Positions 1 through 64,000 of a stretch of DNA of 64,000 bases are shown here, in pieces. A program made the position numbers and the translations under genes. Numbering within the stretch: the first letter of the stretch is position 1; each line of letters begins with the position of its first letter. The notes beneath the pieces were generated by a model that saw only the letters and a program-made list of their open reading frames with translations, searched no databases and was not told where the DNA came from. Origin of the DNA: Nitrosomonas communis (GTDB lineage: Bacteria > Pseudomonadota > Gammaproteobacteria > Burkholderiales > Nitrosomonadaceae); NCBI RefSeq assembly GCF_024102715.1, contig NZ_JAGFJM010000089.1, positions 22,449 through 86,448 on the forward strand, written 5' to 3'.

Positions 1-1012
1 AAATATTCAACGATGCCACCGCTATGATCCATGACACGCCGCTTATCAATCCGGCGGCGATACCAATGCCTGTGTGCTCACCATAGGCGAACATCAGCGA
101 GCACAGCGCTGTTCCTGCCGTCGCCAGCATCATGATCTTATCCGCACTCACCTGTTTTTTCATCACCGGCAGCAAAAATGCGCCTGCCACCGCGCCAATT
201 CCCAGCGCGGTCAGTAAAATACCATAAAGGTTGGGACCGCCCTGTAATATCTCCTTTGCCACCAAGGGCAGCAATGCCCAGTAAGCAGAAGCGCAAATGA
301 AAAAGGCCAGTGCGCGGAACAAGGTATGACGTAGCGGCATGCTATGCAGTGCGAATCGAACGCCTGCGCGCATGGCACCGGACAAGCGCTCTCTCGGCAG
401 CATATCAGCTTGCGTCACGGCAGCACGCCACCATACCAACGCTGTTACCACGGCAAGATAGGAAACGGCATCAAGCAACACCGTCATCACGGCACCCGCC
501 GCTGCCAGGATAAAGCCGCCCAACGCCGGACCGATAGCTCGGGCGATATTGATACTCACCCCATTCAAGGCGATAGCAGGAGCCAGTGTATCCCGTGGCA
601 CGAGGCGCTGGACGATCGCTTGCCACGCGGGTGTGGCGAAAGCCGATCCCACACCGGTTATGAAAGTGAACAACAGCAAGACCCAAACATTGACACCATC
701 CTTCCATAGTAGTCCTGCAAACAGAAACAGTGCCACGGCAAGGAGAAACTGTGTCCATAGCAACAGCTTACGGCGATCAAAGAGATCTCCCAGCGCTCCC
801 GCAGGAAGCGCAAACAGGAAGATCGGCAAGGCTGTCGCTGCCTGCACCATCGACACCATCAACGGTGATGGCGACAGCTCTGTCATCACCCAGCCAGAAG
901 TGACATTGAACATCCAGGTGCCGATATTCGAGATCAGCGTCGCGGTCCACAACACCGTGAAAACGCGATGCTTGAATGGAGAAAATGCCGATCCCCCCAT
1001 TCCGCCTGACAT
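1..1012 (-). CDS. MFS transporter, MFS_3/EntS-like exporter (partial, C-terminus outside window)
   Basis: An open frame runs from an ATG at 1012 to the left edge without a stop, giving about 337 N-terminal residues. The translation is very hydrophobic with successive membrane segments. The loop between the second and third segments has the major facilitator motif A (GALGDLFDRRK, residues 72-82). The general look, including a second region beginning ATPAWQAIVQRLVP, fits the MFS_3 (transmembrane secretion effector/EntS-like) group of proton-driven exporters; substrate unknown. The start lies 2 bases after the TGA of the amidohydrolase (1015-1017), so the two are almost certainly one transcript with coupled translation. 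A second in-frame ATG four codons later (998-1000) is possible. The family is known; the link to the amidohydrolase is inferred from the operon only. Confidence 0.85.
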   Translation of the reverse strand, partial: MSGGMGGSAFSPFKHRVFTVLWTATLISNIGTWMFNVTSGWVMTELSPSPLMVSMVQAATALPIFLFALPAGALGDLFDRRKLLLWTQFLLAVALFLFAGLLWKDGVNVWVLLLFTFITGVGSAFATPAWQAIVQRLVPRDTLAPAIALNGVSINIARAIGPALGGFILAAAGAVMTVLLDAVSYLAVVTALVWWRAAVTQADMLPRERLSGAMRAGVRFALHSMPLRHTLFRALAFFICASAYWALLPLVAKEILQGGPNLYGILLTALGIGAVAGAFLLPVMKKQVSADKIMMLATAGTALCSLMFAYGEHTGIGIAAGLISGVSWIIAVASLNI

Positions 1013-1014
1013 GA

Positions 1015-3024
1015 TCAATAGGCAAAGCAGCCGCAGCCGGTAGCCCACGGATGATTAAAGCTGGGTCTCTTCTGTTGCCCTTGTTGTCCACTAAGGCCCA
1101 GCCAGCAGGATAGCTTGCCGTCATACCCATGGACGTGATCATGATGACATCCTGACGCCATGGAGGTTCTAGCAACGACAGACACAGAACTGACATTAGC
1201 CTGTTGATAGCCACCAAAATGGTGCACCGGCGACCAGTCGAGGCTGACTGGCGGTAAAGGCGTGTCATGTGACTTGAATTCGGCATCGGCATAGACGATT
1301 TTACCGCCCACCACGGTCATGACAGCAGTGATGTCCTTGATGGCTTCCTCCGGCACCGTCATAAAGTCATGTGACAGTACTGCAAGATCGGCATATCTGC
1401 CAGGCAGCAAAGCGCCCTTGGCCTTTTCCTCATTAGATTTATAGGCACTACCCAGTGTCCAGAGACGCAGGGCTTCTTCGCGCTCCAGCCGGTTAGCCTC
1501 GCCATAAAGTGGCAGGCCGCCGACCGTCTTACCGGTCACCAGCCAGTAGAGCGATACCCAGGGGTTATAGCTGGCCACGCGCGTCGCATCGGTGCCGCTA
1601 CCCACCGGGATGCCCATAGCAAGCATTTTGCGGATTGGCGGACTATGCTCTGCGGCCTGCTTGCCGTAGCGATCAACAAAATACTCACCTTGAAAAGCCA
1701 TACGGTGCTGCACGGCCACACCGCTATGCAAACGCTGAATGCGTTCCAGATTTTTTTCACTAATGGTTTCGGCATGATCGAAGAACCAGCGCACATCACC
1801 AAATGGGGTATCGCGGTTGATTGTTTCGAAAACATCCAGAGCGCGGCCGATGGTTTCGTCATAGGTCGCATGCAGGCGAAACGGCCAGCGATTTTCCACC
1901 AGGAAACGCACGACCTCACCCAGTTCTTTTTCCATATTGGCTGCCATATCGGGGCGCGGTTGCAAGAAATCTTCAAAATCGGCAGCCGAAAACACCAGCA
2001 TTTCACCCGCGCCATTATGGCGCAGATACTCATCGCCGCTGTAGGGCTTGACCATTCCTGCCCATTTTTTGAAGTCCGCCAGTTCGCCACCCTTATTCTG
2101 CGTGAACAAATTATAGGCAATGCGTACCGTGATCTGCCCGTCTTCGTGCAGTTTCTCAATGACTTGATAGTCTTCCGGGTAGTTCTGATAGCCACCGCCT
2201 GCGTCAATGCAGCTCGTCACACCCAGGCGGTTCAATTCACGCATGAAATGGCGGGTTGAATTGATTTGGTCGCTCATCGGCAGCTTGGGCCCCTTGGCCA
2301 AGGTCGCATACAGAATCAGTGCATTCGGCTCGGCGATCAATATGCCAGTCGGATTGCCTTTCGCGTCACGCTCGATCCGGCTGCCGGTAAAGTCAGGCGT
2401 ATCCTTAGTGATCCCTACAGCCCGCAGCGCCGCCCTGTTTAGTAACGCACGATCATACAGATGCAGGATGAAAACGGGCGTATCCGGTGCAACGGCATTA
2501 ATTTCCGCCAGTGTCGGCATACGGCGCTCTTTGAACTGAAATTCGCTCCACCCCCCGACGACACGCACCCATTGCGGCGCAGGTGTGCGATCAGCCTGAA
2601 TTTTCAGCATTGCCAGAGCATCCGCCAGACTGCGTACCCCATCCCAGCGCAACTCCATATTGTAATTCAATCCGCCGCGGATCAAGTGCAAGTGGGAATC
2701 ATTGAGACCGGGAATAACGCGCTTGCCCCTCAGGTCAATCATTTTCGTATCTGGCTTCGCCAGCGCATGGATCTCCTTATCTGAGCCAATAGCTGACACA
2801 AATCCACCTGTCAGCGCAATCGCAGTTACTTCAGGATGGCGCCTGTCGAGGGTAGTAATTTTACCGTTGTAGAAAATCACGTCAGCTTCGCTGTTGGTCA
2901 TGGCATGGATCTCCTTTGGAAATCGGTTGAGATAGCGCTCGGCCAGCAACCCTGTACCCAGCAGCAGGCTGCGCTGTATGAAAGTCCGTCGTTTCAGGTT
3001 GCCGATAAAAGAATTTCTTTTCAT
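1015..3024 (-). CDS. YtcJ-like amidohydrolase (Amidohydro_3), Tat-exported
   Basis: 669 residues. The N-terminus (KRRTFIQRS at residues 11-19, then a hydrophobic stretch) looks like a twin-arginine signal, so the enzyme probably acts outside the cytoplasm. The metal-dependent hydrolase core is clear: NGKITTLD start strand, VIPGLNDSHLHL with the HxH metal pair, and a late SGTDATRVASYNPW segment typical of YtcJ/Amidohydro_3 proteins. These hydrolyse amide-type bonds; the substrate cannot be told from sequence. The last 60 residues are unusual, with a His-rich stretch (CHHDHVHG) and a Cys-Gly-Cys tail (GCGCFAY). AGGAGG at 3033-3038 fits the ATG at 3024. The MFS exporter follows after 2 bases. 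Confidence 0.85.
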   Translation of the reverse strand: MKRNSFIGNLKRRTFIQRSLLLGTGLLAERYLNRFPKEIHAMTNSEADVIFYNGKITTLDRRHPEVTAIALTGGFVSAIGSDKEIHALAKPDTKMIDLRGKRVIPGLNDSHLHLIRGGLNYNMELRWDGVRSLADALAMLKIQADRTPAPQWVRVVGGWSEFQFKERRMPTLAEINAVAPDTPVFILHLYDRALLNRAALRAVGITKDTPDFTGSRIERDAKGNPTGILIAEPNALILYATLAKGPKLPMSDQINSTRHFMRELNRLGVTSCIDAGGGYQNYPEDYQVIEKLHEDGQITVRIAYNLFTQNKGGELADFKKWAGMVKPYSGDEYLRHNGAGEMLVFSAADFEDFLQPRPDMAANMEKELGEVVRFLVENRWPFRLHATYDETIGRALDVFETINRDTPFGDVRWFFDHAETISEKNLERIQRLHSGVAVQHRMAFQGEYFVDRYGKQAAEHSPPIRKMLAMGIPVGSGTDATRVASYNPWVSLYWLVTGKTVGGLPLYGEANRLEREEALRLWTLGSAYKSNEEKAKGALLPGRYADLAVLSHDFMTVPEEAIKDITAVMTVVGGKIVYADAEFKSHDTPLPPVSLDWSPVHHFGGYQQANVSSVSVVARTSMASGCHHDHVHGYDGKLSCWLGLSGQQGQQKRPSFNHPWATGCGCFAY

Positions 3025-3110
3025 AAGCCATTCCTCCTAAAACCAAGAGGTAGATAAAATGTAATCAACTCTGAGTGCCAGGACAACTGACTCAGATTAC
3101 CTCCAAACAT

Positions 3111-4601
3111 TCACAGCTCATTGCGCCAGGTCTGATCGTCGCTATCGAACAGGCGGTTAGCTTCTGCCGGCCCCCAACTTCCGGCCGGATAGGTTGGAAT
3201 AAATTCGCGCTCGACCAGCCAATGTTTCAGAATGGGATCGACAACCCGCCACGCCCATTCCACCTCGTCAAAACGGATAAATAGCGAACGGTCACCTTCG
3301 ATCACGTCGAGTAATAGCGTTTCATAAGCATCGAGCGCCTGCTCGTCAGTTTTGAGGAAACTCGCGTTCAGCTGCATCACGCGCGTATCCATGTCGAGGC
3401 CCGGCTGCTTGACGTGAATTTCCAAGCGCATCGATTTTTCGGGCTGGATCGACAGCAACACCCAGTTCGGTGCGATGGATTCCAGCGGCGTCTCGCGGAA
3501 AAGCTGTTGCGGTGGATGCTTGAAGCGGATTGCGATCAGTGAAGTCTGCTTCGCCAGTCTTTTGCCTGTGCGCAAATAAAACGGCACGCCACGCCAGCGC
3601 CAGTTGTCGATGTAAAACTTGACGGCAACAAAAGTTTCGGTGAGGGAATTGGTCTCGACATTCTCCTCCTGCTGATAGCCCACCACTGCCTGTCCGTCGA
3701 TATTGCCACGCGCATATTGTGCGCGTACGGCATGCGCATGCACCGCGCGCTTGGCAATCGGCCGGATCGAGCGCAATACCTTGACCTTCTCGTCGCGCAG
3801 CGCATCCGCCTCGAGCGCGGGCGGCGGCTCCATCGCCACCACAGTCATCAGTTGCATGAGATGGTTCTGCAACATGTCGCGCAAGGCACCGGCACGATCG
3901 TAGTAGTCGGCGCGCTTTTCGATGCCGATCGACTCAGCCACCGTGATCTGCACATGATCGATAAAATTACGATTCCACAACGGTTCAATCAATGTGTTAG
4001 CAAAGCGGAACACCAGCAGGTTCTGCACTGTTTCCTTGCCGAGAAAATGATCAATGCGGTAAACCTGTTCCTCATCGAAATGCTGGTGCAATAGACGATT
4101 CAGCACCTGCGCGGACTCGATGTCTTCGCCGAAGGGTTTCTCGATCACTACCCGGTTCAGGCCGCGCGGCTGGTTGAGTCCAACCGCTTCAAGGTTCTGG
4201 ATCACCGCGGCAAATTCCGAGGGCTTAATTGCCAGATAGAACACCGTACGGGAGCACGCTGATTCGGGCGGCAAGTTGGCCGCTAGTGCGCGGTAGGATT
4301 CCACATCATTGAGATCGCCCTGCTGGTAATGGAAGCGGGCGAGGAAACGCTCGAATACTGGACCCTCCAGTCTGTTTTTGACTTGGTTAGCCAGCATGCC
4401 GCGCATATGTTCGCGCCAACTGTCGAGCGTCCAGTCGCGACGTGAGAAAGCAACGATAGTGAGGTTTTTCGCCAGCCGCTCAGCCACCTCCAGATGAAAC
4501 AACGCGGGCAAAAGCTTGCTCGAGGCGAGATTACCGGTTGCACCGAAAATCACGAATGAACATGGCAAATTCTCCGATTGGCGCTCCTGCGGGCCATTCA
4601 T
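3111..4601 (-). CDS. zwf: glucose-6-phosphate 1-dehydrogenase
   Basis: 496 residues, normal for the family. It oxidises glucose 6-phosphate to 6-phosphogluconolactone with NAD(P)+, the first step of the oxidative pentose phosphate pathway in the cytoplasm. The Rossmann fingerprint is FVIFGATGNLA near the N-terminus; the active-site signature RIDHFLGKE lies at residues 182-190; EKPFG before it matches the family. The start was set at the ATG at 4599-4601, 1 base after the gnd stop, because AAGGAG inside the end of gnd sits about 7 bases upstream. An in-frame ATG at 4622 inside gnd would add 7 residues and is less likely. Co-transcribed with gnd, the enzyme two steps downstream. Confidence 0.95.
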   Translation of the reverse strand: MNGPQERQSENLPCSFVIFGATGNLASSKLLPALFHLEVAERLAKNLTIVAFSRRDWTLDSWREHMRGMLANQVKNRLEGPVFERFLARFHYQQGDLNDVESYRALAANLPPESACSRTVFYLAIKPSEFAAVIQNLEAVGLNQPRGLNRVVIEKPFGEDIESAQVLNRLLHQHFDEEQVYRIDHFLGKETVQNLLVFRFANTLIEPLWNRNFIDHVQITVAESIGIEKRADYYDRAGALRDMLQNHLMQLMTVVAMEPPPALEADALRDEKVKVLRSIRPIAKRAVHAHAVRAQYARGNIDGQAVVGYQQEENVETNSLTETFVAVKFYIDNWRWRGVPFYLRTGKRLAKQTSLIAIRFKHPPQQLFRETPLESIAPNWVLLSIQPEKSMRLEIHVKQPGLDMDTRVMQLNASFLKTDEQALDAYETLLLDVIEGDRSLFIRFDEVEWAWRVVDPILKHWLVEREFIPTYPAGSWGPAEANRLFDSDDQTWRNEL

Positions 4602-4602
4602 C

Positions 4603-5511
4603 TCAATGCTCCTTGACCGCATGACCGCCGAAACCCTGCCGCATTTTAGCCAGCAGTTTTGCGGCGTAGTCGTTGTTACCTTGTGTGGCGAAACGCATCG
4701 CCAACGCGAGCGTCATGATCGGTGCCGGGATACCCTGCTCGATTGCAGCCAGCGCCGTCCAGCGGCCTTCGCCCGAGTCGGCCACGAACGGTTCAATCGT
4801 AGCGAGCATCTGATCTTCCGCTAAAAACTCAGCAGATAAATCGAGCAGCCACGAGCGTACCACGCTGCCGTGCCGCCATAGCTCGGAGATGGCCGCAAGA
4901 TCCAGATTAAAACCGGGCTTATCCTTCATCAACGCAAAGCCCTCGGCAAAGGCTTGCATCATGCCGTACTCAATACCGTTGTGCACCATCTTCACATAAT
5001 GCCCTGAACCGACTGGGCCAGTATGTAGCCAGCCGCTCGTCGGTGTCGGCGCAAGCGCCTGCAGGTACGGCTGCAAGCGTGCTGCAGCCGCATCTGATCC
5101 GCCAAACATGATGCAATAACCGTTTTCCAGTCCCCATACCCCGCCCGACACCCCGGCATCGACGAATTCGACGCCAAATTGCGCACAACGTGCAGCGCGC
5201 GGCATATCATCCTTGTAGTGCGCATTCGCGCCATCTACGAGCAAATCGCCTGGCAATAACAAGGGTAGTAATGCCGATAGCGCCGTTTCGGTCACTTCAC
5301 CGGCTGGCAACATCAGCCATACAATGCGTGGTGCTTTGAGCGCAGCGATCAGCGCCGGGTAATCCACACAGGCAGTGTGTCCGGTTTCCTTGACCAATGC
5401 CTCGGTCACGTCGAAGGTGCGGTTCATCACTGCGATTTTTATGCCCTGCCGGGCGAGACGACGCGCCATGTTAGCACCCATTCGCCCCAACCCTACGATG
5501 CCGAATTCCAT
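4603..5511 (-). CDS. gnd: 6-phosphogluconate dehydrogenase, decarboxylating (short form)
   Basis: 302 residues. Oxidatively decarboxylates 6-phosphogluconate to ribulose 5-phosphate. The NAD(P) site GIVGLGRMGANMARRL is at the extreme N-terminus. The substrate region (DAGVSGGVWGLENGYCIMFGG, then GHYVKMVHNGIEYG) is that of the short GntZ-like branch, about 300 residues, rather than the roughly 470-residue enteric form; that branch often prefers NAD+. AGGAGG at 5517-5522 supports the ATG at 5511. It lies between the B12-dependent ribonucleotide reductase (25 bases upstream) and zwf (1 base downstream), so the three are likely one operon. Confidence 0.93.
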   Translation of the reverse strand: MEFGIVGLGRMGANMARRLARQGIKIAVMNRTFDVTEALVKETGHTACVDYPALIAALKAPRIVWLMLPAGEVTETALSALLPLLLPGDLLVDGANAHYKDDMPRAARCAQFGVEFVDAGVSGGVWGLENGYCIMFGGSDAAAARLQPYLQALAPTPTSGWLHTGPVGSGHYVKMVHNGIEYGMMQAFAEGFALMKDKPGFNLDLAAISELWRHGSVVRSWLLDLSAEFLAEDQMLATIEPFVADSGEGRWTALAAIEQGIPAPIMTLALAMRFATQGNNDYAAKLLAKMRQGFGGHAVKEH

Positions 5512-5536
5512 GCTTTCCTCCTATGATGTGATGAGA

Positions 5537-7354
5537 TCAGTCCGCTTCACGTTCTAAACCACAACAGTGTGGTGCCGTTTGTTCTTCTGTTATTCTGCTC
5601 AAAATGGTGCCAGTTACCGGATTAGGACGAAAGGTGGTACAACCTTTCAAACCAAGGTCATAAGCCTGTTGATAGAGATTACGAAACGCGATGAAATCAT
5701 AATCCGTCGGCACATTGATCGTTTTGGAAATCGCCTGGTCAACATAAGGCTGAATAGCTGCCTGCATTTGCAAGTGATCGCTTGGTGACAGCTGATGGGC
5801 ACTGATAAACGCGGGAGGTAAAGACGCGTTACCGTGCATCTTGCGCCAGCAAGCAATCGCATAATCAACCACATGATATTCCGAGTAATTTCCATCCGAC
5901 CCCAATACCTGTCGGCTATACTCACTGTCAAAAACTGGCTCCAGGCCGCTGGAAACATTATTGGCAAGCAGACTGATCGTGCCTGTTGGCGCAATCGCTG
6001 TCAGGTGACTGTTGCGGATACCATACTGCGCAATACCATTGCGGATAGCTTCGGGCAAGGTGCGGACAAAAGTGCCAGCAAGATATTTATCCGGATGAAA
6101 GGATGGAAATGATCCTTTCTCGCGGGCGATGTCCACAGAAGCCTGGTAAGCGGCATGGCACACGGTTTGCATGACTGATTGCGCAATCTGCAATGATGCT
6201 TGGCTGCCATAACGTAGATTCAACATCATTAACGCATCGGCCAGGCCTGTAATTCCCAAGCCGATGCGGCGTGAAGAACGCGCCTGCGCAGCCTGGCCGG
6301 CCAACGGAAAATTCGACATATCGATCACATTATCCAGCAAGCGCACTGCGCTTCTCGCGGTGGCGCCAATTCCTGTCATATCCAGCAGCGCCTGCTCCGA
6401 GAATGGCTCTCTAACGAATTGCGTGAGATTGATTGAGCCGAGATTACAGGCACCATAAGGAGGCAGCGGCACTTCACCGCAAGGATTGGTGGCATGTATC
6501 CTTTCGCAATAATAAAGATTATTGAGCTGATTGATCCGGTCAATAAACAGTACCCCTGGTTCAGCATAGTCATAGGTAGCACGCATGATCTTTTCCCATA
6601 GCATGCGGGCGCGAATGCGCTTGTATAGCTTGCAAGGTACAGGATGCTGGTAACCCGGCCAATCTCGCAGCACCACCTCACCTGCCACTGCATGCTCACC
6701 GGCTGGAAAGACTAATAACCAGTCTTCATCCTTGCCTACTGCAGTCAGAAAGTCATCGCTGACCAATACAGAAATATTGAAGTGCCGTAACTGAGTGCGG
6801 TCCTGCTTGACAGCAATGAATTCCTCAATATCAGGATGATCGCAGCGTAATGTCCCCATCATGGCGCCGCGGCGGGCGCCAGTAGAAAGGATAGTAGCGC
6901 ACATGCTGTCCCAGATACGCATGAAAGAAACCGGACCGGATGCCACGGAACCGACACCGTATGCTTGCGTGCCGCGCGGGCGCAGTGTGGAAAAATCATA
7001 GCCGACACCGCCACCCTGTTGCATTGTCAGCGCGCCTTCCTTAAGTGCATTAAAAATGCCATCCATCGCGTCAGGTATGGCGCCCATGACAAAACAGTTA
7101 AATAGCGTGACCTTGTGCGTAGTTCCTGCCCCAGCCTGGATACGGCCTCCTGGCAGGAATTTGAAATTATGCAGAATGTCGTAAAAGCGTGCTTGCCAAT
7201 ATTCCCGACTACTTTCTCCTGCCGCCAGGGTAGACGCAATGCGCCGCCAGCTATCAGCAATCGTGGCGTCATACACCACCGCATTGTTACGATAGCGGTA
7301 TTTAGTTTCCCAGACATGCCGGGCAATTGGCGTGGTGAAATAGGAATCATCCAT
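5537..7354 (-). CDS. nrdJ: adenosylcobalamin-dependent ribonucleotide reductase (class II)
   Basis: 605 residues. Reduces ribonucleotides to deoxyribonucleotides with a B12-derived thiyl radical and without oxygen. The barrel motifs are all present: LFNCFVMGAIPDAMDGIF, MQQGGGVGYDFSTLRPRG, GARRGAMMGTLRCDHPDI, and the active-site loop NPCGEVPLPPYGACNLGSI with its catalytic Cys. A Cys-Cys pair close to the C-terminus (HCCGLEREAD) probably re-reduces the active site. No small-subunit gene sits next to it, as expected for class II. The ATG at 7354 has only a poor Shine-Dalgarno sequence. The first gene of a likely nrdJ-gnd-zwf transcript, it links dNTP synthesis to NADPH and ribose supply. Confidence 0.92.
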   Translation of the reverse strand: MDDSYFTTPIARHVWETKYRYRNNAVVYDATIADSWRRIASTLAAGESSREYWQARFYDILHNFKFLPGGRIQAGAGTTHKVTLFNCFVMGAIPDAMDGIFNALKEGALTMQQGGGVGYDFSTLRPRGTQAYGVGSVASGPVSFMRIWDSMCATILSTGARRGAMMGTLRCDHPDIEEFIAVKQDRTQLRHFNISVLVSDDFLTAVGKDEDWLLVFPAGEHAVAGEVVLRDWPGYQHPVPCKLYKRIRARMLWEKIMRATYDYAEPGVLFIDRINQLNNLYYCERIHATNPCGEVPLPPYGACNLGSINLTQFVREPFSEQALLDMTGIGATARSAVRLLDNVIDMSNFPLAGQAAQARSSRRIGLGITGLADALMMLNLRYGSQASLQIAQSVMQTVCHAAYQASVDIAREKGSFPSFHPDKYLAGTFVRTLPEAIRNGIAQYGIRNSHLTAIAPTGTISLLANNVSSGLEPVFDSEYSRQVLGSDGNYSEYHVVDYAIACWRKMHGNASLPPAFISAHQLSPSDHLQMQAAIQPYVDQAISKTINVPTDYDFIAFRNLYQQAYDLGLKGCTTFRPNPVTGTILSRITEEQTAPHCCGLEREAD

Positions 7355-7388
7355 GGTTTTTAGGATAACACCGATTTGGTTTAGTCAG

Positions 7389-7418
7389 ATTATAAAGCTA
7401 TGCTTGACTCTGTGTCCG
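7389..7418 (-). promoter_or_regulatory. candidate sigma-70 promoter for nrdJ-gnd-zwf
   Basis: On the minus strand there is a perfect TATAAT at 7394-7389, and 18 bases upstream of it CGGACA (7418-7413), which matches TTGACA at 4 of 6 positions. Transcription would begin near 7382, leaving a leader of about 28 bases before the nrdJ ATG. This is motif matching only. Confidence 0.4.
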
Positions 7419-7590
7419 TACATCACAGTTTGTCGGCTGTACTTCTAAAATTTCTATTCTATTAAGGCAGGACTGCTTAAGCGATACATCATGTAAGCAC
7501 ATGACGTATCAGAGCCGAAGCAGATGTCCGGAGAAGTGCACGCGTGAATACCGCGCACCATGGGATAAACGAAAAGCAATACGTTGATCC

Positions 7591-7621
7591 TGCAACCCTC
7601 TCAGGCAGGAAAAGGGTTGCA
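7591..7621 (-). terminator. hairpin downstream of multicopper oxidase, weak terminator candidate
   Basis: A perfect 9-base stem TGCAACCCT / AGGGTTGCA (7591-7599 with 7613-7621) around a 13-base loop lies 23 bases after the oxidase stop codon. No run of T follows on the minus strand, so it may be a processing or Rho-associated structure rather than a true intrinsic terminator. Confidence 0.4.
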
Positions 7622-7644
7622 TCAAAACTTCCTTGCTGTCGGGC

Positions 7645-9345
7645 CTAATGGGAATGCGAATTCGCAATTCCGCCCGCTACCGTGTTAACGACTTGCTGGA
7701 CTTCCATCATGCCTAAATCCTCATGGTCCAAAATATGGCAGTGCATCACAAACTTGCCGATATAGTCCTGGTATTGCGTATAAATGTTGGTAACAGCAGG
7801 CCCCTGTACCAGTAACGTATCTTTCCATACCAACTCATCAGCGCCGTCTGGCCCTTTCCGCTCCCACTGAAATGGATTGACATGGATATGGAAAACATGC
7901 GGCAAAGGAGGGATAGGGTTTGACACGCCCGCTGGGTCGCCTGCTGTCGTCAGTGACCACATTTCGGTGGCACTCAGTGGCAATTGACGCACATGACTGG
8001 GACTGAAAGCGCGGTAATTGACTTGGAAGTAGTTTTTCTGACCATTCATGTCTTGGCCGAGCTTGAAGACGACCTCTTGCACACCCAAGGCTGTTTTTCT
8101 CAGATCAATATCGCCAAACGGCGCCAACGGTGCCATTTCCTCGCTGGTCGGCAAAGCCATGTCGTTGGTCTCATTAGTTACTCGCAGAATTGCCAGCAGA
8201 TTCTCAGGCTCGTCTGCCTGCCGCAAGGATTTAGCTGCCACGGTAGGCCGATCGATGATGCGGTAATCACCCGCTTTCATACTCGCCTTGATCAAGACAT
8301 CGCTGCGGTAGCCTGGCTGGAGATCGATCGGCGTTCCCGCCTGCCAACTGTCAACGCGGCCCAAATAATTGCCATCCAAGGCGATTTCATGCAGATCATG
8401 GCCCTCTACCACGAAAGCGATCGACTCACGGAAGGCGGTGTCAATCAAACGCCAGCGCTGGACTTCACCTCGTTTCATGCTGATGACAGGAACGATCTGC
8501 CCGTTGATGGTGATACGGCGGCGCGAACACGGCCAAGTGTCTTTATTACCAGCTGCGTGACAGTCTTTGGGTGTGGGCTTGGACGGACCCGGAAAAAGAC
8601 TGGTTATGTTATTGAGTTCTCCTCGCTGGTCATAAAGAATAGTTTGCAGCACAAATATTTTCTCATTGGCATTGGCGGCAAGCAGTGACTTTGGTGCAGT
8701 CTTGGCATCATCTTCTATGACGATAGCGCCCGCCATGCCGCTACCTACCTGAATAGATGTGGAGCCATGGGCATGGGCATGATACCAGTAAGAACCTATC
8801 GGATGGCTAGCCGGCAACTTCACCTCATTCTGGAATTGGCTTTGCGGGGCAATATCCAGCAGAACATTATCGCTATTGCCAGTGGGGGAAACATGCAGGC
8901 CGTGATAGTGCATGTTGGTGGTGTTGAAAGATGCGGGTACAGTATTGAGATAAGCGTTTCTGCTCTCTTGTTCAAACTGCGCCTGAACTTCCTCAGCAGT
9001 CTCCTTGGGTAATTGATTGTTCAGCAACAGATTGATGACATCCCCCTGCCGGACGCGTAAAGTGGGACCAACCAGCTGGCCATTGTAGCTACGCAGGGTA
9101 ACCGGGCATCCGCCGATGGAAGTAGCGGCAGGATCGGTGTACTGGACATTGAGACTGGTTGTCAGCACGCCGTTGCTGGAATGAATGTCCGGAGGATTCT
9201 GGAAGGGCACGTAGCCATATTTTTTAACATCGATATCCTGATAAGCACAAGCAGGAATGATAGGTTTGGATTCAGCCAAGGCTACGCTTGCGCAAACAGA
9301 CAAACCAAATGCGATGAATCCAAGGGGGATGAAGTTGTATTGCAT
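7645..9345 (-). CDS. multicopper oxidase, laccase/CotA-like, exported
   Basis: 566 residues with a signal peptide ending at about ALA-ES (residues 24-26), so the protein is periplasmic. All four copper-binding blocks are present: MHYHGLH, SYWYHAHAHGS, HVFHIHVNPF and MHCHILDHEDLGMM, where the last includes the type 1 Cys and axial Met. Multicopper oxidases oxidise Cu(I), Mn(II) or phenolic substrates and reduce O2 to water; which applies here cannot be read from sequence. AGGAGA at 9351-9356 supports the start. It stands alone between the nrdJ and pncB transcripts. The 230 bases upstream (9346-9576) hold no recognisable gene. Confidence 0.92.
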   Translation of the reverse strand: MQYNFIPLGFIAFGLSVCASVALAESKPIIPACAYQDIDVKKYGYVPFQNPPDIHSSNGVLTTSLNVQYTDPAATSIGGCPVTLRSYNGQLVGPTLRVRQGDVINLLLNNQLPKETAEEVQAQFEQESRNAYLNTVPASFNTTNMHYHGLHVSPTGNSDNVLLDIAPQSQFQNEVKLPASHPIGSYWYHAHAHGSTSIQVGSGMAGAIVIEDDAKTAPKSLLAANANEKIFVLQTILYDQRGELNNITSLFPGPSKPTPKDCHAAGNKDTWPCSRRRITINGQIVPVISMKRGEVQRWRLIDTAFRESIAFVVEGHDLHEIALDGNYLGRVDSWQAGTPIDLQPGYRSDVLIKASMKAGDYRIIDRPTVAAKSLRQADEPENLLAILRVTNETNDMALPTSEEMAPLAPFGDIDLRKTALGVQEVVFKLGQDMNGQKNYFQVNYRAFSPSHVRQLPLSATEMWSLTTAGDPAGVSNPIPPLPHVFHIHVNPFQWERKGPDGADELVWKDTLLVQGPAVTNIYTQYQDYIGKFVMHCHILDHEDLGMMEVQQVVNTVAGGIANSHSH

Positions 9346-9576
9346 AATATTCTCCTATTATCAGTGCAGTCTTGCCCGGCTCCTTCGACCCCTTGCGGCA
9401 TCGCACGCTCCCAAGCAAAATCTTCTACTTGATGCGCATGGTAGAGAGGGTAGCTAACTCAATCAGCAGGCAATGAGCCGTCCCAGAAAAAATAATTTTC
9501 AAGGCATCCATTATTTGCCGATTATCTAATTAACAAATTGGACGAATATCGCAGCTTTAATGCTTCTTTTCTTTTG

Positions 9577-10932
9577 TTACAAACGCGTCATCATCTCGGC
9601 ATCAAACTGTTTTGCCAGATCCTGCAATGCAGTAGAAATGATAACTGGATAGGACGGTGCAGCATCAAGTGCAGTCGCAGGAGCAGTCATGGCTTTCGGT
9701 AGACGGCTATAACCTGCCACTGTCCGCTGACGGATGTCGTGTAAGGATATTTTCGATTGAATGCGTTGTCCTGCCAGCAGGACCGGCTCTAGCAGTGGTC
9801 GCCCATCACAAGGATCATTTTCCTCCAGTGCCACAACATCATGACTCATTTCGCCCTGTGTAGTGTAAAAGCGGTATACCTGCTTTCTTCCCGGCCAGGT
9901 TGCTTTGCCTTCTGAGCGTTTACGGCGCGGCTTGCCCGCATATTCCTGCAGCTTATAGGCACAGTCGAAAGCCGGTGCATCGCTGGAAATATCCAGTGCG
10001 GTACCGATGCCAAAACCATCTATCGGCGCCTGGGATGACAGCAGGGTTTGCAGCCGGTATTCATCCAGATTACCGCTAGCGAAAATAGTTGCACTCTGCA
10101 GACCGCCCTGATCGAGTATCTGGCGCACGTTGCGGGCATGGGCCGCCAAATCGCCGCTATCCAGGCGAACGCCCTTAATGTTGATATGCGCTGCCTGAAG
10201 TTTTGGCGCGAGCGCAACCACTTTACTGGCAGCTGCCTCGGTATCATAGGTATCAATCAACAAAACGACGTTATCCGCATTGGCGTGGGCGAAGTGTTCA
10301 AAGGCAGTCATCTCGTCTGCATGCGCCTGAATGTAGGAATGCGCCATGGTTCCAAACAAAGGAATATCGTAAAGCGCACCTGCCAGCACGGTAGCCGTGC
10401 CGGAAAATCCTGCCAGATAGCTTGCCCGTGCCGCCAGCAATCCTGCTTCGGCACCATGTGCGCGACGCATACCGAAATCAACCAATAACTTGCCCGGTGC
10501 GACCAATACCGACCGGGCGGCCTTGGATGCAATCAGCGTTTCGAAGTGAAGAAGATTGATGAGGCGTGATTCGATCAATTGCGCTTGCGGTAGCGGCGCG
10601 GTTATTCGCAGGATGGGCTCGTTGGGAAAAAACAAGGTGCCTTCTGGCATAGCGTGCACATCGCCGCTAAAACGAAACTGTTCAAAATAATCGATAAGCG
10701 GAGGGCGAAAGCGTGTGGCCAGCCAGGCGAGTTCCTCAGGTGAGAATTTCAAGTTTTCGAGAAAATCCAGCACCTGTTCCAATCCAGCTGCCACCATGAA
10801 ATTTCGGCCAGGCGGCAGTTTGCGGATAAACAACTCGAAGACAGCTGTTTCCTGCATGTCCTGCTCAAGATAGCTTTGCAGCATCGTAAACTGATAAAGA
10901 TCAGCAAGTAGCGGACTGGAAAACGGGTTCAT
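9577..10932 (-). CDS. pncB: nicotinate phosphoribosyltransferase
   Basis: 451 residues. Joins nicotinate and PRPP to make nicotinate mononucleotide in the Preiss-Handler NAD salvage route. Recognised by LLADLYQFTMLQSYL at the N-terminus, VDFGMRRAHG in the middle, the phosphate-binding GVRLDSGDLAAHAR, FASGNLDEY and GFGIGTAL. The ATG overlaps the pncA stop codon by 4 bases (ATGA), so the two are translationally coupled. It acts directly on the product of PncA. Confidence 0.94.
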   Translation of the reverse strand: MNPFSSPLLADLYQFTMLQSYLEQDMQETAVFELFIRKLPPGRNFMVAAGLEQVLDFLENLKFSPEELAWLATRFRPPLIDYFEQFRFSGDVHAMPEGTLFFPNEPILRITAPLPQAQLIESRLINLLHFETLIASKAARSVLVAPGKLLVDFGMRRAHGAEAGLLAARASYLAGFSGTATVLAGALYDIPLFGTMAHSYIQAHADEMTAFEHFAHANADNVVLLIDTYDTEAAASKVVALAPKLQAAHINIKGVRLDSGDLAAHARNVRQILDQGGLQSATIFASGNLDEYRLQTLLSSQAPIDGFGIGTALDISSDAPAFDCAYKLQEYAGKPRRKRSEGKATWPGRKQVYRFYTTQGEMSHDVVALEENDPCDGRPLLEPVLLAGQRIQSKISLHDIRQRTVAGYSRLPKAMTAPATALDAAPSYPVIISTALQDLAKQFDAEMMTRL

Positions 10933-11513
10933 GCAACGAGCGCCTCAAATTGAATCAGCATCCCGCCTAGCCGCACCATTTCCTTGAGTGCATTTAAACC
11001 GTCATCTGGCTGCAGATCGATGGCACAGATCGCATCTTCCAACACAAAAGTGGTGTAATGGTAGTGCAATGCATCTTTGACCGTATTAAGCACACAATAA
11101 TCAGTGGCAATGCCGCCAATAAACAAGCGGCGAATGGCCAATGTCTGCAGTAAAGCATTGAGCTGTGTGTCAGTAAAACCGGAATAGGCATCTTTCTCTC
11201 GCGTTACTGCTTTGGAAATGACATGAGTATTAAGAGGAAATTCGATATCTGGGTGAAACGCCGCCCCTGCTGTAGTGGCAATGCAGTGCGAGGGCCATGG
11301 GCCGCCTTGTTGCTGAAAAGAACAATGATCCGATGGGTGCCAGTCGCGGGTTGCAAAAACCGGTAGGCCATGATCATGAAAAAACATCAGATAGCGATTG
11401 ATCACCGGAATGATGGTATCACCCATCGGCACAGCCAGGCTGCCACCCGGCAGAAAATCATTCTGCATATCGACGATCACGAGTGCATCTCCGCTAGTTA
11501 ACGTCACTTTCAT
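10929..11513 (-). CDS. pncA: nicotinamidase
   Basis: 194 residues, isochorismatase-like hydrolase. Converts nicotinamide to nicotinate and ammonia. The catalytic Asp is in VIVDMQNDFLPGG (D15), the Lys in TREKDAYSGF, and the nucleophilic Cys in GIATDYCVLNT. The metal-binding segment DWHPSDHCSF is intact. Together with pncB it makes a compact two-gene NAD salvage operon. No strong Shine-Dalgarno sequence is visible before the ATG at 11513. Confidence 0.94.
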   Translation of the reverse strand: MKVTLTSGDALVIVDMQNDFLPGGSLAVPMGDTIIPVINRYLMFFHDHGLPVFATRDWHPSDHCSFQQQGGPWPSHCIATTAGAAFHPDIEFPLNTHVISKAVTREKDAYSGFTDTQLNALLQTLAIRRLFIGGIATDYCVLNTVKDALHYHYTTFVLEDAICAIDLQPDDGLNALKEMVRLGGMLIQFEALVA

Positions 11514-11579
11514 ATCGGATGAATTATTTAGTTATCAATATGCTGCATTTTGCTACAGCAACTTGTCCGGCACCGCGCG

Positions 11580-12020
11580 TTAGCCTCCTCGAACCAATAA
11601 AACAGGCATCGATGCCGTGCGTACCACCCCTTCAGCGACACTGCCCAATACCAGGCGACTGAAACCCGTCCGACCATGAGTGCCAATGACAATCAGCTCG
11701 GCCTGCCAACGCTCGGCTTCTGCCACAATGATGTTAGCAATCCGTTGACTTTTTGCTTCAAGCAATTTTGTTTCAGCTGTCAACCCCGCTTGCCGCACCA
11801 GCGCTTGTGCCTGAGTCAGTATTTTTTCCCCACTCGCCCTGATGGTTTCTTGCAGTTCAGCATAATTGATATAGCTTTCATCGACCCAGTAAAGAACATC
11901 TTCAAATACATGCACGAGTTCCAACTGCGCCCGCTGCTGTTGCGCCAGCCTGATGGCCTCCTGCAGCGCGCATTCTGAAGTGGTGCTGCCGTCAACCGGA
12001 ACCAGGATTTTTTGATACAT
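11580..12020 (-). CDS. universal stress protein, UspA family
   Basis: 146 residues, a single Usp domain. It begins MYQKILVPVDGS and ends with the ATP-binding pattern GTHGRTGFSRLVLGSVAEGVVR (G-x2-G-x9-G-S), so it is the nucleotide-binding type. AGGAGG at 12025-12030 gives a clear start. It lies 19 bases after rtcB on the same strand, so it is probably the last gene of the archease-rtcB-uspA transcript, which suggests that RNA repair here is part of a stress response. Confidence 0.9.
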   Translation of the reverse strand: MYQKILVPVDGSTTSECALQEAIRLAQQQRAQLELVHVFEDVLYWVDESYINYAELQETIRASGEKILTQAQALVRQAGLTAETKLLEAKSQRIANIIVAEAERWQAELIVIGTHGRTGFSRLVLGSVAEGVVRTASMPVLLVRGG

Positions 12021-12039
12021 GAGACCTCCTGTGAAAAAA

Positions 12040-13467
12040 TCATCCTTTTACACATGCCTTAGGTCGCAGAAAAGCAACCCTGCGGGCAAGTCCTGCCTGC
12101 TCTGTCGCTTCGGCGACCAAATCAACATCCTTGTAGGCGCCGGGCGCTTCCTCTGCCACCCCGCGCATGGAACGCGAACGGATTAAGATACCCTGCTGGG
12201 CAAGCTCGCTGATCAACTGCTTTCCCTGCCAACGTGATAGCGCCTGATGGCGGCTCAAGGCCCGACCCGCTCCATGACTGGATGAGGCGAAGGCAGGATT
12301 TCCACTGCTTCCCGCCAGCACGTAAGAGCCCGTCCCCATGCTCCCGCCAATAATCACCGGTTGACCTACCGCGCGATAGCGCTTCGGCAAGCTGGCATGC
12401 CCTGGGCCAAAGGCACGGGTAGCGCCCTTACGGTGCACATGCAGCAATCGTGATCGACCATCAACTTCATGTTTTTCTATCTTGCAGGTATTGTGCGAGA
12501 CATCAAACAACGTCTCGAGTGCGCTGCTCGGGAAAACCTCCCTGAATGTTTCACGGGCCAAATGCGCCAAGATTTGCCGGTTAGCCAGCGCACAATTGAT
12601 GCCAGCATTCATTGCACCGATATATTGCTGCCCTTCCAGCGATTTGATCGGCGCGCATGCCAGTTCACGATCGGGTAAATGAATACCGCAGCGGCCGGCA
12701 GCCTTGGCAAGCATGACAAGATAGTCCGTGCCAATTTGATGCCCCAATCCGCGCGAACCGCAGTGAATCGAAATAATAATCTGACCTTCCTGCAACCCAA
12801 AAGCCTCTGCAGCAGCAAAGTCGAAAATACGATCGACCACTTGAACTTCAAGATAATGATTACCCGATCCAAGGGTACCCATTTCACCCCGCTGGCGTTT
12901 CTTGGCTAATTCCGAAACATTTGCTGGCACAGCGCCTGTCACACAACCTTGTTCTTCGATATACTCTAAATCTGCTTCTGTGCCATAACCTTGCTGCACC
13001 GCCCAGCGCGCACCACCAAGCAGAACCTGATCAAGCTGTTTCGTGTCCAGCTTGAGCGCACCTTCCTCACCCACACCCGCCGGAATAGTCTGGAATAATC
13101 TATCAGCAAGGGTCGACAGGCGTGGTGTCACATCCTGTAACCTCAAGTTACTGCGCAAGCAACGAATACCACAGGAAATATCGAAGCCGACACCACCAGC
13201 GGAGATAATGCCGCCCTGTTCAGCATCAAATGCCGCGACCCCACCGATGGGAAAGCCATAACCCCAATGCGCATCCGGCATGGTTATGGCAGCACCCACC
13301 AAACCAGGCAGCTGCGCTACATTGGCTATTTGCTCAAGCACCTTATCATCCATGCTCACCAGCAAGGGAGCGCTGCCGTAGAGCAATACCTCTCCCCGCA
13401 CCTCTCCGGGTTTAAGTGGTAGTGTCCATAGATAAGGCTGAATTTGATGTAATTGCTGCAAGTCCAT
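12040..13467 (-). CDS. rtcB: RNA-splicing ligase RtcB
   Basis: 475 residues. Joins RNA 2',3'-cyclic phosphate or 3'-phosphate ends to 5'-OH ends using GTP and Mn(II). Family blocks seen: MPDAHWGYGFPIGGVAAFD, GGVGFDISCGIRC (metal ligands), HCGSRGLGHQIG, SHNTCKIEKH, and the guanylylated-His loop KGATRAFGPGH. The frame is open further upstream, but the ATG at 13467 is preceded by GGAGGAGG at 13474-13481 and gives the normal N-terminus MDLQQLHQIQ, so it was preferred. The archease gene ends 17 bases upstream. No RtcR-type regulator is adjacent. Confidence 0.95.
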   Translation of the reverse strand: MDLQQLHQIQPYLWTLPLKPGEVRGEVLLYGSAPLLVSMDDKVLEQIANVAQLPGLVGAAITMPDAHWGYGFPIGGVAAFDAEQGGIISAGGVGFDISCGIRCLRSNLRLQDVTPRLSTLADRLFQTIPAGVGEEGALKLDTKQLDQVLLGGARWAVQQGYGTEADLEYIEEQGCVTGAVPANVSELAKKRQRGEMGTLGSGNHYLEVQVVDRIFDFAAAEAFGLQEGQIIISIHCGSRGLGHQIGTDYLVMLAKAAGRCGIHLPDRELACAPIKSLEGQQYIGAMNAGINCALANRQILAHLARETFREVFPSSALETLFDVSHNTCKIEKHEVDGRSRLLHVHRKGATRAFGPGHASLPKRYRAVGQPVIIGGSMGTGSYVLAGSSGNPAFASSSHGAGRALSRHQALSRWQGKQLISELAQQGILIRSRSMRGVAEEAPGAYKDVDLVAEATEQAGLARRVAFLRPKACVKG

Positions 13468-13473
13468 CTTATG

Positions 13474-13481
13474 CCTCCTCC
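13474..13481 (-). promoter_or_regulatory. strong ribosome binding site deciding the rtcB start
   Basis: GGAGGAGG on the minus strand, 6 bases before the ATG at 13467. It is the reason the shorter RtcB start was chosen over the longer open frame. Confidence 0.75.
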
Positions 13482-13484
13482 TTC

Positions 13485-13910
13485 TTATACGTCCACCACG
13501 CAACGCGCTTCCCACATTGCACCGATTTGCTTGACTGAAAGCATCGTCAAAGTTGCACCTTTAACTTCAACACCATGTTCTAAATCTGCATGCCATTTTT
13601 CACCTCGTACTTCAGCATGCCATAGCTTACCTTGGTGATGAACATGAAAGCGGCAAAAAATCATCCCCAATTCACGCGCTTTCCCCAACAGCAGATTTAG
13701 CCAAGTTACCAAAGCAAGTTCGAGATCGTCTTCTTCAAACTCAAAAGCGATAGAGACATCAGGCTGGACCGTATCAAGATTAGTTACAATGGCGAACATT
13801 GCTTGAGCGGCCACTTCAAATGCTTGTTCAATTGTCGAGCCACAGCCGATGATGCCGACATCGGCATCATGTTCGAAATAGTGTGGAACGGTTTTTGTAT
13901 TTTTGGCCAA
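13485..13910 (-). CDS. archease, RtcB cofactor
   Basis: 141 residues. Archease promotes RtcB guanylylation and turnover. Recognised by the opening YFEHDADVGIIGCGSTIEQAFE (DAD metal site), the central LVTWLNLLL block, and the late KGATLTMLSVKQ. Its gene is immediately upstream of rtcB on the same strand, the classic partnership. Upstream to 14113 is a 203-base divergent promoter region shared with the DAHP synthase gene; no further gene was seen in it. Confidence 0.92.
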   Translation of the reverse strand: MAKNTKTVPHYFEHDADVGIIGCGSTIEQAFEVAAQAMFAIVTNLDTVQPDVSIAFEFEEDDLELALVTWLNLLLGKARELGMIFCRFHVHHQGKLWHAEVRGEKWHADLEHGVEVKGATLTMLSVKQIGAMWEARCVVDV

Positions 13911-14113
13911 GACGTGCTCAATTAGCTAAATAATACCGTCGACAAATAAATAGCATCATTTAAATATAATGCCTTATAAAATACATCTTAACATTAGATA
14001 GGTGGGCCAGATCTATAGTTGCACAGATAATGGCAAGCCATTCTGTTTTCAGTTAGAATCAGCATCGAATCATTGTTACCTTTTCTTTTAAGAAACTATA
14101 TCAGGCATTCATT

Positions 14114-15235
14114 ATGATTCTTATTCTAAAACCGGGCACACTTTCTGACAGCCCTGAATATAAGCAATTGCTCGCTCACCTTGCTAATCTCGCAGGTATT
14201 ACCATACGCGTCCACACTGAAGTGGGTACTGAACAGACACTGACGGAAGTCTATCTGATCGGCAATACCAAAGCATTATCAGTTGAAGACATGCAAAGTC
14301 TTCCATGTGTCGAACGGGTAGTGCGTATCTCTGAAGAGTATCGCATTCTTGGGCGACACGAAAATGATGATCGCCCGACCTATTTCGACTACAACGGCGT
14401 GCGTTTTGGCCAAGATACATTGAATGTGTTTGCCGGGCTATGCGCTGTCGATACACTAGAGCATGTAGAATTAATGATGAAGGTGCTACGTGATCATGGC
14501 CAGGTTTGTACCCGCATGGGTGCCTATAAGCCGCGCACCAGCCCTTACTCATTCCAGGGACATGGCAAAGCCTGCTTGCCTTATGTATTCGATCTCGCTG
14601 GCAAGTATGAGATCAAAGTGATTGCCATGGAGGTTACGCACGAATCGCATGTCGAGGAAATTCGGGAAGCGCTCTACCAGACCGGCAATTCAACTGGTGT
14701 GATGCTGCAAATTGGCACGCGTAATACGCAGAATTTCGAGTTATTAAAGATCGTTGGCCGCCAGCAGGATTTTCCAGTACTGATTAAACGTGGTTTTGGC
14801 ATTACCCTGGATGAATCGCTTAATGCAGCAGAATACCTGGCGTCGGAAGGAAACCGAAAGGTGGCTTTTGGTTTGCGCGGCATGAAAACCAATATGGGTG
14901 ACCCGCACCGTAATTTTGTCGATTTTGCCCACGTGCCTGTAGTCAGGCGGCTGACACGGATGCCGGTCTGTATTGATCCTTCCCATTCAGTAGGCACGCG
15001 CGCTGGCTCAGCAGATGGCATACTGGATATCATGCATGCTACCGCGCAGGGAATTATCGCAGGCGCCAATATGGTGCTGGTTGATTTCCACCCGGTACCC
15101 AGCAAGGCCCTGGTTGATGGTCCTCAAGCATTACTCCTCAAAGAATTACCCCTCTTTCTGGAAGATGTTCGCATCGCACGTACAGCCTATGAGAAACGGG
15201 TAGAGCAGGTCAAACGGCATCATGAGGCCGCATAA
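14114..15235 (+). CDS. aroF: 3-deoxy-7-phosphoheptulonate (DAHP) synthase, type I-beta-like
   Basis: 373 residues. Condenses phosphoenolpyruvate with erythrose 4-phosphate, the first step of the shikimate pathway. An N-terminal ferredoxin-like domain (about residues 1-80) resembles that of the I-beta branch. The barrel follows, with KPRTSPYSFQGHG, QIGTRNTQNFELLK, PVLIKRGFG, CIDPSHSVGTRAG and the metal-binding VDFHPVPSKALVDGPQ. The segment after PVLIKRG reads GLRGMKTNMGDPHRN, where typical members have ERGIRTFE, so this is a divergent member. ispH follows 180 bases later on the same strand. Confidence 0.87.
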   Translation: MILILKPGTLSDSPEYKQLLAHLANLAGITIRVHTEVGTEQTLTEVYLIGNTKALSVEDMQSLPCVERVVRISEEYRILGRHENDDRPTYFDYNGVRFGQDTLNVFAGLCAVDTLEHVELMMKVLRDHGQVCTRMGAYKPRTSPYSFQGHGKACLPYVFDLAGKYEIKVIAMEVTHESHVEEIREALYQTGNSTGVMLQIGTRNTQNFELLKIVGRQQDFPVLIKRGFGITLDESLNAAEYLASEGNRKVAFGLRGMKTNMGDPHRNFVDFAHVPVVRRLTRMPVCIDPSHSVGTRAGSADGILDIMHATAQGIIAGANMVLVDFHPVPSKALVDGPQALLLKELPLFLEDVRIARTAYEKRVEQVKRHHEAA

Positions 15236-15415
15236 GCGCTAGATCGCACTACTTGAAATACGGTATGAATTACTAGCAGGGCACACGCAATGATTCCAGA
15301 AATTTTTTAGCAAGATATCTTATAATTACCTTAAAGTGTATAGGGTCAAATTTTTTGAAATATACCAATACCTACGACCGGTAATGCCAGATATTGTCTT
15401 CAGGGAGAATAACCA

Positions 15416-16399
15416 ATGATCAAAGTTTTACTTGCAAACCCAAGGGGTTTTTGTGCTGGCGTGGATCGTGCCATTGAAATTGTCGAACGCGCATTGACCA
15501 TGCATGGCGCGCCTATCTATGTGCGACATGAAGTCGTACACAATCGTTTTGTCGTGGAAGATCTGGAAAAGAAGGGTGCTGTATTTGTTGAGAATCTGGA
15601 AGAAGTTCCGCAAGAAAGCATTCTGATTTTCAGTGCTCATGGCGTTTCACATGCGGTAAGACGAGAAGCAGCTGCGCGCAAACTCAAGATATTCGATGCA
15701 ACCTGCCCGCTGGTGACTAAAGTGCACGTTGAAGTTGCCAAAATGCGTAAAGAAGGAAAAGAAATCATCATGATTGGCCACCAAGGTCATCCCGAAGTTG
15801 AAGGCACCATGGGCCAGGTGGAAGGAAACGATAATGGCATGTATTTAGTGGAAACAGAAGAAGATGTTGCCAATTTACAGGTTAAGAATGAATATAACCT
15901 GACTTATGTCACCCAAACAACCTTGTCTGTCGACGATGCAGCCCGTGTCATTGAGGCATTAAAACGGCGTTTTCCAAAAATCATCGGCCCCAAAAAGGAT
16001 GATATCTGCTACGCCACGCAAAACCGCCAGGATGCCGTCAAAAAGATGGTTAAACATTGCGATCTGGTCATTGTAGTGGGCTCTCCCAATAGTTCAAATT
16101 CCAATCGTTTATGTGAAGTAGCGCGTAATGCTAACGTTGAAGCCTATATGGTTGACCGTGCTGAGCAATTGCAGGATACCTGGCTGATTGGAAAAAGCTG
16201 CATTGGCATTACTGCGGGTGCTTCAGCGCCAGAGATACTGGTGCAGCAAGTTTTGGACAGACTCAAGCAGATTGGCGCCGAACAGACAGGCAGTGATGTC
16301 ATGATAGAGGAATTAAGTGGTGTCATTGAGTCGGTGGTATTTCCCCTGCCTAAAGCAGAAGCAATCCCGATGGATAAGTATGTGCGTGAAGTGCATTAA
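15416..16399 (+). CDS. ispH: 4-hydroxy-3-methylbut-2-enyl diphosphate reductase
   Basis: 327 residues. The last step of the MEP isoprenoid pathway, an iron-sulfur enzyme. It begins [20 protein letters not shown] with the first cluster Cys; the others are in [12 protein letters not shown] and near [20 protein letters not shown] and SAHGVSHAV are also typical. AGGGAGAAT just upstream is the ribosome binding site; a TATAAT at 15321-15326 may be its -10 box, though no clear -35 is seen. It is not next to ileS-lspA, where many Gram-negative bacteria keep it. Its TAA overlaps the thiO stop on the other strand. Confidence 0.95.
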
Positions 16400-17508
16400 T
16401 AATCCCCCCACCCTTGCTGATAAGGACCAATATCAAAGGGTTGTGGTCTGCCCATAATCTCATTCAGCAAAATTCTGACGCTGCCTGGCGCCATAGTTAC
16501 GCCATAGCGAAAATGTCCGCTATTAATGAACAGATTATTCAATAGCGGATGGCGCCCGATAGTGGGAATATTCTGTGGTGAAGCTGGCCTCAGGCCTGCC
16601 CAATGATTTATCAGTGGCATATTCTTTAACTGTGGCAGCAATCCTTGTGCGCGCTCAGACAAATACTCACGAGCGGCAAGCGTCACCTGTTTGTTAAAAC
16701 CAACATCTTCCATGGTGCTACCGGCTAGCAAATAGCCATCACGTCGCGGGATTAGATATACATCTCTCTGCAACAGAATTGATCGCAGCGGCGGCTCTGC
16801 GAACTTGTATAACAACATTTGTCCGCGCATGGGCTTAATATCAAGACTGAACGCATGTTTTCCTAACACTTGCTTGCTCCATGCGCCCGCCGTGATGACA
16901 AAGTGATCAGCACGATATTTACCGCACGAGGTAGCAAGCACATCAAGTCGATTATGCTGCGTGATGATCTCATATACCTCACAATGCTCAATAATACGAC
17001 CCCCCAGCTGCACGGCTAGCTTGTGTAACGCATACAACAGGCGGGGGTTGCGGACTTGCGCAATATGGGGAAGAAACAGCGCATTCTCCACGTTGAAATG
17101 AAGAGGGATGTTTTGTTTATTGCGTGAAAAGCACTCGCTGAATGCATTCTGTTCCACTTCAGCTGCATGTGAAATCCGCCATTTGTGCGCGGCCTCTGCA
17201 TGATAAGGCGGCAGCACCAGCATTCCGCTTGCTTCGTATTCAGCATCAATTCCCGTTGCTTCACACAGTTCCGCCACCCATGCTGGAAACATGGCCGCAC
17301 TATAATCAGTAAGGCGCGTTACCGCATCGGGATAATCCCAGGGACATAGCGGCGACAAAATGCCGCCTCCCGCCCAAGAAGATTCCTGCCCAACCTTGTT
17401 TTTTTCCAGGATGGTAACCGTGGCTCCTTCTGTCAGCAATCGCACTGCAGTCGCAAGACCAATGATTCCCGCGCCAATCACAATGAAATCTTGTGTCACT
17501 TCACTCAT
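16396..17508 (-). CDS. thiO: glycine oxidase ThiO-like FAD-dependent oxidoreductase
   Basis: 370 residues, DAO family. ThiO oxidises glycine to iminoglycine for the thiazole part of thiamine. The FAD fingerprint is [17 protein letters not shown] at residues 8-24, followed by [12 protein letters not shown]. The middle has [10 protein letters not shown] and the end [18 protein letters not shown] and [16 protein letters not shown], the ThiO C-terminal FAD contacts. No other thiamine gene is adjacent. The gene converges on ispH and their stop codons overlap across 16396-16399. A general D-amino acid oxidase is the alternative. Confidence 0.85.
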
Positions 17509-17751
17509 CTCTCAATCGTCGTTGCATGCCACGTGAGCAAAGCAACTCAATAGTTTTGCCAACTTTAATTAAAGTCGGTTAAAAAGCTGACCGTAATCAT
17601 TAAGCATAGGGTTAAAAGCATAGAACCTCTCTAAAAATTCACTGTTACGGAAAATGTGAAGAGCCGGTGCATGAGCACACAAGCACTCGCTACAGCAATT
17701 GGCCGACAACATGGATTTTTAGTGATACACCTATAAGATAAAGGATTAAAT

Positions 17752-18267
17752 ATGCCCACCTGTAGTGGTTTTACCATGTTAGAGCTCATGATAACGCTGA
17801 GTATCGGCGCAATTCTGGCTACTATCGCTGTACCTAGCTATCAGTCGATAATGGTGCAATCACGCTTATCAACGCAAGCGAATGAGTTCCTCACTGCGCT
17901 TCATTACAGCCGTTCTGAAGCAGTGAAACGCGGCAGGCGGGTGACTATGTGCAAAAGTAACAGTGGCACAGACTGTACCAACGGCAGTAACTGGCAGGAT
18001 GGCTGGATAGTATACAGCGATAGTGGAGAAGAGGGAAAAGTCGATGGTAGCGATCAAATATTGCGGGTTTCTCCTGGATTGAAAGGCAGCACCATGAGTA
18101 GCGGCAAAACTCATGAGCACTGGATCTCTTACTTACCTAATGGCAGCAGCGAAGGCAGTGGCGGATTGGCTAACGACTCTTTTACCCTATGTAATAGCGC
18201 CCAGGGACGCAAAATTATCGTGAATAAGACAGGCCGGCCGTATGTGACAAAGATATCGCCATGCTAA
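17752..18267 (+). CDS. fimT: type IV pilus minor pilin FimT/FimU (GspH domain)
   Basis: 171 residues. Prepilin leader MPTCSG, cleaved before the N-methylated F in FTMLELMITLSIGAILA, followed by the hydrophobic helix. The C-terminal globular GspH-type domain contains four Cys (MCKSNSGTDC and two late ones), probably in disulfides. It helps start assembly of type IV pili. AAGGA at 17741-17745 is the ribosome binding site. First gene of a six-gene same-strand cluster; its end overlaps pilV by 7 bases. The 243 bases before it hold only an AT-rich palindrome (17562-17575). Confidence 0.9.
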   Translation: MPTCSGFTMLELMITLSIGAILATIAVPSYQSIMVQSRLSTQANEFLTALHYSRSEAVKRGRRVTMCKSNSGTDCTNGSNWQDGWIVYSDSGEEGKVDGSDQILRVSPGLKGSTMSSGKTHEHWISYLPNGSSEGSGGLANDSFTLCNSAQGRKIIVNKTGRPYVTKISPC

Positions 18268-18701
18268 CAATCAAAAAGAGCTTCCAGATATCGCCTCAAA
18301 AAGGCGTCACTATGATCGAAGTGTTAGTGGCAGTTGTGGTGCTATCCATCGGACTGCTTGGATTGGCAGGTTTGCAAACTGTCGGCCTCAGTCATAACCG
18401 GAGCGCGAGTTTCCGTTCGACTGCTACCATGATGACCTATAGCATTCTTGACAGCATGCGCGCCAATCGGACTGCAGCAATGAATGGCGGCTACAACATC
18501 GTCATTGGTGCTTCAGCAGCTTCCGGCAGCGCCATTGCCGAGCAAGATGTCAACACTTGGCTAAATGAACTGGCCTTGCGATTACCTGCAGGAACAGGTG
18601 CTATCAATGTAGATAACAACGTCGTCACAGTCACCATCCAGTGGGATGACAGCCGTGGTATTTCGGCTGCTCAGCGGTTTATTCTGACCACTCAGCTATA
18701 A
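18261..18701 (+). CDS. pilV: type IV pilus minor pilin PilV
   Basis: 146 residues. Leader ends in KG, cleaved before VTMIEVLVAVVVLSIGLLGL, a class III prepilin signal typical of PilV. After the helix, ALQ-type text (LAGLQTVGLSHNRSA) and SILDSMRANRTAAM match PilV-like proteins. It overlaps fimT and is followed by pilW after 2 bases, so translation is coupled throughout. Confidence 0.9.
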   Translation: MLTIKKSFQISPQKGVTMIEVLVAVVVLSIGLLGLAGLQTVGLSHNRSASFRSTATMMTYSILDSMRANRTAAMNGGYNIVIGASAASGSAIAEQDVNTWLNELALRLPAGTGAINVDNNVVTVTIQWDDSRGISAAQRFILTTQL

Positions 18702-18703
18702 AA

Positions 18704-19723
18704 ATGAAGCAGGTGGTCATAAAACAGCATGGTTTCACGTTAGTCGAACTGATGGTTGCCATGACCATTGGACTTTTGTTGCTGGGCGGGGTAATCGCTA
18801 TTCTGACAGCCACTCATCAAACCTATCGCGTCAATGAGGCGCTGGCCAGAATGCAGGAGAATGCCCGCTATGCTTTTCAGCTGCTTTCACGGGATATCCG
18901 TATGGCGGGCTATTTTGGCTGTGCAGGCAATGGCATCCCGACTGTCAACACCCTGAATAACGCCACAGACTTTTTCTGGCGCCTTGGTCAAGCGTTAGAA
19001 GGTTTCGAAGCAACCAGCATGACCGCATGGACGCCCGCCCTACCAGATTCAGGCGCTATTCCCAGCCCTCTGGGCGGGCGCGATATTATCGTGGTGCGTG
19101 GTATAGACGGCAAAGAGACCAAGGTGTTATCCCATCCGGGCGGCAATCCACCCGGCTCGGCTGATCTCAAAGTAACAGTGGGAAGCGGTCTCAAGGAAAA
19201 TCACATTGTGTTGGTAACCGACTGTCAGGCAGCCGCCATTTTTCAAATCACCAATTTCAATACTTCTTCTGGTCAAGACAACATCGTTCATAACACAGGA
19301 GGCACTAATACGCCGGGCAATGCCACCAAGGAATTAGGTAAAGAATTTACTGGCGGCGAACTCATCAAGATCGCTACCCGCTCCTATTTCATTCGTATGA
19401 TAGATGACTGGCCAGCGCTTTATCACAAGATTGGAACAAATGATGCAGAAGAGTTGGTCAGGGGGGTAGAAAACTTGCAAATTGAATACGGCGAGGATCT
19501 CGATGGCAACTGGACAGCAGACATCTATCGTACCGCAGATGCGGTTGCAGATTGGGGAAAAGTCGTCAGCGTGCGCATTAGCTTATTGATGCAGTCGATA
19601 GAGAATAATATCGCCAGCCAGCCCCAATCCTACACCTTCAATGGCACCACCACTACCCCCACTGACCGACGGCTACGCCAGGCTTTCACGACCGTGGTGG
19701 CATTGCGCAACCGGATGCCTTGA
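18704..19723 (+). CDS. pilW: type IV pilus minor pilin PilW
   Basis: 339 residues. Prepilin leader MKQVVIKQHG then FTLVELMVAMTIGLLLLGG. The helix continues with RMQENARYAFQLLSRDIRMAGYFGC, the hallmark of PilW. The large C-terminal domain (about 270 residues) ends with VRISLLMQS, as in the family. Located between pilV and pilX in the usual order. Confidence 0.9.
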   Translation: MKQVVIKQHGFTLVELMVAMTIGLLLLGGVIAILTATHQTYRVNEALARMQENARYAFQLLSRDIRMAGYFGCAGNGIPTVNTLNNATDFFWRLGQALEGFEATSMTAWTPALPDSGAIPSPLGGRDIIVVRGIDGKETKVLSHPGGNPPGSADLKVTVGSGLKENHIVLVTDCQAAAIFQITNFNTSSGQDNIVHNTGGTNTPGNATKELGKEFTGGELIKIATRSYFIRMIDDWPALYHKIGTNDAEELVRGVENLQIEYGEDLDGNWTADIYRTADAVADWGKVVSVRISLLMQSIENNIASQPQSYTFNGTTTTPTDRRLRQAFTTVVALRNRMP

Positions 19724-19724
19724 T

Positions 19725-20261
19725 ATGCTTTCGCACAGAATAGGCATCATGATCGCTCATGGAACCAAACCAACATCAAGACAGAAAGGCGTCGTGCTTA
19801 TTACTGGCTTAATCTTTCTGGTCATGATGACACTGCTGGGAGTAACAGCGATGCAGACCACGATGCTGGAAGAAAAAATGGCAGGTAATTTGCGCGACGA
19901 GAACCTGGCTTTCCAGGCCGCTGAGGCTGCTCTCAGAGAAGGCGAACTATTTCTGCAACAAATTACCTTACCGGTATTTGATGGTGCAAATGGGCTTTAT
20001 CACCATGCATCCTTTCCAGCGCCTGATCCACTTAGCTGGTCAGAATGGTCTACCAGCGGCAGAACAATCGCTACCACCATGCCAGGTGTAGCAAGCCAGC
20101 CACGCTATATCATTGAACAACTCGTCAGCGTTCCTTTAAGCGGAGAAAGTGTTCAGCAATCAGCCATATCATTGACATCAACCATGTACAGGATTATCGC
20201 AAGAGGAGTAGGGGGCACTGAATCAGCAATGGTTATATTACAAAGCGTTTACCGTAGATGA
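19725..20261 (+). CDS. pilX: type IV pilus minor pilin PilX
   Basis: 178 residues from the ATG at 19725, chosen because it is 1 base after the pilW stop; a second ATG at 19749 would shorten the leader by 8 residues, and the longer open frame would overlap pilW by 83 bases and is unlikely. Prepilin cleavage is before VVLITGLIFLVMMTLLGVTA. The following LEEKMAGNLRDENLAFQAAEAALREGE is the PilX_N signature. Ribosome binding sites for both starts are weak, consistent with coupling to pilW. Confidence 0.85.
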   Translation: MLSHRIGIMIAHGTKPTSRQKGVVLITGLIFLVMMTLLGVTAMQTTMLEEKMAGNLRDENLAFQAAEAALREGELFLQQITLPVFDGANGLYHHASFPAPDPLSWSEWSTSGRTIATTMPGVASQPRYIIEQLVSVPLSGESVQQSAISLTSTMYRIIARGVGGTESAMVILQSVYRR

Positions 20262-20263
20262 AC

Positions 20264-20268
20264 GGAGG
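20264..20268 (+). promoter_or_regulatory. ribosome binding site for a TTG-initiated pilY1
   Basis: GGAGG five bases before the TTG at 20274-20276. It supports a TTG start for PilY1, which in turn gives a complete signal peptide. Confidence 0.65.
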
Positions 20269-20273
20269 CTAAA

Positions 20274-23200
20274 TTGAAACATCTGCGTGTTATTGGCGTA
20301 GCAATAATCGCCACACTGATCACCTTTATTCCATCACCTGTACAAGCTGCTCTTACTCTCTCAAATGTTCCCTTGTTTCTAACGACAGCAGTTGATCCTA
20401 ATGTAATGTTTACGCTGGACGACTCAGGCTCGATGCAGTTTGAAATCATGCCGGAAGATTTGATCTTGCATGATGTGCGCTATATGTTTCCTCGCGCATC
20501 AAGCGTTTATGGGGCAGGCGACTATGATAACCGGGTGGTCGATTTCGATCCAGCCAACCCCTATGCCGCTGCCTTACGCTCCAGCCAGGCCAACAAAATT
20601 TATTACAACCCCACAGTAAGATACCAGCCGTGGAGCAATGCCGATGGCTCACTGATGAATAATGCCCCCCCTGCCTGCGCACCGCACAATCCCAAGAATA
20701 CGGGCGCTGGCTGTCGCAATTTAACCGTCGACAATAGCCAAACCGCCCGCTGGCTAAATAGCAACGGCAGTTTATCCGATGAGAAATCAGAAACATTCTA
20801 TCCCGCCGTTTATTTCAACTACCATGATGGAGATATTCTCGCGGCTGAGAGTTATACCAGAGTTGAAATCAAACCGGCAACATCTTCCTATACAGGGGGA
20901 GCTGGTCGCACAGACTGCACTGCCGTCCCTATTTGCAGTTACCAAGAAGAAATTCAGAATTTTGCTAATTGGTATACCTATTACCGCTCTCGTATCCTGC
21001 TATCCCGTGCCGGAGTGGGTCAAGCATTTGCGGCACAAGGCAGCAATTTACGGGTAGGGTTTGGTGCAATCAATCAGGGCAGCACGAGCATCGATGGCAT
21101 CTCGACAGGCACCATTATCAGTGGAGTGAGACAATTTAGCGGCGTAAACAGGGAATCCTTTTTTAATAATCTGTATACCCACTCTATCCCGGCAGCAGGA
21201 ACACCACTGCGCAGAGCAACCGATGAGGTAGGACGCTATTTTTTGCGTACCGACGATCAAGGTCCTTGGGGACAAACACCAGGCTCCACTGGCGGCACGC
21301 AATATGCCTGCCGCCAGAGTTACCATATTCTGATGACAGATGGTTACTGGTCTGACACTTTTACTGACATAGGCAACGCGGATAATACTAAGGGAAATAC
21401 CATTGTCAATCATTTTCCCAATGCCACACCTGCGACTTACACCTATACCCCAGCATTGCCCTATGCCGATGGCTTTAGCAATACGCTCGCAGATATTGCC
21501 ATGCATTACTGGAAGAATGATTTACGCCCCGACCTGAACAATAAGGTACTGACGAATGCTGCTGACCCTGCCTTCTGGCAACACCTGGTCAATTTCACAG
21601 TTGGTTTGGGAGCTCAGGGCACATTATCCTCGTTACCGACGGGAGCAGGCACATGGCCAGATCCAACTCTCAGTGAAGCAGCAAAAATTGATGATTTATG
21701 GCACGCTGCGATAAATAGCCGGGGGAACTTTTTCAGCGCACACGATCCCATCACTCTCGCCAGCAATTTGAGCAATGTACTCAGCAACATCACCCTGAGA
21801 GTCAGTTCAGCCGCCGCCGTTACCACGAACACCACCCGGCTTCATAACGGCACCCATGTTTATCAGGCCAGGTTTAATAGCAACGATTGGAGCGGACAAT
21901 TGTTTGCATATGAATTGAGTTCGGATGGGTCACTGGGAGCGACGTTATGGGAAGCTTCAGCCGTGCTGCCAGCGCATGCCAGCCGTTCCATTCTTACCCA
22001 TAATGGCACGAGCGGACTTGCATTTACATCTGCTAATTTTTCCCTGTTGTCGGACTCGCAACAAAATGCGCTGAATACCAACATCAGCGGTGCTAACGAC
22101 GCTCTAGGAAGCAGTCGAATTTCCTGGCTGCGCGGTGACAAAACCACAGAATTGGCGCAAGGTGGGAGTTTCCGTAATCGGAACAATGGCCTGCTTGGCG
22201 ATATTGTCAATTCCGACCTGTTATTCGTCCAAGCGCTTAATTTTAATTATGATGCATTGCCCAGCGGAACAGCAGGGCAAGATTCCTATGCCACCTATGT
22301 CCAGGCTAGCGCGAACAGGATGCCGGTTATTTATACCGGCGCCAACGATGGCATGCTGCACGCCTTTAATGCCGAGACTGGGGTTGAGCTATTCAGCTAT
22401 ATTCCCAGCGCAGTCTACCCAAAATTAAGCTCGCTAACTGCGCCTAACTACACGCATTATTATTTCGTAGATGGCAATGCTTATGCCGGTGATGCCTATA
22501 TTGGTTCCACTCCGAGCTGGAAAACCATATTACTGGGCTCATTAGGCGCCGGCGGAAAAAGTATTTTTGCACTGGATATCACCGATCCAGTTAATTTTTC
22601 CGCTTCTAACGTGCTGTGGGAATTTTCTGACCCTGATTTGGGATTTGTACCAGGGCAGGCAAAAATCGCGTTATTAAAAAACGGTGTCTGGGCTGCCATT
22701 ATCAGTAACGGATACAACAGCACCAGTGATCGCGCTTATCTTTACATCATTAATCTGCAGACAGGTGCGCTGATTCAGAAAATCGCCACCAACGATAGCG
22801 GCAATAATGGTCTTTCCGCGCCAGCGTTAGTCGATACCAATGGTGACAAAATCATTGATCTCGTTTATGCCGGCGATTTGCAAGGTAATGTCTGGAAATT
22901 CGATCTATCAACTAATCCAGGAAACTGGGATGTTGCCTATAAATCCGGTAATACAAAACTTCCTCTGTTTACCGCCAGGAATGCCAGCGATCAGGTGCAA
23001 CCGATCACTTCCCCCTTGGAAATCGGACGTCACCCCAGTGGAGGCTATCTCATTTATTTCGGTACTGGCCAGTATATTGCTGCAGGGGACAATACCAATA
23101 GCAACACACAAACCTTATATGGCATCTGGGATAACGGCAGTCCAATATCCGCCACAGATCGAAGCACGCTGCAACAGCAGACCATTCTGACTGAAACCGC

Positions 23201-23660
23201 GCTGCCCCCGTTTGAGCGCACAGTATCAAACAATTTGGTTAACTGGCAGACCCAAAAAGGATGGTATCTCGATTTGCTGCAACCGTCCGGTACAAATTCG
23301 CAAGGAGAACGCTCGGTCATCATGCCGCAGCTCAGTTTCGGACGCATTATCTTTACCACGCTCATTCCTGCCAGCGATCCCTGCGCTGCGGGAGGTCATA
23401 ACTGGTTGATGTTGCTAAATGCAGAAACAGGCGGCATGCTGACTGCCCCTCAATTTGATACTGACGATAACGGGGTGATCAACAATCAGGATCGGCTGAT
23501 CGCAGCCATTGGCTCCGACGGCGTACGCAGCGAATCGATCGCCATCAGTGCAGGCAGTCTCATGCACTTGATCGCCGGTTCAACCACCGGTTTAATCGAG
23601 GCTGTTACAATCAAAGGAAATCCACGTAATCCACGCCATTCCTGGAAACAAATACAATAA
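20274..23660 (+). CDS. pilY1: PilY1-like pilus tip adhesin
   Basis: 1128 residues, typical for PilY1. A Sec signal peptide (about residues 1-25, ending PVQA-A) directs export. A von Willebrand A-like metal site, DDSGSMQ (residues 49-55), lies in the N-terminal half. The C-terminal beta-propeller begins with IYTGANDGMLHAFNAETG (about residue 685) and carries an EF-hand-like calcium site DTNGDKIID (about 854-862), followed by LVYAGDLQGNVWKFDL. PilY1/PilC proteins sit at the pilus tip, help priming and retraction control, and bind surfaces. The TTG start has a good GGAGG. Lies in the conserved position between pilX and pilE. Confidence 0.93.
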   Translation: MKHLRVIGVAIIATLITFIPSPVQAALTLSNVPLFLTTAVDPNVMFTLDDSGSMQFEIMPEDLILHDVRYMFPRASSVYGAGDYDNRVVDFDPANPYAAALRSSQANKIYYNPTVRYQPWSNADGSLMNNAPPACAPHNPKNTGAGCRNLTVDNSQTARWLNSNGSLSDEKSETFYPAVYFNYHDGDILAAESYTRVEIKPATSSYTGGAGRTDCTAVPICSYQEEIQNFANWYTYYRSRILLSRAGVGQAFAAQGSNLRVGFGAINQGSTSIDGISTGTIISGVRQFSGVNRESFFNNLYTHSIPAAGTPLRRATDEVGRYFLRTDDQGPWGQTPGSTGGTQYACRQSYHILMTDGYWSDTFTDIGNADNTKGNTIVNHFPNATPATYTYTPALPYADGFSNTLADIAMHYWKNDLRPDLNNKVLTNAADPAFWQHLVNFTVGLGAQGTLSSLPTGAGTWPDPTLSEAAKIDDLWHAAINSRGNFFSAHDPITLASNLSNVLSNITLRVSSAAAVTTNTTRLHNGTHVYQARFNSNDWSGQLFAYELSSDGSLGATLWEASAVLPAHASRSILTHNGTSGLAFTSANFSLLSDSQQNALNTNISGANDALGSSRISWLRGDKTTELAQGGSFRNRNNGLLGDIVNSDLLFVQALNFNYDALPSGTAGQDSYATYVQASANRMPVIYTGANDGMLHAFNAETGVELFSYIPSAVYPKLSSLTAPNYTHYYFVDGNAYAGDAYIGSTPSWKTILLGSLGAGGKSIFALDITDPVNFSASNVLWEFSDPDLGFVPGQAKIALLKNGVWAAIISNGYNSTSDRAYLYIINLQTGALIQKIATNDSGNNGLSAPALVDTNGDKIIDLVYAGDLQGNVWKFDLSTNPGNWDVAYKSGNTKLPLFTARNASDQVQPITSPLEIGRHPSGGYLIYFGTGQYIAAGDNTNSNTQTLYGIWDNGSPISATDRSTLQQQTILTETALPPFERTVSNNLVNWQTQKGWYLDLLQPSGTNSQGERSVIMPQLSFGRIIFTTLIPASDPCAAGGHNWLMLLNAETGGMLTAPQFDTDDNGVINNQDRLIAAIGSDGVRSESIAISAGSLMHLIAGSTTGLIEAVTIKGNPRNPRHSWKQIQ

Positions 23661-23755
23661 TCGAATTTAAATTGAGATAAGATCCTTCTGCTTATTTCTG
23701 AAGAATCTTCTAAAATTCAGAAAAAGAGTATTTGTAATTTGATTGGGACCAAACA

Positions 23756-24220
23756 ATGAGAAAAATGAGTAATCAGGCAATACCACTAAAAAAGAGACTA
23801 TCGGGTTTTACCTTGGTTGAAACGATGATGACCGTAGCCGTGATTGGTATTCTGGCCGCCATTGCCCTGCCTGCCTATCAAGAGCATGTACGCAGCACCA
23901 ATCGGGCAGAAGCTAAAGGCATTCTGCTGGAGATGGCGCAGTTACTTGAGCGTAATTTTACTGAGTCGAACCGGTATGACCTGAAAAGCGATGCTACAAA
24001 TTTTACCCTGCCTATTACCCAATCCCCCAAGACAGGTACTGCCAAATATATCATCCAGTTTGCAGCAGGCATGCCGACGCAAAATAGTTATACATTGGAG
24101 GCTGTTCCTACTGGCGCGATGACGAATGATGCATGCGCCACCTTGACGTTAACGCATACCGGTGTCAAGGGCGTCAGTACTAACGCCTCGCTAACGGCAA
24201 TGGATTGCTGGCAACGTTAA
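23756..24220 (+). CDS. pilE: type IV pilin PilE-like
   Basis: 154 residues. Leader ends SG, cleaved before FTLVETMMTVAVIGILAAIALPAYQ, the type IV pilin signature. The next segment (AEAKGILLEMAQLLERNFTESNRYD) and two Cys near the C-terminus forming the D-region loop (DACATL and MDCW) fit minor pilin PilE that closes this cluster in many proteobacteria. It is 95 bases after pilY1. A second ATG at 23765 is possible. The 26 bases before the converging ppx gene hold no clear terminator. Confidence 0.88.
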   Translation: MRKMSNQAIPLKKRLSGFTLVETMMTVAVIGILAAIALPAYQEHVRSTNRAEAKGILLEMAQLLERNFTESNRYDLKSDATNFTLPITQSPKTGTAKYIIQFAAGMPTQNSYTLEAVPTGAMTNDACATLTLTHTGVKGVSTNASLTAMDCWQR

Positions 24221-24246
24221 TGATGCCCGCATTGCCATACAAAAAC

Positions 24247-25770
24247 TCAGACAAGACTCTTCTTTGTATAAGACGCCCGGATGGAGAAATTAATTTTCAG
24301 CTCTGCCCAGGCATCAACCTCAGCGCGCAGCAAGGTCTCTGTTAACGGGTTGCACTCCAGCCAGGCTTGCGAAATAAACAGTTTACAGCTACTGCTATTA
24401 GCTTGTATTTTTATGGGAGGCAATTCGATGCTGGTCCGGCTGCGGTAAAAAATGGCCGCCAGACGCAATGCAATTGATTGAGCCAAACTGATAGGATTAG
24501 CCAGAAATTCACTTACTTTACTTAGCGAACCCTGATGGACCAGTACCAGTTGGCTCAGCTGCATCTGCTCCATTTTGGAAAAGCCCGGTATGTCTGCATT
24601 GCCGAGAATATAAGCAGAATGCTTGTGATAGCCGGAATGAGCTACTGAAATACCAACCTCATGAAGGCGCGCTGCCCAAGACAATAAATGCAATGCGCTT
24701 TCTACTGCTTCCTCATCAGGATGATTAACCAGCAGCTGTTTTGCCAACGCCAAGGAAAGGGATTCAATACGTGCTGCCTGGGCAGAGTCGACACGGTAGC
24801 GTTGCATAAACTGCTGTACGGATATTTCTCGCATATCTTCATTATGAAACCGTCCGAGCATATCGTAGAGTACACCCTGGCGCAACGCGCCCGTTGTAAG
24901 CAGCATGCGCCCAATACCCAATTCTTTGAATGCGGCAAACATGATGGCGAATCCGCCTGCAATCACAGGCACGCGATCGGGATGTAAACCGGCGATCACA
25001 ATCTTCCTGATATCACCCGCTTTAAGGAGGTATTCACGAAATCTTTCCAGCCCTTCCAGGGTAATCCCTTCCGTTTTATTGCTATCGCCATAGTTATTCA
25101 GCTTAAGGATACGGCCTAACGCGCGCGCTGTTCCTGAAGACCCATATGTTTCCTGCCATTGCTCAGCTGAGAATTCAGTTGTGATGCCTTGGATTTCAGT
25201 TTGCGCCGCCAGCTCTGCACGTTTCATGGCACCTTTAGTAATCTTACCATCCGGGAAAAAGCGCAAACTATGACTGACACAACCCATATAAAGGCTTTCC
25301 AGCTTAGTGGGCTCCAGACGGGAGCCAATAATGAATTCCGTGGAACCTCCGCCGATATCGATGATCAACCGGTTATTATCTGAAACTGGCAGGCTATGCG
25401 CGACCCCCAGATAGATGAGACGCGCTTCTTCATGCCCGGCAATGATTTCAATTGGGAATCCCAGCACAGCTTCAGCTTTTACCAGGAATTCAGCAGCATT
25501 TCTGGCAACACGCAGTGAGTTTGTTCCAACCACACGCACAGCATGAGTCGGAAACCCCCGTAGACGTTCACTAAATCGTTTCAGGCAGTCCAGCGCGCAC
25601 GCCTGGCTTGCTTCGTCTAGCTTTTTGTCTATCGTGAGACCAGCAGCCAACCGAACCATTTCCTTCAGGCTATCCAAGGGATAAAGCTGCTTATCCACCA
25701 CACGCGCCACCTGCAGGTGGAAGCTATTTGAACCAAGATCAACCGCAGCCAATGTGGAATATTCGCGCAT
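24247..25770 (-). CDS. ppx: exopolyphosphatase, Ppx/GppA family
   Basis: 507 residues. Removes terminal phosphates from polyphosphate (or pppGpp in GppA). The actin-like ATPase fold shows as TLAAVDLGSNSFHL at the N-terminus, RVVGTNSLRVARNA, IIDIGGGSTEF with the catalytic region, and GSSGTARAL. The C-terminal half has an HD-like helical domain (RLHEVGISVAHSGYHKHS). The frame extends 7 codons to a TTG; the ATG at 25770 gives the expected N-terminus MREYSTLAA. Downstream of phoU by 46 bases on the same strand, which fits a role in phosphate handling. Confidence 0.92.
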   Translation of the reverse strand: MREYSTLAAVDLGSNSFHLQVARVVDKQLYPLDSLKEMVRLAAGLTIDKKLDEASQACALDCLKRFSERLRGFPTHAVRVVGTNSLRVARNAAEFLVKAEAVLGFPIEIIAGHEEARLIYLGVAHSLPVSDNNRLIIDIGGGSTEFIIGSRLEPTKLESLYMGCVSHSLRFFPDGKITKGAMKRAELAAQTEIQGITTEFSAEQWQETYGSSGTARALGRILKLNNYGDSNKTEGITLEGLERFREYLLKAGDIRKIVIAGLHPDRVPVIAGGFAIMFAAFKELGIGRMLLTTGALRQGVLYDMLGRFHNEDMREISVQQFMQRYRVDSAQAARIESLSLALAKQLLVNHPDEEAVESALHLLSWAARLHEVGISVAHSGYHKHSAYILGNADIPGFSKMEQMQLSQLVLVHQGSLSKVSEFLANPISLAQSIALRLAAIFYRSRTSIELPPIKIQANSSSCKLFISQAWLECNPLTETLLRAEVDAWAELKINFSIRASYTKKSLV

Positions 25771-25816
25771 AGCCCTATGCCTAAATCTCAAGGCACGCTT
25801 ACATCAAACAAATGAT

Positions 25817-26524
25817 TTAACCTCTAACTTCGCGTTCAATCTCATCGGCTGTAACATGGCGCACATCTTTACCTTTGACCATATAAACCACGTATTCAGA
25901 CATGTTTTTCGCGTGATCGCCAATACGCTCGATTGCTTTTGCCACAAAAAGAATTTCCAGTGAAACCGAGATTTTACGCGGATCTTCCATCATGAAGGTA
26001 ATGAGCTGCCGCAGGATAGCGCGAAATTCTTCATCGACCAGTTCATCCTGGCGCACAATATGCGCGGCAGCATTCAGGTCCAGGCGAGCAAAAGCATCCA
26101 GCGCCTGGTGTAACATGCCCAGGGCAATTTGTGCAACATGTTTAACTTCTACAAAACGTGGCGTATGTAAACGGTCAGCTGCATAAATGAGTCTTGACAT
26201 ACGTGCGATCTTTGCCGCCTCATCGCCAATTCGCTCCAGATCAGTAATCGTCTTAATAACCGTCATGATCATGCGTAAATCACTGGCGGTAGGTTGTCTG
26301 CGCGCAATAATCTGACTGCAAATCTCGTCGATGGATACTTCCATAGCATTGACGCGGTGATCATTGGCAATGACCTGATCAATGATGTTCTCATTGCCTT
26401 CTGTTAAGGCTTCTATCGCACGCTCGATCTGTTCCTCGACAAATCCCCCCATCTGTAACACACGGGTGCGCACTTCTTCGAGATCAGCGTCAAATCTTTT
26501 TGAAATATGTTCTTTAACAACCAT
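25817..26524 (-). CDS. phoU: phosphate signalling protein PhoU
   Basis: 235 residues made of two three-helix PhoU repeats, each with acidic metal-binding text (TDLERIGDEAAKIA and AIERIGDHAKNMSEY). PhoU links the Pst phosphate transporter to the PhoR/PhoB system and restrains phosphate uptake. No pst genes are in the window. AAGG lies upstream of the ATG at 26524. Between rpiA (73 bases upstream) and ppx (46 downstream), so probably one transcript. Confidence 0.94.
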   Translation of the reverse strand: MVVKEHISKRFDADLEEVRTRVLQMGGFVEEQIERAIEALTEGNENIIDQVIANDHRVNAMEVSIDEICSQIIARRQPTASDLRMIMTVIKTITDLERIGDEAAKIARMSRLIYAADRLHTPRFVEVKHVAQIALGMLHQALDAFARLDLNAAAHIVRQDELVDEEFRAILRQLITFMMEDPRKISVSLEILFVAKAIERIGDHAKNMSEYVVYMVKGKDVRHVTADEIEREVRG

Positions 26525-26597
26525 ATCGTACCTTCTGGTGAATCAGATGCAACTTTTATAGCCTATAATTAACGGAATTCTGATTGCAAACTGCATA

Positions 26598-27257
26598 TCA
26601 AACAGTGATGGTTTCAACACCTTTGTCTGTGCCTAATAACAAAATGTTAGCACCTCTTCTGGCGAACAATCCGTTAGTAACGACTCCAACAATTTGGTTC
26701 AATGTCGTTTCCAGTTCAACCGGATTCAGGATTTGCAGACCATGGATATCAAGGATAACGTTGCCATTATCTGTGACAAATCCCTGACGTAGTGCAGGAT
26801 GGCCGCCTAATAGTGTTATTTCACGAGCTACATAACTGCGTGCCATCGGAATGACTTCTACTGGAAGCGGGAAAGTACCCAATATATTAACCAATTTACT
26901 CTGATCAGCGATGCAGATGAATTTTCTTGCTACAGCCGATACGATTTTTTCACGGGTCAAGGCACCACCACCGCCTTTTATCATGTGCAGATGCCTGGTA
27001 ATCTCATCTGCGCCATCTACATAAACGGGCAAATCTGTCACTGTGTTAAGGTCTAATACCTCTATACCATGTTGGCTTAAGTGTTGTGCAGTTGCTTCAG
27101 AACTGGCAACCGCACCTTCAATTTTATGTTTAATTTTAGCGAGCTCATCAATGAAATAGTTGGCAGTAGAGCCGGTTCCCACTCCAATAACAGCACCGAT
27201 CGGGATATGCTGGATAGCGGCCTGGGCAGCCGCACGTTTTTGTTCATCTTGTGTCAT
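26598..27257 (-). CDS. rpiA: ribose-5-phosphate isomerase A
   Basis: 219 residues. Interconverts ribose 5-phosphate and ribulose 5-phosphate, the step after gnd in the pentose phosphate pathway. Signature blocks: [16 protein letters not shown], the catalytic loop DGADEI followed by [15 protein letters not shown], and [12 protein letters not shown] lies 7 bases before the ATG. It is divergent from mutL across a 199-base gap. Confidence 0.95.
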
Positions 27258-27272
27258 GGTATTCCTATGTCG

Positions 27273-27429
27273 AGGTCAAATAATAGTCAACCATCAGGAT
27301 AGTATTAACTGCATATTTAGACAATAACTATATCTCATCCGATGTCATGCTTAACAGTCCTGGATATAAATCCCCCTTTCTTGTACGTGACCTTCTATCA
27401 AGCGTATCATAACTGTAAGGTCAAATAAT
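27273..27429. repeat. 12-base direct repeat in the rpiA-mutL divergent region
   Basis: AGGTCAAATAAT occurs at 27273-27284, just before rpiA, and again at 27418-27429, just before mutL. The rest of the region is AT-rich with no gene. Its symmetrical placement near each start could mark a shared regulator site, but two copies are weak evidence. Confidence 0.4.
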
Positions 27430-27456
27430 GACCATGGATATTCAATTTATTTTCAT

Positions 27457-29235
27457 ATGAATGCAATCAAGTTGCTGCCGGATGTACTTATCAACCAAAT
27501 CGCCGCAGGAGAAGTAATCGAGCGGCCAGCCTCGGTACTGAAAGAAATCCTGGAAAACAGTATAGATGCTGGTGCAACCGAGATCACAGTCCACATCATG
27601 CAAGGCGGCCTCAAGCTGATCCGTGTCGCTGATAATGGCAAAGGAATCTCCGAAAATGATCTGGCGCTCGCATTAGCGCGCCATGCAACGAGCAAAATCA
27701 GCACACAGGAAGATTTGCATAAAATAGCCAGTCTGGGTTTTCGTGGCGAGGCACTTGCCAGTATCGGTGCGGTCTCTCGATTATCGTTAGTAAGTTATCA
27801 ATCAGACAGCAGCCATGCCTGGCATATTCAAACGGAAGGAGGGCAAACTACTCATCCTGAACCAGCAGCGCGCAGTATTGGCACCACCCTGGAAGTACGC
27901 GATCTTTTCTTTAATCTGCCAGCACGGCGCAAGTTCCTGAAAACTGAAGCCACTGAATTTGCGCATTGCGAGGAAGTATTCCGGCGCATCGCCTTATCCC
28001 ATGCCAATATCGCATTGAGTCTGCAACACAATGGCAAGACACGGAGCCACTTATCTGCAGCAGAGACGACTCAGCGGATTACCGCCGTCCTAGGAGAAGA
28101 ATTCAGTCAGACTGCCGTGCCCGTTTCCGAGCAGGCAGCGGATATCAGTTTGCAGGGTATGGTCGCGCTGCCGACTTATTCACGTTCAGCGCGTGACATG
28201 CAGTATTTTTTTGTCAATGGCCGTCATGTCAGGGACAAGTTGATTTCTCACGCCTTACGCGAAGCGTATCGTGATGTGCTGCATCTGGATCGTCACCCTG
28301 TCTTCGTGCTCTATCTTCAAATCAATCCTGAAAACGTTGATGTGAACGTTCACCCAGCCAAAGCAGAAGTGCGTTTTCGTGATGCGCGCGCTGTACATCA
28401 ATTTGTTTTCCATAGCATCAACAAGGTATTGGCATCACCCCAGCACAAATCGGGGACACAACTGCCCTCTGCTGCCGCTGCCCCGGCTACCACGAATTCT
28501 GAGCGCCTTCCGCTAAACTATAGCCGGCAAGTAAATTTACCGCTTAAAACTGTTGCCCAGCCACCGGCCTTTTATCAGGCTTTATTCGGCGGCACTTCGG
28601 CTTCGCTGGATACGGATCCGGGCAATCCACCTGTTCAGACCACGCAGCCAGTTCCACCACTGGGCTTTGCATTGGGGCAACTTCTCGGGATTTATATCCT
28701 GGCACAAAATGAGCAAGGTCTAGTTATTGTCGATATGCACGCAGCTCATGAGCGCATTGTTTATGAAAAACTTAAATCAGCGCTTGATCAACATACCTTA
28801 TCAATGCAGCCACTGCTGATTCCAGTCACTTTTCAGGCTGACCAACTAGATGTAACCACAGTCGAGGAAAATCATACCGTTTTAACTGAACTGGGTTTTG
28901 AAATAGCCGTGCTTACTCCCACTTCATTAGTCATACGGGCGGCGCCCATGATGTTAAAAGATGCTGACCCAGTTAAGCTGGTACGCGATGTGTTAGCTGA
29001 AATTCGTGAATTTGGAGCAAGCCAGATATTAACTGCCAGACGTAACGAGCTACTGGCTACCATGGCCTGTCACGGCTCTGTCCGCGCCAATCGTCAATTA
29101 ACGATCACGGAAATGAATGCATTGCTGCGTGAAATGGAAGCGACCGAACGCTCCGGTCAATGCAATCATGGCAGGCCAACCTGGTTTGAACTCAGTTTGA
29201 CTGAGCTTGATAAGATGTTCATGCGAGGAAATTAG
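27457..29235 (+). CDS. mutL: DNA mismatch repair protein MutL
   Basis: 592 residues. The N-terminal GHKL ATPase is complete: ENSIDAGATEITV, VADNGKGI, HATSKI, GFRGEALASIGAVS. After a variable linker (about residues 325-395) comes the dimerisation domain, which contains DMHAAHERIVYE, a version of the DQHA-x2-E-x4-E endonuclease motif. This points to a MutL that nicks DNA itself, as in mutH-less bacteria. No clear Shine-Dalgarno sequence before the ATG at 27457. Confidence 0.95.
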   Translation: MNAIKLLPDVLINQIAAGEVIERPASVLKEILENSIDAGATEITVHIMQGGLKLIRVADNGKGISENDLALALARHATSKISTQEDLHKIASLGFRGEALASIGAVSRLSLVSYQSDSSHAWHIQTEGGQTTHPEPAARSIGTTLEVRDLFFNLPARRKFLKTEATEFAHCEEVFRRIALSHANIALSLQHNGKTRSHLSAAETTQRITAVLGEEFSQTAVPVSEQAADISLQGMVALPTYSRSARDMQYFFVNGRHVRDKLISHALREAYRDVLHLDRHPVFVLYLQINPENVDVNVHPAKAEVRFRDARAVHQFVFHSINKVLASPQHKSGTQLPSAAAAPATTNSERLPLNYSRQVNLPLKTVAQPPAFYQALFGGTSASLDTDPGNPPVQTTQPVPPLGFALGQLLGIYILAQNEQGLVIVDMHAAHERIVYEKLKSALDQHTLSMQPLLIPVTFQADQLDVTTVEENHTVLTELGFEIAVLTPTSLVIRAAPMMLKDADPVKLVRDVLAEIREFGASQILTARRNELLATMACHGSVRANRQLTITEMNALLREMEATERSGQCNHGRPTWFELSLTELDKMFMRGN

Positions 29236-29263
29236 CATCGACAGGCAAGAAAGACAACTCCAG

Positions 29264-29309
29264 TGTTCTATAGCTTAACGCTCGCATAAAGCCCGTCAGC
29301 TATAGAACA
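29264..29309. repeat. 12-base inverted repeat between mutL and the lipoprotein gene
   Basis: TGTTCTATAGCT at 29264-29275 pairs exactly with AGCTATAGAACA at 29298-29309, with a 22-base loop. It sits between two converging genes and could act as a transcription barrier, but neither side has a T run. Confidence 0.45.
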
Positions 29310-29320
29310 GTAGCGAAGCT

Positions 29321-29509
29321 TTAGTAACCTGACTTCTCTTGTGTTGATCTGGCCTTCCCCCCCCCTTCCTGAGCATCTGAGGGTATTTGATGGAAGGGCT
29401 GAATAGTTTGCCCGTATGTCGAAGGATCGGGAGTTTCTGGCGCTGATGGCTTACCACAACCAATTAACATCAATACCGTTACCACGGCAGCCAAATATTT
29501 AATTTTCAT
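29321..29509 (-). CDS. small lipoprotein
   Basis: 62 residues. The N-terminus is a lipoprotein signal with lipobox LIGC at residues 15-18, so the mature part is only about 45 residues, Pro/Ser/Gly/Gln-rich and without recognised domain. An uninterrupted G9 run (29357-29365) encodes three glycines near the C-terminus and would make the last residues prone to slippage. Function unknown. The 208 bases before it (29510-29717) hold no gene that I can see. Confidence 0.7.
   Translation of the reverse strand: MKIKYLAAVVTVLMLIGCGKPSAPETPDPSTYGQTIQPFHQIPSDAQEGGGKARSTQEKSGY
29357..29365 (-). repeat. G9 homopolymer inside the small lipoprotein gene
   Basis: Nine consecutive C on the plus strand, read as GGG GGG GGG on the coding strand. 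One-base slippage would alter the last 15 or so residues of the lipoprotein. Confidence 0.7.
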
Positions 29510-29717
29510 ACAAAATTCCTTTAACGTAAGCAGATAATTAACATTGTTTTTTTAAACTACGATTGGGATAGTAACCGTTATAACTATCTGCAATATTGAT
29601 CTTGATCAAACTTTTAGATCTAATTGATGGTTCTTGGAGCAGTAGGCAAAATTTGCCAACGGAGTTGTTCAAGAGCATTCATGCCGCTCTATATCAACGT
29701 AAAAAATACAACCCATG

Positions 29718-30077
29718 CTAGAAACTATTTAGGATTGCAGTGGTAATCCAAGATGCTCCACCATGGTGTTCCGTATGGCAGCCGCTACAGCTTTTTCCTT
29801 GAGCAAGGTAGATATAGTGAAATTCGGCTACTGTTGTTGTAGCGCCTGCGAATTGTTCAGCATCATGGCAATTAATACAATTTACCGCCAGTGTCCCACG
29901 GAAAGGTGTATGGCAGTCGGTACAGTGCTTGATTTGATTATGGTAGTGACTAAGATGGCCTGGTGCCCAAAATGCCTCTGGCTGATTAAATGATCCCCAA
30001 GCAATCCAAGCGCCGAGGCATACAATGATCAAAGTGGTAATTCGGTAAGTATGACGGGGTAGCGGATGGAAAGCCAT
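29718..30077 (-). CDS. membrane-anchored triheme c-type cytochrome
   Basis: 119 residues. An N-terminal membrane anchor (about residues 12-30) is followed by three CxxCH haem sites: CTDCH (52-56), CINCH (67-71) and CSGCH (97-101), plus extra His that could be distal ligands (HLSHYH, HTEHH). It resembles short cytochrome c3/c7-like domains exposed to the periplasm. It follows the b-type membrane protein gene by 3 bases, so the pair could pass electrons across the membrane. Exact partner and direction are unknown. Confidence 0.8.
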   Translation of the reverse strand: MAFHPLPRHTYRITTLIIVCLGAWIAWGSFNQPEAFWAPGHLSHYHNQIKHCTDCHTPFRGTLAVNCINCHDAEQFAGATTTVAEFHYIYLAQGKSCSGCHTEHHGGASWITTAILNSF

Positions 30078-30080
30078 AAT

Positions 30081-30665
30081 TTACAATCCAGCAAAGAAAA
30101 GAGCGCCAATAATGTGCAAAATAGTTAACACCATAAAGATAATTGCCAGCGGTACATGAATAACCTGCCACATACGAAATAGACTTTCCTGTGATGCGAG
30201 ATCGTCAAGCGTTTGTTCAATCTGCTCTTGAGATAGCCCTTGTTCTGTCAGTTCGCGCCGTTGACTAATCAGCGTTTGCAATGCAACACGATGAATGGTT
30301 TTGCCAATAATGCCTGTGATTGCTACACCACCCATCGCTAGCAATGCCAGCACAGCCACGCCTGCATGTAAATGCCACCCAGAGTGCACCAAAATTAACA
30401 ATGGCCCCAGAACCCCACACAGCATATGAATCATGAACCACTGTCTGGGCCAGTTTCCCGATGGAGCATGCCGCTTTTTCCAAGGGTAAACAAAAGTAAG
30501 TAAAATTATTGCTAATCCTAACCACCCCAGTATATGGCCTGGCTGACTATGTGCAAATGGCCAATGAGCAGAGAGGCTCAATAGAAACTCGACTACCCAT
30601 GCAGAAATAATCGTAGCAAGAATAGTGATCGTAATCAGCAAGAAGCGGCGGTTCAATGGAGACAT
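30081..30665 (-). CDS. membrane protein, probable b-type cytochrome
   Basis: 194 residues from the ATG at 30665; the frame also opens 8 codons earlier at a TTG. Four or more hydrophobic segments carry His residues placed like haem b ligands: H80, H94, H98 and H100 in the middle helices, and H170 and H184 in the last helix. A polar loop rich in Gln/Glu (about residues 135-160) interrupts the membrane part. No family name is certain; ferric-reductase-like or cytochrome b561-like proteins are the nearest in style. Co-transcribed with the triheme cytochrome. Confidence 0.65.
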   Translation of the reverse strand: MSPLNRRFLLITITILATIISAWVVEFLLSLSAHWPFAHSQPGHILGWLGLAIILLTFVYPWKKRHAPSGNWPRQWFMIHMLCGVLGPLLILVHSGWHLHAGVAVLALLAMGGVAITGIIGKTIHRVALQTLISQRRELTEQGLSQEQIEQTLDDLASQESLFRMWQVIHVPLAIIFMVLTILHIIGALFFAGL

Positions 30666-30713
30666 GGCGAGCTTATCAATATGAGGCAATCATTCTTGTT
30701 TGTATATTTGAAT

Positions 30714-30896
30714 TTAGCCGAATCGACTAGTCTCGCGATAAGCTCTTTGCTTTGCCTTGGCAATGGCGATACGGATCGCCCGCCCCTCTTCCATTCCTTC
30801 AGCCAGTAAAGCATTAGCAATCGCAATGGCTTTCAGTCGGACAAACAGCGGTAAATTTTGCATAGCCGCTGGGTAATGTGTAGCAGTCCAGGGCAT
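30714..30896 (-). CDS. small conserved protein of unknown function
   Basis: 60 residues from the ATG at 30896 (a GTG three codons earlier is also open). The text YPAAMQNLPLFVRLKAIAIAN followed by EEGRAIRIAIAKAKQRAY looks like a small helical, Lys/Arg-rich protein found widely in bacteria, but I cannot assign a function. It lies 36 bases after lon on the same strand and may be co-transcribed with it. Confidence 0.55.
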   Translation of the reverse strand: MPWTATHYPAAMQNLPLFVRLKAIAIANALLAEGMEEGRAIRIAIAKAKQRAYRETSRFG

Positions 30897-30932
30897 AGAT
30901 TGCACTCATTTAACCCAAGCAGTCGCCAGGTT

Positions 30933-33305
30933 TTAAACAAGTTTGAATTCTGCCGACGCAGCATGGTTTGCCTGGCCCAGTGCCGCTTGAACCGCATCAT
31001 CGGCTGTTTCCAAATAAATAAATTGTATGGCAGATTTTGCTGTTTCTGGCACATCGCGCAAATCCTTCTGATTGCGTGCTGGCAAGAGTACTGTCCGCAG
31101 ACCCGCTCTTTGCGCAGCCAGTACCTTTTCCTTGATACCACCGACTGGCAGCACCAGTCCACGCAAACTAATCTCGCCCGTCATCGCAACTTCATGGTGT
31201 ACCGGCCGGTTGGTAAACAGCGAAGCAAGCGCAATAAACATTGCTACGCCTGCACTCGGTCCATCCTTCGGTATAGCCCCTGCTGGAACATGTAGATGAA
31301 CATCGATTCCATCGAACATCGAGGCCGGAATGTTCAGCTCATGAGCGCGCGCTTTTACCAAAGTCAGTGCCGCCTGCGCGCTTTCCTTCATGACATCGCC
31401 AAGTTGTCCGGTAAGAATCAGCCGTCCGCTACCGCTCACACGGGTAGCCTCAATGAACAGAATATCGCCTCCCACCGGCGTCCATGCCAGCCCAGTCGCT
31501 ACCCCAGGCAGACTAGTACGCGAGGCGACTTCATGTTCATACTTGGCTGGCCCCAGGATGGTATCCAGATCAGACGCGTCAATGCGCACTTGCAGTTGTG
31601 CATCTTCTGCAATGTGCAAAGCAGTATGACGCATGACCCGGCCAATTTCACGTTCCAGCTGGCGCACACCTGCTTCCCGGGTATAGTTCGCAATGAGGCT
31701 ATCCAGCGCCTCGACTGTCAGCTCGCATTGGTCTTCCCGCAAGCCATTGGCTTCACGCTGGCGCTGCACCAGATAACGTAATCCGATTTGAAGCTTTTCC
31801 TCGCGAGTATAGCCAGGCAGATCAATGATTTCCATGCGGTCACGCACCGGAGGAGAGACTTGGTCGATCACATTGGCGGTAGCAATAAAAATCACTCGAC
31901 TCAAATCAAATGGGACGCCGAGATAATTATCGCGAAAAGTGGAGTTTTGCTCTGGATCCAGGATCTCAAGCAGCGCTGCCGCTGGATCGCCGTGCGCGCT
32001 CACTGTCATCTTATCGATTTCATCAAGCATCATCACACAATTACGCGCTCCTGCCTTGCGCAAGCCCTGCACGATGTTTCCCGGCATCGCACCTACATAA
32101 GTGCGGCGGTGACCACGCATTTCCGCTTCATCGTGTATACCTCCCAGCGATACTCGTACGAATGGTCGTTGCAAGGCACGGGCGATACTCTGCCCAAGCG
32201 ATGTTTTCCCAACTCCGGGCGGACCGACAAAACAAAGAATAGGCGCCCGGCCTTGCGGTTTCAGTTTCTGAACTGCCAGAAACTCGATAATACGCTGCTT
32301 GACACGCTCCAGCCCAAAGTGATCAGCTTCCAGCACTGCGCGAGCAATATTAAGATCAATTGGCGTATCCTCCGGTAACCGCCAAGGCAATTCAGTCATC
32401 CATTCCAGGTAAGTATGAAGCATCGAGTACTCGCCTGAGGCACTCGGCATACGCTGCAGTCGCTGCAGTTCCTTGCGGACTTGTGTTTCGATCTCAGCAG
32501 GCATGCCTGCTTTTGTGATGGCTTCATTCAATTGGGCAATTTCCTGATCATGATCACCATTCTCACCCAATTCTTTCTGGATCGCTTTCAATTGCTCACG
32601 CAATAAATACTTGCGTTCGCGATCTTCCATCTGTTCCTTGGTACGTTCACTGATTTCTTTCGATAGCCTTAACACTTCGATCCGGTGCGACAATACTTTC
32701 AGCACTTTCTGGAGCCGCTCTTCGAGATTGATCGTTTCAAGTAGCACCTGCTTTTCATTGACTTCCGTATCGAGCAGACTGGCTGTTATGTCAGCAAGCT
32801 GCGCAGGTGCGCGCGTCGTTTGCAAGGCATGCCCAAGTTCTGCCGGGATGCCTGGTAATAATGACAGAATTTCGGTTGCACGCTCGCGCAGTTGTACCGC
32901 GAGGGCTTCAGCTTGAGTAGATGGCTGTGAAGTATCTTCGATATAACTTATCCGCGCAGCCAAAAAAGGATAGCCTTCAATCAATGCCTCAATCTGGAAG
33001 CGCTCCACTCCCTGACATACAATATGCTGCGTGCCATCTGCCGAAGTAATGTGGCGTACAATTCTAGCAACGGTGCCAATCGAACATAACTCATCCAGTC
33101 CGGGATCATCAGCTGCAGCATCTCGTTGCAAGACGATGCCAATGGAGGAGTTCAATTGCAGCGCATGCTCGACTGTGGCAAGTGACTTGATTCGCCCGAC
33201 AGTAATCGGCATGAGGACATGTGGAAATAGCACCACGTTGCGCATAGGGATCAGCGCGATGACGTCATCGGGTAATTCGAACTTGGTTACGGCAGGCTGT
33301 TCCAT
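30933..33305 (-). CDS. lon: ATP-dependent protease Lon
   Basis: 790 residues. Degrades damaged and regulatory proteins in the cytoplasm. The N-terminal substrate domain begins with IPMRNVVLFPHVLMPI; the AAA+ site is GPPGVGKT (about residues 361-368) with Walker B MMLDEIDKM; the C-terminal Ser-Lys protease has PKDGPSAGVAM with the catalytic Ser at about 684, and the Lys in GGIKEKVLAA. The start was set at 33305 because GGAG lies 9 bases before that ATG; longer frames begin at an ATG (33320) or a TTG (33344) without such a site. Confidence 0.94.
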   Translation of the reverse strand: MEQPAVTKFELPDDVIALIPMRNVVLFPHVLMPITVGRIKSLATVEHALQLNSSIGIVLQRDAAADDPGLDELCSIGTVARIVRHITSADGTQHIVCQGVERFQIEALIEGYPFLAARISYIEDTSQPSTQAEALAVQLRERATEILSLLPGIPAELGHALQTTRAPAQLADITASLLDTEVNEKQVLLETINLEERLQKVLKVLSHRIEVLRLSKEISERTKEQMEDRERKYLLREQLKAIQKELGENGDHDQEIAQLNEAITKAGMPAEIETQVRKELQRLQRMPSASGEYSMLHTYLEWMTELPWRLPEDTPIDLNIARAVLEADHFGLERVKQRIIEFLAVQKLKPQGRAPILCFVGPPGVGKTSLGQSIARALQRPFVRVSLGGIHDEAEMRGHRRTYVGAMPGNIVQGLRKAGARNCVMMLDEIDKMTVSAHGDPAAALLEILDPEQNSTFRDNYLGVPFDLSRVIFIATANVIDQVSPPVRDRMEIIDLPGYTREEKLQIGLRYLVQRQREANGLREDQCELTVEALDSLIANYTREAGVRQLEREIGRVMRHTALHIAEDAQLQVRIDASDLDTILGPAKYEHEVASRTSLPGVATGLAWTPVGGDILFIEATRVSGSGRLILTGQLGDVMKESAQAALTLVKARAHELNIPASMFDGIDVHLHVPAGAIPKDGPSAGVAMFIALASLFTNRPVHHEVAMTGEISLRGLVLPVGGIKEKVLAAQRAGLRTVLLPARNQKDLRDVPETAKSAIQFIYLETADDAVQAALGQANHAASAEFKLV

Positions 33306-33487
33306 GATTGCTTTCTCCATGAATGGGATAAATGACTGATTCAATTCCGAATTAAAGAATCTCCATCTGCACCATTTTTTCCGAGTCCAGATGAAATGTA
33401 CTGAACACCCTATATGTTGTCAATTACATAGAAAGCAAGTCGGCAATCATCGCGCCAGTCAATAAATAAAATGGCAAAAATTTTTGT

Positions 33488-34771
33488 TTAAAGATCCAAT
33501 TCTTTTATCTCAATAGCCTCAAACGCCAAACCTTCAATTTCTTGCAGCGATTTTCCAGCGATCCCTTGCAAGTCACCATACATACCTACTGTCGCAGCCA
33601 TTACCCGCTCAATCTGCTGCTCGCGTTTAGCCCATTGCTTCAGGATGACTTTACGCTCTTTATCCAGGTCTTCCTGCATGGTGGTAAAGGCCTCGACAAT
33701 CGCCTCTACCCGCTGACGAAAACGCGATCCAGTCAAGTACTGATAAACCAATTCGGTCTTGGTCTGCTGCCCTGCTGAAACCTGCCGTGCCAGATTGACC
33801 TGAAGTAGCGTATGACGCAAGATCGTCGCCACAGGCAATGCTGCCCGCGGATGCGTTACCCAGACCCCCTCTATGACATCAAAGGTTTCGACTCCCTTGG
33901 GTAACACCTGACTGATCAAAACTGATACTTCTGCTTTTGCGTTGCGTTGATCCTCACGCAGTTTTACCAACCACCCATCACTCCAATGCTTGGTCCGTTT
34001 GGATTCCCACAAAATTGCGCCATTTCGCTGACCACTTTGACTGAACACGTGATGCAATACATCCCCTCCGAAATCACCTTTTGGGACCGGCTCAACGGAA
34101 TCCGATGGAAATTTGGCACGCAGCAATTCTTCCAGTGCCAGTTCCTGCACTTCACCCTGCAACTGCTGCGAACCCTGCTCAGCTTTCTGTTTGAGTTCTT
34201 CTATCTTTTGCTGCATGGCGACTATGGTTTGATCCTTTTCCATCACTTTCAGTTTGAGACTCTCTTCTGCTTCACGACGCGCATGAGAGCGCACTATAGC
34301 CAGATTTTCTTGCACTCGCTTCTCAACGGTCAATTCCAGTTCACGTTTAGCATCGTCCAGCTCGCGCTGTTTCTTGATGAGCTCTACTTGCGCATGCTGA
34401 GCTTCAGCCAGCTTCTGGTCGCGTATTTTGAGCAGTTCCTGAAGATCAGCCAGCTCCCGACCTTTTCCTTCCAATTCGGAAGCGACTGCCAATCTGGCTT
34501 TTCTGGATTCATCCTCAATTAAGCGCATGCGCTCAGTCTTAAGTTGAGCGGCGACCTGATCAGTGATGTGTTGCTCAAGATCTCGCCTGGCATCAATCAA
34601 GCGCTTTTCCTGCTCCCGGATTTCCTGTTCACGTTTGGAAACTTCATGCTCTTTTTGCGCGAGCAGTTGCTGATATTGCTGACGGGTAGCAGCCAGCAAA
34701 GGTGCAGCCAGCGATTCAGTGAGCCGAATTTCAGTGTGACAATTAGGGCAAGTGATGGTTGGTTCGTTCAT
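33488..34771 (-). CDS. DUF2130 protein: zinc-knuckle, coiled coil, nuclease-like domain
   Basis: 427 residues. The N-terminus has one CxxC (CPNCHTEI, residues 8-15), then a very long charged coiled coil (about 35-215) of Glu/Lys/Gln heptads, then the DUF2130 domain. That domain contains GAILWESKRTKHWSDGWL and later AEVSVLISQVLP, which has the E-x-K spacing of restriction-endonuclease-like folds. Function has not been shown to my knowledge; a nucleic-acid-related role is inferred. It follows sugE by 65 bases on the same strand. Confidence 0.8.
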   Translation of the reverse strand: MNEPTITCPNCHTEIRLTESLAAPLLAATRQQYQQLLAQKEHEVSKREQEIREQEKRLIDARRDLEQHITDQVAAQLKTERMRLIEDESRKARLAVASELEGKGRELADLQELLKIRDQKLAEAQHAQVELIKKQRELDDAKRELELTVEKRVQENLAIVRSHARREAEESLKLKVMEKDQTIVAMQQKIEELKQKAEQGSQQLQGEVQELALEELLRAKFPSDSVEPVPKGDFGGDVLHHVFSQSGQRNGAILWESKRTKHWSDGWLVKLREDQRNAKAEVSVLISQVLPKGVETFDVIEGVWVTHPRAALPVATILRHTLLQVNLARQVSAGQQTKTELVYQYLTGSRFRQRVEAIVEAFTTMQEDLDKERKVILKQWAKREQQIERVMAATVGMYGDLQGIAGKSLQEIEGLAFEAIEIKELDL

Positions 34772-34836
34772 AGACTACTTCCTTGTCGTGCAGTATGGAA
34801 AACGGTCACAGTGTATTTCCTGATAGAAAATAGCTG

Positions 34837-35148
34837 CTAAGTCAGCTTGAGACCAATGATGCCGGCAACAATCAACCCGACACTGACCAGCCGCATTGCA
34901 TTAGCAGGTTCTTCAAACAACACAATGCCCAGGATAACGGTACCAACTATTCCCACCCCCACCCAAACACTGTAGGCAGTGCCAACGGGTAGCGACTTCA
35001 TGGCAATGCCCAGCAGCCAAAGACTGACAATGATCGCAAGAACTGTTCCCAGAGTAGGCCAGAAACGGCTAAAGCCCTCGGTGTATTTCAATCCAACAGC
35101 CCAGCCAACCTCAAACATACCCGCCAAAACAAGAATGACCCAAGCCAT
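34837..35148 (-). CDS. sugE: guanidinium exporter Gdx (SugE), SMR family
   Basis: 103 residues, four membrane helices. The start is the ATG at 35148: GGGAG lies at 35157-35161, and the open frame before it is the riboswitch leader, not protein. It begins MAWVILVLAGMFEVGWAVGL with the essential Glu13 and continues KYTEGFSRFWPT, the SugE/Gdx signature that separates guanidinium exporters from EmrE-type drug pumps. The middle (MKSLPVGTAYSVWVGVG) is also typical. Two protons are exchanged for each guanidinium by this group. Expression is probably switched on by guanidine through the two hairpins at 35170-35215. Confidence 0.93.
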   Translation of the reverse strand: MAWVILVLAGMFEVGWAVGLKYTEGFSRFWPTLGTVLAIIVSLWLLGIAMKSLPVGTAYSVWVGVGIVGTVILGIVLFEEPANAMRLVSVGLIVAGIIGLKLT

Positions 35149-35169
35149 ATCGTTTTCTCCCAGACAAAT

Positions 35170-35215
35170 GGGGTCGTCCCCGATGGATATTGGCTTAACG
35201 AGGTCGTCCTCGTTA
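35170..35215 (-). promoter_or_regulatory. guanidine-II (mini-ykkC) riboswitch
   Basis: On the minus strand the sugE leader holds two hairpins with identical ACGA loops. The first has an 8-base stem (TAACGAGG, loop ACGA, CCTCGTTA; 35215-35196). The second is GGGG, ACGA, CCCC (35181-35170). Paired stem-loops with GGACGACC tops, about 14 bases apart and just before the ribosome binding site of a sugE gene, are the definition of the guanidine-II class. Binding of guanidine by both loops is known to free the ribosome binding site. The structure is seen; the activity is from the family. Confidence 0.9.
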
Positions 35216-35302
35216 CCAATTAACTGATTGATAAGTGCATCATTGCAATGCGCAATTTCAATTTTCTCGATCACAGCATATCATGACGCAAAACATCATG
35301 TA

Positions 35303-35764
35303 TCAAAACCATCTGCGCGTACCTTTCATATAGGCGATGTATTCCTGACCAAATTTAGCCAGCAATGCTCGCTCTTCCGGCATAATCTGAAAACGATTCA
35401 TATACCAAACAAAGGCAAGCAACATTATGAAGGAAAATATATTCGACAATAGTAGCGCCCATGCTAAAAGTATCAGCAAGAAACCAGCATACATGGGGTT
35501 ACGGCTTATTTTATAGACACCCCTGGTTACGATGGACGATGTTTTATCTGGCTGCATTGGATTGACTGTTGTTCCCGCCACTCTGAACGCTACCGCACCT
35601 GTCAGAATAAGCGTAACACCAACCAACCCGATAACCGCCGCAATAATGTTGCGTCCCGGAATAATTAGCGCTAATTCAGGAACAAGATCTGCCGCAAGCC
35701 ACATGATGATACCAATCAGTACCACTACAATGGCTGGCGGCACTTTAAGTTCAAGAACATTCAT
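35303..35764 (-). CDS. isoprenylcysteine methyltransferase-like membrane protein
   Basis: 153 residues, with about four membrane helices. The end has the SAM-methyltransferase text VTRGVYKISRNPMYAGFLL and PEERALLAKFGQEYIAYMKGTRRWF, the ICMT/PEMT-like core. Bacterial members often act on unknown lipophilic substrates. The gene lies upstream of the sugE leader on the same strand, 88 bases before the riboswitch. A small open frame ends inside its start codon (ATGA overlap). Confidence 0.82.
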   Translation of the reverse strand: MNVLELKVPPAIVVVLIGIIMWLAADLVPELALIIPGRNIIAAVIGLVGVTLILTGAVAFRVAGTTVNPMQPDKTSSIVTRGVYKISRNPMYAGFLLILLAWALLLSNIFSFIMLLAFVWYMNRFQIMPEERALLAKFGQEYIAYMKGTRRWF

Positions 35765-35913
35765 GTCATCAAATCAAAATGACAAGAAATTACAATCCAT
35801 TCTTCCACATCATCATCCATATAGAGCAGATCAACAGTAGCCTGATCGATCAAATTTCCAATGAATTGCCAATCCAGATAACCTAGATTCCAAAACGCTG
35901 TATTGACTATCAT
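35761..35913 (-). CDS. possible small ORF coupled to the methyltransferase-like gene
   Basis: 50 codons starting MIVNTAFWNLGYLDW and ending with a TGA that overlaps the downstream ATG as ATGA. The middle is acidic (YMDDDVEEW). No Shine-Dalgarno sequence is visible and I know no relative. The exact overlap is the only argument for translation; it could be chance or a remnant. Confidence 0.3.
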   Translation of the reverse strand: MIVNTAFWNLGYLDWQFIGNLIDQATVDLLYMDDDVEEWIVISCHFDLMT

Positions 35914-35974
35914 AATCTGCGCGACCGTATCGTTAATAAACGCAACTTCACCGCACGGGGCAGATTATGTTAAT

Positions 35975-36427
35975 TTACTCTCCCGCGCGCTCATCAATAC
36001 CGCTTCCTAAATTATAAAGCTCTATTTCAAGCGCTTCGATATTATTCTCGTAAAGCGCCATTTCCTCCATGATTTGTTGCACCCGCTCTTGAGCATTCGA
36101 TTGATTCATCTCTTCGTCAGAAGAATCTGGACGAACTGCTTCACTCATGTGCACTTGCTTTGATTCCTGATCGATTTTCTTATCGATTGCCTCATTTTGC
36201 TGAGGTAATGTTGCGCTTTCTTTTATTGGTGGAATTGCTGAACCGTAACGGACTGCTGGCAATACTGTTATCTTGGGCAAATCAATCCCGCTGGCACCTT
36301 TTATTTCAATATTGGAATAAACGGTTTGACCGTATTGGTCTACATGCTTGTATACTGCTGACTGAGCCATGCTGGCACAACTAAATACAAACAGTGCCAA
36401 GGGCAAGAGTATCGTAATTATCTTCAC
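35975..36427 (-). CDS. DUF4124 protein, exported (second of a tandem pair)
   Basis: 150 residues. A signal peptide (about residues 1-21) is followed by the DUF4124 start YKHVDQYGQTVYSNI. A charged C-terminal helix (about 90-145) is rich in Glu and Gln. Such proteins are common in the periplasm or envelope of betaproteobacteria; function unknown. It follows a paralogue by 3 bases. Confidence 0.78.
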   Translation of the reverse strand: MKIITILLPLALFVFSCASMAQSAVYKHVDQYGQTVYSNIEIKGASGIDLPKITVLPAVRYGSAIPPIKESATLPQQNEAIDKKIDQESKQVHMSEAVRPDSSDEEMNQSNAQERVQQIMEEMALYENNIEALEIELYNLGSGIDERAGE

Positions 36428-36430
36428 TGG

Positions 36431-36925
36431 TTAGAAACTTTCCAGTTCAGTACGCAACGCCATGATATTTCTTTCATGCAATGTTGCTTGATGACGGAGC
36501 TTCTTTATATTTTCATCTTGAAAAGTATGAGCATCAGGTAATAATGGAACAGGATCAGCCATAACCAGTCTTAAATTTTCGATAGCTTTATTTAAAGCAT
36601 GCTGTATCTCTGCCAAGAGTTTTGTTTCTGTAGCTAACTCACTTTCAAGAATCTGCCGGCGATTAACGTCTCGCTGCTTTTGCTGCCCCTCGCTTACTTT
36701 GGGAAAATTTCTAATGGGCAAGGACGCCGGCATCGGGGCTTTTGCTACTGCTTTAGGCTGTGAAGCGCCGGCTTGAAGCTTTTGCCCTTTTTTTGCTGGG
36801 GTGTTGGTATAGGTTACATGACCATTTTCGTCTACAAGCTTATAGATACCCGCTACTGCATAAGAAGCTGTCATCGTTAATAAAATTATCAAAACCGAAG
36901 CAGCAGCAAATTCTTTCTGTCTCAT
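36431..36925 (-). CDS. DUF4124 protein, exported (first of a tandem pair)
   Basis: 164 residues. Signal peptide (about 1-25), then the DUF4124 core IYKLVDENGHVTYTNTPAKKG. The C-terminal part is a long amphipathic helix (LATETKLLAEIQHALNK). It lies 94 bases after glnA on the same strand, a position in which DUF4124 proteins often occur in betaproteobacteria; co-transcription with glnA is plausible. Confidence 0.8.
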   Translation of the reverse strand: MRQKEFAAASVLIILLTMTASYAVAGIYKLVDENGHVTYTNTPAKKGQKLQAGASQPKAVAKAPMPASLPIRNFPKVSEGQQKQRDVNRRQILESELATETKLLAEIQHALNKAIENLRLVMADPVPLLPDAHTFQDENIKKLRHQATLHERNIMALRTELESF

Positions 36926-37019
36926 TGCACCCCTCGACTAAAAATTTAAAGTTAATTAAATTTTCAATCAAATGGCGCCAAGACAATAAAACAATAAACG
37001 CTTAAAATTCGCCTTTTAT

Positions 37020-38429
37020 TTACAAACTGTAATACATTGAAAACTCGATCGGGTGCGTATTAATACGATAGAGCATCGCCTCCTCCATCTTCAACGCGAT
37101 GTAAGCATCGATCATATCATTGGAAAACACACCACCCCGGGTAAGAAATTCACGATCCTTATTGAGGTTCTCAAGGGCCTCCTCCAAGGAATTACAAGTA
37201 CCTGGCACCTTGGATGCTTCTTCAGGAGGAAGATCATAAAGATTTTTATCCATCGGCTCGCCGGGATGAATTTTATTCTGGATACCATCAAGCCCAGCCA
37301 TCAACAATGCGGTAAATGATAGGTATGGATTGGCGAGTGGATCAGGAAAACGTATTTCAATACGCCGTTGCTTTGGATTGCTGGCATGGGGAATACGCAC
37401 TGCAGCAGAACGATTACTGGCAGAATAAGCAATATTGACGGGTGCCTCAAAGCCAGCGACTAATCTTTTGTATGAATTGGTTCCAGGATTCGTTATGGCG
37501 TTCAATGCTTTTGCATGCTTAATAACGCCACCAATGTAATATAGCGCTGTTTCAGACATCCCGGCATAACCATTTCCTGAGAATAGATTTTTTCCATCTT
37601 TCCAGATGGATTGATGGACATGCATGCCAGAACCATTATCACCCACAATAGGCTTTGGCATAAATGTTGCTGTCTTTCCATAAGAGTGTGCGACATTATG
37701 CACAACATATTTAAGCATCTGATTCCAGTCTGCGCGCTTTACTAAACTATTAAATCGAGTGCCAATTTCACATTGCCCCGCATTGGCAACTTCATGATGA
37801 TGAACCTCAACACTAATCCCCATTTCTTCCAGAACAAGGCACATCGCCGAGCGGATATCATGTAACGAATCAACTGGCGGCACAGGAAAGTAACCACCTT
37901 TGATAGTAGGCCGATGTCCAATATTGCCACTCTCGTATTTCTTTTTTGAACTCCAGGCAGCTTCCTCAGACTCGATCTCCAGGAAACAACCTGCCATACT
38001 GGTTTGCCAGCGTACAGAATCAAAGATAAAAAACTCAAGCTCAGGACCGAAGTAGGCAACATCTCCAATACCTGTCGATTTAAGGTAGACTTCACCGCGC
38101 TTTGCTAGTGAACGTGGATCGCGGTTATAGCCTTGCCCGTCAGAAGGATCAACCACATCACAAGTAAGAAACAATGTTGCTTCATCCATGAAAGGATCCA
38201 TCGTCGCGGTCTCTGGATCAGGCATGAGCAGCATATCTGAAGCATGAATCCCCTTCCAGCCAGAAATAGAAGAACCATCAAACGCATGTCCATCCTCAAA
38301 TTTGTCCGCGGTGAACGTATGAGCAGGAACCGTTACATGATGCTCCTTGCCATTGGTATCAGTAAAACGCAGATCAACAAATTTAACTTCATGGTCTTGA
38401 ATTTTTTTTAAAACATCAGCTACCGCCAT
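37020..38429 (-). CDS. glnA: glutamine synthetase, type I
   Basis: 469 residues. Makes glutamine from glutamate, ammonia and ATP, the central ammonia-assimilation step. Blocks seen: [52 protein letters not shown], and [16 protein letters not shown]. The adenylylation loop NLYDLPPEE keeps its Tyr (about residue 398), so activity is probably controlled by covalent modification. GGAG at 38437-38440 supports the start. No ntrB/ntrC genes follow. Confidence 0.96.
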
Positions 38430-38999
38430 TATTTATCTCCAGACAGGCATTGTGGTTTTTTTAAAAGTTATTTAAGAAAATTGTTTATTGTATGTAGCGC
38501 GAAATATGAAGAAATAATGCCTTTGATACGCAACAAAGAACAGATTCTTGCAAACGTAATGCATACCTGAGTGTATATAGTGCTTTATATTCAAAAACAT
38601 TATTCTAGGAATGCTCGTATCACGCAGATATTAGCTATTGATGATCCGGCACAGACTTTCTGATCATCAGAAAACTAATCTTCAATCTGCAATTTTACCT
38701 ATTTGCTAATTATATAATAATCCTGCAATTCTGCCTTCTTTGCTAATTGCCGTTCAAGTATATCTGCTACGTCTCTCTCACGCTCATCAAACTATCAGTT
38801 TTTCGATGCGATCAGTCCTTTAGTTCATGTTGAAACGACTCCTGCGATCTCAGCATGCATTCTGCGCAACGGTTCAGCGCATGCTACCCTGCCCCACTGT
38901 ACCGGCATATTGGCATTGCCGTTTTGACGTTTTTTATCCTGGCTGATCGTTCTTGCACTCTTTGCATAAGAGCCAGAGATTTATTGATATGATTAACCG
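38430..38999. other. 570-base divergent intergenic region, glnA / hslR
   Basis: AT-rich, with no open frame that looks like a gene. It should hold the glnA promoter on the minus strand and the hslR promoter on the plus strand. I looked for a sigma-54 box (GG-N10-GC) before glnA and did not find a good one. The only clear structure is the inverted repeat at 38657-38673. Confidence 0.6.
38657..38673. repeat. 8+1+8 inverted repeat upstream of glnA
   Basis: TTTCTGAT-C-ATCAGAAA, perfect dyad. A possible operator in the glnA/hslR gap, about 230 bases from the glnA start; no known regulator recognised. Confidence 0.4.
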
Positions 39000-39395
39000 A
39001 TGACGACAAAAAACGATATCGAAAAATTCCGCATTGACAAATGGCTTTATGCCGCACGTTTTTTTAAAACGCGCTCTTTAGCGGCAGAAGCGGTAGAGCG
39101 AAGCAAAGTACACATCAACGGTATGCGGGTAAAGCCAGCTAAGATTGTAACGACAGGAGACATGCTCACCATTCGGATTGGGCATTATCAATACGAAATT
39201 AAAGTGCTAGCTTTATCCAATAAGCGCGGCTCTGCAGTGGAAGCGCAAAAACTATATGAGGAAAGCGACGCAAGTCGGGAAACACGTGCTGCACTTGCGG
39301 AGCAAATTAAAATGCAGTCACAGCAATTTTATACCAAAGGCAGACCCACCAAACGTGACCGGCGTGAAATAGAACGCTTCAGGAATCAGGAATAG
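39000..39395 (+). CDS. hslR: S4-domain RNA-binding heat shock protein Hsp15
   Basis: 131 residues. S4 domain at the N-terminus (FRIDKWLYAARFFKTRSLAAEAV and KVHINGMRVKPAK), then a basic tail (KGRPTKRDRREIERF). Hsp15 binds free 50S subunits carrying stalled nascent chains. Length and tail fit HslR rather than RluB or ribosomal S4. No clear Shine-Dalgarno sequence. Followed by the recQ remnant. Confidence 0.9.
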   Translation: MTTKNDIEKFRIDKWLYAARFFKTRSLAAEAVERSKVHINGMRVKPAKIVTTGDMLTIRIGHYQYEIKVLALSNKRGSAVEAQKLYEESDASRETRAALAEQIKMQSQQFYTKGRPTKRDRREIERFRNQE

Positions 39396-39457
39396 CATTA
39401 GCTCATGAACCGATTGGTTAATCAGTTTTTGTCAGACAAACAAAAACTTTCAAATCG

Positions 39458-39855
39458 ATGTCTCGTGCACTTACCATCCTCAGAGACATATTCGGCTATA
39501 GCGAGTTCCGCGGACAACAAGCTAAAATCATCGCTCATGTGGCTAGCAGTCATGTTTGCCTGGTATTGATGCCAACCGGTATATAGCTCTTGAACTTTAT
39601 TCATACTGGACATGCAGGCGACATCGGCATCGCTTACTGACTGTTTGTCCCGCAAGAAGGTCGAGAAAACATCAACATAGCGGACTGAAAATGGCATCCC
39701 AGCAATTCCCTATCACGCTGGTATAAGCGCTCAGGCACGTAAGGAACAGCAGGAAAAATTCTTTACATGAGAAAGATATCGTAGTGATTGCCACAACAGC
39801 TTGTGGCTTAGAAATTAATAAACCGGATACGTATGTCCTCTACCTGAACCTCTAT
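39458..39855 (+). pseudogene. recQ: decayed recQ helicase remnant
   Basis: Reading the plus strand from ATG 39458 gives RALTILRDIFGYSEFRGQQ then CLVLMPTG, the RecQ N-terminus up to the Walker A threshold, then a TAG (39584-39586). The same frame continues LLNFIHTGHAGDIGIAY to a TGA. One frame over the text resumes as CLSRKKVEKT, a stop, then GIPAIPYHAG, and after another shift KDIVVIATTACGLEINKPD, all in RecQ order (motifs IV-V). About 170 residues between MPTG and LLNFI, the helicase core, are missing. Several stops, frameshifts and an internal deletion show it is dead. The 3' end is approximate. Confidence 0.8.
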
Positions 39856-40281
39856 TTTGTCAAATTCCCAGAATTTGTAACAACAAAGTTACACCTCTCA
39901 AAAAAACGGGATAATCAAGCTGTCTTGCTCTCAGAGCGCTCACTATGATTCTCTTCATAAGCTCTCTGATGATTTATCAATCTTCATATTAGAGCTTGAT
40001 CATATTTGATGTTGTAACTGCAAGAAATTGAATTGTTTTTGGATACTTTTTCCAAGAACAATATCACTTGTTAATTTCTATGTTGTACAAAAGCAACATA
40101 TTGTTGCTTAGAATTGAAAATTTAGTCGTTTTTTGTTGCGTGACTGATTTGTGTTGGGCACAATCTGCCTAACCTTTCCAGTTCGGAAGGCCTGGATAAT
40201 GAAAAGCGTTCGATAAGAATGAGTTTAATCGATTTTAAGCATGACGATCCCCGTCTTTTTAATTTTAAAGGAGAGTTTCAC
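39856..40281. other. 426-base region upstream of the porin gene
   Basis: AT-rich and without a credible gene. It must contain the porin promoter; I could not pick a -35/-10 pair with confidence. Structure of note is the inverted repeat at 40091-40109. A short in-frame extension of the porin frame (from 40219) is leader sequence rather than protein. Confidence 0.55.
40091..40109. repeat. 8+3+8 inverted repeat upstream of porin
   Basis: AAGCAACA-TAT-TGTTGCTT, a perfect dyad about 170 bases before the porin ATG. A possible operator. Confidence 0.45.
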
Positions 40282-41502
40282 ATGAAAAAGAAACTAATCG
40301 CGTTGGTGGTAGCTGGTGCACTTGCAGCCCCAGTAGTTGCCACTGCACAAGGTACACATGTAACCATTTTTGGACGGATTCAAGCTGAATATGCTACGGT
40401 AGATATTGATGGTAATGGCGCCCAAACCGGTGTGCTTGATGATGCAGCTCAATCACGCTGGGGTCTGCATGTTGCCGAAGATCTCGGAATGGGTCTCAGA
40501 GCCATGGGTCGCGTCGAATTCGGTTTCAACCCGGGTGCAGGCAGCACACAAACTTCGCGGGAACAATGGGTTGGTCTTGGCGGCAATCAATGGGGTGAAC
40601 TCAAATTTGGTCGTGTTCAATCACCCTTTAAGGATTTCGCCGGCGGCCACACTATTGATCCTTTTGCCTACACCAGCTTGCACGCCAATGGCAGCGGTGG
40701 TTTGATGACCGCAAATCTAAATGGTTTTGGGGCAGGTGATAATAGCTTTGTCAACAGCGCGGTTCGCTATGATTCACCCTCGGTTGAAGGATTCTCAATG
40801 TCAGCCCTGTTGATGCCAGGCGATGCCAGAAAACTGGATCCGGTATTAGGTGCCGATGGACGCAACTCCGGCGGTGAAGATGGTGAATGGGACTTCCAGA
40901 TTGCAGGTAAATACAGCGGCCAGTTCGATGCACTCGGTTTCGACATTTTTGGTGGTTATTCACGTGATAACATCAGCAATCGTATGAAATCATTAGCTAA
41001 TATAATCGATGATGAGGAAATCTGGCGTGGTGGTGCATTGGTCTCGATTGCCGATCTGCGTATTCGTGGTCAGTATGAATATGTCAACAATGCTAATCCT
41101 TTAGGCGGTGCAGCCTCCTGTACTGATGCTGCTGCTTTTGGGCAAGCCGCTACGAACGCTCTGTTCGGAGGTCAAACTTCAGGCACTCTTGATGGACGCG
41201 GTCAATGTAACTCGGCCATGAATGCCAACGGTGATGGTTATCTCTGGATAGCAGGCGCCGATTACACGATCGGCAACACCATGCTAGTGGTACAGGGTGG
41301 TATGACCCGTGCCGACAGTCTTGCAGGTGGAGCCGGCAAGAAAGATGTTGAAAACATTACTGCAGGTGTTATTCATAGCCTGAGCAAACGTTCCAGTCTG
41401 TTTGGTGGTTATCAGCGCGTCTGGGTAAAAGACAGAAATGTAGCGCCAGGTACAGACACAGATCGTAATGTTTATTCAGTAGGCCTGCGTCACGATTTCT
41501 AA
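40282..41502 (+). CDS. Gram-negative outer membrane porin
   Basis: 406 residues from the ATG at 40282, which is preceded by AAGGAG (40268-40273) and gives a proper signal peptide (MKKKLIALVVAGALAAP, ending ATA-QG). The mature protein begins THVTIFGRIQAEYATVDIDG, the classic porin_4 first strand, has the family text QWGELKFGRVQSPFKD, and ends VYSVGLRHDF with the C-terminal Phe needed for outer membrane insertion. A trimeric 16-strand general diffusion porin is expected. A strong terminator follows at 41528. Confidence 0.93.
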   Translation: MKKKLIALVVAGALAAPVVATAQGTHVTIFGRIQAEYATVDIDGNGAQTGVLDDAAQSRWGLHVAEDLGMGLRAMGRVEFGFNPGAGSTQTSREQWVGLGGNQWGELKFGRVQSPFKDFAGGHTIDPFAYTSLHANGSGGLMTANLNGFGAGDNSFVNSAVRYDSPSVEGFSMSALLMPGDARKLDPVLGADGRNSGGEDGEWDFQIAGKYSGQFDALGFDIFGGYSRDNISNRMKSLANIIDDEEIWRGGALVSIADLRIRGQYEYVNNANPLGGAASCTDAAAFGQAATNALFGGQTSGTLDGRGQCNSAMNANGDGYLWIAGADYTIGNTMLVVQGGMTRADSLAGGAGKKDVENITAGVIHSLSKRSSLFGGYQRVWVKDRNVAPGTDTDRNVYSVGLRHDF

Positions 41503-41527
41503 TCCAGTTTCGATAAGAGCAGAAAAA

Positions 41528-41551
41528 GGCACTCTCTGGAGTGCCTTTTTT
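41528..41551 (+). terminator. intrinsic terminator of the porin gene
   Basis: GGCACTC (41528-41534), loop TCTG, GAGTGCC (41539-41545), then T6 (41546-41551). Flanking A and T runs lengthen the stem and may also stop transcription from the minus-strand side. Confidence 0.9.
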
Positions 41552-41611
41552 ATTGGAGAAAATACTTGTGGCAGCGAGACATAGCTGTCAGCTAACGCTA
41601 TCGCAGCAAAA

Positions 41612-43105
41612 TTAGCGGCGATTCTTGCCCAGGATAGAGCCGAGTACTCCCCGTAAAATCTGCCGGCCAATCTCTGTGCCCACAGTTCGGGCAGCGCTTT
41701 TAGCCACTGTTTCTATGATTCCCTGAGATTGGCGTCCTGATCTTTTGTTATCCGCTTGCTGCCCCAGTAGGTCGCGCCAGTCAAATGCACGATCGCTTTC
41801 TGACAATATTTCTGTACCGGTTTTCCTGTTAACCTGTTCTTTCAGAATTTCATAAGCTGATTCGCGATCGATAGTTTCCTCGTAGTACCCAAAAACACCG
41901 GAATCACGAATTATTTGCTGCCGCTCCTGATCAGTTACAGGACCAAGGCGGCTCATGGGTGGAAAAATCTTGCCAATCTCAACGGGATGGGGGCGCCCCT
42001 TCTCATCCAGAAAAGAAATCAAAGCCTCGCCTACGCCCAGTTCGGTAATTTTCGTTTCTACATTGATGCCAGGATTGGAACGGAATGTTTGGGCAGCAGA
42101 TTTAACCGCTTTCTGATCTCTGGGAGTAAAAGCACGCAATGCATGTTGCACCCGATTGCCTAGCTGTCCCAGCACAACATCGGGAATATCCAGCGGGTTC
42201 TGGCTGACAAAATAGATCCCCACTGCTTTCGAGCGAATCAATCGCACCACCTGCTCAATCTTATCCAGTAGCACTTTAGGCGCGTCGTTGAACAGCAGAT
42301 GCGCTTCATCGAAAAAAAACACCAGTCTAGGTTTGTCCACATCCCCTACTTCAGTTAGATTTTCATATAGTTCTGAAAGCAGCCACAGCAACAAAGTAGC
42401 ATAAAGACGAGGCGTATTATGGAGCATCTCAGCCGACAAAATACTGATCACACCGCGACCATGTACATCAGTTTGCATGAGATGCGCAAAATTCAGCATC
42501 GGCTCACCAAATAGATACTCGCCTCCTTCATGCTCCAACTGCAATAATCCCCGCTGAATCGCGCCTACAGATGCAGCTGAAATATTGCCATATTCTGCCG
42601 CCAGGCTTCGTGCATTCTGCGAAGCGTACTGTAGCATGGCGCGCAAATCTTTCAGATCCAGTAACAACCAGCCCTGATCATCCGCAATCTTGAATATTGC
42701 TGTTAATACGCCTGTCTGGGTATCGTTGAGATTAAGCATACGTGCGAGCAACAAGGGCCCCATATCGGAGATGGTTGCACGTACAGGATGTCCCTTCTTC
42801 CCAAAGACATCCCAATAAACAACCGGATTAGCCGCATATGCAATAGGCGTTAATCCAAGCTCCTTAGCCCGCGCCTCCACTTTCACGTTGCCGCCGCCGG
42901 CCTGACCAAGCCCGGACAGATCACCTTTAATATCTGCCATAAACACGGGAATGCCAGCCCGGGAGAATTGTTCAGCCAGAAGCTGCAAAGTCACCGTCTT
43001 ACCTGTGCCAGTCGCTCCAGCAATCAGGCCATGGCGATTGGCCATAGGAAGCAAGAGATCAAGCATCGATCTTTCAGACTGCGCTATGATTAGTCTATCA
43101 TTCAT
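41612..43105 (-). CDS. HerA-like ATPase, DUF853 family (YjgR-like)
   Basis: 497 residues. Walker A is GATGTGKT (about residues 29-36), followed by [14 protein letters not shown]; Walker B is [15 protein letters not shown]; later [16 protein letters not shown] and [18 protein letters not shown] match the DUF853/YjgR branch of the HerA/FtsK superfamily. The last 60 residues ([19 protein letters not shown]) form a Gly/Arg-rich tail. Function in bacteria is not settled; DNA or membrane-associated motor activity is inferred. Convergent with the porin gene. The 215 bases upstream to 43320 hold no gene. Confidence 0.87.
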
Positions 43106-43320
43106 AATTTGATTGGAAATAAGGATTAAAAAATCAGATTCATTTGCAAAATAATTTGCTAATCTATTTATTTCAATGTTATCAGCTGGAATATTTCTTG
43201 CCTACTTGCCCGGTTTCCCGACAACAGAAATAGTTGCGCCTGCAATACCAAATCTGCAAGTAAATTGCTCTACAATAGTCGTTTGACTACTTTCGCTAAT
43301 CATCTGAATTTCAAATCATC

Positions 43321-44853
43321 ATGCCTTTTGATCCGGTTATTCTTTGGACTGATGCATTAGTCTATTTACTTGCTGCTGCCGCGGTCACTATGGGCTGGTA
43401 CATACGGCGTCATTCGCATCTGCTCACGCCATGGCGGCGGATAACACATAGCGCAAGCGGTATGGCTGCATTTACCATCTTGGTTTTCTTTATCCTGATC
43501 GGATTGCTCGATACTATCCATTTCCGCCCTGCATTGGACAATAACACAGGTAATCGGGATGAAAAAGTTTACAGCGTAGAAGTTTTGAGTCTTTTTGATA
43601 TCATCGCGACGCCGTTGCGCACCCGGGTAGAAAAAACATACTCAGCTCCCCTCTCAGCCCATCTCTATGCAAAAGAAACTGTGGAATTACCCAGTGGCAG
43701 CCAAACGCGAGAATTCACTCGATTGATGTTTGGCGGTGCGCATTTAGAGGATCCTGAAACGCAGCGAATAGGTGATATTACCAAACGATCAATAGCAGGT
43801 GCAGGATGGGGATTATTGGCCTGGGGTGTGATTGTGATAGCTTTGGGTATGCTTCTGGCCAGGCAGCATCATACAAATTTTTTGCACATGCAACTCACTA
43901 TCTGGCGCGGCATGACTGAAACACCCTGGTACGCAATATTAATTACGCTTGGACTGATATTCATCTTGCTAGGCATGATCATTGCGTTATCCAGCCATTA
44001 TTATGTGCTTGGCACTGATAAAGTAGGACAGGATGTACTATATCAATCGCTTAAGAGTATTCGCACCGGACTCGTGATTGGCACGCTGACCACGCTAATC
44101 ATGCTCCCTTTTGCGCTTCTATTAGGAATCGCCGCTGGCTATTTCCGCGGCTGGGTCGATGATGTCATTCAATATACCTACACGACATTAAGCTCGATTC
44201 CCAGTGTTCTGCTCATTGCCGCTGCAGTTCTGATGATGCAGGTATATATCGAAACCCATCCAGAAATGTTTGATACTGTTTCGGCACGCGCTGATTTACG
44301 CTTATTGTTCCTTTGTATCATACTCGGAATCACCAGTTGGACTGGCCTGTGCCGACTATTACGCGGGGAAACCCTGAAATTGCGTGAAATGGAATATATT
44401 CAGGCCGCACATGCATTTGCTGTTTCACATTGGCGGATTATCAGCCGCCATATTCTCCCCAACCTCATGCATATCGTGCTGATTGCTATCGTCATGGATT
44501 TCAGCGGCCTGGTGCTGGCAGAAGCCGTACTTTCCTATGTGGGAGTCGGCGTTGATCCTTCCATGATCAGTTTTGGTACCATGATTAATGCCGCAAGATT
44601 AGAAATGGCACGAGAGCCAATGGTGTGGTGGACGCTGCTGGCAGCATTCGGATTCATGTTTATCCTGGTGTTAAGCGCAAACCTTTTTGCTGATGCCGTT
44701 CAGAACGCATTTAATCCGCGCATTAGAACGCTATCAGAAAGAGCCAGCAAGTCATCCAGTCGAGCAGGTAACATGCCGCAAGCAAATACTTCCTCATCCA
44801 GCAGGACGATTTCCTCCACTGCTCCAGAAATAAAGGAAACAGCACACTCATGA
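43321..44853 (+). CDS. peptide ABC transporter permease (DppC/OppC-like) with long N-terminal extension
   Basis: 510 residues, about 200 more than usual DppC. The C-terminal two thirds is a standard permease: GTDKVGQDVLYQSLKSIRTG, GYFRGWVDDVIQY, the EAA loop EYIQAAHAFAVSHWRIISRHI, and VLSYVGVGVDPSMISFG. The N-terminal part has extra membrane helices (about 15-35, 47-65 and 165-185) and a periplasmic segment. A Ser-rich tail ends the protein. Coupled to the double-ATPase gene by an ATGA overlap. No partner DppB-type permease or binding protein lies in the window. Confidence 0.87.
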   Translation: MPFDPVILWTDALVYLLAAAAVTMGWYIRRHSHLLTPWRRITHSASGMAAFTILVFFILIGLLDTIHFRPALDNNTGNRDEKVYSVEVLSLFDIIATPLRTRVEKTYSAPLSAHLYAKETVELPSGSQTREFTRLMFGGAHLEDPETQRIGDITKRSIAGAGWGLLAWGVIVIALGMLLARQHHTNFLHMQLTIWRGMTETPWYAILITLGLIFILLGMIIALSSHYYVLGTDKVGQDVLYQSLKSIRTGLVIGTLTTLIMLPFALLLGIAAGYFRGWVDDVIQYTYTTLSSIPSVLLIAAAVLMMQVYIETHPEMFDTVSARADLRLLFLCIILGITSWTGLCRLLRGETLKLREMEYIQAAHAFAVSHWRIISRHILPNLMHIVLIAIVMDFSGLVLAEAVLSYVGVGVDPSMISFGTMINAARLEMAREPMVWWTLLAAFGFMFILVLSANLFADAVQNAFNPRIRTLSERASKSSSRAGNMPQANTSSSSRTISSTAPEIKETAHS

Positions 44854-46910
44854 CGCCATTGCTGGAAATTAAACAACTTAGAACGATTCTGCATACAGGC
44901 TCAGAACCTGTCCGTGCAGTAGACGGACTAGGGTTAAAAATTTTCAAAGGCGAGACATTCGCGCTCTTAGGAGAATCAGGTTGCGGTAAATCCATGACAG
45001 CACTTTCCATCATGCGCTTGTTACCGGAAACAGCAGAAATCATTGAAGGCCATATCAAGATTAATGGCAATGATTTACTGCTGTTACCAGAAACCGCCAT
45101 GCGAAAGATACGAGGCAAACGCATCAGCATGATTTTTCAGGAACCGATGCTCAGTCTGAATCCAGTCATGACTATCGCATCACAAATTGAAGAAGTGCTC
45201 AGGCAACACTTTGATTTGCATGCTACCGAGATACAAAAGCGCATACTGGATATATTGCAGCAGGTAGGCATCCCGGATGCATCGCGCCGCATGGCTGATT
45301 ATCCGTTCCAGTTCTCTGGCGGCATGAAGCAACGTGTAATGATCGCCATGGCACTTGCAGGACAGCCAGAGCTCCTTATCGCCGATGAGCCGACAACCGC
45401 GCTCGATGTCACCATCCAGGCACAAGTGCTGGATCTCATGCGCGAGCTACAGCAACGCAGCCACATGGCAATCCTGCTGATCACCCATGACTTGGGAGTG
45501 GTGGCAGAAATGGCGCACCGCGTTGCTGTCATGTACGCCGGAGAAATTATCGAAACCGCAACACGTGAAGATTTTTTTCGGCAGCCTGCTCACCCTTATT
45601 CTCAGAAATTATTTGCTGCTCTGCCAACGAAAAGCAAACGCAACCAGGGCTTGGCTGTAATCAGCGGTAATGTTCCTCCCCTGTCACAACTATTCCGAGG
45701 CTGCCGCTTTGCCGACCGCTGCGATCATGCCTGGGAATTATGCCGCCAAACAGCGCCAGAGTGGATCGAAATAACGCCTGGTCATCAGGTAAAATGCCAT
45801 CTGTTCAGCGAATCAGAAGAATTAAACCACCCAGTTCAAATATCAGCACAAACAACTGCACTCGCCAATTCTGATAAGGTAGCCCCTCATCATGCTGCTG
45901 CACTGTTGCACGTCAGTGATCTTAAAATTCATTTTCCTATCCATAAAGGCCTGCTGAAACATATTGTTGGCTACATCAAAGCAGTAGATGGCGTTTCACT
46001 CACGATTGCAGCGGGGAAAACATTGGCGCTAGTAGGTGAATCAGGCTGTGGCAAGACCACGGTAGGTAAAGGTATTTGCCAACTCATCCCTCCCACGACA
46101 GGGAGCGTACAACTCGATGGTGCCGAACTCACAGGATTGGCACGCAATCAACTACGCAAGAAGCGGGCTGAATTTCAGATTATCTTTCAGGATCCCTACT
46201 CATCCCTCAACCCTAGAATGCGTATCATCGATATCATAGAAGAAGGAATGAATGCACTTGATTCTGACCATCGCGATAAAATAAAACCAGATTACCAACT
46301 ATCATCAAATCGAACAGAAAATGAGATTGATGAACTCTTGCAACGCGTGGGTTTGCCCGCAGAAGCAAAATGGCGTTATCCACATGAGTTCTCGGGCGGT
46401 CAGCGCCAGCGGATCGCAATAGCACGTGCCTTAGCGGTTAATCCCAAATTATTGATTTGTGATGAGCCAACCAGCGCTCTGGATGTTTCCGTACAAGCAC
46501 AAATCCTAAATTTGCTCAGAACTTTACAGCAGAGCCTGGGTCTTGCTTATTTATTCATTACACACAATATAGCGGTAGTAGAATATTTGGCTGACGAAGT
46601 AGCAGTCATGTATCTGGGGAAAATTGTAGAACAGGGTCATGTGGATGAAGTGCTAAACACACCCAAGCATCCTTATACACAGGCACTGCTATCATCAGTA
46701 CCCGTGATCGAAGCAACTTCCAAGCGCAAAAGTATCCATTTAAAGAGCGAACTACCTTCCCCCGCCAATACGCCGTCAGGATGCTATTTTCACCCCCGCT
46801 GCCCCTACGTAATGCCAATTTGTCACGAAATCTATCCAGATAAAAGCGTATTTAGCCCGACACATAGTGCTCATTGCTATCTTTATGCGCAAAATCAAAA
46901 TTCAGTATAA
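44850..46910 (+). CDS. peptide ABC transporter ATPase, two fused nucleotide-binding domains
   Basis: 686 residues. Two full ABC domains in tandem. The first has GESGCGKS (about residues 44-51), FSGGMKQR and [14 protein letters not shown]; the second has GESGCGKTT (about 396-404), FSGGQRQR and [14 protein letters not shown]. Each is followed by an oligopeptide/dipeptide C-terminal extension with Cys ([15 protein letters not shown] and [14 protein letters not shown]), which in Opp/Dpp ATPases can bind an iron-sulfur cluster. The arrangement matches YejF/DdpDF-type fusions and supplies both ATPases for the preceding permease. Confidence 0.92.
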
Positions 46911-46940
46911 CTAGCCATTAAGTATTAAGGATTTTCAACC

Positions 46941-48548
46941 ATGATTGACCAAGAAGTAAAACGACGCCGCACCTTTGCCATTATTTCCCACCCGGATGCA
47001 GGCAAAACGACATTAACAGAGAAATTGCTTATGTTTGCGGGAGCGATCCATATCGCTGGCAGCGTCAAAGCTCGCAAAGCAAGTCGCTATGCCACCTCTG
47101 ACTGGATGGAGATTGAAAAGCAGCGCGGTATCTCGGTGGCAAGCTCAGTGATGCAAATGGAATATCGGGACCATGTCATCAATTTACTGGATACACCTGG
47201 CCACCAGGATTTCTCCGAGGATACCTACCGTGTGCTTACTGCCGTAGATGCTGCATTGATGGTCATTGATGCCGCTAATGGTGTGGAAGCTCAAACACTG
47301 CGTTTATTGGAAGTATGCCGCGCCCGTAACACACCCATTCTCACTTTCATTAACAAGATGGATCGCGAAGTACGTAATCCGCTTGATCTTATCGACGAAA
47401 TTGAGCGCACGCTCAATATGGCAACCGTACCCTTTACCTGGCCAATAGGAATGGGTAAACAATTTCAGGGCGTATTTGATCTGCAGCATCACTGCATGCG
47501 CGTGTTTCACCCTGGCGCTGATCGTGTTGATAATGAAGATAATATGGTCACCAACCTAGATGATAAGGTGATGGTTGAACGCTTTGGTGACAGATTCATG
47601 GAAGCGCACCAGGAAATTGATCTAGTTCGCGGCGTATCGCCAGAATTCGATCGCACTGCTTTCCTTGCTGGCGAACAAACACCGGTATTTTTTGGTTCAG
47701 CAATTAATAATTTTGGAGTGCGTGAAATTCTGGATGCGCTCATCGACCTGGCTCCCCCCCCTGGTTCACGTAAATCGATTCAGCGTGAAGTACCGCCGGT
47801 CGAACCTAAATTCTCTGGTGTTGTTTTTAAAATTCAGGCGAATATGAATCCCGCACATCGGGATCGTATTGCATTTGTACGTATCTGCTCAGGAGAATTC
47901 AAACGCGGAATGAATCTCAAGGTTGTCCGCAGTGGCAAAGAAGTACGCACCAACACGGTTGTTTCCTTTCTGTCTCAACGACGGGAGCTACTCGAAGTTG
48001 CCTATGCTGGTGATATTATCGGCATTCCTAATCATGGAACATTGCAGCTCGGCGATACCCTCACCGAAGGAGAAGCACTTCATTTTACTGGCCTTCCCTT
48101 CTTTGCGCCTGAAATATTCCAGACAGTTGAAATCGCTGATCCAATGCGTAGCAAACAGCTTAAGCTAGGATTAGCACAATTAGGCGAGGAAGGTGCGATC
48201 CAAGTTTTCCGCCCTCACATAGGCAGCATTTTATTGCTGGGTGCTGTGGGAAATCTGCAGTTTGAGGTGGTAACGCATAGATTGCAGCACGAGTATGGTG
48301 TCGATGCACGCATTGCCTCCGCCAAATATCAATTAGCCCGCTGGGTTACCGCAGAAGATCCCAAAGAACTACAACGCTTTATCGATTCCAACGCGCACCG
48401 TATTGCCTATGATGCGGTCGATGCACCTACATTTCTCGCTTCATACGCTGCAGAATTAAGTGTGGCAAAGGAGAACTGGCCTGCTATCTGTTTCCACAAG
48501 ATGCGGGAGCACGCGGGCTTGGTATTTCAAACTCATACAGACAATTAA
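46941..48548 (+). CDS. prfC: peptide chain release factor 3
   Basis: 535 residues. GTPase that recycles RF1/RF2 after termination. G1 is SHPDAGKTTLTEKLL, the switch text QRGISVASSVM, G3 DTPGHQDFSEDTYR, G4 NKMDRE. The C-terminal RF3 domain has GSAINNFGVREILDA and LQFEVVTHRLQHEYGV. A C8 run at 47754-47761 encodes the conserved LAPPPG and is not unusual in itself. It is 30 bases after the transporter ATPase; co-transcription is possible. Confidence 0.95.
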   Translation: MIDQEVKRRRTFAIISHPDAGKTTLTEKLLMFAGAIHIAGSVKARKASRYATSDWMEIEKQRGISVASSVMQMEYRDHVINLLDTPGHQDFSEDTYRVLTAVDAALMVIDAANGVEAQTLRLLEVCRARNTPILTFINKMDREVRNPLDLIDEIERTLNMATVPFTWPIGMGKQFQGVFDLQHHCMRVFHPGADRVDNEDNMVTNLDDKVMVERFGDRFMEAHQEIDLVRGVSPEFDRTAFLAGEQTPVFFGSAINNFGVREILDALIDLAPPPGSRKSIQREVPPVEPKFSGVVFKIQANMNPAHRDRIAFVRICSGEFKRGMNLKVVRSGKEVRTNTVVSFLSQRRELLEVAYAGDIIGIPNHGTLQLGDTLTEGEALHFTGLPFFAPEIFQTVEIADPMRSKQLKLGLAQLGEEGAIQVFRPHIGSILLLGAVGNLQFEVVTHRLQHEYGVDARIASAKYQLARWVTAEDPKELQRFIDSNAHRIAYDAVDAPTFLASYAAELSVAKENWPAICFHKMREHAGLVFQTHTDN

Positions 48549-48563
48549 GAAGAAATTAACCTC

Positions 48564-48580
48564 TTGATTAACTTAATCAA
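48564..48580. repeat. 8+1+8 inverted repeat after prfC
   Basis: TTGATTAA-C-TTAATCAA, a perfect dyad 15 bases after the prfC stop. Lacks a T run, so it is more like a protein-binding site than a terminator. Confidence 0.45.
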
Positions 48581-48620
48581 TTACCGCCCGCATATCGTCC
48601 AAAGCCATCAGAATACACCA

Positions 48621-48640
48621 TGCCTTGAATCTTCAAGGCA
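48621..48640. repeat. 9+2+9 inverted repeat between prfC and the Tyr-rich protein gene
   Basis: TGCCTTGAA-TC-TTCAAGGCA, perfect arms, followed by AAATATAC. The tight 2-base centre makes an RNA hairpin unlikely and an operator more likely. About 140 bases before the next ATG. Confidence 0.45.
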
Positions 48641-48782
48641 AATATACTGACCCGTTTCTTGATTTTCGACAGCGTTATGAAACTATAATAAATCTGATCC
48701 ATCAAATTTTGACTACTTAACATATAAATAGCTTGCTCAAAAGTTAAAGCAGGTTAATTGTCAGTACACGACGGAGATTCTC

Positions 48783-49274
48783 ATGAGAAAGATCAGCTTT
48801 CTATACTTAATGGTTACTTTTTTTGCAGTAGCATTGAATGAGGCGGCATGGGCAGATCGTAGTCACTATCACAGTCACAATCATCATAGTCATAATTCCT
48901 ATAGTTTTGGATTGGGAGTGGGAACAGGTTATGGTATCGGGTCTTTTGGCTATTATGGAGGCCATCGTAGCGGATTTTATGGCAGTTATTCTTTTGGCTA
49001 CCCCTATTATCCCTACTATTACAGACCCTACTATTACAGGCCCTATTATTACGGGCCCTACTATGGAGGCTTTATGTCTCCTCCTTATTACTCATCCATC
49101 GTTGTCGTGCCTGCAACACCACCAGTTTATATCCAGCAACCAAGCACCATGCAATCTTCCCCTCCTGCAGAAACCAATTACTGGCATTATTGTGAAAATC
49201 CAGCAGGCTATTATCCCTATGTCAAGAAGTGCCCAGGGGGATGGTTAAAAGTTCCACCTCAGCCAATAGAATAA
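48783..49274 (+). CDS. exported His- and Tyr/Gly/Pro-rich protein
   Basis: 163 residues. Signal peptide (about 1-24, ending AWA-DR). Then a His/Ser stretch (HYHSHNHHSHN), a Gly-rich segment, and a tandem YYYRPYYYRPYYYGPYY repeat (about residues 77-95). The C-terminal motif YCENPAGYYPYVKKCPGGW is conserved in many small envelope proteins of proteobacteria, with two Cys that may pair. The His-rich start could bind metal. No enzymatic domain. It is 15 bases before the glycine-zipper lipoprotein gene, so the two are likely expressed together. Confidence 0.75.
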   Translation: MRKISFLYLMVTFFAVALNEAAWADRSHYHSHNHHSHNSYSFGLGVGTGYGIGSFGYYGGHRSGFYGSYSFGYPYYPYYYRPYYYRPYYYGPYYGGFMSPPYYSSIVVVPATPPVYIQQPSTMQSSPPAETNYWHYCENPAGYYPYVKKCPGGWLKVPPQPIE

Positions 49275-49289
49275 TTGAAGGAGCCATTC

Positions 49290-49832
49290 ATGCAAAAGAT
49301 TTTAAGATTGACTTATCTTTTACCACCGTTTTTGCTTACTGCATGCGTCCATATACCCAGTGGCCCAAGTGTTATGGTCCTGCCGGGGGTCGGCAAAAGT
49401 TTTGATCAGTTTCGCAACGATGATTATCTGTGCCGGCAATACGCCAGTCAACAAGGTGACACCCAAACACCCAGGCAGGCTTCCGTATCCAGCGGAGTGG
49501 AGAGTGCAGCAGTGGGTGCTGCGCTTGGCGCAGTTGCCGGTGCAGCATTCGGAGGTGGGCGGGGAGCGGCAATTGGTGCTGGCAGCGGTTTGCTGGCAGG
49601 TAGTTTAAGTGGCAGCGAGGCAGCCAGGTCCTCTGGATATATCAGCCAACAGCGTTATGACATGTCCTATATTCAGTGCATGTATGCAAATGGTCATCGT
49701 GTCCCAGTAGTAGGTCAATTTTCGAGCGATCCTTATGTGAGTCAGCCTACTGATGCACCTAGCCAACCCGCAAGCAGCAGCGTACCACCACCGCCACCTG
49801 GTAATCCGCCTCCCCCTCCCCCAGCTTATTAA
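49290..49832 (+). CDS. glycine-zipper outer membrane lipoprotein
   Basis: 180 residues from the ATG at 49290, preceded by AAGGAG (49278-49283); the open frame starts earlier at a TTG, but that would place the binding site inside the gene. Lipobox LTAC gives a lipidated Cys at about residue 19. A glycine zipper of small-residue repeats (GAALGAVAGAAFGGGRGAAI and GAGSGLLAGSLSG) is expected to span a membrane, and YDMSYIQCMYANGHRVP is the common ending of this family. A Pro-rich tail closes the protein. Likely envelope structural role. Confidence 0.8.
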   Translation: MQKILRLTYLLPPFLLTACVHIPSGPSVMVLPGVGKSFDQFRNDDYLCRQYASQQGDTQTPRQASVSSGVESAAVGAALGAVAGAAFGGGRGAAIGAGSGLLAGSLSGSEAARSSGYISQQRYDMSYIQCMYANGHRVPVVGQFSSDPYVSQPTDAPSQPASSSVPPPPPGNPPPPPPAY

Positions 49833-49922
49833 GTCTGATAACCGTCATCATCCGTATTAACAATTTTATATGATAAAATGCATGAGTTATTTATGTGATC
49901 AATATTAAAAGGAGTTTTTTAT

Positions 49923-50159
49923 ATGGCAGCAAAAGCTATTTTTTATCATGCCGGCTGTCCGGTATGTGTTGCAGCGGAGCATGCTGTTGCTAACGCGATT
50001 GATCGTTCAAAATATGATGTTGAAATTGTGCATCTGGGAACTGACAAATCTCGAATTAGCGAAGCAGAAGCCAGTGGAGTCAAATCGGTTCCAGCGCTTG
50101 TAATGGATGGCACAGCATTCCACATCAACTTTGGTGCCAGTATTGACGATCTGAAATAA
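49923..50159 (+). CDS. small thioredoxin/glutaredoxin-like protein
   Basis: 78 residues with the redox motif CPVC at residues 12-15 (FYHAGCPVC) and the cis-Pro loop VKSVPALVMDG. The missing N-terminal strand and short length are like bacterial glutaredoxin-type or thioredoxin-fold mini-proteins. GGAG at 49911-49914 supports the start. A good terminator lies 30 bases after the stop. Target unknown. Confidence 0.82.
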   Translation: MAAKAIFYHAGCPVCVAAEHAVANAIDRSKYDVEIVHLGTDKSRISEAEASGVKSVPALVMDGTAFHINFGASIDDLK

Positions 50160-50189
50160 CACCTTAATTGCATCTCAGGCAATTCGCAG

Positions 50190-50213
50190 AACCCCCAGAA
50201 ATGGGGGTTTTTT
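50190..50213 (+). terminator. intrinsic terminator after the thioredoxin-like gene
   Basis: AACCCCC (50190-50196), loop AGAAAT, GGGGGTT (50203-50209), continuing into a T run to 50213. Upstream A residues are few, so it acts mainly on the plus strand, about 105 bases before the converging malic enzyme gene ends. Confidence 0.88.
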
Positions 50214-50319
50214 CTATGCATCAAATCAATCCCAGATGATTTGCTTCTGCATTTATGATAATGGGTCCGCTTCAGCCAAAAAGGACTCACTTCGATCCGT
50301 CGCAGCATGTCATTGGAAT

Positions 50320-51930
50320 TCAATAATTGGGTTCATACATCATTGCACGGATGTATTCTGCCAGATTCTCAGGAAGTGAGTTTTCTGCCAGCCCTTCTTG
50401 CTGGGCAATCCGACAAACCGCAACTGCAATGGCATGAGAAACAGTGCGAACCCGGTTAAGTGAAGGATAAATTGCGCCTACCTCGATCTCCTCTGGCAAA
50501 ACCATGTTTGCCAGCGCCTTGGCTGCGGCCAAAAACATGCTATCGGTAACTAATCGCGCCCTGCTGGCTATCACGCCAAGACCAACACCAGGAAAGATAT
50601 AAGCGTTGTTCCCCTGAGCAGGTTTGAACAGTTTTTCACCCAGTCTGAAAATTGGAAATGGACTGCCACTGGCAAAAATGGCTCGCCCATCTGTCCATCG
50701 ATAGGCTTGTTCTGCGGTGCATTCCGTATGCGAAGTAGGATTAGACAACGCGATAATAACCGGATGTTCATTGAAGTGCGCCATTTTTCTAATAATCATT
50801 TCACTAAACGTTCCCGCCACACCCGTTGCACCGATTAAAATGTCTGGCTGTATGCTTTCGATCGCTTCAACAAAACTCGCAGGTGCATGTTCGTGCGCAA
50901 AAGGCTGGATGCGCGGCTTGAAATGCTCACGACTTGATACCACCAGTCCTTGTCTATCCACCAGCCAGATTCTTGATCTTGCAAGCTCCTCACTGAGGCC
51001 GGCTGTACAAAATGCCGAAACCATCAATTCCGCAATGCCGCTTGCTGCCGAACCTGTTCCGAGTAGCATCACCTTCAGATCGGCAAATCGCTTGTGCGTA
51101 ATCCGGCAAGACGAATAAATGCCCGCAAGGGTAACCGCGGCTGTCCCTTGAATATCGTCATTAAAACAGCGCACCTGCGTACGGTAACGGTCAAGAAGCT
51201 CGAAAGCATGCTGACTCTGGAAATCCTCAAATTGAATCAATGCGTTGGGGAATTTTGTTTGAATGGCCTGAACAAATTCATCCACCAATGACAAATAAGC
51301 TTCTCCAGACAACCGGGAATAAGGGTATCCCAAATAAAGTAAATCTTCACGCAATGGTTGATTATTCGTCCCGACATCAAGCATTACCGGCAGGCATTGT
51401 GCTGGATGGATACCTGCGCAAGCTACATACAAAGCAGTTTTGCCTATCGAGATCCCCATGCCGTTCGCACCCAAATCACCAAGACCCAGTATCCTCTCAC
51501 CGTCAGTGACCACAATGATACGTATATCCGTCTCATGCCAGTTACTGAATATCGAGGCAATCTCACCTCGATCATCGGGGGTAATATAAAAGCCCTGAGG
51601 GTTCCGGTAAATGTGAGCAAACTGCTTGCAGGCTTCTCCTACGGTAGGAGTGTAAACCAGCGGCATGATCTCATCGATATGGTCGATCATCGTTCGGTAA
51701 AATAAGCGTTGATTCCGTTCCAGCAAACTATTTAGAAAAATATATTTTTCGATATCACTGTTTTTCCGGCGCAGATTACCTAACACGCGTTTTTGCTGGG
51801 TATTAATGTCTGTTACCTTATAAGGCAGCAAGCCTCGTAAACTAAACTGATTTCGTTCTTCGCGGGTAAAAGCTGTTGATTTATTTAGCGCTGGATCATC
51901 CAGCAAAGATTTTCCTTGTGAAAGTTTCAT
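50320..51930 (-). CDS. maeA: NAD-dependent malic enzyme
   Basis: 536 residues. Converts malate to pyruvate and CO2 with NAD(P)H formation. Signatures: FTREERNQFSLRGLLPY, LVYTPTVGEACKQFAHIYR with the active-site Tyr, VVTDGERILGLGDLGANGMGI, IQFEDFQSQHAFELL, CFNDDIQGTAAVTLAGI, and the NAD site LLGTGSAASGIAELMV. The length and the early LLGLLP-like text match the eukaryote/E. coli MaeA group. AAGG lies upstream of the ATG at 51930. Transcribed alone. Confidence 0.94.
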   Translation of the reverse strand: MKLSQGKSLLDDPALNKSTAFTREERNQFSLRGLLPYKVTDINTQQKRVLGNLRRKNSDIEKYIFLNSLLERNQRLFYRTMIDHIDEIMPLVYTPTVGEACKQFAHIYRNPQGFYITPDDRGEIASIFSNWHETDIRIIVVTDGERILGLGDLGANGMGISIGKTALYVACAGIHPAQCLPVMLDVGTNNQPLREDLLYLGYPYSRLSGEAYLSLVDEFVQAIQTKFPNALIQFEDFQSQHAFELLDRYRTQVRCFNDDIQGTAAVTLAGIYSSCRITHKRFADLKVMLLGTGSAASGIAELMVSAFCTAGLSEELARSRIWLVDRQGLVVSSREHFKPRIQPFAHEHAPASFVEAIESIQPDILIGATGVAGTFSEMIIRKMAHFNEHPVIIALSNPTSHTECTAEQAYRWTDGRAIFASGSPFPIFRLGEKLFKPAQGNNAYIFPGVGLGVIASRARLVTDSMFLAAAKALANMVLPEEIEVGAIYPSLNRVRTVSHAIAVAVCRIAQQEGLAENSLPENLAEYIRAMMYEPNY

Positions 51931-52253
51931 CTCGGCTACCTTTTCATATGAATAAATTCGGGTAAAGCGTTTGAAACTACTTTGAACTACTTTGTTATAA
52001 TTGTTTTACTTTCATCATTTTCCACTGATAGTGGTATTCTTGACGAGAAACTTGCGATATCTACCCTTAAATGTTCCTTGGATCAGTTCTTCCTACCGCA
52101 AAATCCGTGGTTAGACAATCTATACAGTAATCGATAAACTACAGGGAAATTTAACAGACAACGATATATATTTATCATCACATGTATTGCAGCCTACGTC
52201 GAGTTCAAAAACTGATCTCGCGCCATTACATGATCATTTTTAATTTATAAATT
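51931..52253. other. 323-base divergent region, malic enzyme / truncated globin
   Basis: AT-rich with no gene. It contains a tandem 10-base direct repeat (51975-51994) near the malic enzyme start and, on the plus side, only weak promoter-like AT tracts before the globin ATG. Confidence 0.55.
51975..51994. repeat. tandem 10-base repeat upstream of malic enzyme
   Basis: AACTACTTTG repeated twice head to tail (51975-51984 and 51985-51994), followed at once by TTATAATTG. One helical turn spacing suggests a site for a dimeric regulator, but this is only a pattern. Confidence 0.4.
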
Positions 52254-52685
52254 ATGACACCATTTTCCATGCCTACACCTAATCCGGACTTATACACTGA
52301 AGAAGAAATCTCACGATTAGTCCACAACTTTTATGCAAAAGCGAGAAAAGATCCTGATCTTGGACCGATTTTTGAAGAACATGTGATTGACTGGGATGCG
52401 CATTTTGTGCAAATGATCAACTTCTGGTCAGCTCAGTTACGAGGTACCAGCCGCTTCCGTGGCGCACCGATGCCAAAGCATATTGCGCTTCCAGAACTCA
52501 ATGCAGATTTATTTAAACAATGGTTGCACCTTTTTAAAGAAACCACGCACGAATTAGGCAACTCCACCTTGAAGCATCATGCAGATACCGTTGCCACTTT
52601 TATTGCAGGCAGATTATGGCTTGGCTATCAGATGGGCAATTTTCCGGATCGACAACCTATGGAACTCTTCGTTGAAACACATTGA
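52254..52685 (+). CDS. truncated hemoglobin, group III
   Basis: 143 residues. The order LVHNFYAKARKDPDLGPIFEE, then HFVQMINFWSAQLRGTSRFRG, APMPKHIAL (proximal region) and FKQWLHLFKETTHE matches group III truncated globins (TrHb3). Such proteins bind haem and may handle O2, NO or peroxide. No clear Shine-Dalgarno sequence; a second ATG five codons in (52269) is possible. Stands upstream of ribF by 74 bases. Confidence 0.85.
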   Translation: MTPFSMPTPNPDLYTEEEISRLVHNFYAKARKDPDLGPIFEEHVIDWDAHFVQMINFWSAQLRGTSRFRGAPMPKHIALPELNADLFKQWLHLFKETTHELGNSTLKHHADTVATFIAGRLWLGYQMGNFPDRQPMELFVETH

Positions 52686-52759
52686 TTTAGCCAGACAAGC
52701 TAAAAGCGGTCACTTGAAGTTCTAGCATCGACCTCCAACTTATTCATCCATTCGGTATC

Positions 52760-53716
52760 ATGCAAGTTTGCAGAAAGGCTTCTCCTAGGCCAGAGGCGCC
52801 TATAGCATTGACCATAGGCAATTTTGATGGGGTGCATTTAGGCCACCAGGCCATGCTCGCACACGTGAAACAGGCAGCAGCTCAACTGAATATCGCTTCC
52901 TGCGTCATGACGTTTGAGCCGCATCCGCGTGAATTTCTCGCTCCTCCTCGAGCACCCACACGTCTTACCAGTCTACGCGAAAAACTGGAGTTACTGGCAG
53001 AATCTGGTATAGATCGCGTTCAGATTTACCGCTTCAATCATGATTTTGCCAGAATCGACGCAGAATTATTCATGACGCGCATCCTTCAGCAAGAACTTGC
53101 TGTTCGCTGGCTACTGGTAGGAGATGATTTTCGTTTTGGCGCACGACGTACCGGTGATGTGGAGATGCTAACAACATTTTCTCAAAAATCTGGCAGCTTT
53201 GAAGTAGAAATCATGCCTAGCTTTAGCGTGAATGGATTACGCGTATCGAGTACCGCCATACGGGATGCATTGACTGGTGGCGATCTGAATCTCGCTAAAC
53301 AGTTGCTGGGGCGACCCTATAGTATCAGCGGACGTGTCGTGGATGGTGATAAACTGGGGAAGCAAATTGGATTTCCCACCGCCAATATCCAGTTAAACCA
53401 CAATCGCCCTCCTCTGATGGGCATTTATGTAGTAGAAATCAGTAGCGATATATCCTCATCCCTGCCCGCAACAATGCGCGGAGTAGCAAGTCTCGGGATA
53501 CGCCCGACTACTCATACAACTGGCAAACCCGTTCTGGAAGTTCATCTATTTGATTTCTACCAAGAAATTTATGGTCATCATTTACGTGTCCATTTCTTGC
53601 ATAAACTCAGAGATGAAGAAAAATACCCTGATTTAGAAACACTGACCAGACAAATAGAACAAGACGTCACCGACGCAAAAAACTATTTTATGACTCAAAC
53701 AGACCTTGTTTCGTAA
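52760..53716 (+). CDS. ribF: bifunctional riboflavin kinase / FAD synthetase
   Basis: 318 residues. Makes FMN then FAD. The adenylyltransferase part has [30 protein letters not shown], and [15 protein letters not shown]; the kinase part has [27 protein letters not shown] and [13 protein letters not shown]. First of the ribF-ileS-lspA group, with ileS only 19 bases after its stop. Confidence 0.95.
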
Positions 53717-53735
53717 TAAAACCGGATCAATTTCC

Positions 53736-56555
53736 ATGACTGATTACAAAAAAACGCTCAATTTACCCGATACCCCTTTTCCGATGCGTGGTGATCTTGC
53801 CAAGCGGGAACCAGCTATACTCAAAGCCTGGCAGGAAAAACAGCTCTATCAGAAAATTCGCGCAGCCAGTCAGGACCGCCCAAAATTTATTCTCCACGAC
53901 GGCCCGCCTTATGCCAATGGAGATATCCATATTGGTCACGCCGTCAACAAAATCCTCAAGGACATCATCATCAAAAGTAAAACACTGGCAGGATTTGATG
54001 CACCTTATGTTCCGGGTTGGGATTGCCATGGATTACCGATTGAGCACCAGATCGAAAAAAAACATGGCAAAAATCTTCCTGCGGATCAAGTTCGTGCACT
54101 CTGCCGCGCTTTTGCTCAGGAGCAAGTCGAACGGCAAAAAACTGATTTCATCCGCCTGGGCGTCCTAGCCGATTGGGAACATCCTTACCTCACTATGAAT
54201 TACCAAACTGAGGCTGGCATCATTCGAGCACTCGGTAAAATTTATCAGAATGGTTATCTCTATCAAGGACAGAAGCCGGTCAACTGGTGTATCGATTGTG
54301 GTTCAGCACTGGCAGAAGCAGAAGTCGACTATGAAAATAAGGTTTCACCTGCCATTGATGTCGGCTTTGAAGTCGTTTGTGATCATACCGCCGGACACCC
54401 GCTTGCCAAACCATTTGCAGTATCGATACCAGCAGACAAAAAGGCCTATGCCGTCATCTGGACCACGACTCCATGGACATTACCTGCCAACCAGGCTGTT
54501 TGCGTCCACCCTGATTTCGATTATGAATTAGTCGATACTCCGCATGGATTATTGATCCTGGCAGCCGGACTCAAGCAAACCTGCTTGATGCGCTATCAAC
54601 TCGAGGGCAAAGTGCTAGCAAGCTGCAAAGGACGTGACTTGGAGAATTTACAACTCCATCATCCATTCGATGCACGCACCGTACCCATTATCTGCGGCAA
54701 ACATGTCACGCTGGAAGCTGGTACGGGTTTGGTTCATACTGCCCCAGCGCATGGTCTGGATGACCACTTCGTAGGCCAGCAATATGGATTATCCAGCAAC
54801 AGCCCGGTCGGCGGCGATGGAAAATTCATCAGCGCTACGCCGTTGGTAGGTGATCTATTTGTCTGGAAAGCTAACGATATTATTATTGATGCACTGAGAA
54901 CCAGCCAGCATTTGCTGCATATGGAAAAAATCGAGCATAGCTATCCGCATTGCTGGCGGCACAAAACACCGATCATTTTCCGCTCAACGCCGCAGTGGTT
55001 TATCGGCATGAATGCAATTCATCGCGCAAGTTCTTCTCAGACTAGCATATCCCTGCGTGAGCTCGCGAAGAAAGCCGTTGATGAGACTACTTTCTTCCCC
55101 TCCTGGGGAAGAGCGCGTCTGGAGGCGATGATCAGAAATCGTCCGGATTGGTGCATCTCGCGCCAGCGGAACTGGGGCGTTCCCATGACATTCTTCGCGC
55201 ACAAGGAAACGCATGCTTTGCATCCACGCACGCCTGAATTGCTGGAAGCGGTTGCGTGTGAGGTAGAAAGAGACGGTATCGAAGCATGGTTCAAGCTCGA
55301 TACCACCTCACTGCTGGGCGATGACGCCGAGCATTATTGCAAGCTGAGCGATACACTCGATGTCTGGTTTGATTCCGGCACCACGCATGACACTGTACTC
55401 AGACACAATTCACTGCTCAATCATCCGGCTGATCTTTATCTGGAAGGCTCAGATCAACATCGCGGCTGGTTCCAGTCCTCATTACTGACAGGCTGCGCCA
55501 TGGATGGCCGCGCTCCTTATCATGCCTTACTGACACACGGTTTCGTGGTGGATGGTCAGGGTCATAAAATGAGTAAATCTAAGGGGAATGTGATCGCACC
55601 ACAAAAAGTGGTAGATACCTTGGGCGCCGATATCCTGCGCCTGTGGGTAGCTTCGACCGATTACTCGGGCGAGCTATTTATCTCTGATGAAATCCTCAAG
55701 CGTATCGTCGAAACTTACCGGCGCATCCGTAACACCCTACGCTTTCTATTAGCCAATCTGGCCGATTTTGATCCGGCGACGGATAACTTAGCGCTCAATG
55801 ACTGGCTGGAAATCGATCGTTATATGCTGGCCCATACTGAGGCGCTGCAAAATGAGCTCACCACACTTTATCAGCGCTACGAGTTTCATCAGATCGTACA
55901 TACTTTGCATAATTTCTGTTCAGAAGATTTAGGCGGCTTCTATCTCGATATTCTGAAAGACCGGTTGTATACCGCCGCAGCCAAAAGCATATCACGTCGC
56001 TCCGCCCAGAGTGCGCTATATCATATCGCCCATTGCCTGGTGCGCTTGTTTGCCCCGATTTTAAGTTTCACCGCGGAAGAAGTTTGGGAGCAGTTGACAA
56101 GCGCACCTGGGGACAGTGTGCTCTTGCATACTTGGCACAGCTTCCCCGGACACATACAATCACCAGCGGAAACTGACAAGCTGCTTCAGCGTTGGACGCG
56201 ACTGCGTCAACTGCGCTCGCAAGTGCAGAAAAAACTGGAAGAAGCGCGGGCGCAAGGTGTGATTGGCTCCTCCCTTGCCGCAATCGTAAATATCCATGCC
56301 AGCGGAAAGGATTTCGCGCTGCTCAATTCTCTCGGCAATGATCTCCGCTTCGTCATGATCACATCCGAAGTACATTTGCACCAGGTGTCCTCTGCCGAGA
56401 AAAATAGCATCTCCGTGCAGGCTAGCCCGCATGCCAAATGTGAACGCTGTTGGCACTATCGGCAGGATGTTGGTCATCATGATGTTCATCCTGCCTTGTG
56501 TGAGCGCTGCCTATCCAATCTTTTTGGGGCAGGAGAATTACGCCGCCATGCCTAA
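53736..56555 (+). CDS. ileS: isoleucine--tRNA ligase
   Basis: 939 residues. Class I synthetase: HIGH-type site [20 protein letters not shown], editing domain ([15 protein letters not shown]), KMSKSKGN loop, and a C-terminal zinc-binding CERCWHYRQ and CERCLSN. The start ATG at 53736 gives the usual [17 protein letters not shown]; the frame is open to a TTG inside the end of ribF, which was rejected. A weak GGAT precedes the chosen start. Confidence 0.96.
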
Positions 56556-56593
56556 TTTGTTCAACTCTATCCGCTGATCACAACACTTATCTA

Positions 56594-57058
56594 ATGAAAT
56601 TTTATTATAGTCTGGCAATTGCATTTATCGTGTTAACCTTGGATTTAGCCACCAAGTACTGGGTTGAATCCAGTCTGGTTTATAATCAGCAGATTCCGGT
56701 TACCTCCTTCTTTAATCTGGTCCTTACTTATAATACCGGAGCAGCCTTCAGTTTCCTGAACGATGCTTCCGGTTGGCAACGCTGGCTCTTAAGCGGTATT
56801 GCACTGATTGCTTCCACAGTGATTATTTTTTTATTGCATAAATATGCAAGCAGCAAGCTGTTTTGTCTTGCTCTGAGCCTTGTTTTAGGCGGTGCGCTCG
56901 GAAACCTGTGGGACCGTATCACGCTCGGCCATGTGGTCGATTTTCTTGATTTCTACCTCGGCAGCTATCACTGGCCCGCCTTTAATATTGCGGACTCGGC
57001 GATTTCTATCGGCGCTGTGTTGCTGATTTATGATAGTTTCCACTCGAAACATCCGTAA
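56594..57058 (+). CDS. lspA: lipoprotein signal peptidase (signal peptidase II)
   Basis: 154 residues, four membrane helices. Cleaves lipoprotein signal peptides at the lipobox Cys. Family marks: LDLATKYWVESSL with a catalytic Asp region, YNTGAAFSFL, GALGNLWDRITLGHVVDFLDFY, and AFNIADSAISIG with the second catalytic Asp. Last gene of ribF-ileS-lspA; ispH, which often follows, is about 40 kb away. It converges with the STAND-TPR gene. Confidence 0.95.
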   Translation: MKFYYSLAIAFIVLTLDLATKYWVESSLVYNQQIPVTSFFNLVLTYNTGAAFSFLNDASGWQRWLLSGIALIASTVIIFLLHKYASSKLFCLALSLVLGGALGNLWDRITLGHVVDFLDFYLGSYHWPAFNIADSAISIGAVLLIYDSFHSKHP

Positions 57059-57114
57059 AATGCCACAAATGCAGCGCCGATGGTTCGTCATGAATGAACG
57101 AATTGCCTATTACA

Positions 57115-57249
57115 TCACTGTAACAATGCCTCAATCCGCTCCATGTCGGTATGGGTAACACCCCGCTGGCGTAATTCCTTAAAATCATCCAGTACCGCCT
57201 GTTTGAAGCTGCGGCCATCGCTAGTCATTTTTTCTTTATAGCGCAGGTA
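57115..57249 (-). pseudogene. displaced C-terminal segment of the STAND-TPR gene, one-base frameshift
   Basis: Read from 57249 the minus strand gives YLRYKEKMTSDGRSFKQAV then DDFKELRQRGVTHTDMERIEALLQ and a TGA (57115-57117). This is the ending typical of TPR proteins of this class (an AVLDDF...L...G..H.DM..IE.LL pattern). It is in the +1 frame relative to the upstream gene, whose own frame stops at 57236-57238 just after KAKAI. Deleting one of the two T at 57249-57250 (minus strand ATCTTACC) would join them exactly. So either a real frameshift mutation or a sequencing error. A free-standing 37-residue ORF from the ATG at 57228 is possible but unlikely. Confidence 0.75.
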
Positions 57250-59560
57250 AGATAGCCTTGGCCTTTTCATACTGATCAATCAATAGATACCCATGGGCCA
57301 GATTGGTATGGAGCGTTGCTTCTATCTGTTCATCTGTCTCGATTTCTAACCCCCGCTCACTCGCCTCGATGGCCTGTTCAGGTTGCCGATTGAATAATTC
57401 GTACCAGGCAAGGCGCAAGTAGGCGCCGGCCAGCGCTTGCCTGACTTCCGGACTATTTTCTTGTTTACCAAGCCACGCTACCTGGCGTTGAACAAGCTCG
57501 ACCGCCTCATTAAAACGATTCAGCTCAGCTAGCAATGACACCGGCGTGTCATAAAGCCAGCTTAGATCACGCTTCCAGATCACATTGCTGGGATCATGAA
57601 CAACTAAGGACTCGCTTATAGCTAATGCCTTTTGATAAAATGCCAACGCTTCCTCCAGCTTGCCTTGCGCGTTCAATACATCGCCAACCTTGTTAAACGA
57701 CACCGACACATCCCGCTGCCACTGCGTATTGCTCGGGTCATGCGCAGCTAGTTTCTGAGCGATAACCAAACTCTCCTGATAAGTTTTCTGCGCTTCCTCC
57801 AGCTTGCCTTGCGCGTTCAATACATTTCCCAGATTATCTAACGACACCGATAGATTGTGTTGCCACGGAAGATAATCTGGTTCAAGCCTCGAGATCTGCT
57901 CAATCAGAGAAAAAGACTGCTGATAGGCTTCTCTGGCTTTTTCCAACTTTCCCTGAGCAAATAACCGGTCTCCCTCGCTGCTATAGGAAGCAGCACGCTG
58001 GTTCAGCACCCTTGCTGATTGTCCCTCGATACCCAATTGTTGATAGTAATCATTTACCCGTTGCTGCACCATTTCAACGATATCCAGGCGACCGATCGGC
58101 GTAAGCCTGTCCCTTAACTCAAACACGAGGAAATTCAGTATGTCTTCTGCCGCCTCACGCGCAGCTTGTGCTTGCTGCCGCGCGCTATTGGCTTCCTTCT
58201 CGGCGGCATAGGCATCTTCTTTTGCCTGCCACTGCAAATAACCAAACACAGCCACAATCATGAGGGTGGCAACGCCACTATAGGCGACGAGGCGTTGTTT
58301 GCGGGTCAATTTCCACGGCCGGCTCTTGACGATAGGCCGGGCCAGGCTATCATGGCTCAGTTCATAAAAATAGCTCTCCAGACGCGGCTCCTTGCGCAAA
58401 AAACGCGCTTCAACCAGTGGAACCAGCGCCTGGCTATCAAGATGATATTCTTTCGCAATCTCGTTCTCTTGCAGCGGCAAGCGGAAGCCTTCCGCATTCA
58501 ACAACCCTTCTTCGCATAGCCGCTGCGCCTTCCGGCGATGATGTCTGGGTAATTTAGCGAGCGTTTGTTGATAGAAGTTCTCCCCAATCGCATCCAGCCG
58601 TTTTTCCCCACCGAGCAGTTTGCTCGTGATGCAAGCGATGGGCTGTCCCTTGGCAGCCTGTTGCGCCATTTGTTCCTCGATATCATGGCAAACCAGTTGT
58701 AGCTGGAATGGTTCGATGACGCCGGATTTACCTCGCAGGTAACGGATGATTTCCGCCAGAGCATCGTCCTCATAGCTAAATGGCGGCGTCATGAATCGAC
58801 TTCTAGTTGCAGCCGTTTGCGGGGAGGCAGCCGGTTGGCGAATAGCTTGCTCTGCCTGCGTATCGGACAATGGATTGAGTCGCACACGGTCATCGAAAAT
58901 CCCGGGAATATCGGCAGCCAGCTCTTGCAAGGCACCGAGAAAATCTTCACGCATGCTCAGGATTACGCGAATGTTAGGCGGCTGCTCGCTTAACAGCGCC
59001 GTAGAAGCAGCGCTGCCCTTCTCTGCTGCAGTTAACATTTGGCGTTTTTGCCTGACACTTTGCGGCAACACCCCGCGAAATAAATCACCGAGCTCGCGGG
59101 CTACCCCTGCACGCTCCTCAGCCTGTTTCAGCGTAAAAATCTCTTCGAACTGATCGAATACCAGCACGGGAGTAAGCAGCAGGTCACCTTGCCAGAACAT
59201 GGCTGTTTTGAAAAATTCCCAAAGCGTTTCACCTTCGCCTGGGGTGTAATCGATAGCCAATTTCCGGCTCGTCTCACGGGCTGCAGCCTGGATAATCTCG
59301 AGTAGCGCGCCTGGTATATTGAGACGAACGAGTAGAGGCAGCATGTGTTGCTCCTCGCGTAATTTCTGGAATACCCCTGCCTGGAGCAGGGACGTTTTAC
59401 CTACACCCGATTTACCAAACAATACCAGCAAGTGTGCTGCACAGATGCGATGGAACAGCAGTTCGATCTCTTCCTTGCGGCCATGAAACAATAAGCGGTC
59501 GTCGGGGTTATCCCTAAAGGAACGGGGACCAGGATAGCGATCGATGGATAGCTGATTCAT
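57236..59560 (-). CDS. STAND-type NTPase with membrane helix and TPR repeats (NLR-like)
   Basis: 774 residues in this frame. Start ATG 59560 overlaps the stop of the SIR2/TIR gene (ATGA). It opens YPGPRSF, as in many nSTAND proteins, with Walker A GKSGVGKT (49-56), Walker B VLVFDQFEE (132-140) and a sensor RVILSMREDFLGAL. A helical region follows to about residue 400, then a membrane helix (about 424-444), a coiled coil with RLDIVEMVQQRVNDYY, and TPR units (about 500-770) including NVLNAQGKLEEA and DVLNAQGKLEEA at 48-residue spacing. STAND proteins sense a ligand with their repeats and oligomerise. The true C-terminus is cut by a frameshift (see 57115-57249). Confidence 0.82.
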   Translation of the reverse strand: MNQLSIDRYPGPRSFRDNPDDRLLFHGRKEEIELLFHRICAAHLLVLFGKSGVGKTSLLQAGVFQKLREEQHMLPLLVRLNIPGALLEIIQAAARETSRKLAIDYTPGEGETLWEFFKTAMFWQGDLLLTPVLVFDQFEEIFTLKQAEERAGVARELGDLFRGVLPQSVRQKRQMLTAAEKGSAASTALLSEQPPNIRVILSMREDFLGALQELAADIPGIFDDRVRLNPLSDTQAEQAIRQPAASPQTAATRSRFMTPPFSYEDDALAEIIRYLRGKSGVIEPFQLQLVCHDIEEQMAQQAAKGQPIACITSKLLGGEKRLDAIGENFYQQTLAKLPRHHRRKAQRLCEEGLLNAEGFRLPLQENEIAKEYHLDSQALVPLVEARFLRKEPRLESYFYELSHDSLARPIVKSRPWKLTRKQRLVAYSGVATLMIVAVFGYLQWQAKEDAYAAEKEANSARQQAQAAREAAEDILNFLVFELRDRLTPIGRLDIVEMVQQRVNDYYQQLGIEGQSARVLNQRAASYSSEGDRLFAQGKLEKAREAYQQSFSLIEQISRLEPDYLPWQHNLSVSLDNLGNVLNAQGKLEEAQKTYQESLVIAQKLAAHDPSNTQWQRDVSVSFNKVGDVLNAQGKLEEALAFYQKALAISESLVVHDPSNVIWKRDLSWLYDTPVSLLAELNRFNEAVELVQRQVAWLGKQENSPEVRQALAGAYLRLAWYELFNRQPEQAIEASERGLEIETDEQIEATLHTNLAHGYLLIDQYEKAKAILPAL
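57647..57825 (-). repeat. 35-base perfect direct repeat in the TPR region
   Basis: The same 35 bases occur at 57647-57681 and 57791-57825, 144 bases (48 codons) apart. They encode the LNAQGKLEEA parts of neighbouring TPR units, showing a recent internal duplication or gene conversion. Confidence 0.85.
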
Positions 59561-60891
59561 GCGACGGCCCTTTTCTGACGTTGCTGCCAATCGGCTTTGA
59601 TTGCATCCGCTAATTGCTCAAAACCACCGAGCCCATTCAAAGGGATATGATGGAATTCATGTAGCTGCGGCAGAATGGCGTTCCCAGTCAGCGTAATCGG
59701 AACAATGAAGCGAAATTCGCTAGCAATCTTTTTCTGCCGCTCCAAGGCAGTTGTGATTTCCTTATAAAAATAACCTTCGACCTGCCTGATCATCGCCGGC
59801 GACTGGACGACAACGACATAATCGACGACTTGATTGATCACATGGATAAGCTGCCGATCCCAATTGTCACCGGCTCGCAGATTTTGCTTGTCCTGCCAGG
59901 GTTCAATGCCTGTTGCCAATAGTTGCTGGCCAAGTTGCTCCACTTGGTCGCGATCTTCACTGGCATAACACAAAAATACTTTCGGTAGGCTATCGGCTGA
60001 TTGTTGTTGAGTAGCGATTTGTGCTTTCGCCAACGGCGCATAGGCAGCGCGTAATTCTTTGGCAAATGCCAACCAGGAAAAATGCTCAAATTTGATTTTA
60101 TGCTGATTACTGTAGAACACGACTGTCTGAAAACAATCCGGGCGAGCAAAAAATTGCTTATCCTCGACCGCGAGCGATTGATTGCTATGATGATGCGCAT
60201 TCAATACATGGAGCAAGATACGGTGATGCCATGAGTGGAAGCCGAAGCCGACAAACAGAAAATTTTTATTCGGATCTGCAAACTGGCTACGGATAAATGG
60301 CGGCAATTCGGGGCTGCCTTTGATGATTTTGACTAAGAAATCTAAAAGATCATCTTCTGCCAAAACCAGAGATTCCAGGGATTCTGGATCAGCATCATCA
60401 TAGTAACCATACAAGCTATAAATATAAGGCTTTTCGGCAGTAGGTTGGATAGCAATCACCGGACGAGGACGCTGGTAGTTATAGTAGTCCCGGACAGGTT
60501 TCTTCCCTGCTTCAACGAGGGCATTGCTAAACAAATGATCGGGGGTGGTATTGATACATAGCGTAAACGGTAGCGCAGCCAAATCTCTATGAAAATCTGT
60601 CACCAAATTTTGATAAGCATCATAGAAATCCTTCACTTCGATTTCCAGGCCATAGCGATCAGAACGCTGCTTAAAAAGTTGAGCAACATGAGCCAGATCA
60701 TCCCGATTGACTAAATCTTTAGTCTCAGCAAGAACTTCATGACTGGCTAAACGGCGTGCGAGCAAAGTTGTCAGAGGTAAATGATCAGAATCTTCCGGAT
60801 CAAAACTGACCTGCGGTCCAAGTAGAAGAATGCAGTTACCACGTTTGATACTTTCGACCAATTTGCGCCACGGCAACTCAGGACTAGACAT
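59557..60891 (-). CDS. SIR2-like domain + TIR domain protein, putative NAD-targeting effector
   Basis: 444 residues, two domains. The N-terminal half (about 10-290) resembles the SIR2-like fold used in bacterial defence: GNCILLLGPQVS (18-29), INTTPDHLF (113-121) in the place of TTNYD, SLYGYYDDADPESLE (159 on) and LFVGFGFHSWHHR (about 213). The usual LHG is LYG, so the catalytic His seems lost (Y161). The C-terminal half is TIR: KVFLCYASEDRDQV from K304, IEPWQDKQNLRAGDNWDRQL, and GYFYKEITTALE with Glu378 as the probable NADase residue. GGGAG lies 9 bases before the ATG. Followed by the STAND-TPR gene with ATGA overlap. A role in phage defence is inferred. Confidence 0.78.
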   Translation of the reverse strand: MSSPELPWRKLVESIKRGNCILLLGPQVSFDPEDSDHLPLTTLLARRLASHEVLAETKDLVNRDDLAHVAQLFKQRSDRYGLEIEVKDFYDAYQNLVTDFHRDLAALPFTLCINTTPDHLFSNALVEAGKKPVRDYYNYQRPRPVIAIQPTAEKPYIYSLYGYYDDADPESLESLVLAEDDLLDFLVKIIKGSPELPPFIRSQFADPNKNFLFVGFGFHSWHHRILLHVLNAHHHSNQSLAVEDKQFFARPDCFQTVVFYSNQHKIKFEHFSWLAFAKELRAAYAPLAKAQIATQQQSADSLPKVFLCYASEDRDQVEQLGQQLLATGIEPWQDKQNLRAGDNWDRQLIHVINQVVDYVVVVQSPAMIRQVEGYFYKEITTALERQKKIASEFRFIVPITLTGNAILPQLHEFHHIPLNGLGGFEQLADAIKADWQQRQKRAVA

Positions 60892-61018
60892 TCGATCATT
60901 CTCCCGATATATATTGAATTTACCAACTCAATCAGAGTTGTTTCTGTGAAATAGCTTCATGCTCTTCTCATTTCTCCCTTATTCTCTATTCAGAAAAGAA
61001 AAAAGTAAACAATGCGAT

Positions 61019-61360
61019 ATGAAAAAACTCTATTCCGCCAATAACTTGATAGAAGCACAAATGATCGTTGCCTTGCTAGAACATGCCTATATTCCAGCAA
61101 AGCTATTTAATACCCATGCACAGGGTGGCGTAGGAGAAATTCCCTTCACGCATGCATATCCAGAAGTATGGATTATGCATGACGATGATCTTGAGAAAGC
61201 ACGCTCGATTATCGATACGTACGAAAGTGCACCGGTTGAAGAAGGCCACGTATCCTGCCCGGCGTGTGGCGAGCAAAATCCGCGAAATTTCCAATTATGC
61301 TGGCAATGCGGTGAAGGGTTAGAAGTAGTACATGCGAAGTTGGATAGCACTTATGACTGA
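61019..61360 (+). CDS. DUF2007 protein with C-terminal zinc ribbon
   Basis: 113 residues from the ATG at 61019; the frame is open 20 codons earlier at 60959, but MKKLYSANNLIEAQMIVALLE is the normal DUF2007 start. The N-terminal ferredoxin-like domain (about 1-70) has YIPAKLFNTHAQGGVGEIPF and the acidic HDDDLEKARSII. The C-terminal zinc ribbon has CPACGEQNP and CWQCGEG. A signal-transfer role has been proposed for DUF2007; function unproven. It starts just upstream of, and divergent from, the SIR2/TIR gene, and ends 6 bases before the converging rhlE stop. Confidence 0.75.
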   Translation: MKKLYSANNLIEAQMIVALLEHAYIPAKLFNTHAQGGVGEIPFTHAYPEVWIMHDDDLEKARSIIDTYESAPVEEGHVSCPACGEQNPRNFQLCWQCGEGLEVVHAKLDSTYD

Positions 61361-61366
61361 CTTTGT

Positions 61367-62830
61367 TTATTCTTGTTTATGTTTGTCGATAACGGGCGGC
61401 ACAAAGAGCGCCGGAATGGCTTTCTTGTTCGATTTGTGAATAGACTGAGTAATTTTATCGGTTGCATCTTGCTTTTTAACCAACGCCATAGGCACATAGG
61501 GTTGAGTAAAAATTGGATCAATCGTACGGGAAGGTTTATTTCTAGCATGAACAGTCGGCTGTGGCTTAGCCGTATGACTTCCATTATGCCGGTCCAATCC
61601 AGGCTTCTGCTGGGGTGATTTGCCATTATACCGTTGACGGCCTGCTGTTTGGGGCAAGGCCGCATGAACGCTTTTCTCAACCTCAAATCCGTTCACTTTT
61701 TCTACGGTCAGCTTTGTTTTGAGCAGTTTCTCGATGCCAGCGAGTAAATCCTTTTCGTTCACGCTGACTAACGAAATAGCGTTTCCTTTACTGCCTGCAC
61801 GCCCCGTCCGTCCAATCCGGTGAATATAATCTTCCGGCACAGTCGGCAACTCAAAATTGATCACATACGCGAGATTCTCAATATCCAGTCCCCGTGCAGC
61901 TACATCGGTAGCGACTAATGCCTGAATCTTTCCCTCTTTGAAATCATTGAGTGCTTGCGTCCGTTGCTGTTGGTTCTTATCTCCATGAATTGCAGTTGCC
62001 ATCACCTCATACCGAGTCAATTGCTTGACCAGTCGATCCGCACCTTGCTTGGTCTTAACAAAAATCAGTACTTGTTTAAGGTCATTTTGTCTAATTAACT
62101 GCACCAGCAATTCATGCTTGCGTTCAGGTTCGACTAAATGCACGATATGCGAAATGGACTGATTGATTGCATTACGTTTTGCCGCTTCAATTAAAATTGG
62201 CTGCTTCAGTAATTTATCTGCAAGTTGTTTGATTTCCTCAGAAAATGTCGCGGAAAAAATCAAACTCTGCCGCTGAGGCGATAGCAACATGAGAATGCGT
62301 TTGATATCCGGCAAGAAACCCATATCGAGCATACGATCAGCTTCATCAAGTACCAAAATGGCGATTTTGGATAGATTGATCGTTTTCTGCTCAATGTGAT
62401 CTAGTAGACGACCGGGGGTAGCAACCAGTACTTCTATCCCAGCCTGCAGTTCTTTAATTTGCGGATCGATGCTGACACCGCCGTAAATGACCGTGCTGCG
62501 AAGCTGCAGATATTTCCCATACTTTTTCACATTATCATGGATCTGTGTTGCAAGCTCACGCGTGGGTGCAAGTATCAGTGCCCGAATAGGGTGCTTGGCT
62601 GGGGAAGTACTTGAATTCTCATAGGGTTGCAATCGATGTAACAGAGGCAATGTAAAACTGGCTGTTTTTCCTGTGCCCGTTTCAGCGCTGCCCATAATAT
62701 CCTTGCCCTCAAGAATATGTGGAATAACTTGGGCTTGTATAGGGGTAGGTTTGATATACCCTTGATCTGCAATTGCGCGCAGAAGCTGATCTGATAAATT
62801 TAATTGATCAAATGCTGTGATATCACTCAT
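61367..62830 (-). CDS. rhlE: DEAD-box RNA helicase, RhlE type
   Basis: 487 residues. All motifs present: Q motif YIKPTPIQAQVIP, motif I SAETGTGKT, Ia PTRELATQI, GG, Ib ATPGRLLDH, II LDEADRML, III FSATF, then VATDVAARGLDIE and HRIGRTGRAG. The C-terminal tail after about 375 is basic and low complexity (GKSPQQKPG and similar), as in RhlE. Involved in ribosome assembly or RNA turnover. Confidence 0.92.
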   Translation of the reverse strand: MSDITAFDQLNLSDQLLRAIADQGYIKPTPIQAQVIPHILEGKDIMGSAETGTGKTASFTLPLLHRLQPYENSSTSPAKHPIRALILAPTRELATQIHDNVKKYGKYLQLRSTVIYGGVSIDPQIKELQAGIEVLVATPGRLLDHIEQKTINLSKIAILVLDEADRMLDMGFLPDIKRILMLLSPQRQSLIFSATFSEEIKQLADKLLKQPILIEAAKRNAINQSISHIVHLVEPERKHELLVQLIRQNDLKQVLIFVKTKQGADRLVKQLTRYEVMATAIHGDKNQQQRTQALNDFKEGKIQALVATDVAARGLDIENLAYVINFELPTVPEDYIHRIGRTGRAGSKGNAISLVSVNEKDLLAGIEKLLKTKLTVEKVNGFEVEKSVHAALPQTAGRQRYNGKSPQQKPGLDRHNGSHTAKPQPTVHARNKPSRTIDPIFTQPYVPMALVKKQDATDKITQSIHKSNKKAIPALFVPPVIDKHKQE

Positions 62831-62871
62831 AAGCTGCTCAGTCTTCTCGACTGAATTTAAACATTGTTTGA

Positions 62872-63651
62872 TTACTCTGTCTCCTGTTGAATACTTCGTT
62901 TAGATTTATCACTTTTTAACCACTCACTAAATTTATTTACTACACCTAGAACGATGGGCGCACCGCCAATAGCGACTGCATCTACGAGGCAATACCAGGC
63001 AGCAACACCACTGGGTGGATTTCCTTGTGATAAGTTAAATATGGGCTCAAGCTTCGCCCATTGCCATGTGCCGGCAGCTGTACCAATCAGTTCTAACCAG
63101 GTAGTGATAAAAAAAGCAGCAAGATAAACCATGGGGGATCTACCTTTGAATAGATAGATAAGAAACACACAAAATAATATTGCTCCTACTTGATCACCTT
63201 GCTCAGGAAAGCCGCTGACGCCCCAAAATGACCAGATACCGCATACAATTACTACGAATGCAGCAATCTTCCTCGCATGCTTAAGGAAAAAGCCTGAACG
63301 AGCGAGTGCAACAGCTGTTAAATAAACCATTCCATGTCCTGGTGGCACATATAAGGGCACATTCTCAAATCGGTAGGTATATCCTCCCATATAAATGGAT
63401 GCAAAATGCTCACCTGCCGTTGCAAATGCCACGGCAATAGCCACCTGTATTCTTATTTCTTTATTTTCACCTATTAATAACCCAACTAAAAATATCCATG
63501 CGATCACACCCAGAAGATTTTGTATGATCAGACCCGCATGAGCGTCAATAACCAGACTTACCGCTACACAAAAGAAAGTGAAGGCAGCGATGAAATAATC
63601 TCGCTTCCTGTGAACATAAACACCATCAGATGCAGGGAAATAACTAAGCAT
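62872..63651 (-). CDS. polytopic membrane protein of unknown function
   Basis: 259 residues with about seven or eight hydrophobic segments. Motifs that stand out are HFASIYMGGYTYRFENVPLY with PPGHGMVYLT and WLELIGTAAGTWQWAKLEPI; the conserved-looking Glu, His and Trp near membrane ends suggest an enzyme or transporter, but I do not recognise the family. The C-terminus is charged. It precedes rhlE on the same strand with a 41-base gap. Confidence 0.65.
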   Translation of the reverse strand: MLSYFPASDGVYVHRKRDYFIAAFTFFCVAVSLVIDAHAGLIIQNLLGVIAWIFLVGLLIGENKEIRIQVAIAVAFATAGEHFASIYMGGYTYRFENVPLYVPPGHGMVYLTAVALARSGFFLKHARKIAAFVVIVCGIWSFWGVSGFPEQGDQVGAILFCVFLIYLFKGRSPMVYLAAFFITTWLELIGTAAGTWQWAKLEPIFNLSQGNPPSGVAAWYCLVDAVAIGGAPIVLGVVNKFSEWLKSDKSKRSIQQETE

Positions 63652-63806
63652 TTTCTACCTTTATTGAGATAAACACCCCATCATTTCCGACGAGCTTGAA
63701 TGTAATCTTTGTACTTATATTTACATCTAGGCATATTGTACAAAGCAAGTACTCTACAATCTTTTTTGAAAAAAATGATGATCTGGAGGCTATCAGAAGA
63801 AATACG

Positions 63807-63834
63807 GCTGGGGAAAACATTTTATTTCCCCAGC
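63807..63834 (-). terminator. hairpin after the partial gene at the right edge
   Basis: GCTGGGGAAA (63807-63816) pairs with TTTCCCCAGC (63825-63834) over an 8-base loop, 37 bases after the stop of the minus-strand gene at the right edge. The T run after it on the minus strand is broken (CGTATTTCTT), so it is a moderate terminator candidate. The rest of 63652-63871 holds no gene. Confidence 0.55.
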
Positions 63835-63871
63835 ATCTGTATTGATGAGATCTTACCGGAAACAAGCAGTG

Positions 63872-64000
63872 TTACTCTTTTCCTTTCTTATCGTCTTTTT
63901 CAGCTACTTTGGCATTAGCCTGGAATTCATCGTGATACTTGAATTTGGGCTCGCCTGTGAAAACGCCGTCCAGTTTGTAATGTTCATGCATCGCCTTGAC
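63872..64000 (-). CDS. C-terminal end of an unidentified protein (partial)
   Basis: An open frame on the minus strand enters from the right edge and stops at TAA 63872-63874. The 42 visible residues read VKAMHEHYKLDGVFTGEPKF, then KYHDEFQANAKV, then a Lys/Glu/Asp tail (AEKDDKKGKE). The charged tail looks like a real protein end, and a hairpin follows. Too little is present to name it. Confidence 0.6.
   Translation of the reverse strand, partial: VKAMHEHYKLDGVFTGEPKFKYHDEFQANAKVAEKDDKKGKE

What the first reader, a model, noticed from the sequence alone, without database searches (positions are those of the whole stretch)
57115..60891. Two-gene NLR-like system: SIR2-like/TIR effector plus membrane-anchored STAND-TPR sensor
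The genes overlap by ATGA and carry the three parts seen in bacterial immunity: a SIR2-like fold and a TIR domain (both linked to NAD depletion) in one protein, and a STAND NTPase with TPR repeats as the other. Known SIR2-STAND (Avs-like), TIR-STAND and bNACHT systems usually carry one effector fused to the sensor. Here two NAD-type domains are fused to each other and the sensor is separate and membrane-anchored. I do not recall this exact build as a described defence type, so it is a good candidate for an undescribed system. A defence role is inferred.
Basis: partly seen in the sequence, partly recalled or inferred. Interest (0 to 1): 0.85.

Follow-up and report, generated by a model that had tools for sequence, protein, structure and literature searches.

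The report
Split bacterial immune receptor with pseudo-sirtuin
A pair of neighbouring genes in an ammonia-oxidising bacterium most likely forms a split immune receptor, in which a membrane-bound sensor switches on a separate NAD-destroying protein, and the same pair recurs in related bacteria with different sensors attached.

Summary
The pair is real. Gene 1 (59557-60891, -) matches SIR2_2 and TIR_2; gene 2 (57236-59560, -) is nSTAND1, one predicted transmembrane helix, then TPRs; they overlap by ATGA. The genome, by inference a Nitrosomonas, holds five such pairs. In the 85 held genomes of the genus, 32 genes in 23 genomes cover both halves of gene 1, and all 32 have an nSTAND1-type frame downstream. 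Pairs also occur in Paraburkholderia and a few other lineages.

Two corrections. The SIR2-like domain is probably a pseudoenzyme: HG histidine missing in 25 of 25 rows, TTNxD asparagine in 23 of 24, full GxGxS in 23 of 23; the TIR glutamate is kept in 23 of 23. So one NADase, not two. And the sensor is exchangeable (TPR, WD40, FGE, multi-helix) behind an effector-NTPase core that diverges together (r=0.989).

Best reading: a split, membrane-anchored NLR-like system whose pseudo-SIR2 domain couples a TIR NADase to the STAND switch. Defence is inferred; nothing was tested at the bench and no structure could be predicted.

The parts
59557..60891 (-). Gene 1: SIR2-like/TIR effector, 444 aa
   Evidence: Open frame with ATG start; dN/dS 0.09-0.14 against four relatives, with synonymous sites near saturation
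60184..60549 (-). SIR2-like domain (residues 115-236), probable pseudoenzyme
   Evidence: SIR2_2 39.6 bits; motifs GPQVS / NTTPD / LYG in place of GxGxS / TTNxD / xHG
59623..59979 (-). TIR domain (residues 305-423) with the conserved glutamate E378
   Evidence: TIR_2 64 bits; Glu invariant in alignments
59557..59560 (-). ATGA start/stop overlap of the two genes
   Evidence: Sequence
57236..59560 (-). Gene 2: nSTAND1 - TM - TPR protein, 774 aa from its ATG
58292..59536 (-). nSTAND1 NTPase domain; Walker A at 59393-59416
   Evidence: PF20703 102.5 bits; motifs
58235..58291 (-). Predicted transmembrane helix, preceded by a K/R-rich stretch
   Evidence: Kyte-Doolittle 1.99; 6 K/R in the 12 residues before, 1 in the 12 after
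57240..57991 (-). TPR region, putative sensor
   Evidence: TPR_12, TPR_10, TPR_1 and others over their cut-offs
57115..57228 (-). Short frame resembling the C-terminal tail of relatives' gene 2, off frame here
   Evidence: Read by eye from the sequence against the L062 and L011 tails

Best explanation
The two genes form a split, membrane-anchored NLR-like switch. Protein 2 is the sensor-switch: an nSTAND1 NTPase on the cytoplasmic side, a membrane helix, and a C-terminal recognition region (TPRs here). Protein 1 is the executioner: an active TIR NADase fused to a SIR2 fold that has lost catalysis and serves as the docking or oligomerisation module linking TIR to the STAND protein. A trigger, most likely a phage or envelope-damage signal, makes protein 2 oligomerise with ATP; this clusters protein 1 through its pseudo-SIR2 domain, the TIR domains assemble and cleave NAD+, and the cell stops growing or dies. 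Shown here by sequence: domain order, pairing, co-divergence, motif loss and retention, purifying selection, exchangeable sensors, a recurrent predicted helix. Inferred: SIR2 inactivity, physical contact, NAD+ cleavage, trigger, topology and the defence outcome.
For: Pairing: 32 of 32 genes covering both halves in the 85 genus genomes have an nSTAND1-type frame downstream on the same strand (most partners recognised by a profile built here from nine of them, 13 named nSTAND1 by Pfam). Effector and NTPase distances correlate r=0.989 over 31 pairs, 0 of 5000 permutations as high (two incomplete pairs left out). SIR2 catalytic motifs lost, TIR Glu kept, while the SIR2-like half shows dN/dS 0.04-0.18 in nine comparisons and the TIR half 0.06-0.19 in the eight that could be computed, some near saturation. 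Two SIR2 proteins outside the pairs keep all three motifs: solo SIR2-TIR L081, with no STAND frame found in the 10 kb held, and a SIR2_2 protein beside a short-Argonaute-like frame in the same genome (motifs and neighbour judged by eye). nSTAND1 starts 8-54 residues into the partners where Pfam shows it (102 in L064, whose listed frame starts far upstream), so there is little room for a fused effector. Helix after the NTPase in 28 of 32. Sensor classes differ between sister pairs. Conflict-type neighbours (SLATT_1, TPR-S, CHAT) at L058, L069, L122.
Against: No structure was obtained and no interaction was modelled. The window locus is flanked by housekeeping genes, and so, by eye, are several others (for example L062, L066, L118); neighbours were not scanned systematically. 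Loss of HG alone does not prove inactivity: Avs5 with NG is active (PMC12931631, passages); one paralogue (L056) keeps the asparagine. Co-divergence is expected for any tightly linked pair inherited together. Four of 32 partners lack a clear helix, and the K/R asymmetry is weak in much of the WD40 clade. No PADLOC or NCBIfam model names either protein: PADLOC matches are partial TIR stretches, weak ThsA-type SIR2 matches and repeats. This copy's gene 2 has an off-frame C-terminus and may be impaired. Phage records and viral contigs gave no relative.
Confidence: 0.58

Rival explanations
1. The SIR2-like domain is a ligand reader: the TIR domain makes an ADP-ribose-type messenger and the degenerate SIR2 pocket binds it to give feedback on the complex, a one-chain variation on Thoeris logic.
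For: Motif loss with retention of the fold by homology and purifying selection fits ligand binding without catalysis; weak ThsA matches.
Against: The GxGxS nucleotide-binding motif is itself degraded in 23 of 23 rows, which argues against NAD-like ligands; no SLOG or other known reader domain in the Pfam scan.
Confidence: 0.15
2. Both domains are active NADases, the SIR2-like part using non-canonical residues.
For: Avs5 proteins with NG in place of HG are active (PMC12931631, passages).
Against: The catalytic asparagine, essential in Avs5 (same passages), is missing in 23 of 24 rows, the histidine in 25 of 25.
Confidence: 0.08
3. The pair is not an antiphage system but an envelope-stress or developmental cell-death or signalling switch.
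For: Predicted membrane helix and multi-helix partners; five copies in one genome; housekeeping flanks at the window locus; no phage or viral-contig relatives.
Against: Patchy presence (23 of 85 genomes), copies in other lineages, broken copies, two relatives without the unit at the window site, and conflict-type neighbours at some copies.
Confidence: 0.15
4. This copy is a decaying remnant of such a system in this strain.
For: Off-frame C-terminal tail of gene 2; broken copies elsewhere (effector in L063, both genes in L072, gene 2 split in L166).
Against: Gene 1 is full length and nSTAND1, helix and TPR matches are intact; the offset touches only the last tens of codons and could be an assembly error.
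Confidence: 0.15

Closest known systems
Avs5 (SIR2-STAND antiviral proteins)
   Same: SIR2_2-type domain, STAND switch, C-terminal repeat sensor such as TPRs (PMC12931631, passages)
   Different: There SIR2 is the active effector fused to an nSTAND3 switch in one chain; here SIR2 is degenerate, fused to TIR, on another gene, with nSTAND1 and a predicted membrane helix
bDLD3-STAND-FGS plus bDLD3-TIR gene pairs (PMC8195603, passages)
   Same: STAND sensor gene plus separate TIR gene in one neighbourhood; nSTAND1 named in that paper
   Different: There both proteins carry the same adaptor domain; here no adaptor is recognised on the STAND protein and a SIR2-like domain sits on the TIR side only
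nSTAND1/NACHT proteins with C-lectin domains diversified by retroelements (PMC10907252, passages)
   Same: nSTAND1 with FGE/C-lectin sensor, as in L064 and L065; Nitrosomonas named there among organisms with several such retroelements
   Different: No template repeat found for these pairs in the stretches compared; effector here is a separate SIR2-like/TIR protein
Thoeris (ThsA SIR2-SLOG, ThsB TIR)
   Same: SIR2 and TIR in one pathway (PMC10022894, passages)
   Different: Here fused in one protein, SIR2 degenerate, no SLOG match, STAND gene present
Conflict systems with catalytically inactive effector domains (PMC7159879, passages)
   Same: Inactive versions of enzymes used as non-catalytic parts are a stated theme there
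   Different: Those are MoxR-vWA ternary systems; the word SIR2 does not occur in that text
FAM118B, vertebrate sirtuin similar to antiphage sirtuins
   Same: The family profile's SIR2-like part scores it best among SIR2 structures listed (E 9.6e-7); filament formation reported (PMC12700824, abstract and passages)
   Different: Vertebrate, NAD-processing; TIR and STAND fusion not known to me (recall)

Membership tests
nSTAND1 STAND NTPases (PF20703) | Profile match over the curated cut-off with Walker A and B | tested here: met
   102.5 bits against 27.1; GKSGVGKT and VLVFDQFEE
TIR NADases | TIR domain with conserved catalytic glutamate | tested here: met
   TIR_2 64 bits; Glu in 23 of 23. Activity not tested
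SIR2-type NADases (SIR2_2) | SIR2_2 profile match | tested here: met
   39.6 bits against 24.5; family profile finds FAM118B, ThsA and KomC. L066 had no SIR2_2 match, and L057 and L118 stayed under the cut-off
SIR2-type NADases (SIR2_2) | Catalytic motifs GxGxS, TTNxD, HG | tested here: not met
   Window has GPQVS, NTTPD, LYG
Avs / bNACHT single-chain antiviral STAND | Effector, STAND and sensor in one polypeptide | tested here: not met
   Two genes; nSTAND1 begins near the N-terminus of protein 2
Thoeris | SIR2-SLOG effector plus separate TIR signal maker | tested here: not met
   No SLOG match in the Pfam scan; SIR2-like and TIR fused
Two-gene STAND/TIR conflict systems | Separate TIR effector and STAND genes, adjacent on one strand | tested here: met
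   32 of 32 in the genus
Two-gene STAND/TIR conflict systems | Same adaptor domain on both proteins | tested here: inconclusive
   No shared Pfam domain found; undetected adaptors cannot be excluded without structures
Antiphage defence systems | Protects against phage | not testable with these tools
   Needs plaque assays

The most novel reading that the evidence does not exclude
A transmembrane, Toll-like-receptor-style bacterial immune receptor built from two genes: an outward-facing exchangeable sensor (TPR, WD40, C-lectin or multi-helix) across the inner membrane, a cytoplasmic STAND switch, and a cytoplasmic TIR NADase recruited by a sirtuin fold that evolution has turned from enzyme into adaptor. 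It would sense invaders at the envelope rather than phage proteins made in the cytoplasm.
Probability: 0.25. Interest if true: 0.85.

Novelty: new variant of a known kind. Interest (0 to 1): 0.6.

Why it matters
It adds a recurrent two-gene layout to bacterial NLR-like immunity in which the sensor is swapped while effector and switch stay together, and it offers a testable case of a sirtuin enzyme turned adaptor next to a TIR NADase. A human SIR2 protein is reported to act in the Toll-like receptor pathway (title seen in reference lists), so a bacterial protein that fuses the two folds could be a useful model. The predicted membrane helix makes the question of envelope sensing by bacterial NLR-like proteins directly testable.

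Tried and rejected
Phage and viral-contig relatives: none. Plasmids: P0001 gave only partial matches, in Nonomuraea and Haliscomenobacter; the L057 effector found one full-length relative, in Paraburkholderia caribensis. Alignment A1 was too variable for a pattern scan. A diversity-generating retroelement for the FGE-bearing pairs was looked for in G088 and G035: reverse transcriptase matches exist there, but no template repeat matching the sensor was recognised in the stretches compared, which reach about 1.5 kb from those matches; own contig C46 gave one weak 42-base repeat. PADLOC and NCBIfam name neither protein. Outside the genus the full effector is rare: in the class sample 4 of 369 genomes passed E 1e-25, two of them outside the genus (at most four candidates scored per genome); of the 59 of 398 genomes with a match in the phylum sample most listed matches cover only the TIR part. 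Not counted among the 32: two contig-edge pieces in G499, a SIR2-only remnant in G094 (L083), a fragment in G070, and the solo SIR2-TIR L081, which matches the effector profile at 53.9 bits but has no STAND frame beside it. Left out of the distance comparison: L011 and L170; L170 is also left out of the helix count. The tree warns of long branches (L080, L066, L117, L082, L122). An alignment for a second structure job (A5) was never used.
Full report
What is there. On the minus strand, gene 1 (59557-60891) encodes 444 aa with a SIR2_2 match (residues 115-236) and a TIR_2 match (305-423); gene 2 starts inside the stop of gene 1 (ATGA, 59557-59560) and runs to 57236, encoding nSTAND1, a hydrophobic helix and TPRs. 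Walker A and a Walker B-like motif are present. The open frame of gene 2 stops at 57236; the region down to 57115 resembles the C-terminal tail of relatives L062 and L011 but in another frame. The closest named relatives are two contigs of one Nitrosomonas MAG and one contig titled uncultured beta proteobacterium isolate AOB, from which I infer that the window's genome (3.05 Mb, 144 contigs) is a Nitrosomonas.

It is a family and a pair. The genome holds five effectors of this kind (contigs C109, C102, C13, C122, C94), each followed by an nSTAND1 gene. In all 85 held genomes of the genus, 32 genes in 23 genomes cover both SIR2-like and TIR halves at E of 4.7e-58 or better; among them G095 is interrupted by stops, G051 C2 lacks its N-terminus and G519 shows one stop in the matched stretch. 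All 32 have an nSTAND1-type frame directly downstream on the same strand, in some cases split (L072, L166) or cut by a contig end (L063, L170, L171). Most partners were recognised by a profile built here from nine of them; Pfam names nSTAND1 in 12 of the 14 scanned, and for L057 in the genome search; L066's Pfam list was cut at 25 rows before it could show. Outside the genus the pair is in another genus of the family (L074), in two further members of the class (L117, and L172 with a split effector) and on a Paraburkholderia caribensis plasmid (L122). It is rare there: 2 non-genus genomes in a class sample of 369.

The SIR2-like domain has lost its motifs. Aligned on a solo SIR2-TIR protein that keeps GAGLS, TTNYD and IHG (L081), full GxGxS is absent in 23 of 23 rows (GxG kept in 2), the asparagine of TTNxD in 23 of 24 (kept in L056), the histidine of HG in 25 of 25, replaced by F, Y or L; the rows include three or four partial genes, and rows without that stretch are left out of each count. 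The TIR glutamate is present in 23 of 23. A second SIR2_2 protein in the same genome, by eye beside a short-Argonaute-like frame and an HsdS-like frame, keeps all three motifs. In Avs5 the asparagine is essential while NG can replace HG (PMC12931631, passages), so the missing asparagine is the stronger argument. The SIR2-like half is nevertheless constrained: dN/dS 0.04-0.18 in nine comparisons, similar to the TIR half (0.06-0.19 in the eight that could be computed); the lowest value and those for the window are near saturation. I conclude that it does a non-catalytic job, most simply docking or assembly.

The sensor is exchangeable, the core is not. Pfam describes the C-terminal regions of the 14 partners scanned as TPR (window, L062, L058), WD40 (L057, L066, L074, L117), FGE-sulfatase/C-lectin (L064, L065), or nothing (L055, L056, L080, L082, L122; the first three have 2, 6 and 5 predicted helices). 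Sister pairs differ: window and L062 carry TPRs, their sisters L055 and L056 only helices; L058 carries TPRs, its relatives L064 and L065 FGE. Effector and NTPase distances correlate at r=0.989 over 31 pairs (0 of 5000 permutations as high), SIR2 part 0.988, TIR part 0.972; linked inheritance alone would also give a high value. A helix after the NTPase is predicted in 28 of 32 partners (not in L057, L074, L161, L169). In the window copy 6 K/R precede and 1 follows it, which suggests N-in and C-out, but the asymmetry is small or absent in much of the WD40 clade and reversed at the best-scoring helix of L055 and L056.

Context. At the window site the neighbours are lspA and a DUF2007-like gene (named by eye). 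Among 30 lspA loci read, the window's own included, two relatives (L124, L127) have matches to these two genes only about 130 and 80 bases apart, so the two-gene unit of about 3.9 kb was gained here or lost there; in the other 27 the DUF2007-like gene was not found within the stretch held, which is short in some. Ten proteins chosen by eye were scanned: pairs sit beside SLATT_1/DUF4231 genes (L058, L069), TPR-S/MAP3K_TRAF_bd genes (L069, L122), a CHAT protein (L122), and a DUF4062-nSTAND1-FGE gene (L065); two neighbours (L065 8929-10182, L082 7793-9772) matched nothing. Several other copies look flanked by housekeeping genes by eye (L062, L066, L118). DUF4062 has been reported as a TIR-like antiphage NADase (PMC13174449, passages). 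This supports, but does not prove, a conflict role.

How it most likely works. A STAND switch without an effector of its own and a TIR effector without a recognised sensor of its own, encoded together in 32 of 32 cases in the genus and diverging together, imply that protein 2 activates protein 1. TIR NADases are commonly activated by clustering (recalled); the SIR2 fold, which forms filaments in FAM118B (PMC12700824, abstract and passages), is a plausible clustering or docking surface. The trigger is unknown; the anchored, diverse sensors point to the membrane. NAD+ loss and growth arrest would follow.

Compared with what is known. No PADLOC or NCBIfam model names either protein. Ten paper searches returned no description of the combination (open-access PMC only; I saw listings, and passages of seven papers). 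The nearest described layout is a STAND-FGS gene beside a TIR gene, coupled by a shared bDLD3 domain (PMC8195603, passages); inactive enzyme domains as parts of conflict systems are a theme of PMC7159879 (passages). SIR2_2 proteins bearing a TIR domain are mentioned in a legend of PMC12700824. I therefore call it a new variant of a known kind: a split STAND/TIR system with a pseudo-SIR2 link.

Limits. No structure or complex could be predicted. Transmembrane calls are Kyte-Doolittle only. Activity, interaction, topology and defence are inferences.

Noticed in passing
L186 529-2289 (-), own genome contig C65: SIR2_2 protein of 586 aa with intact motifs beside a short-Argonaute-like frame and an HsdS-like frame; looks like a SIR2-APAZ/short pAgo system in a restriction-modification locus (names by eye and recall; only SIR2_2 was scanned).
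   Followed up: partly
L079 (own genome contig C46) 1697-5061: Reverse transcriptase match next to an nSTAND1 fragment with an FGE-like end; possible diversity-generating retroelement target, but only a weak 42-base repeat was found.
   Followed up: partly
L081 6582-7928 (G047:C29): Solo SIR2-TIR fusion of 448 aa with intact SIR2 motifs and no STAND frame found in the 10 kb held; possibly a one-gene double NADase.
   Followed up: partly
L058 7072-10835 and L059 1005-7783: Further TIR plus nSTAND1 gene pairs of another kind in the same genome; one lies next to a SIR2-TIR pair and a SLATT gene.
   Followed up: no
L083 6817-7890 (G094:C28): SIR2-like frame that runs into a WD40-like tail (by eye), apparently a remnant in which the TIR and NTPase parts were deleted.
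   Followed up: no
L055 2-1575: Two frames resembling an IS21-type transposase pair directly downstream of the C102 pair (by eye, not scanned).
   Followed up: no
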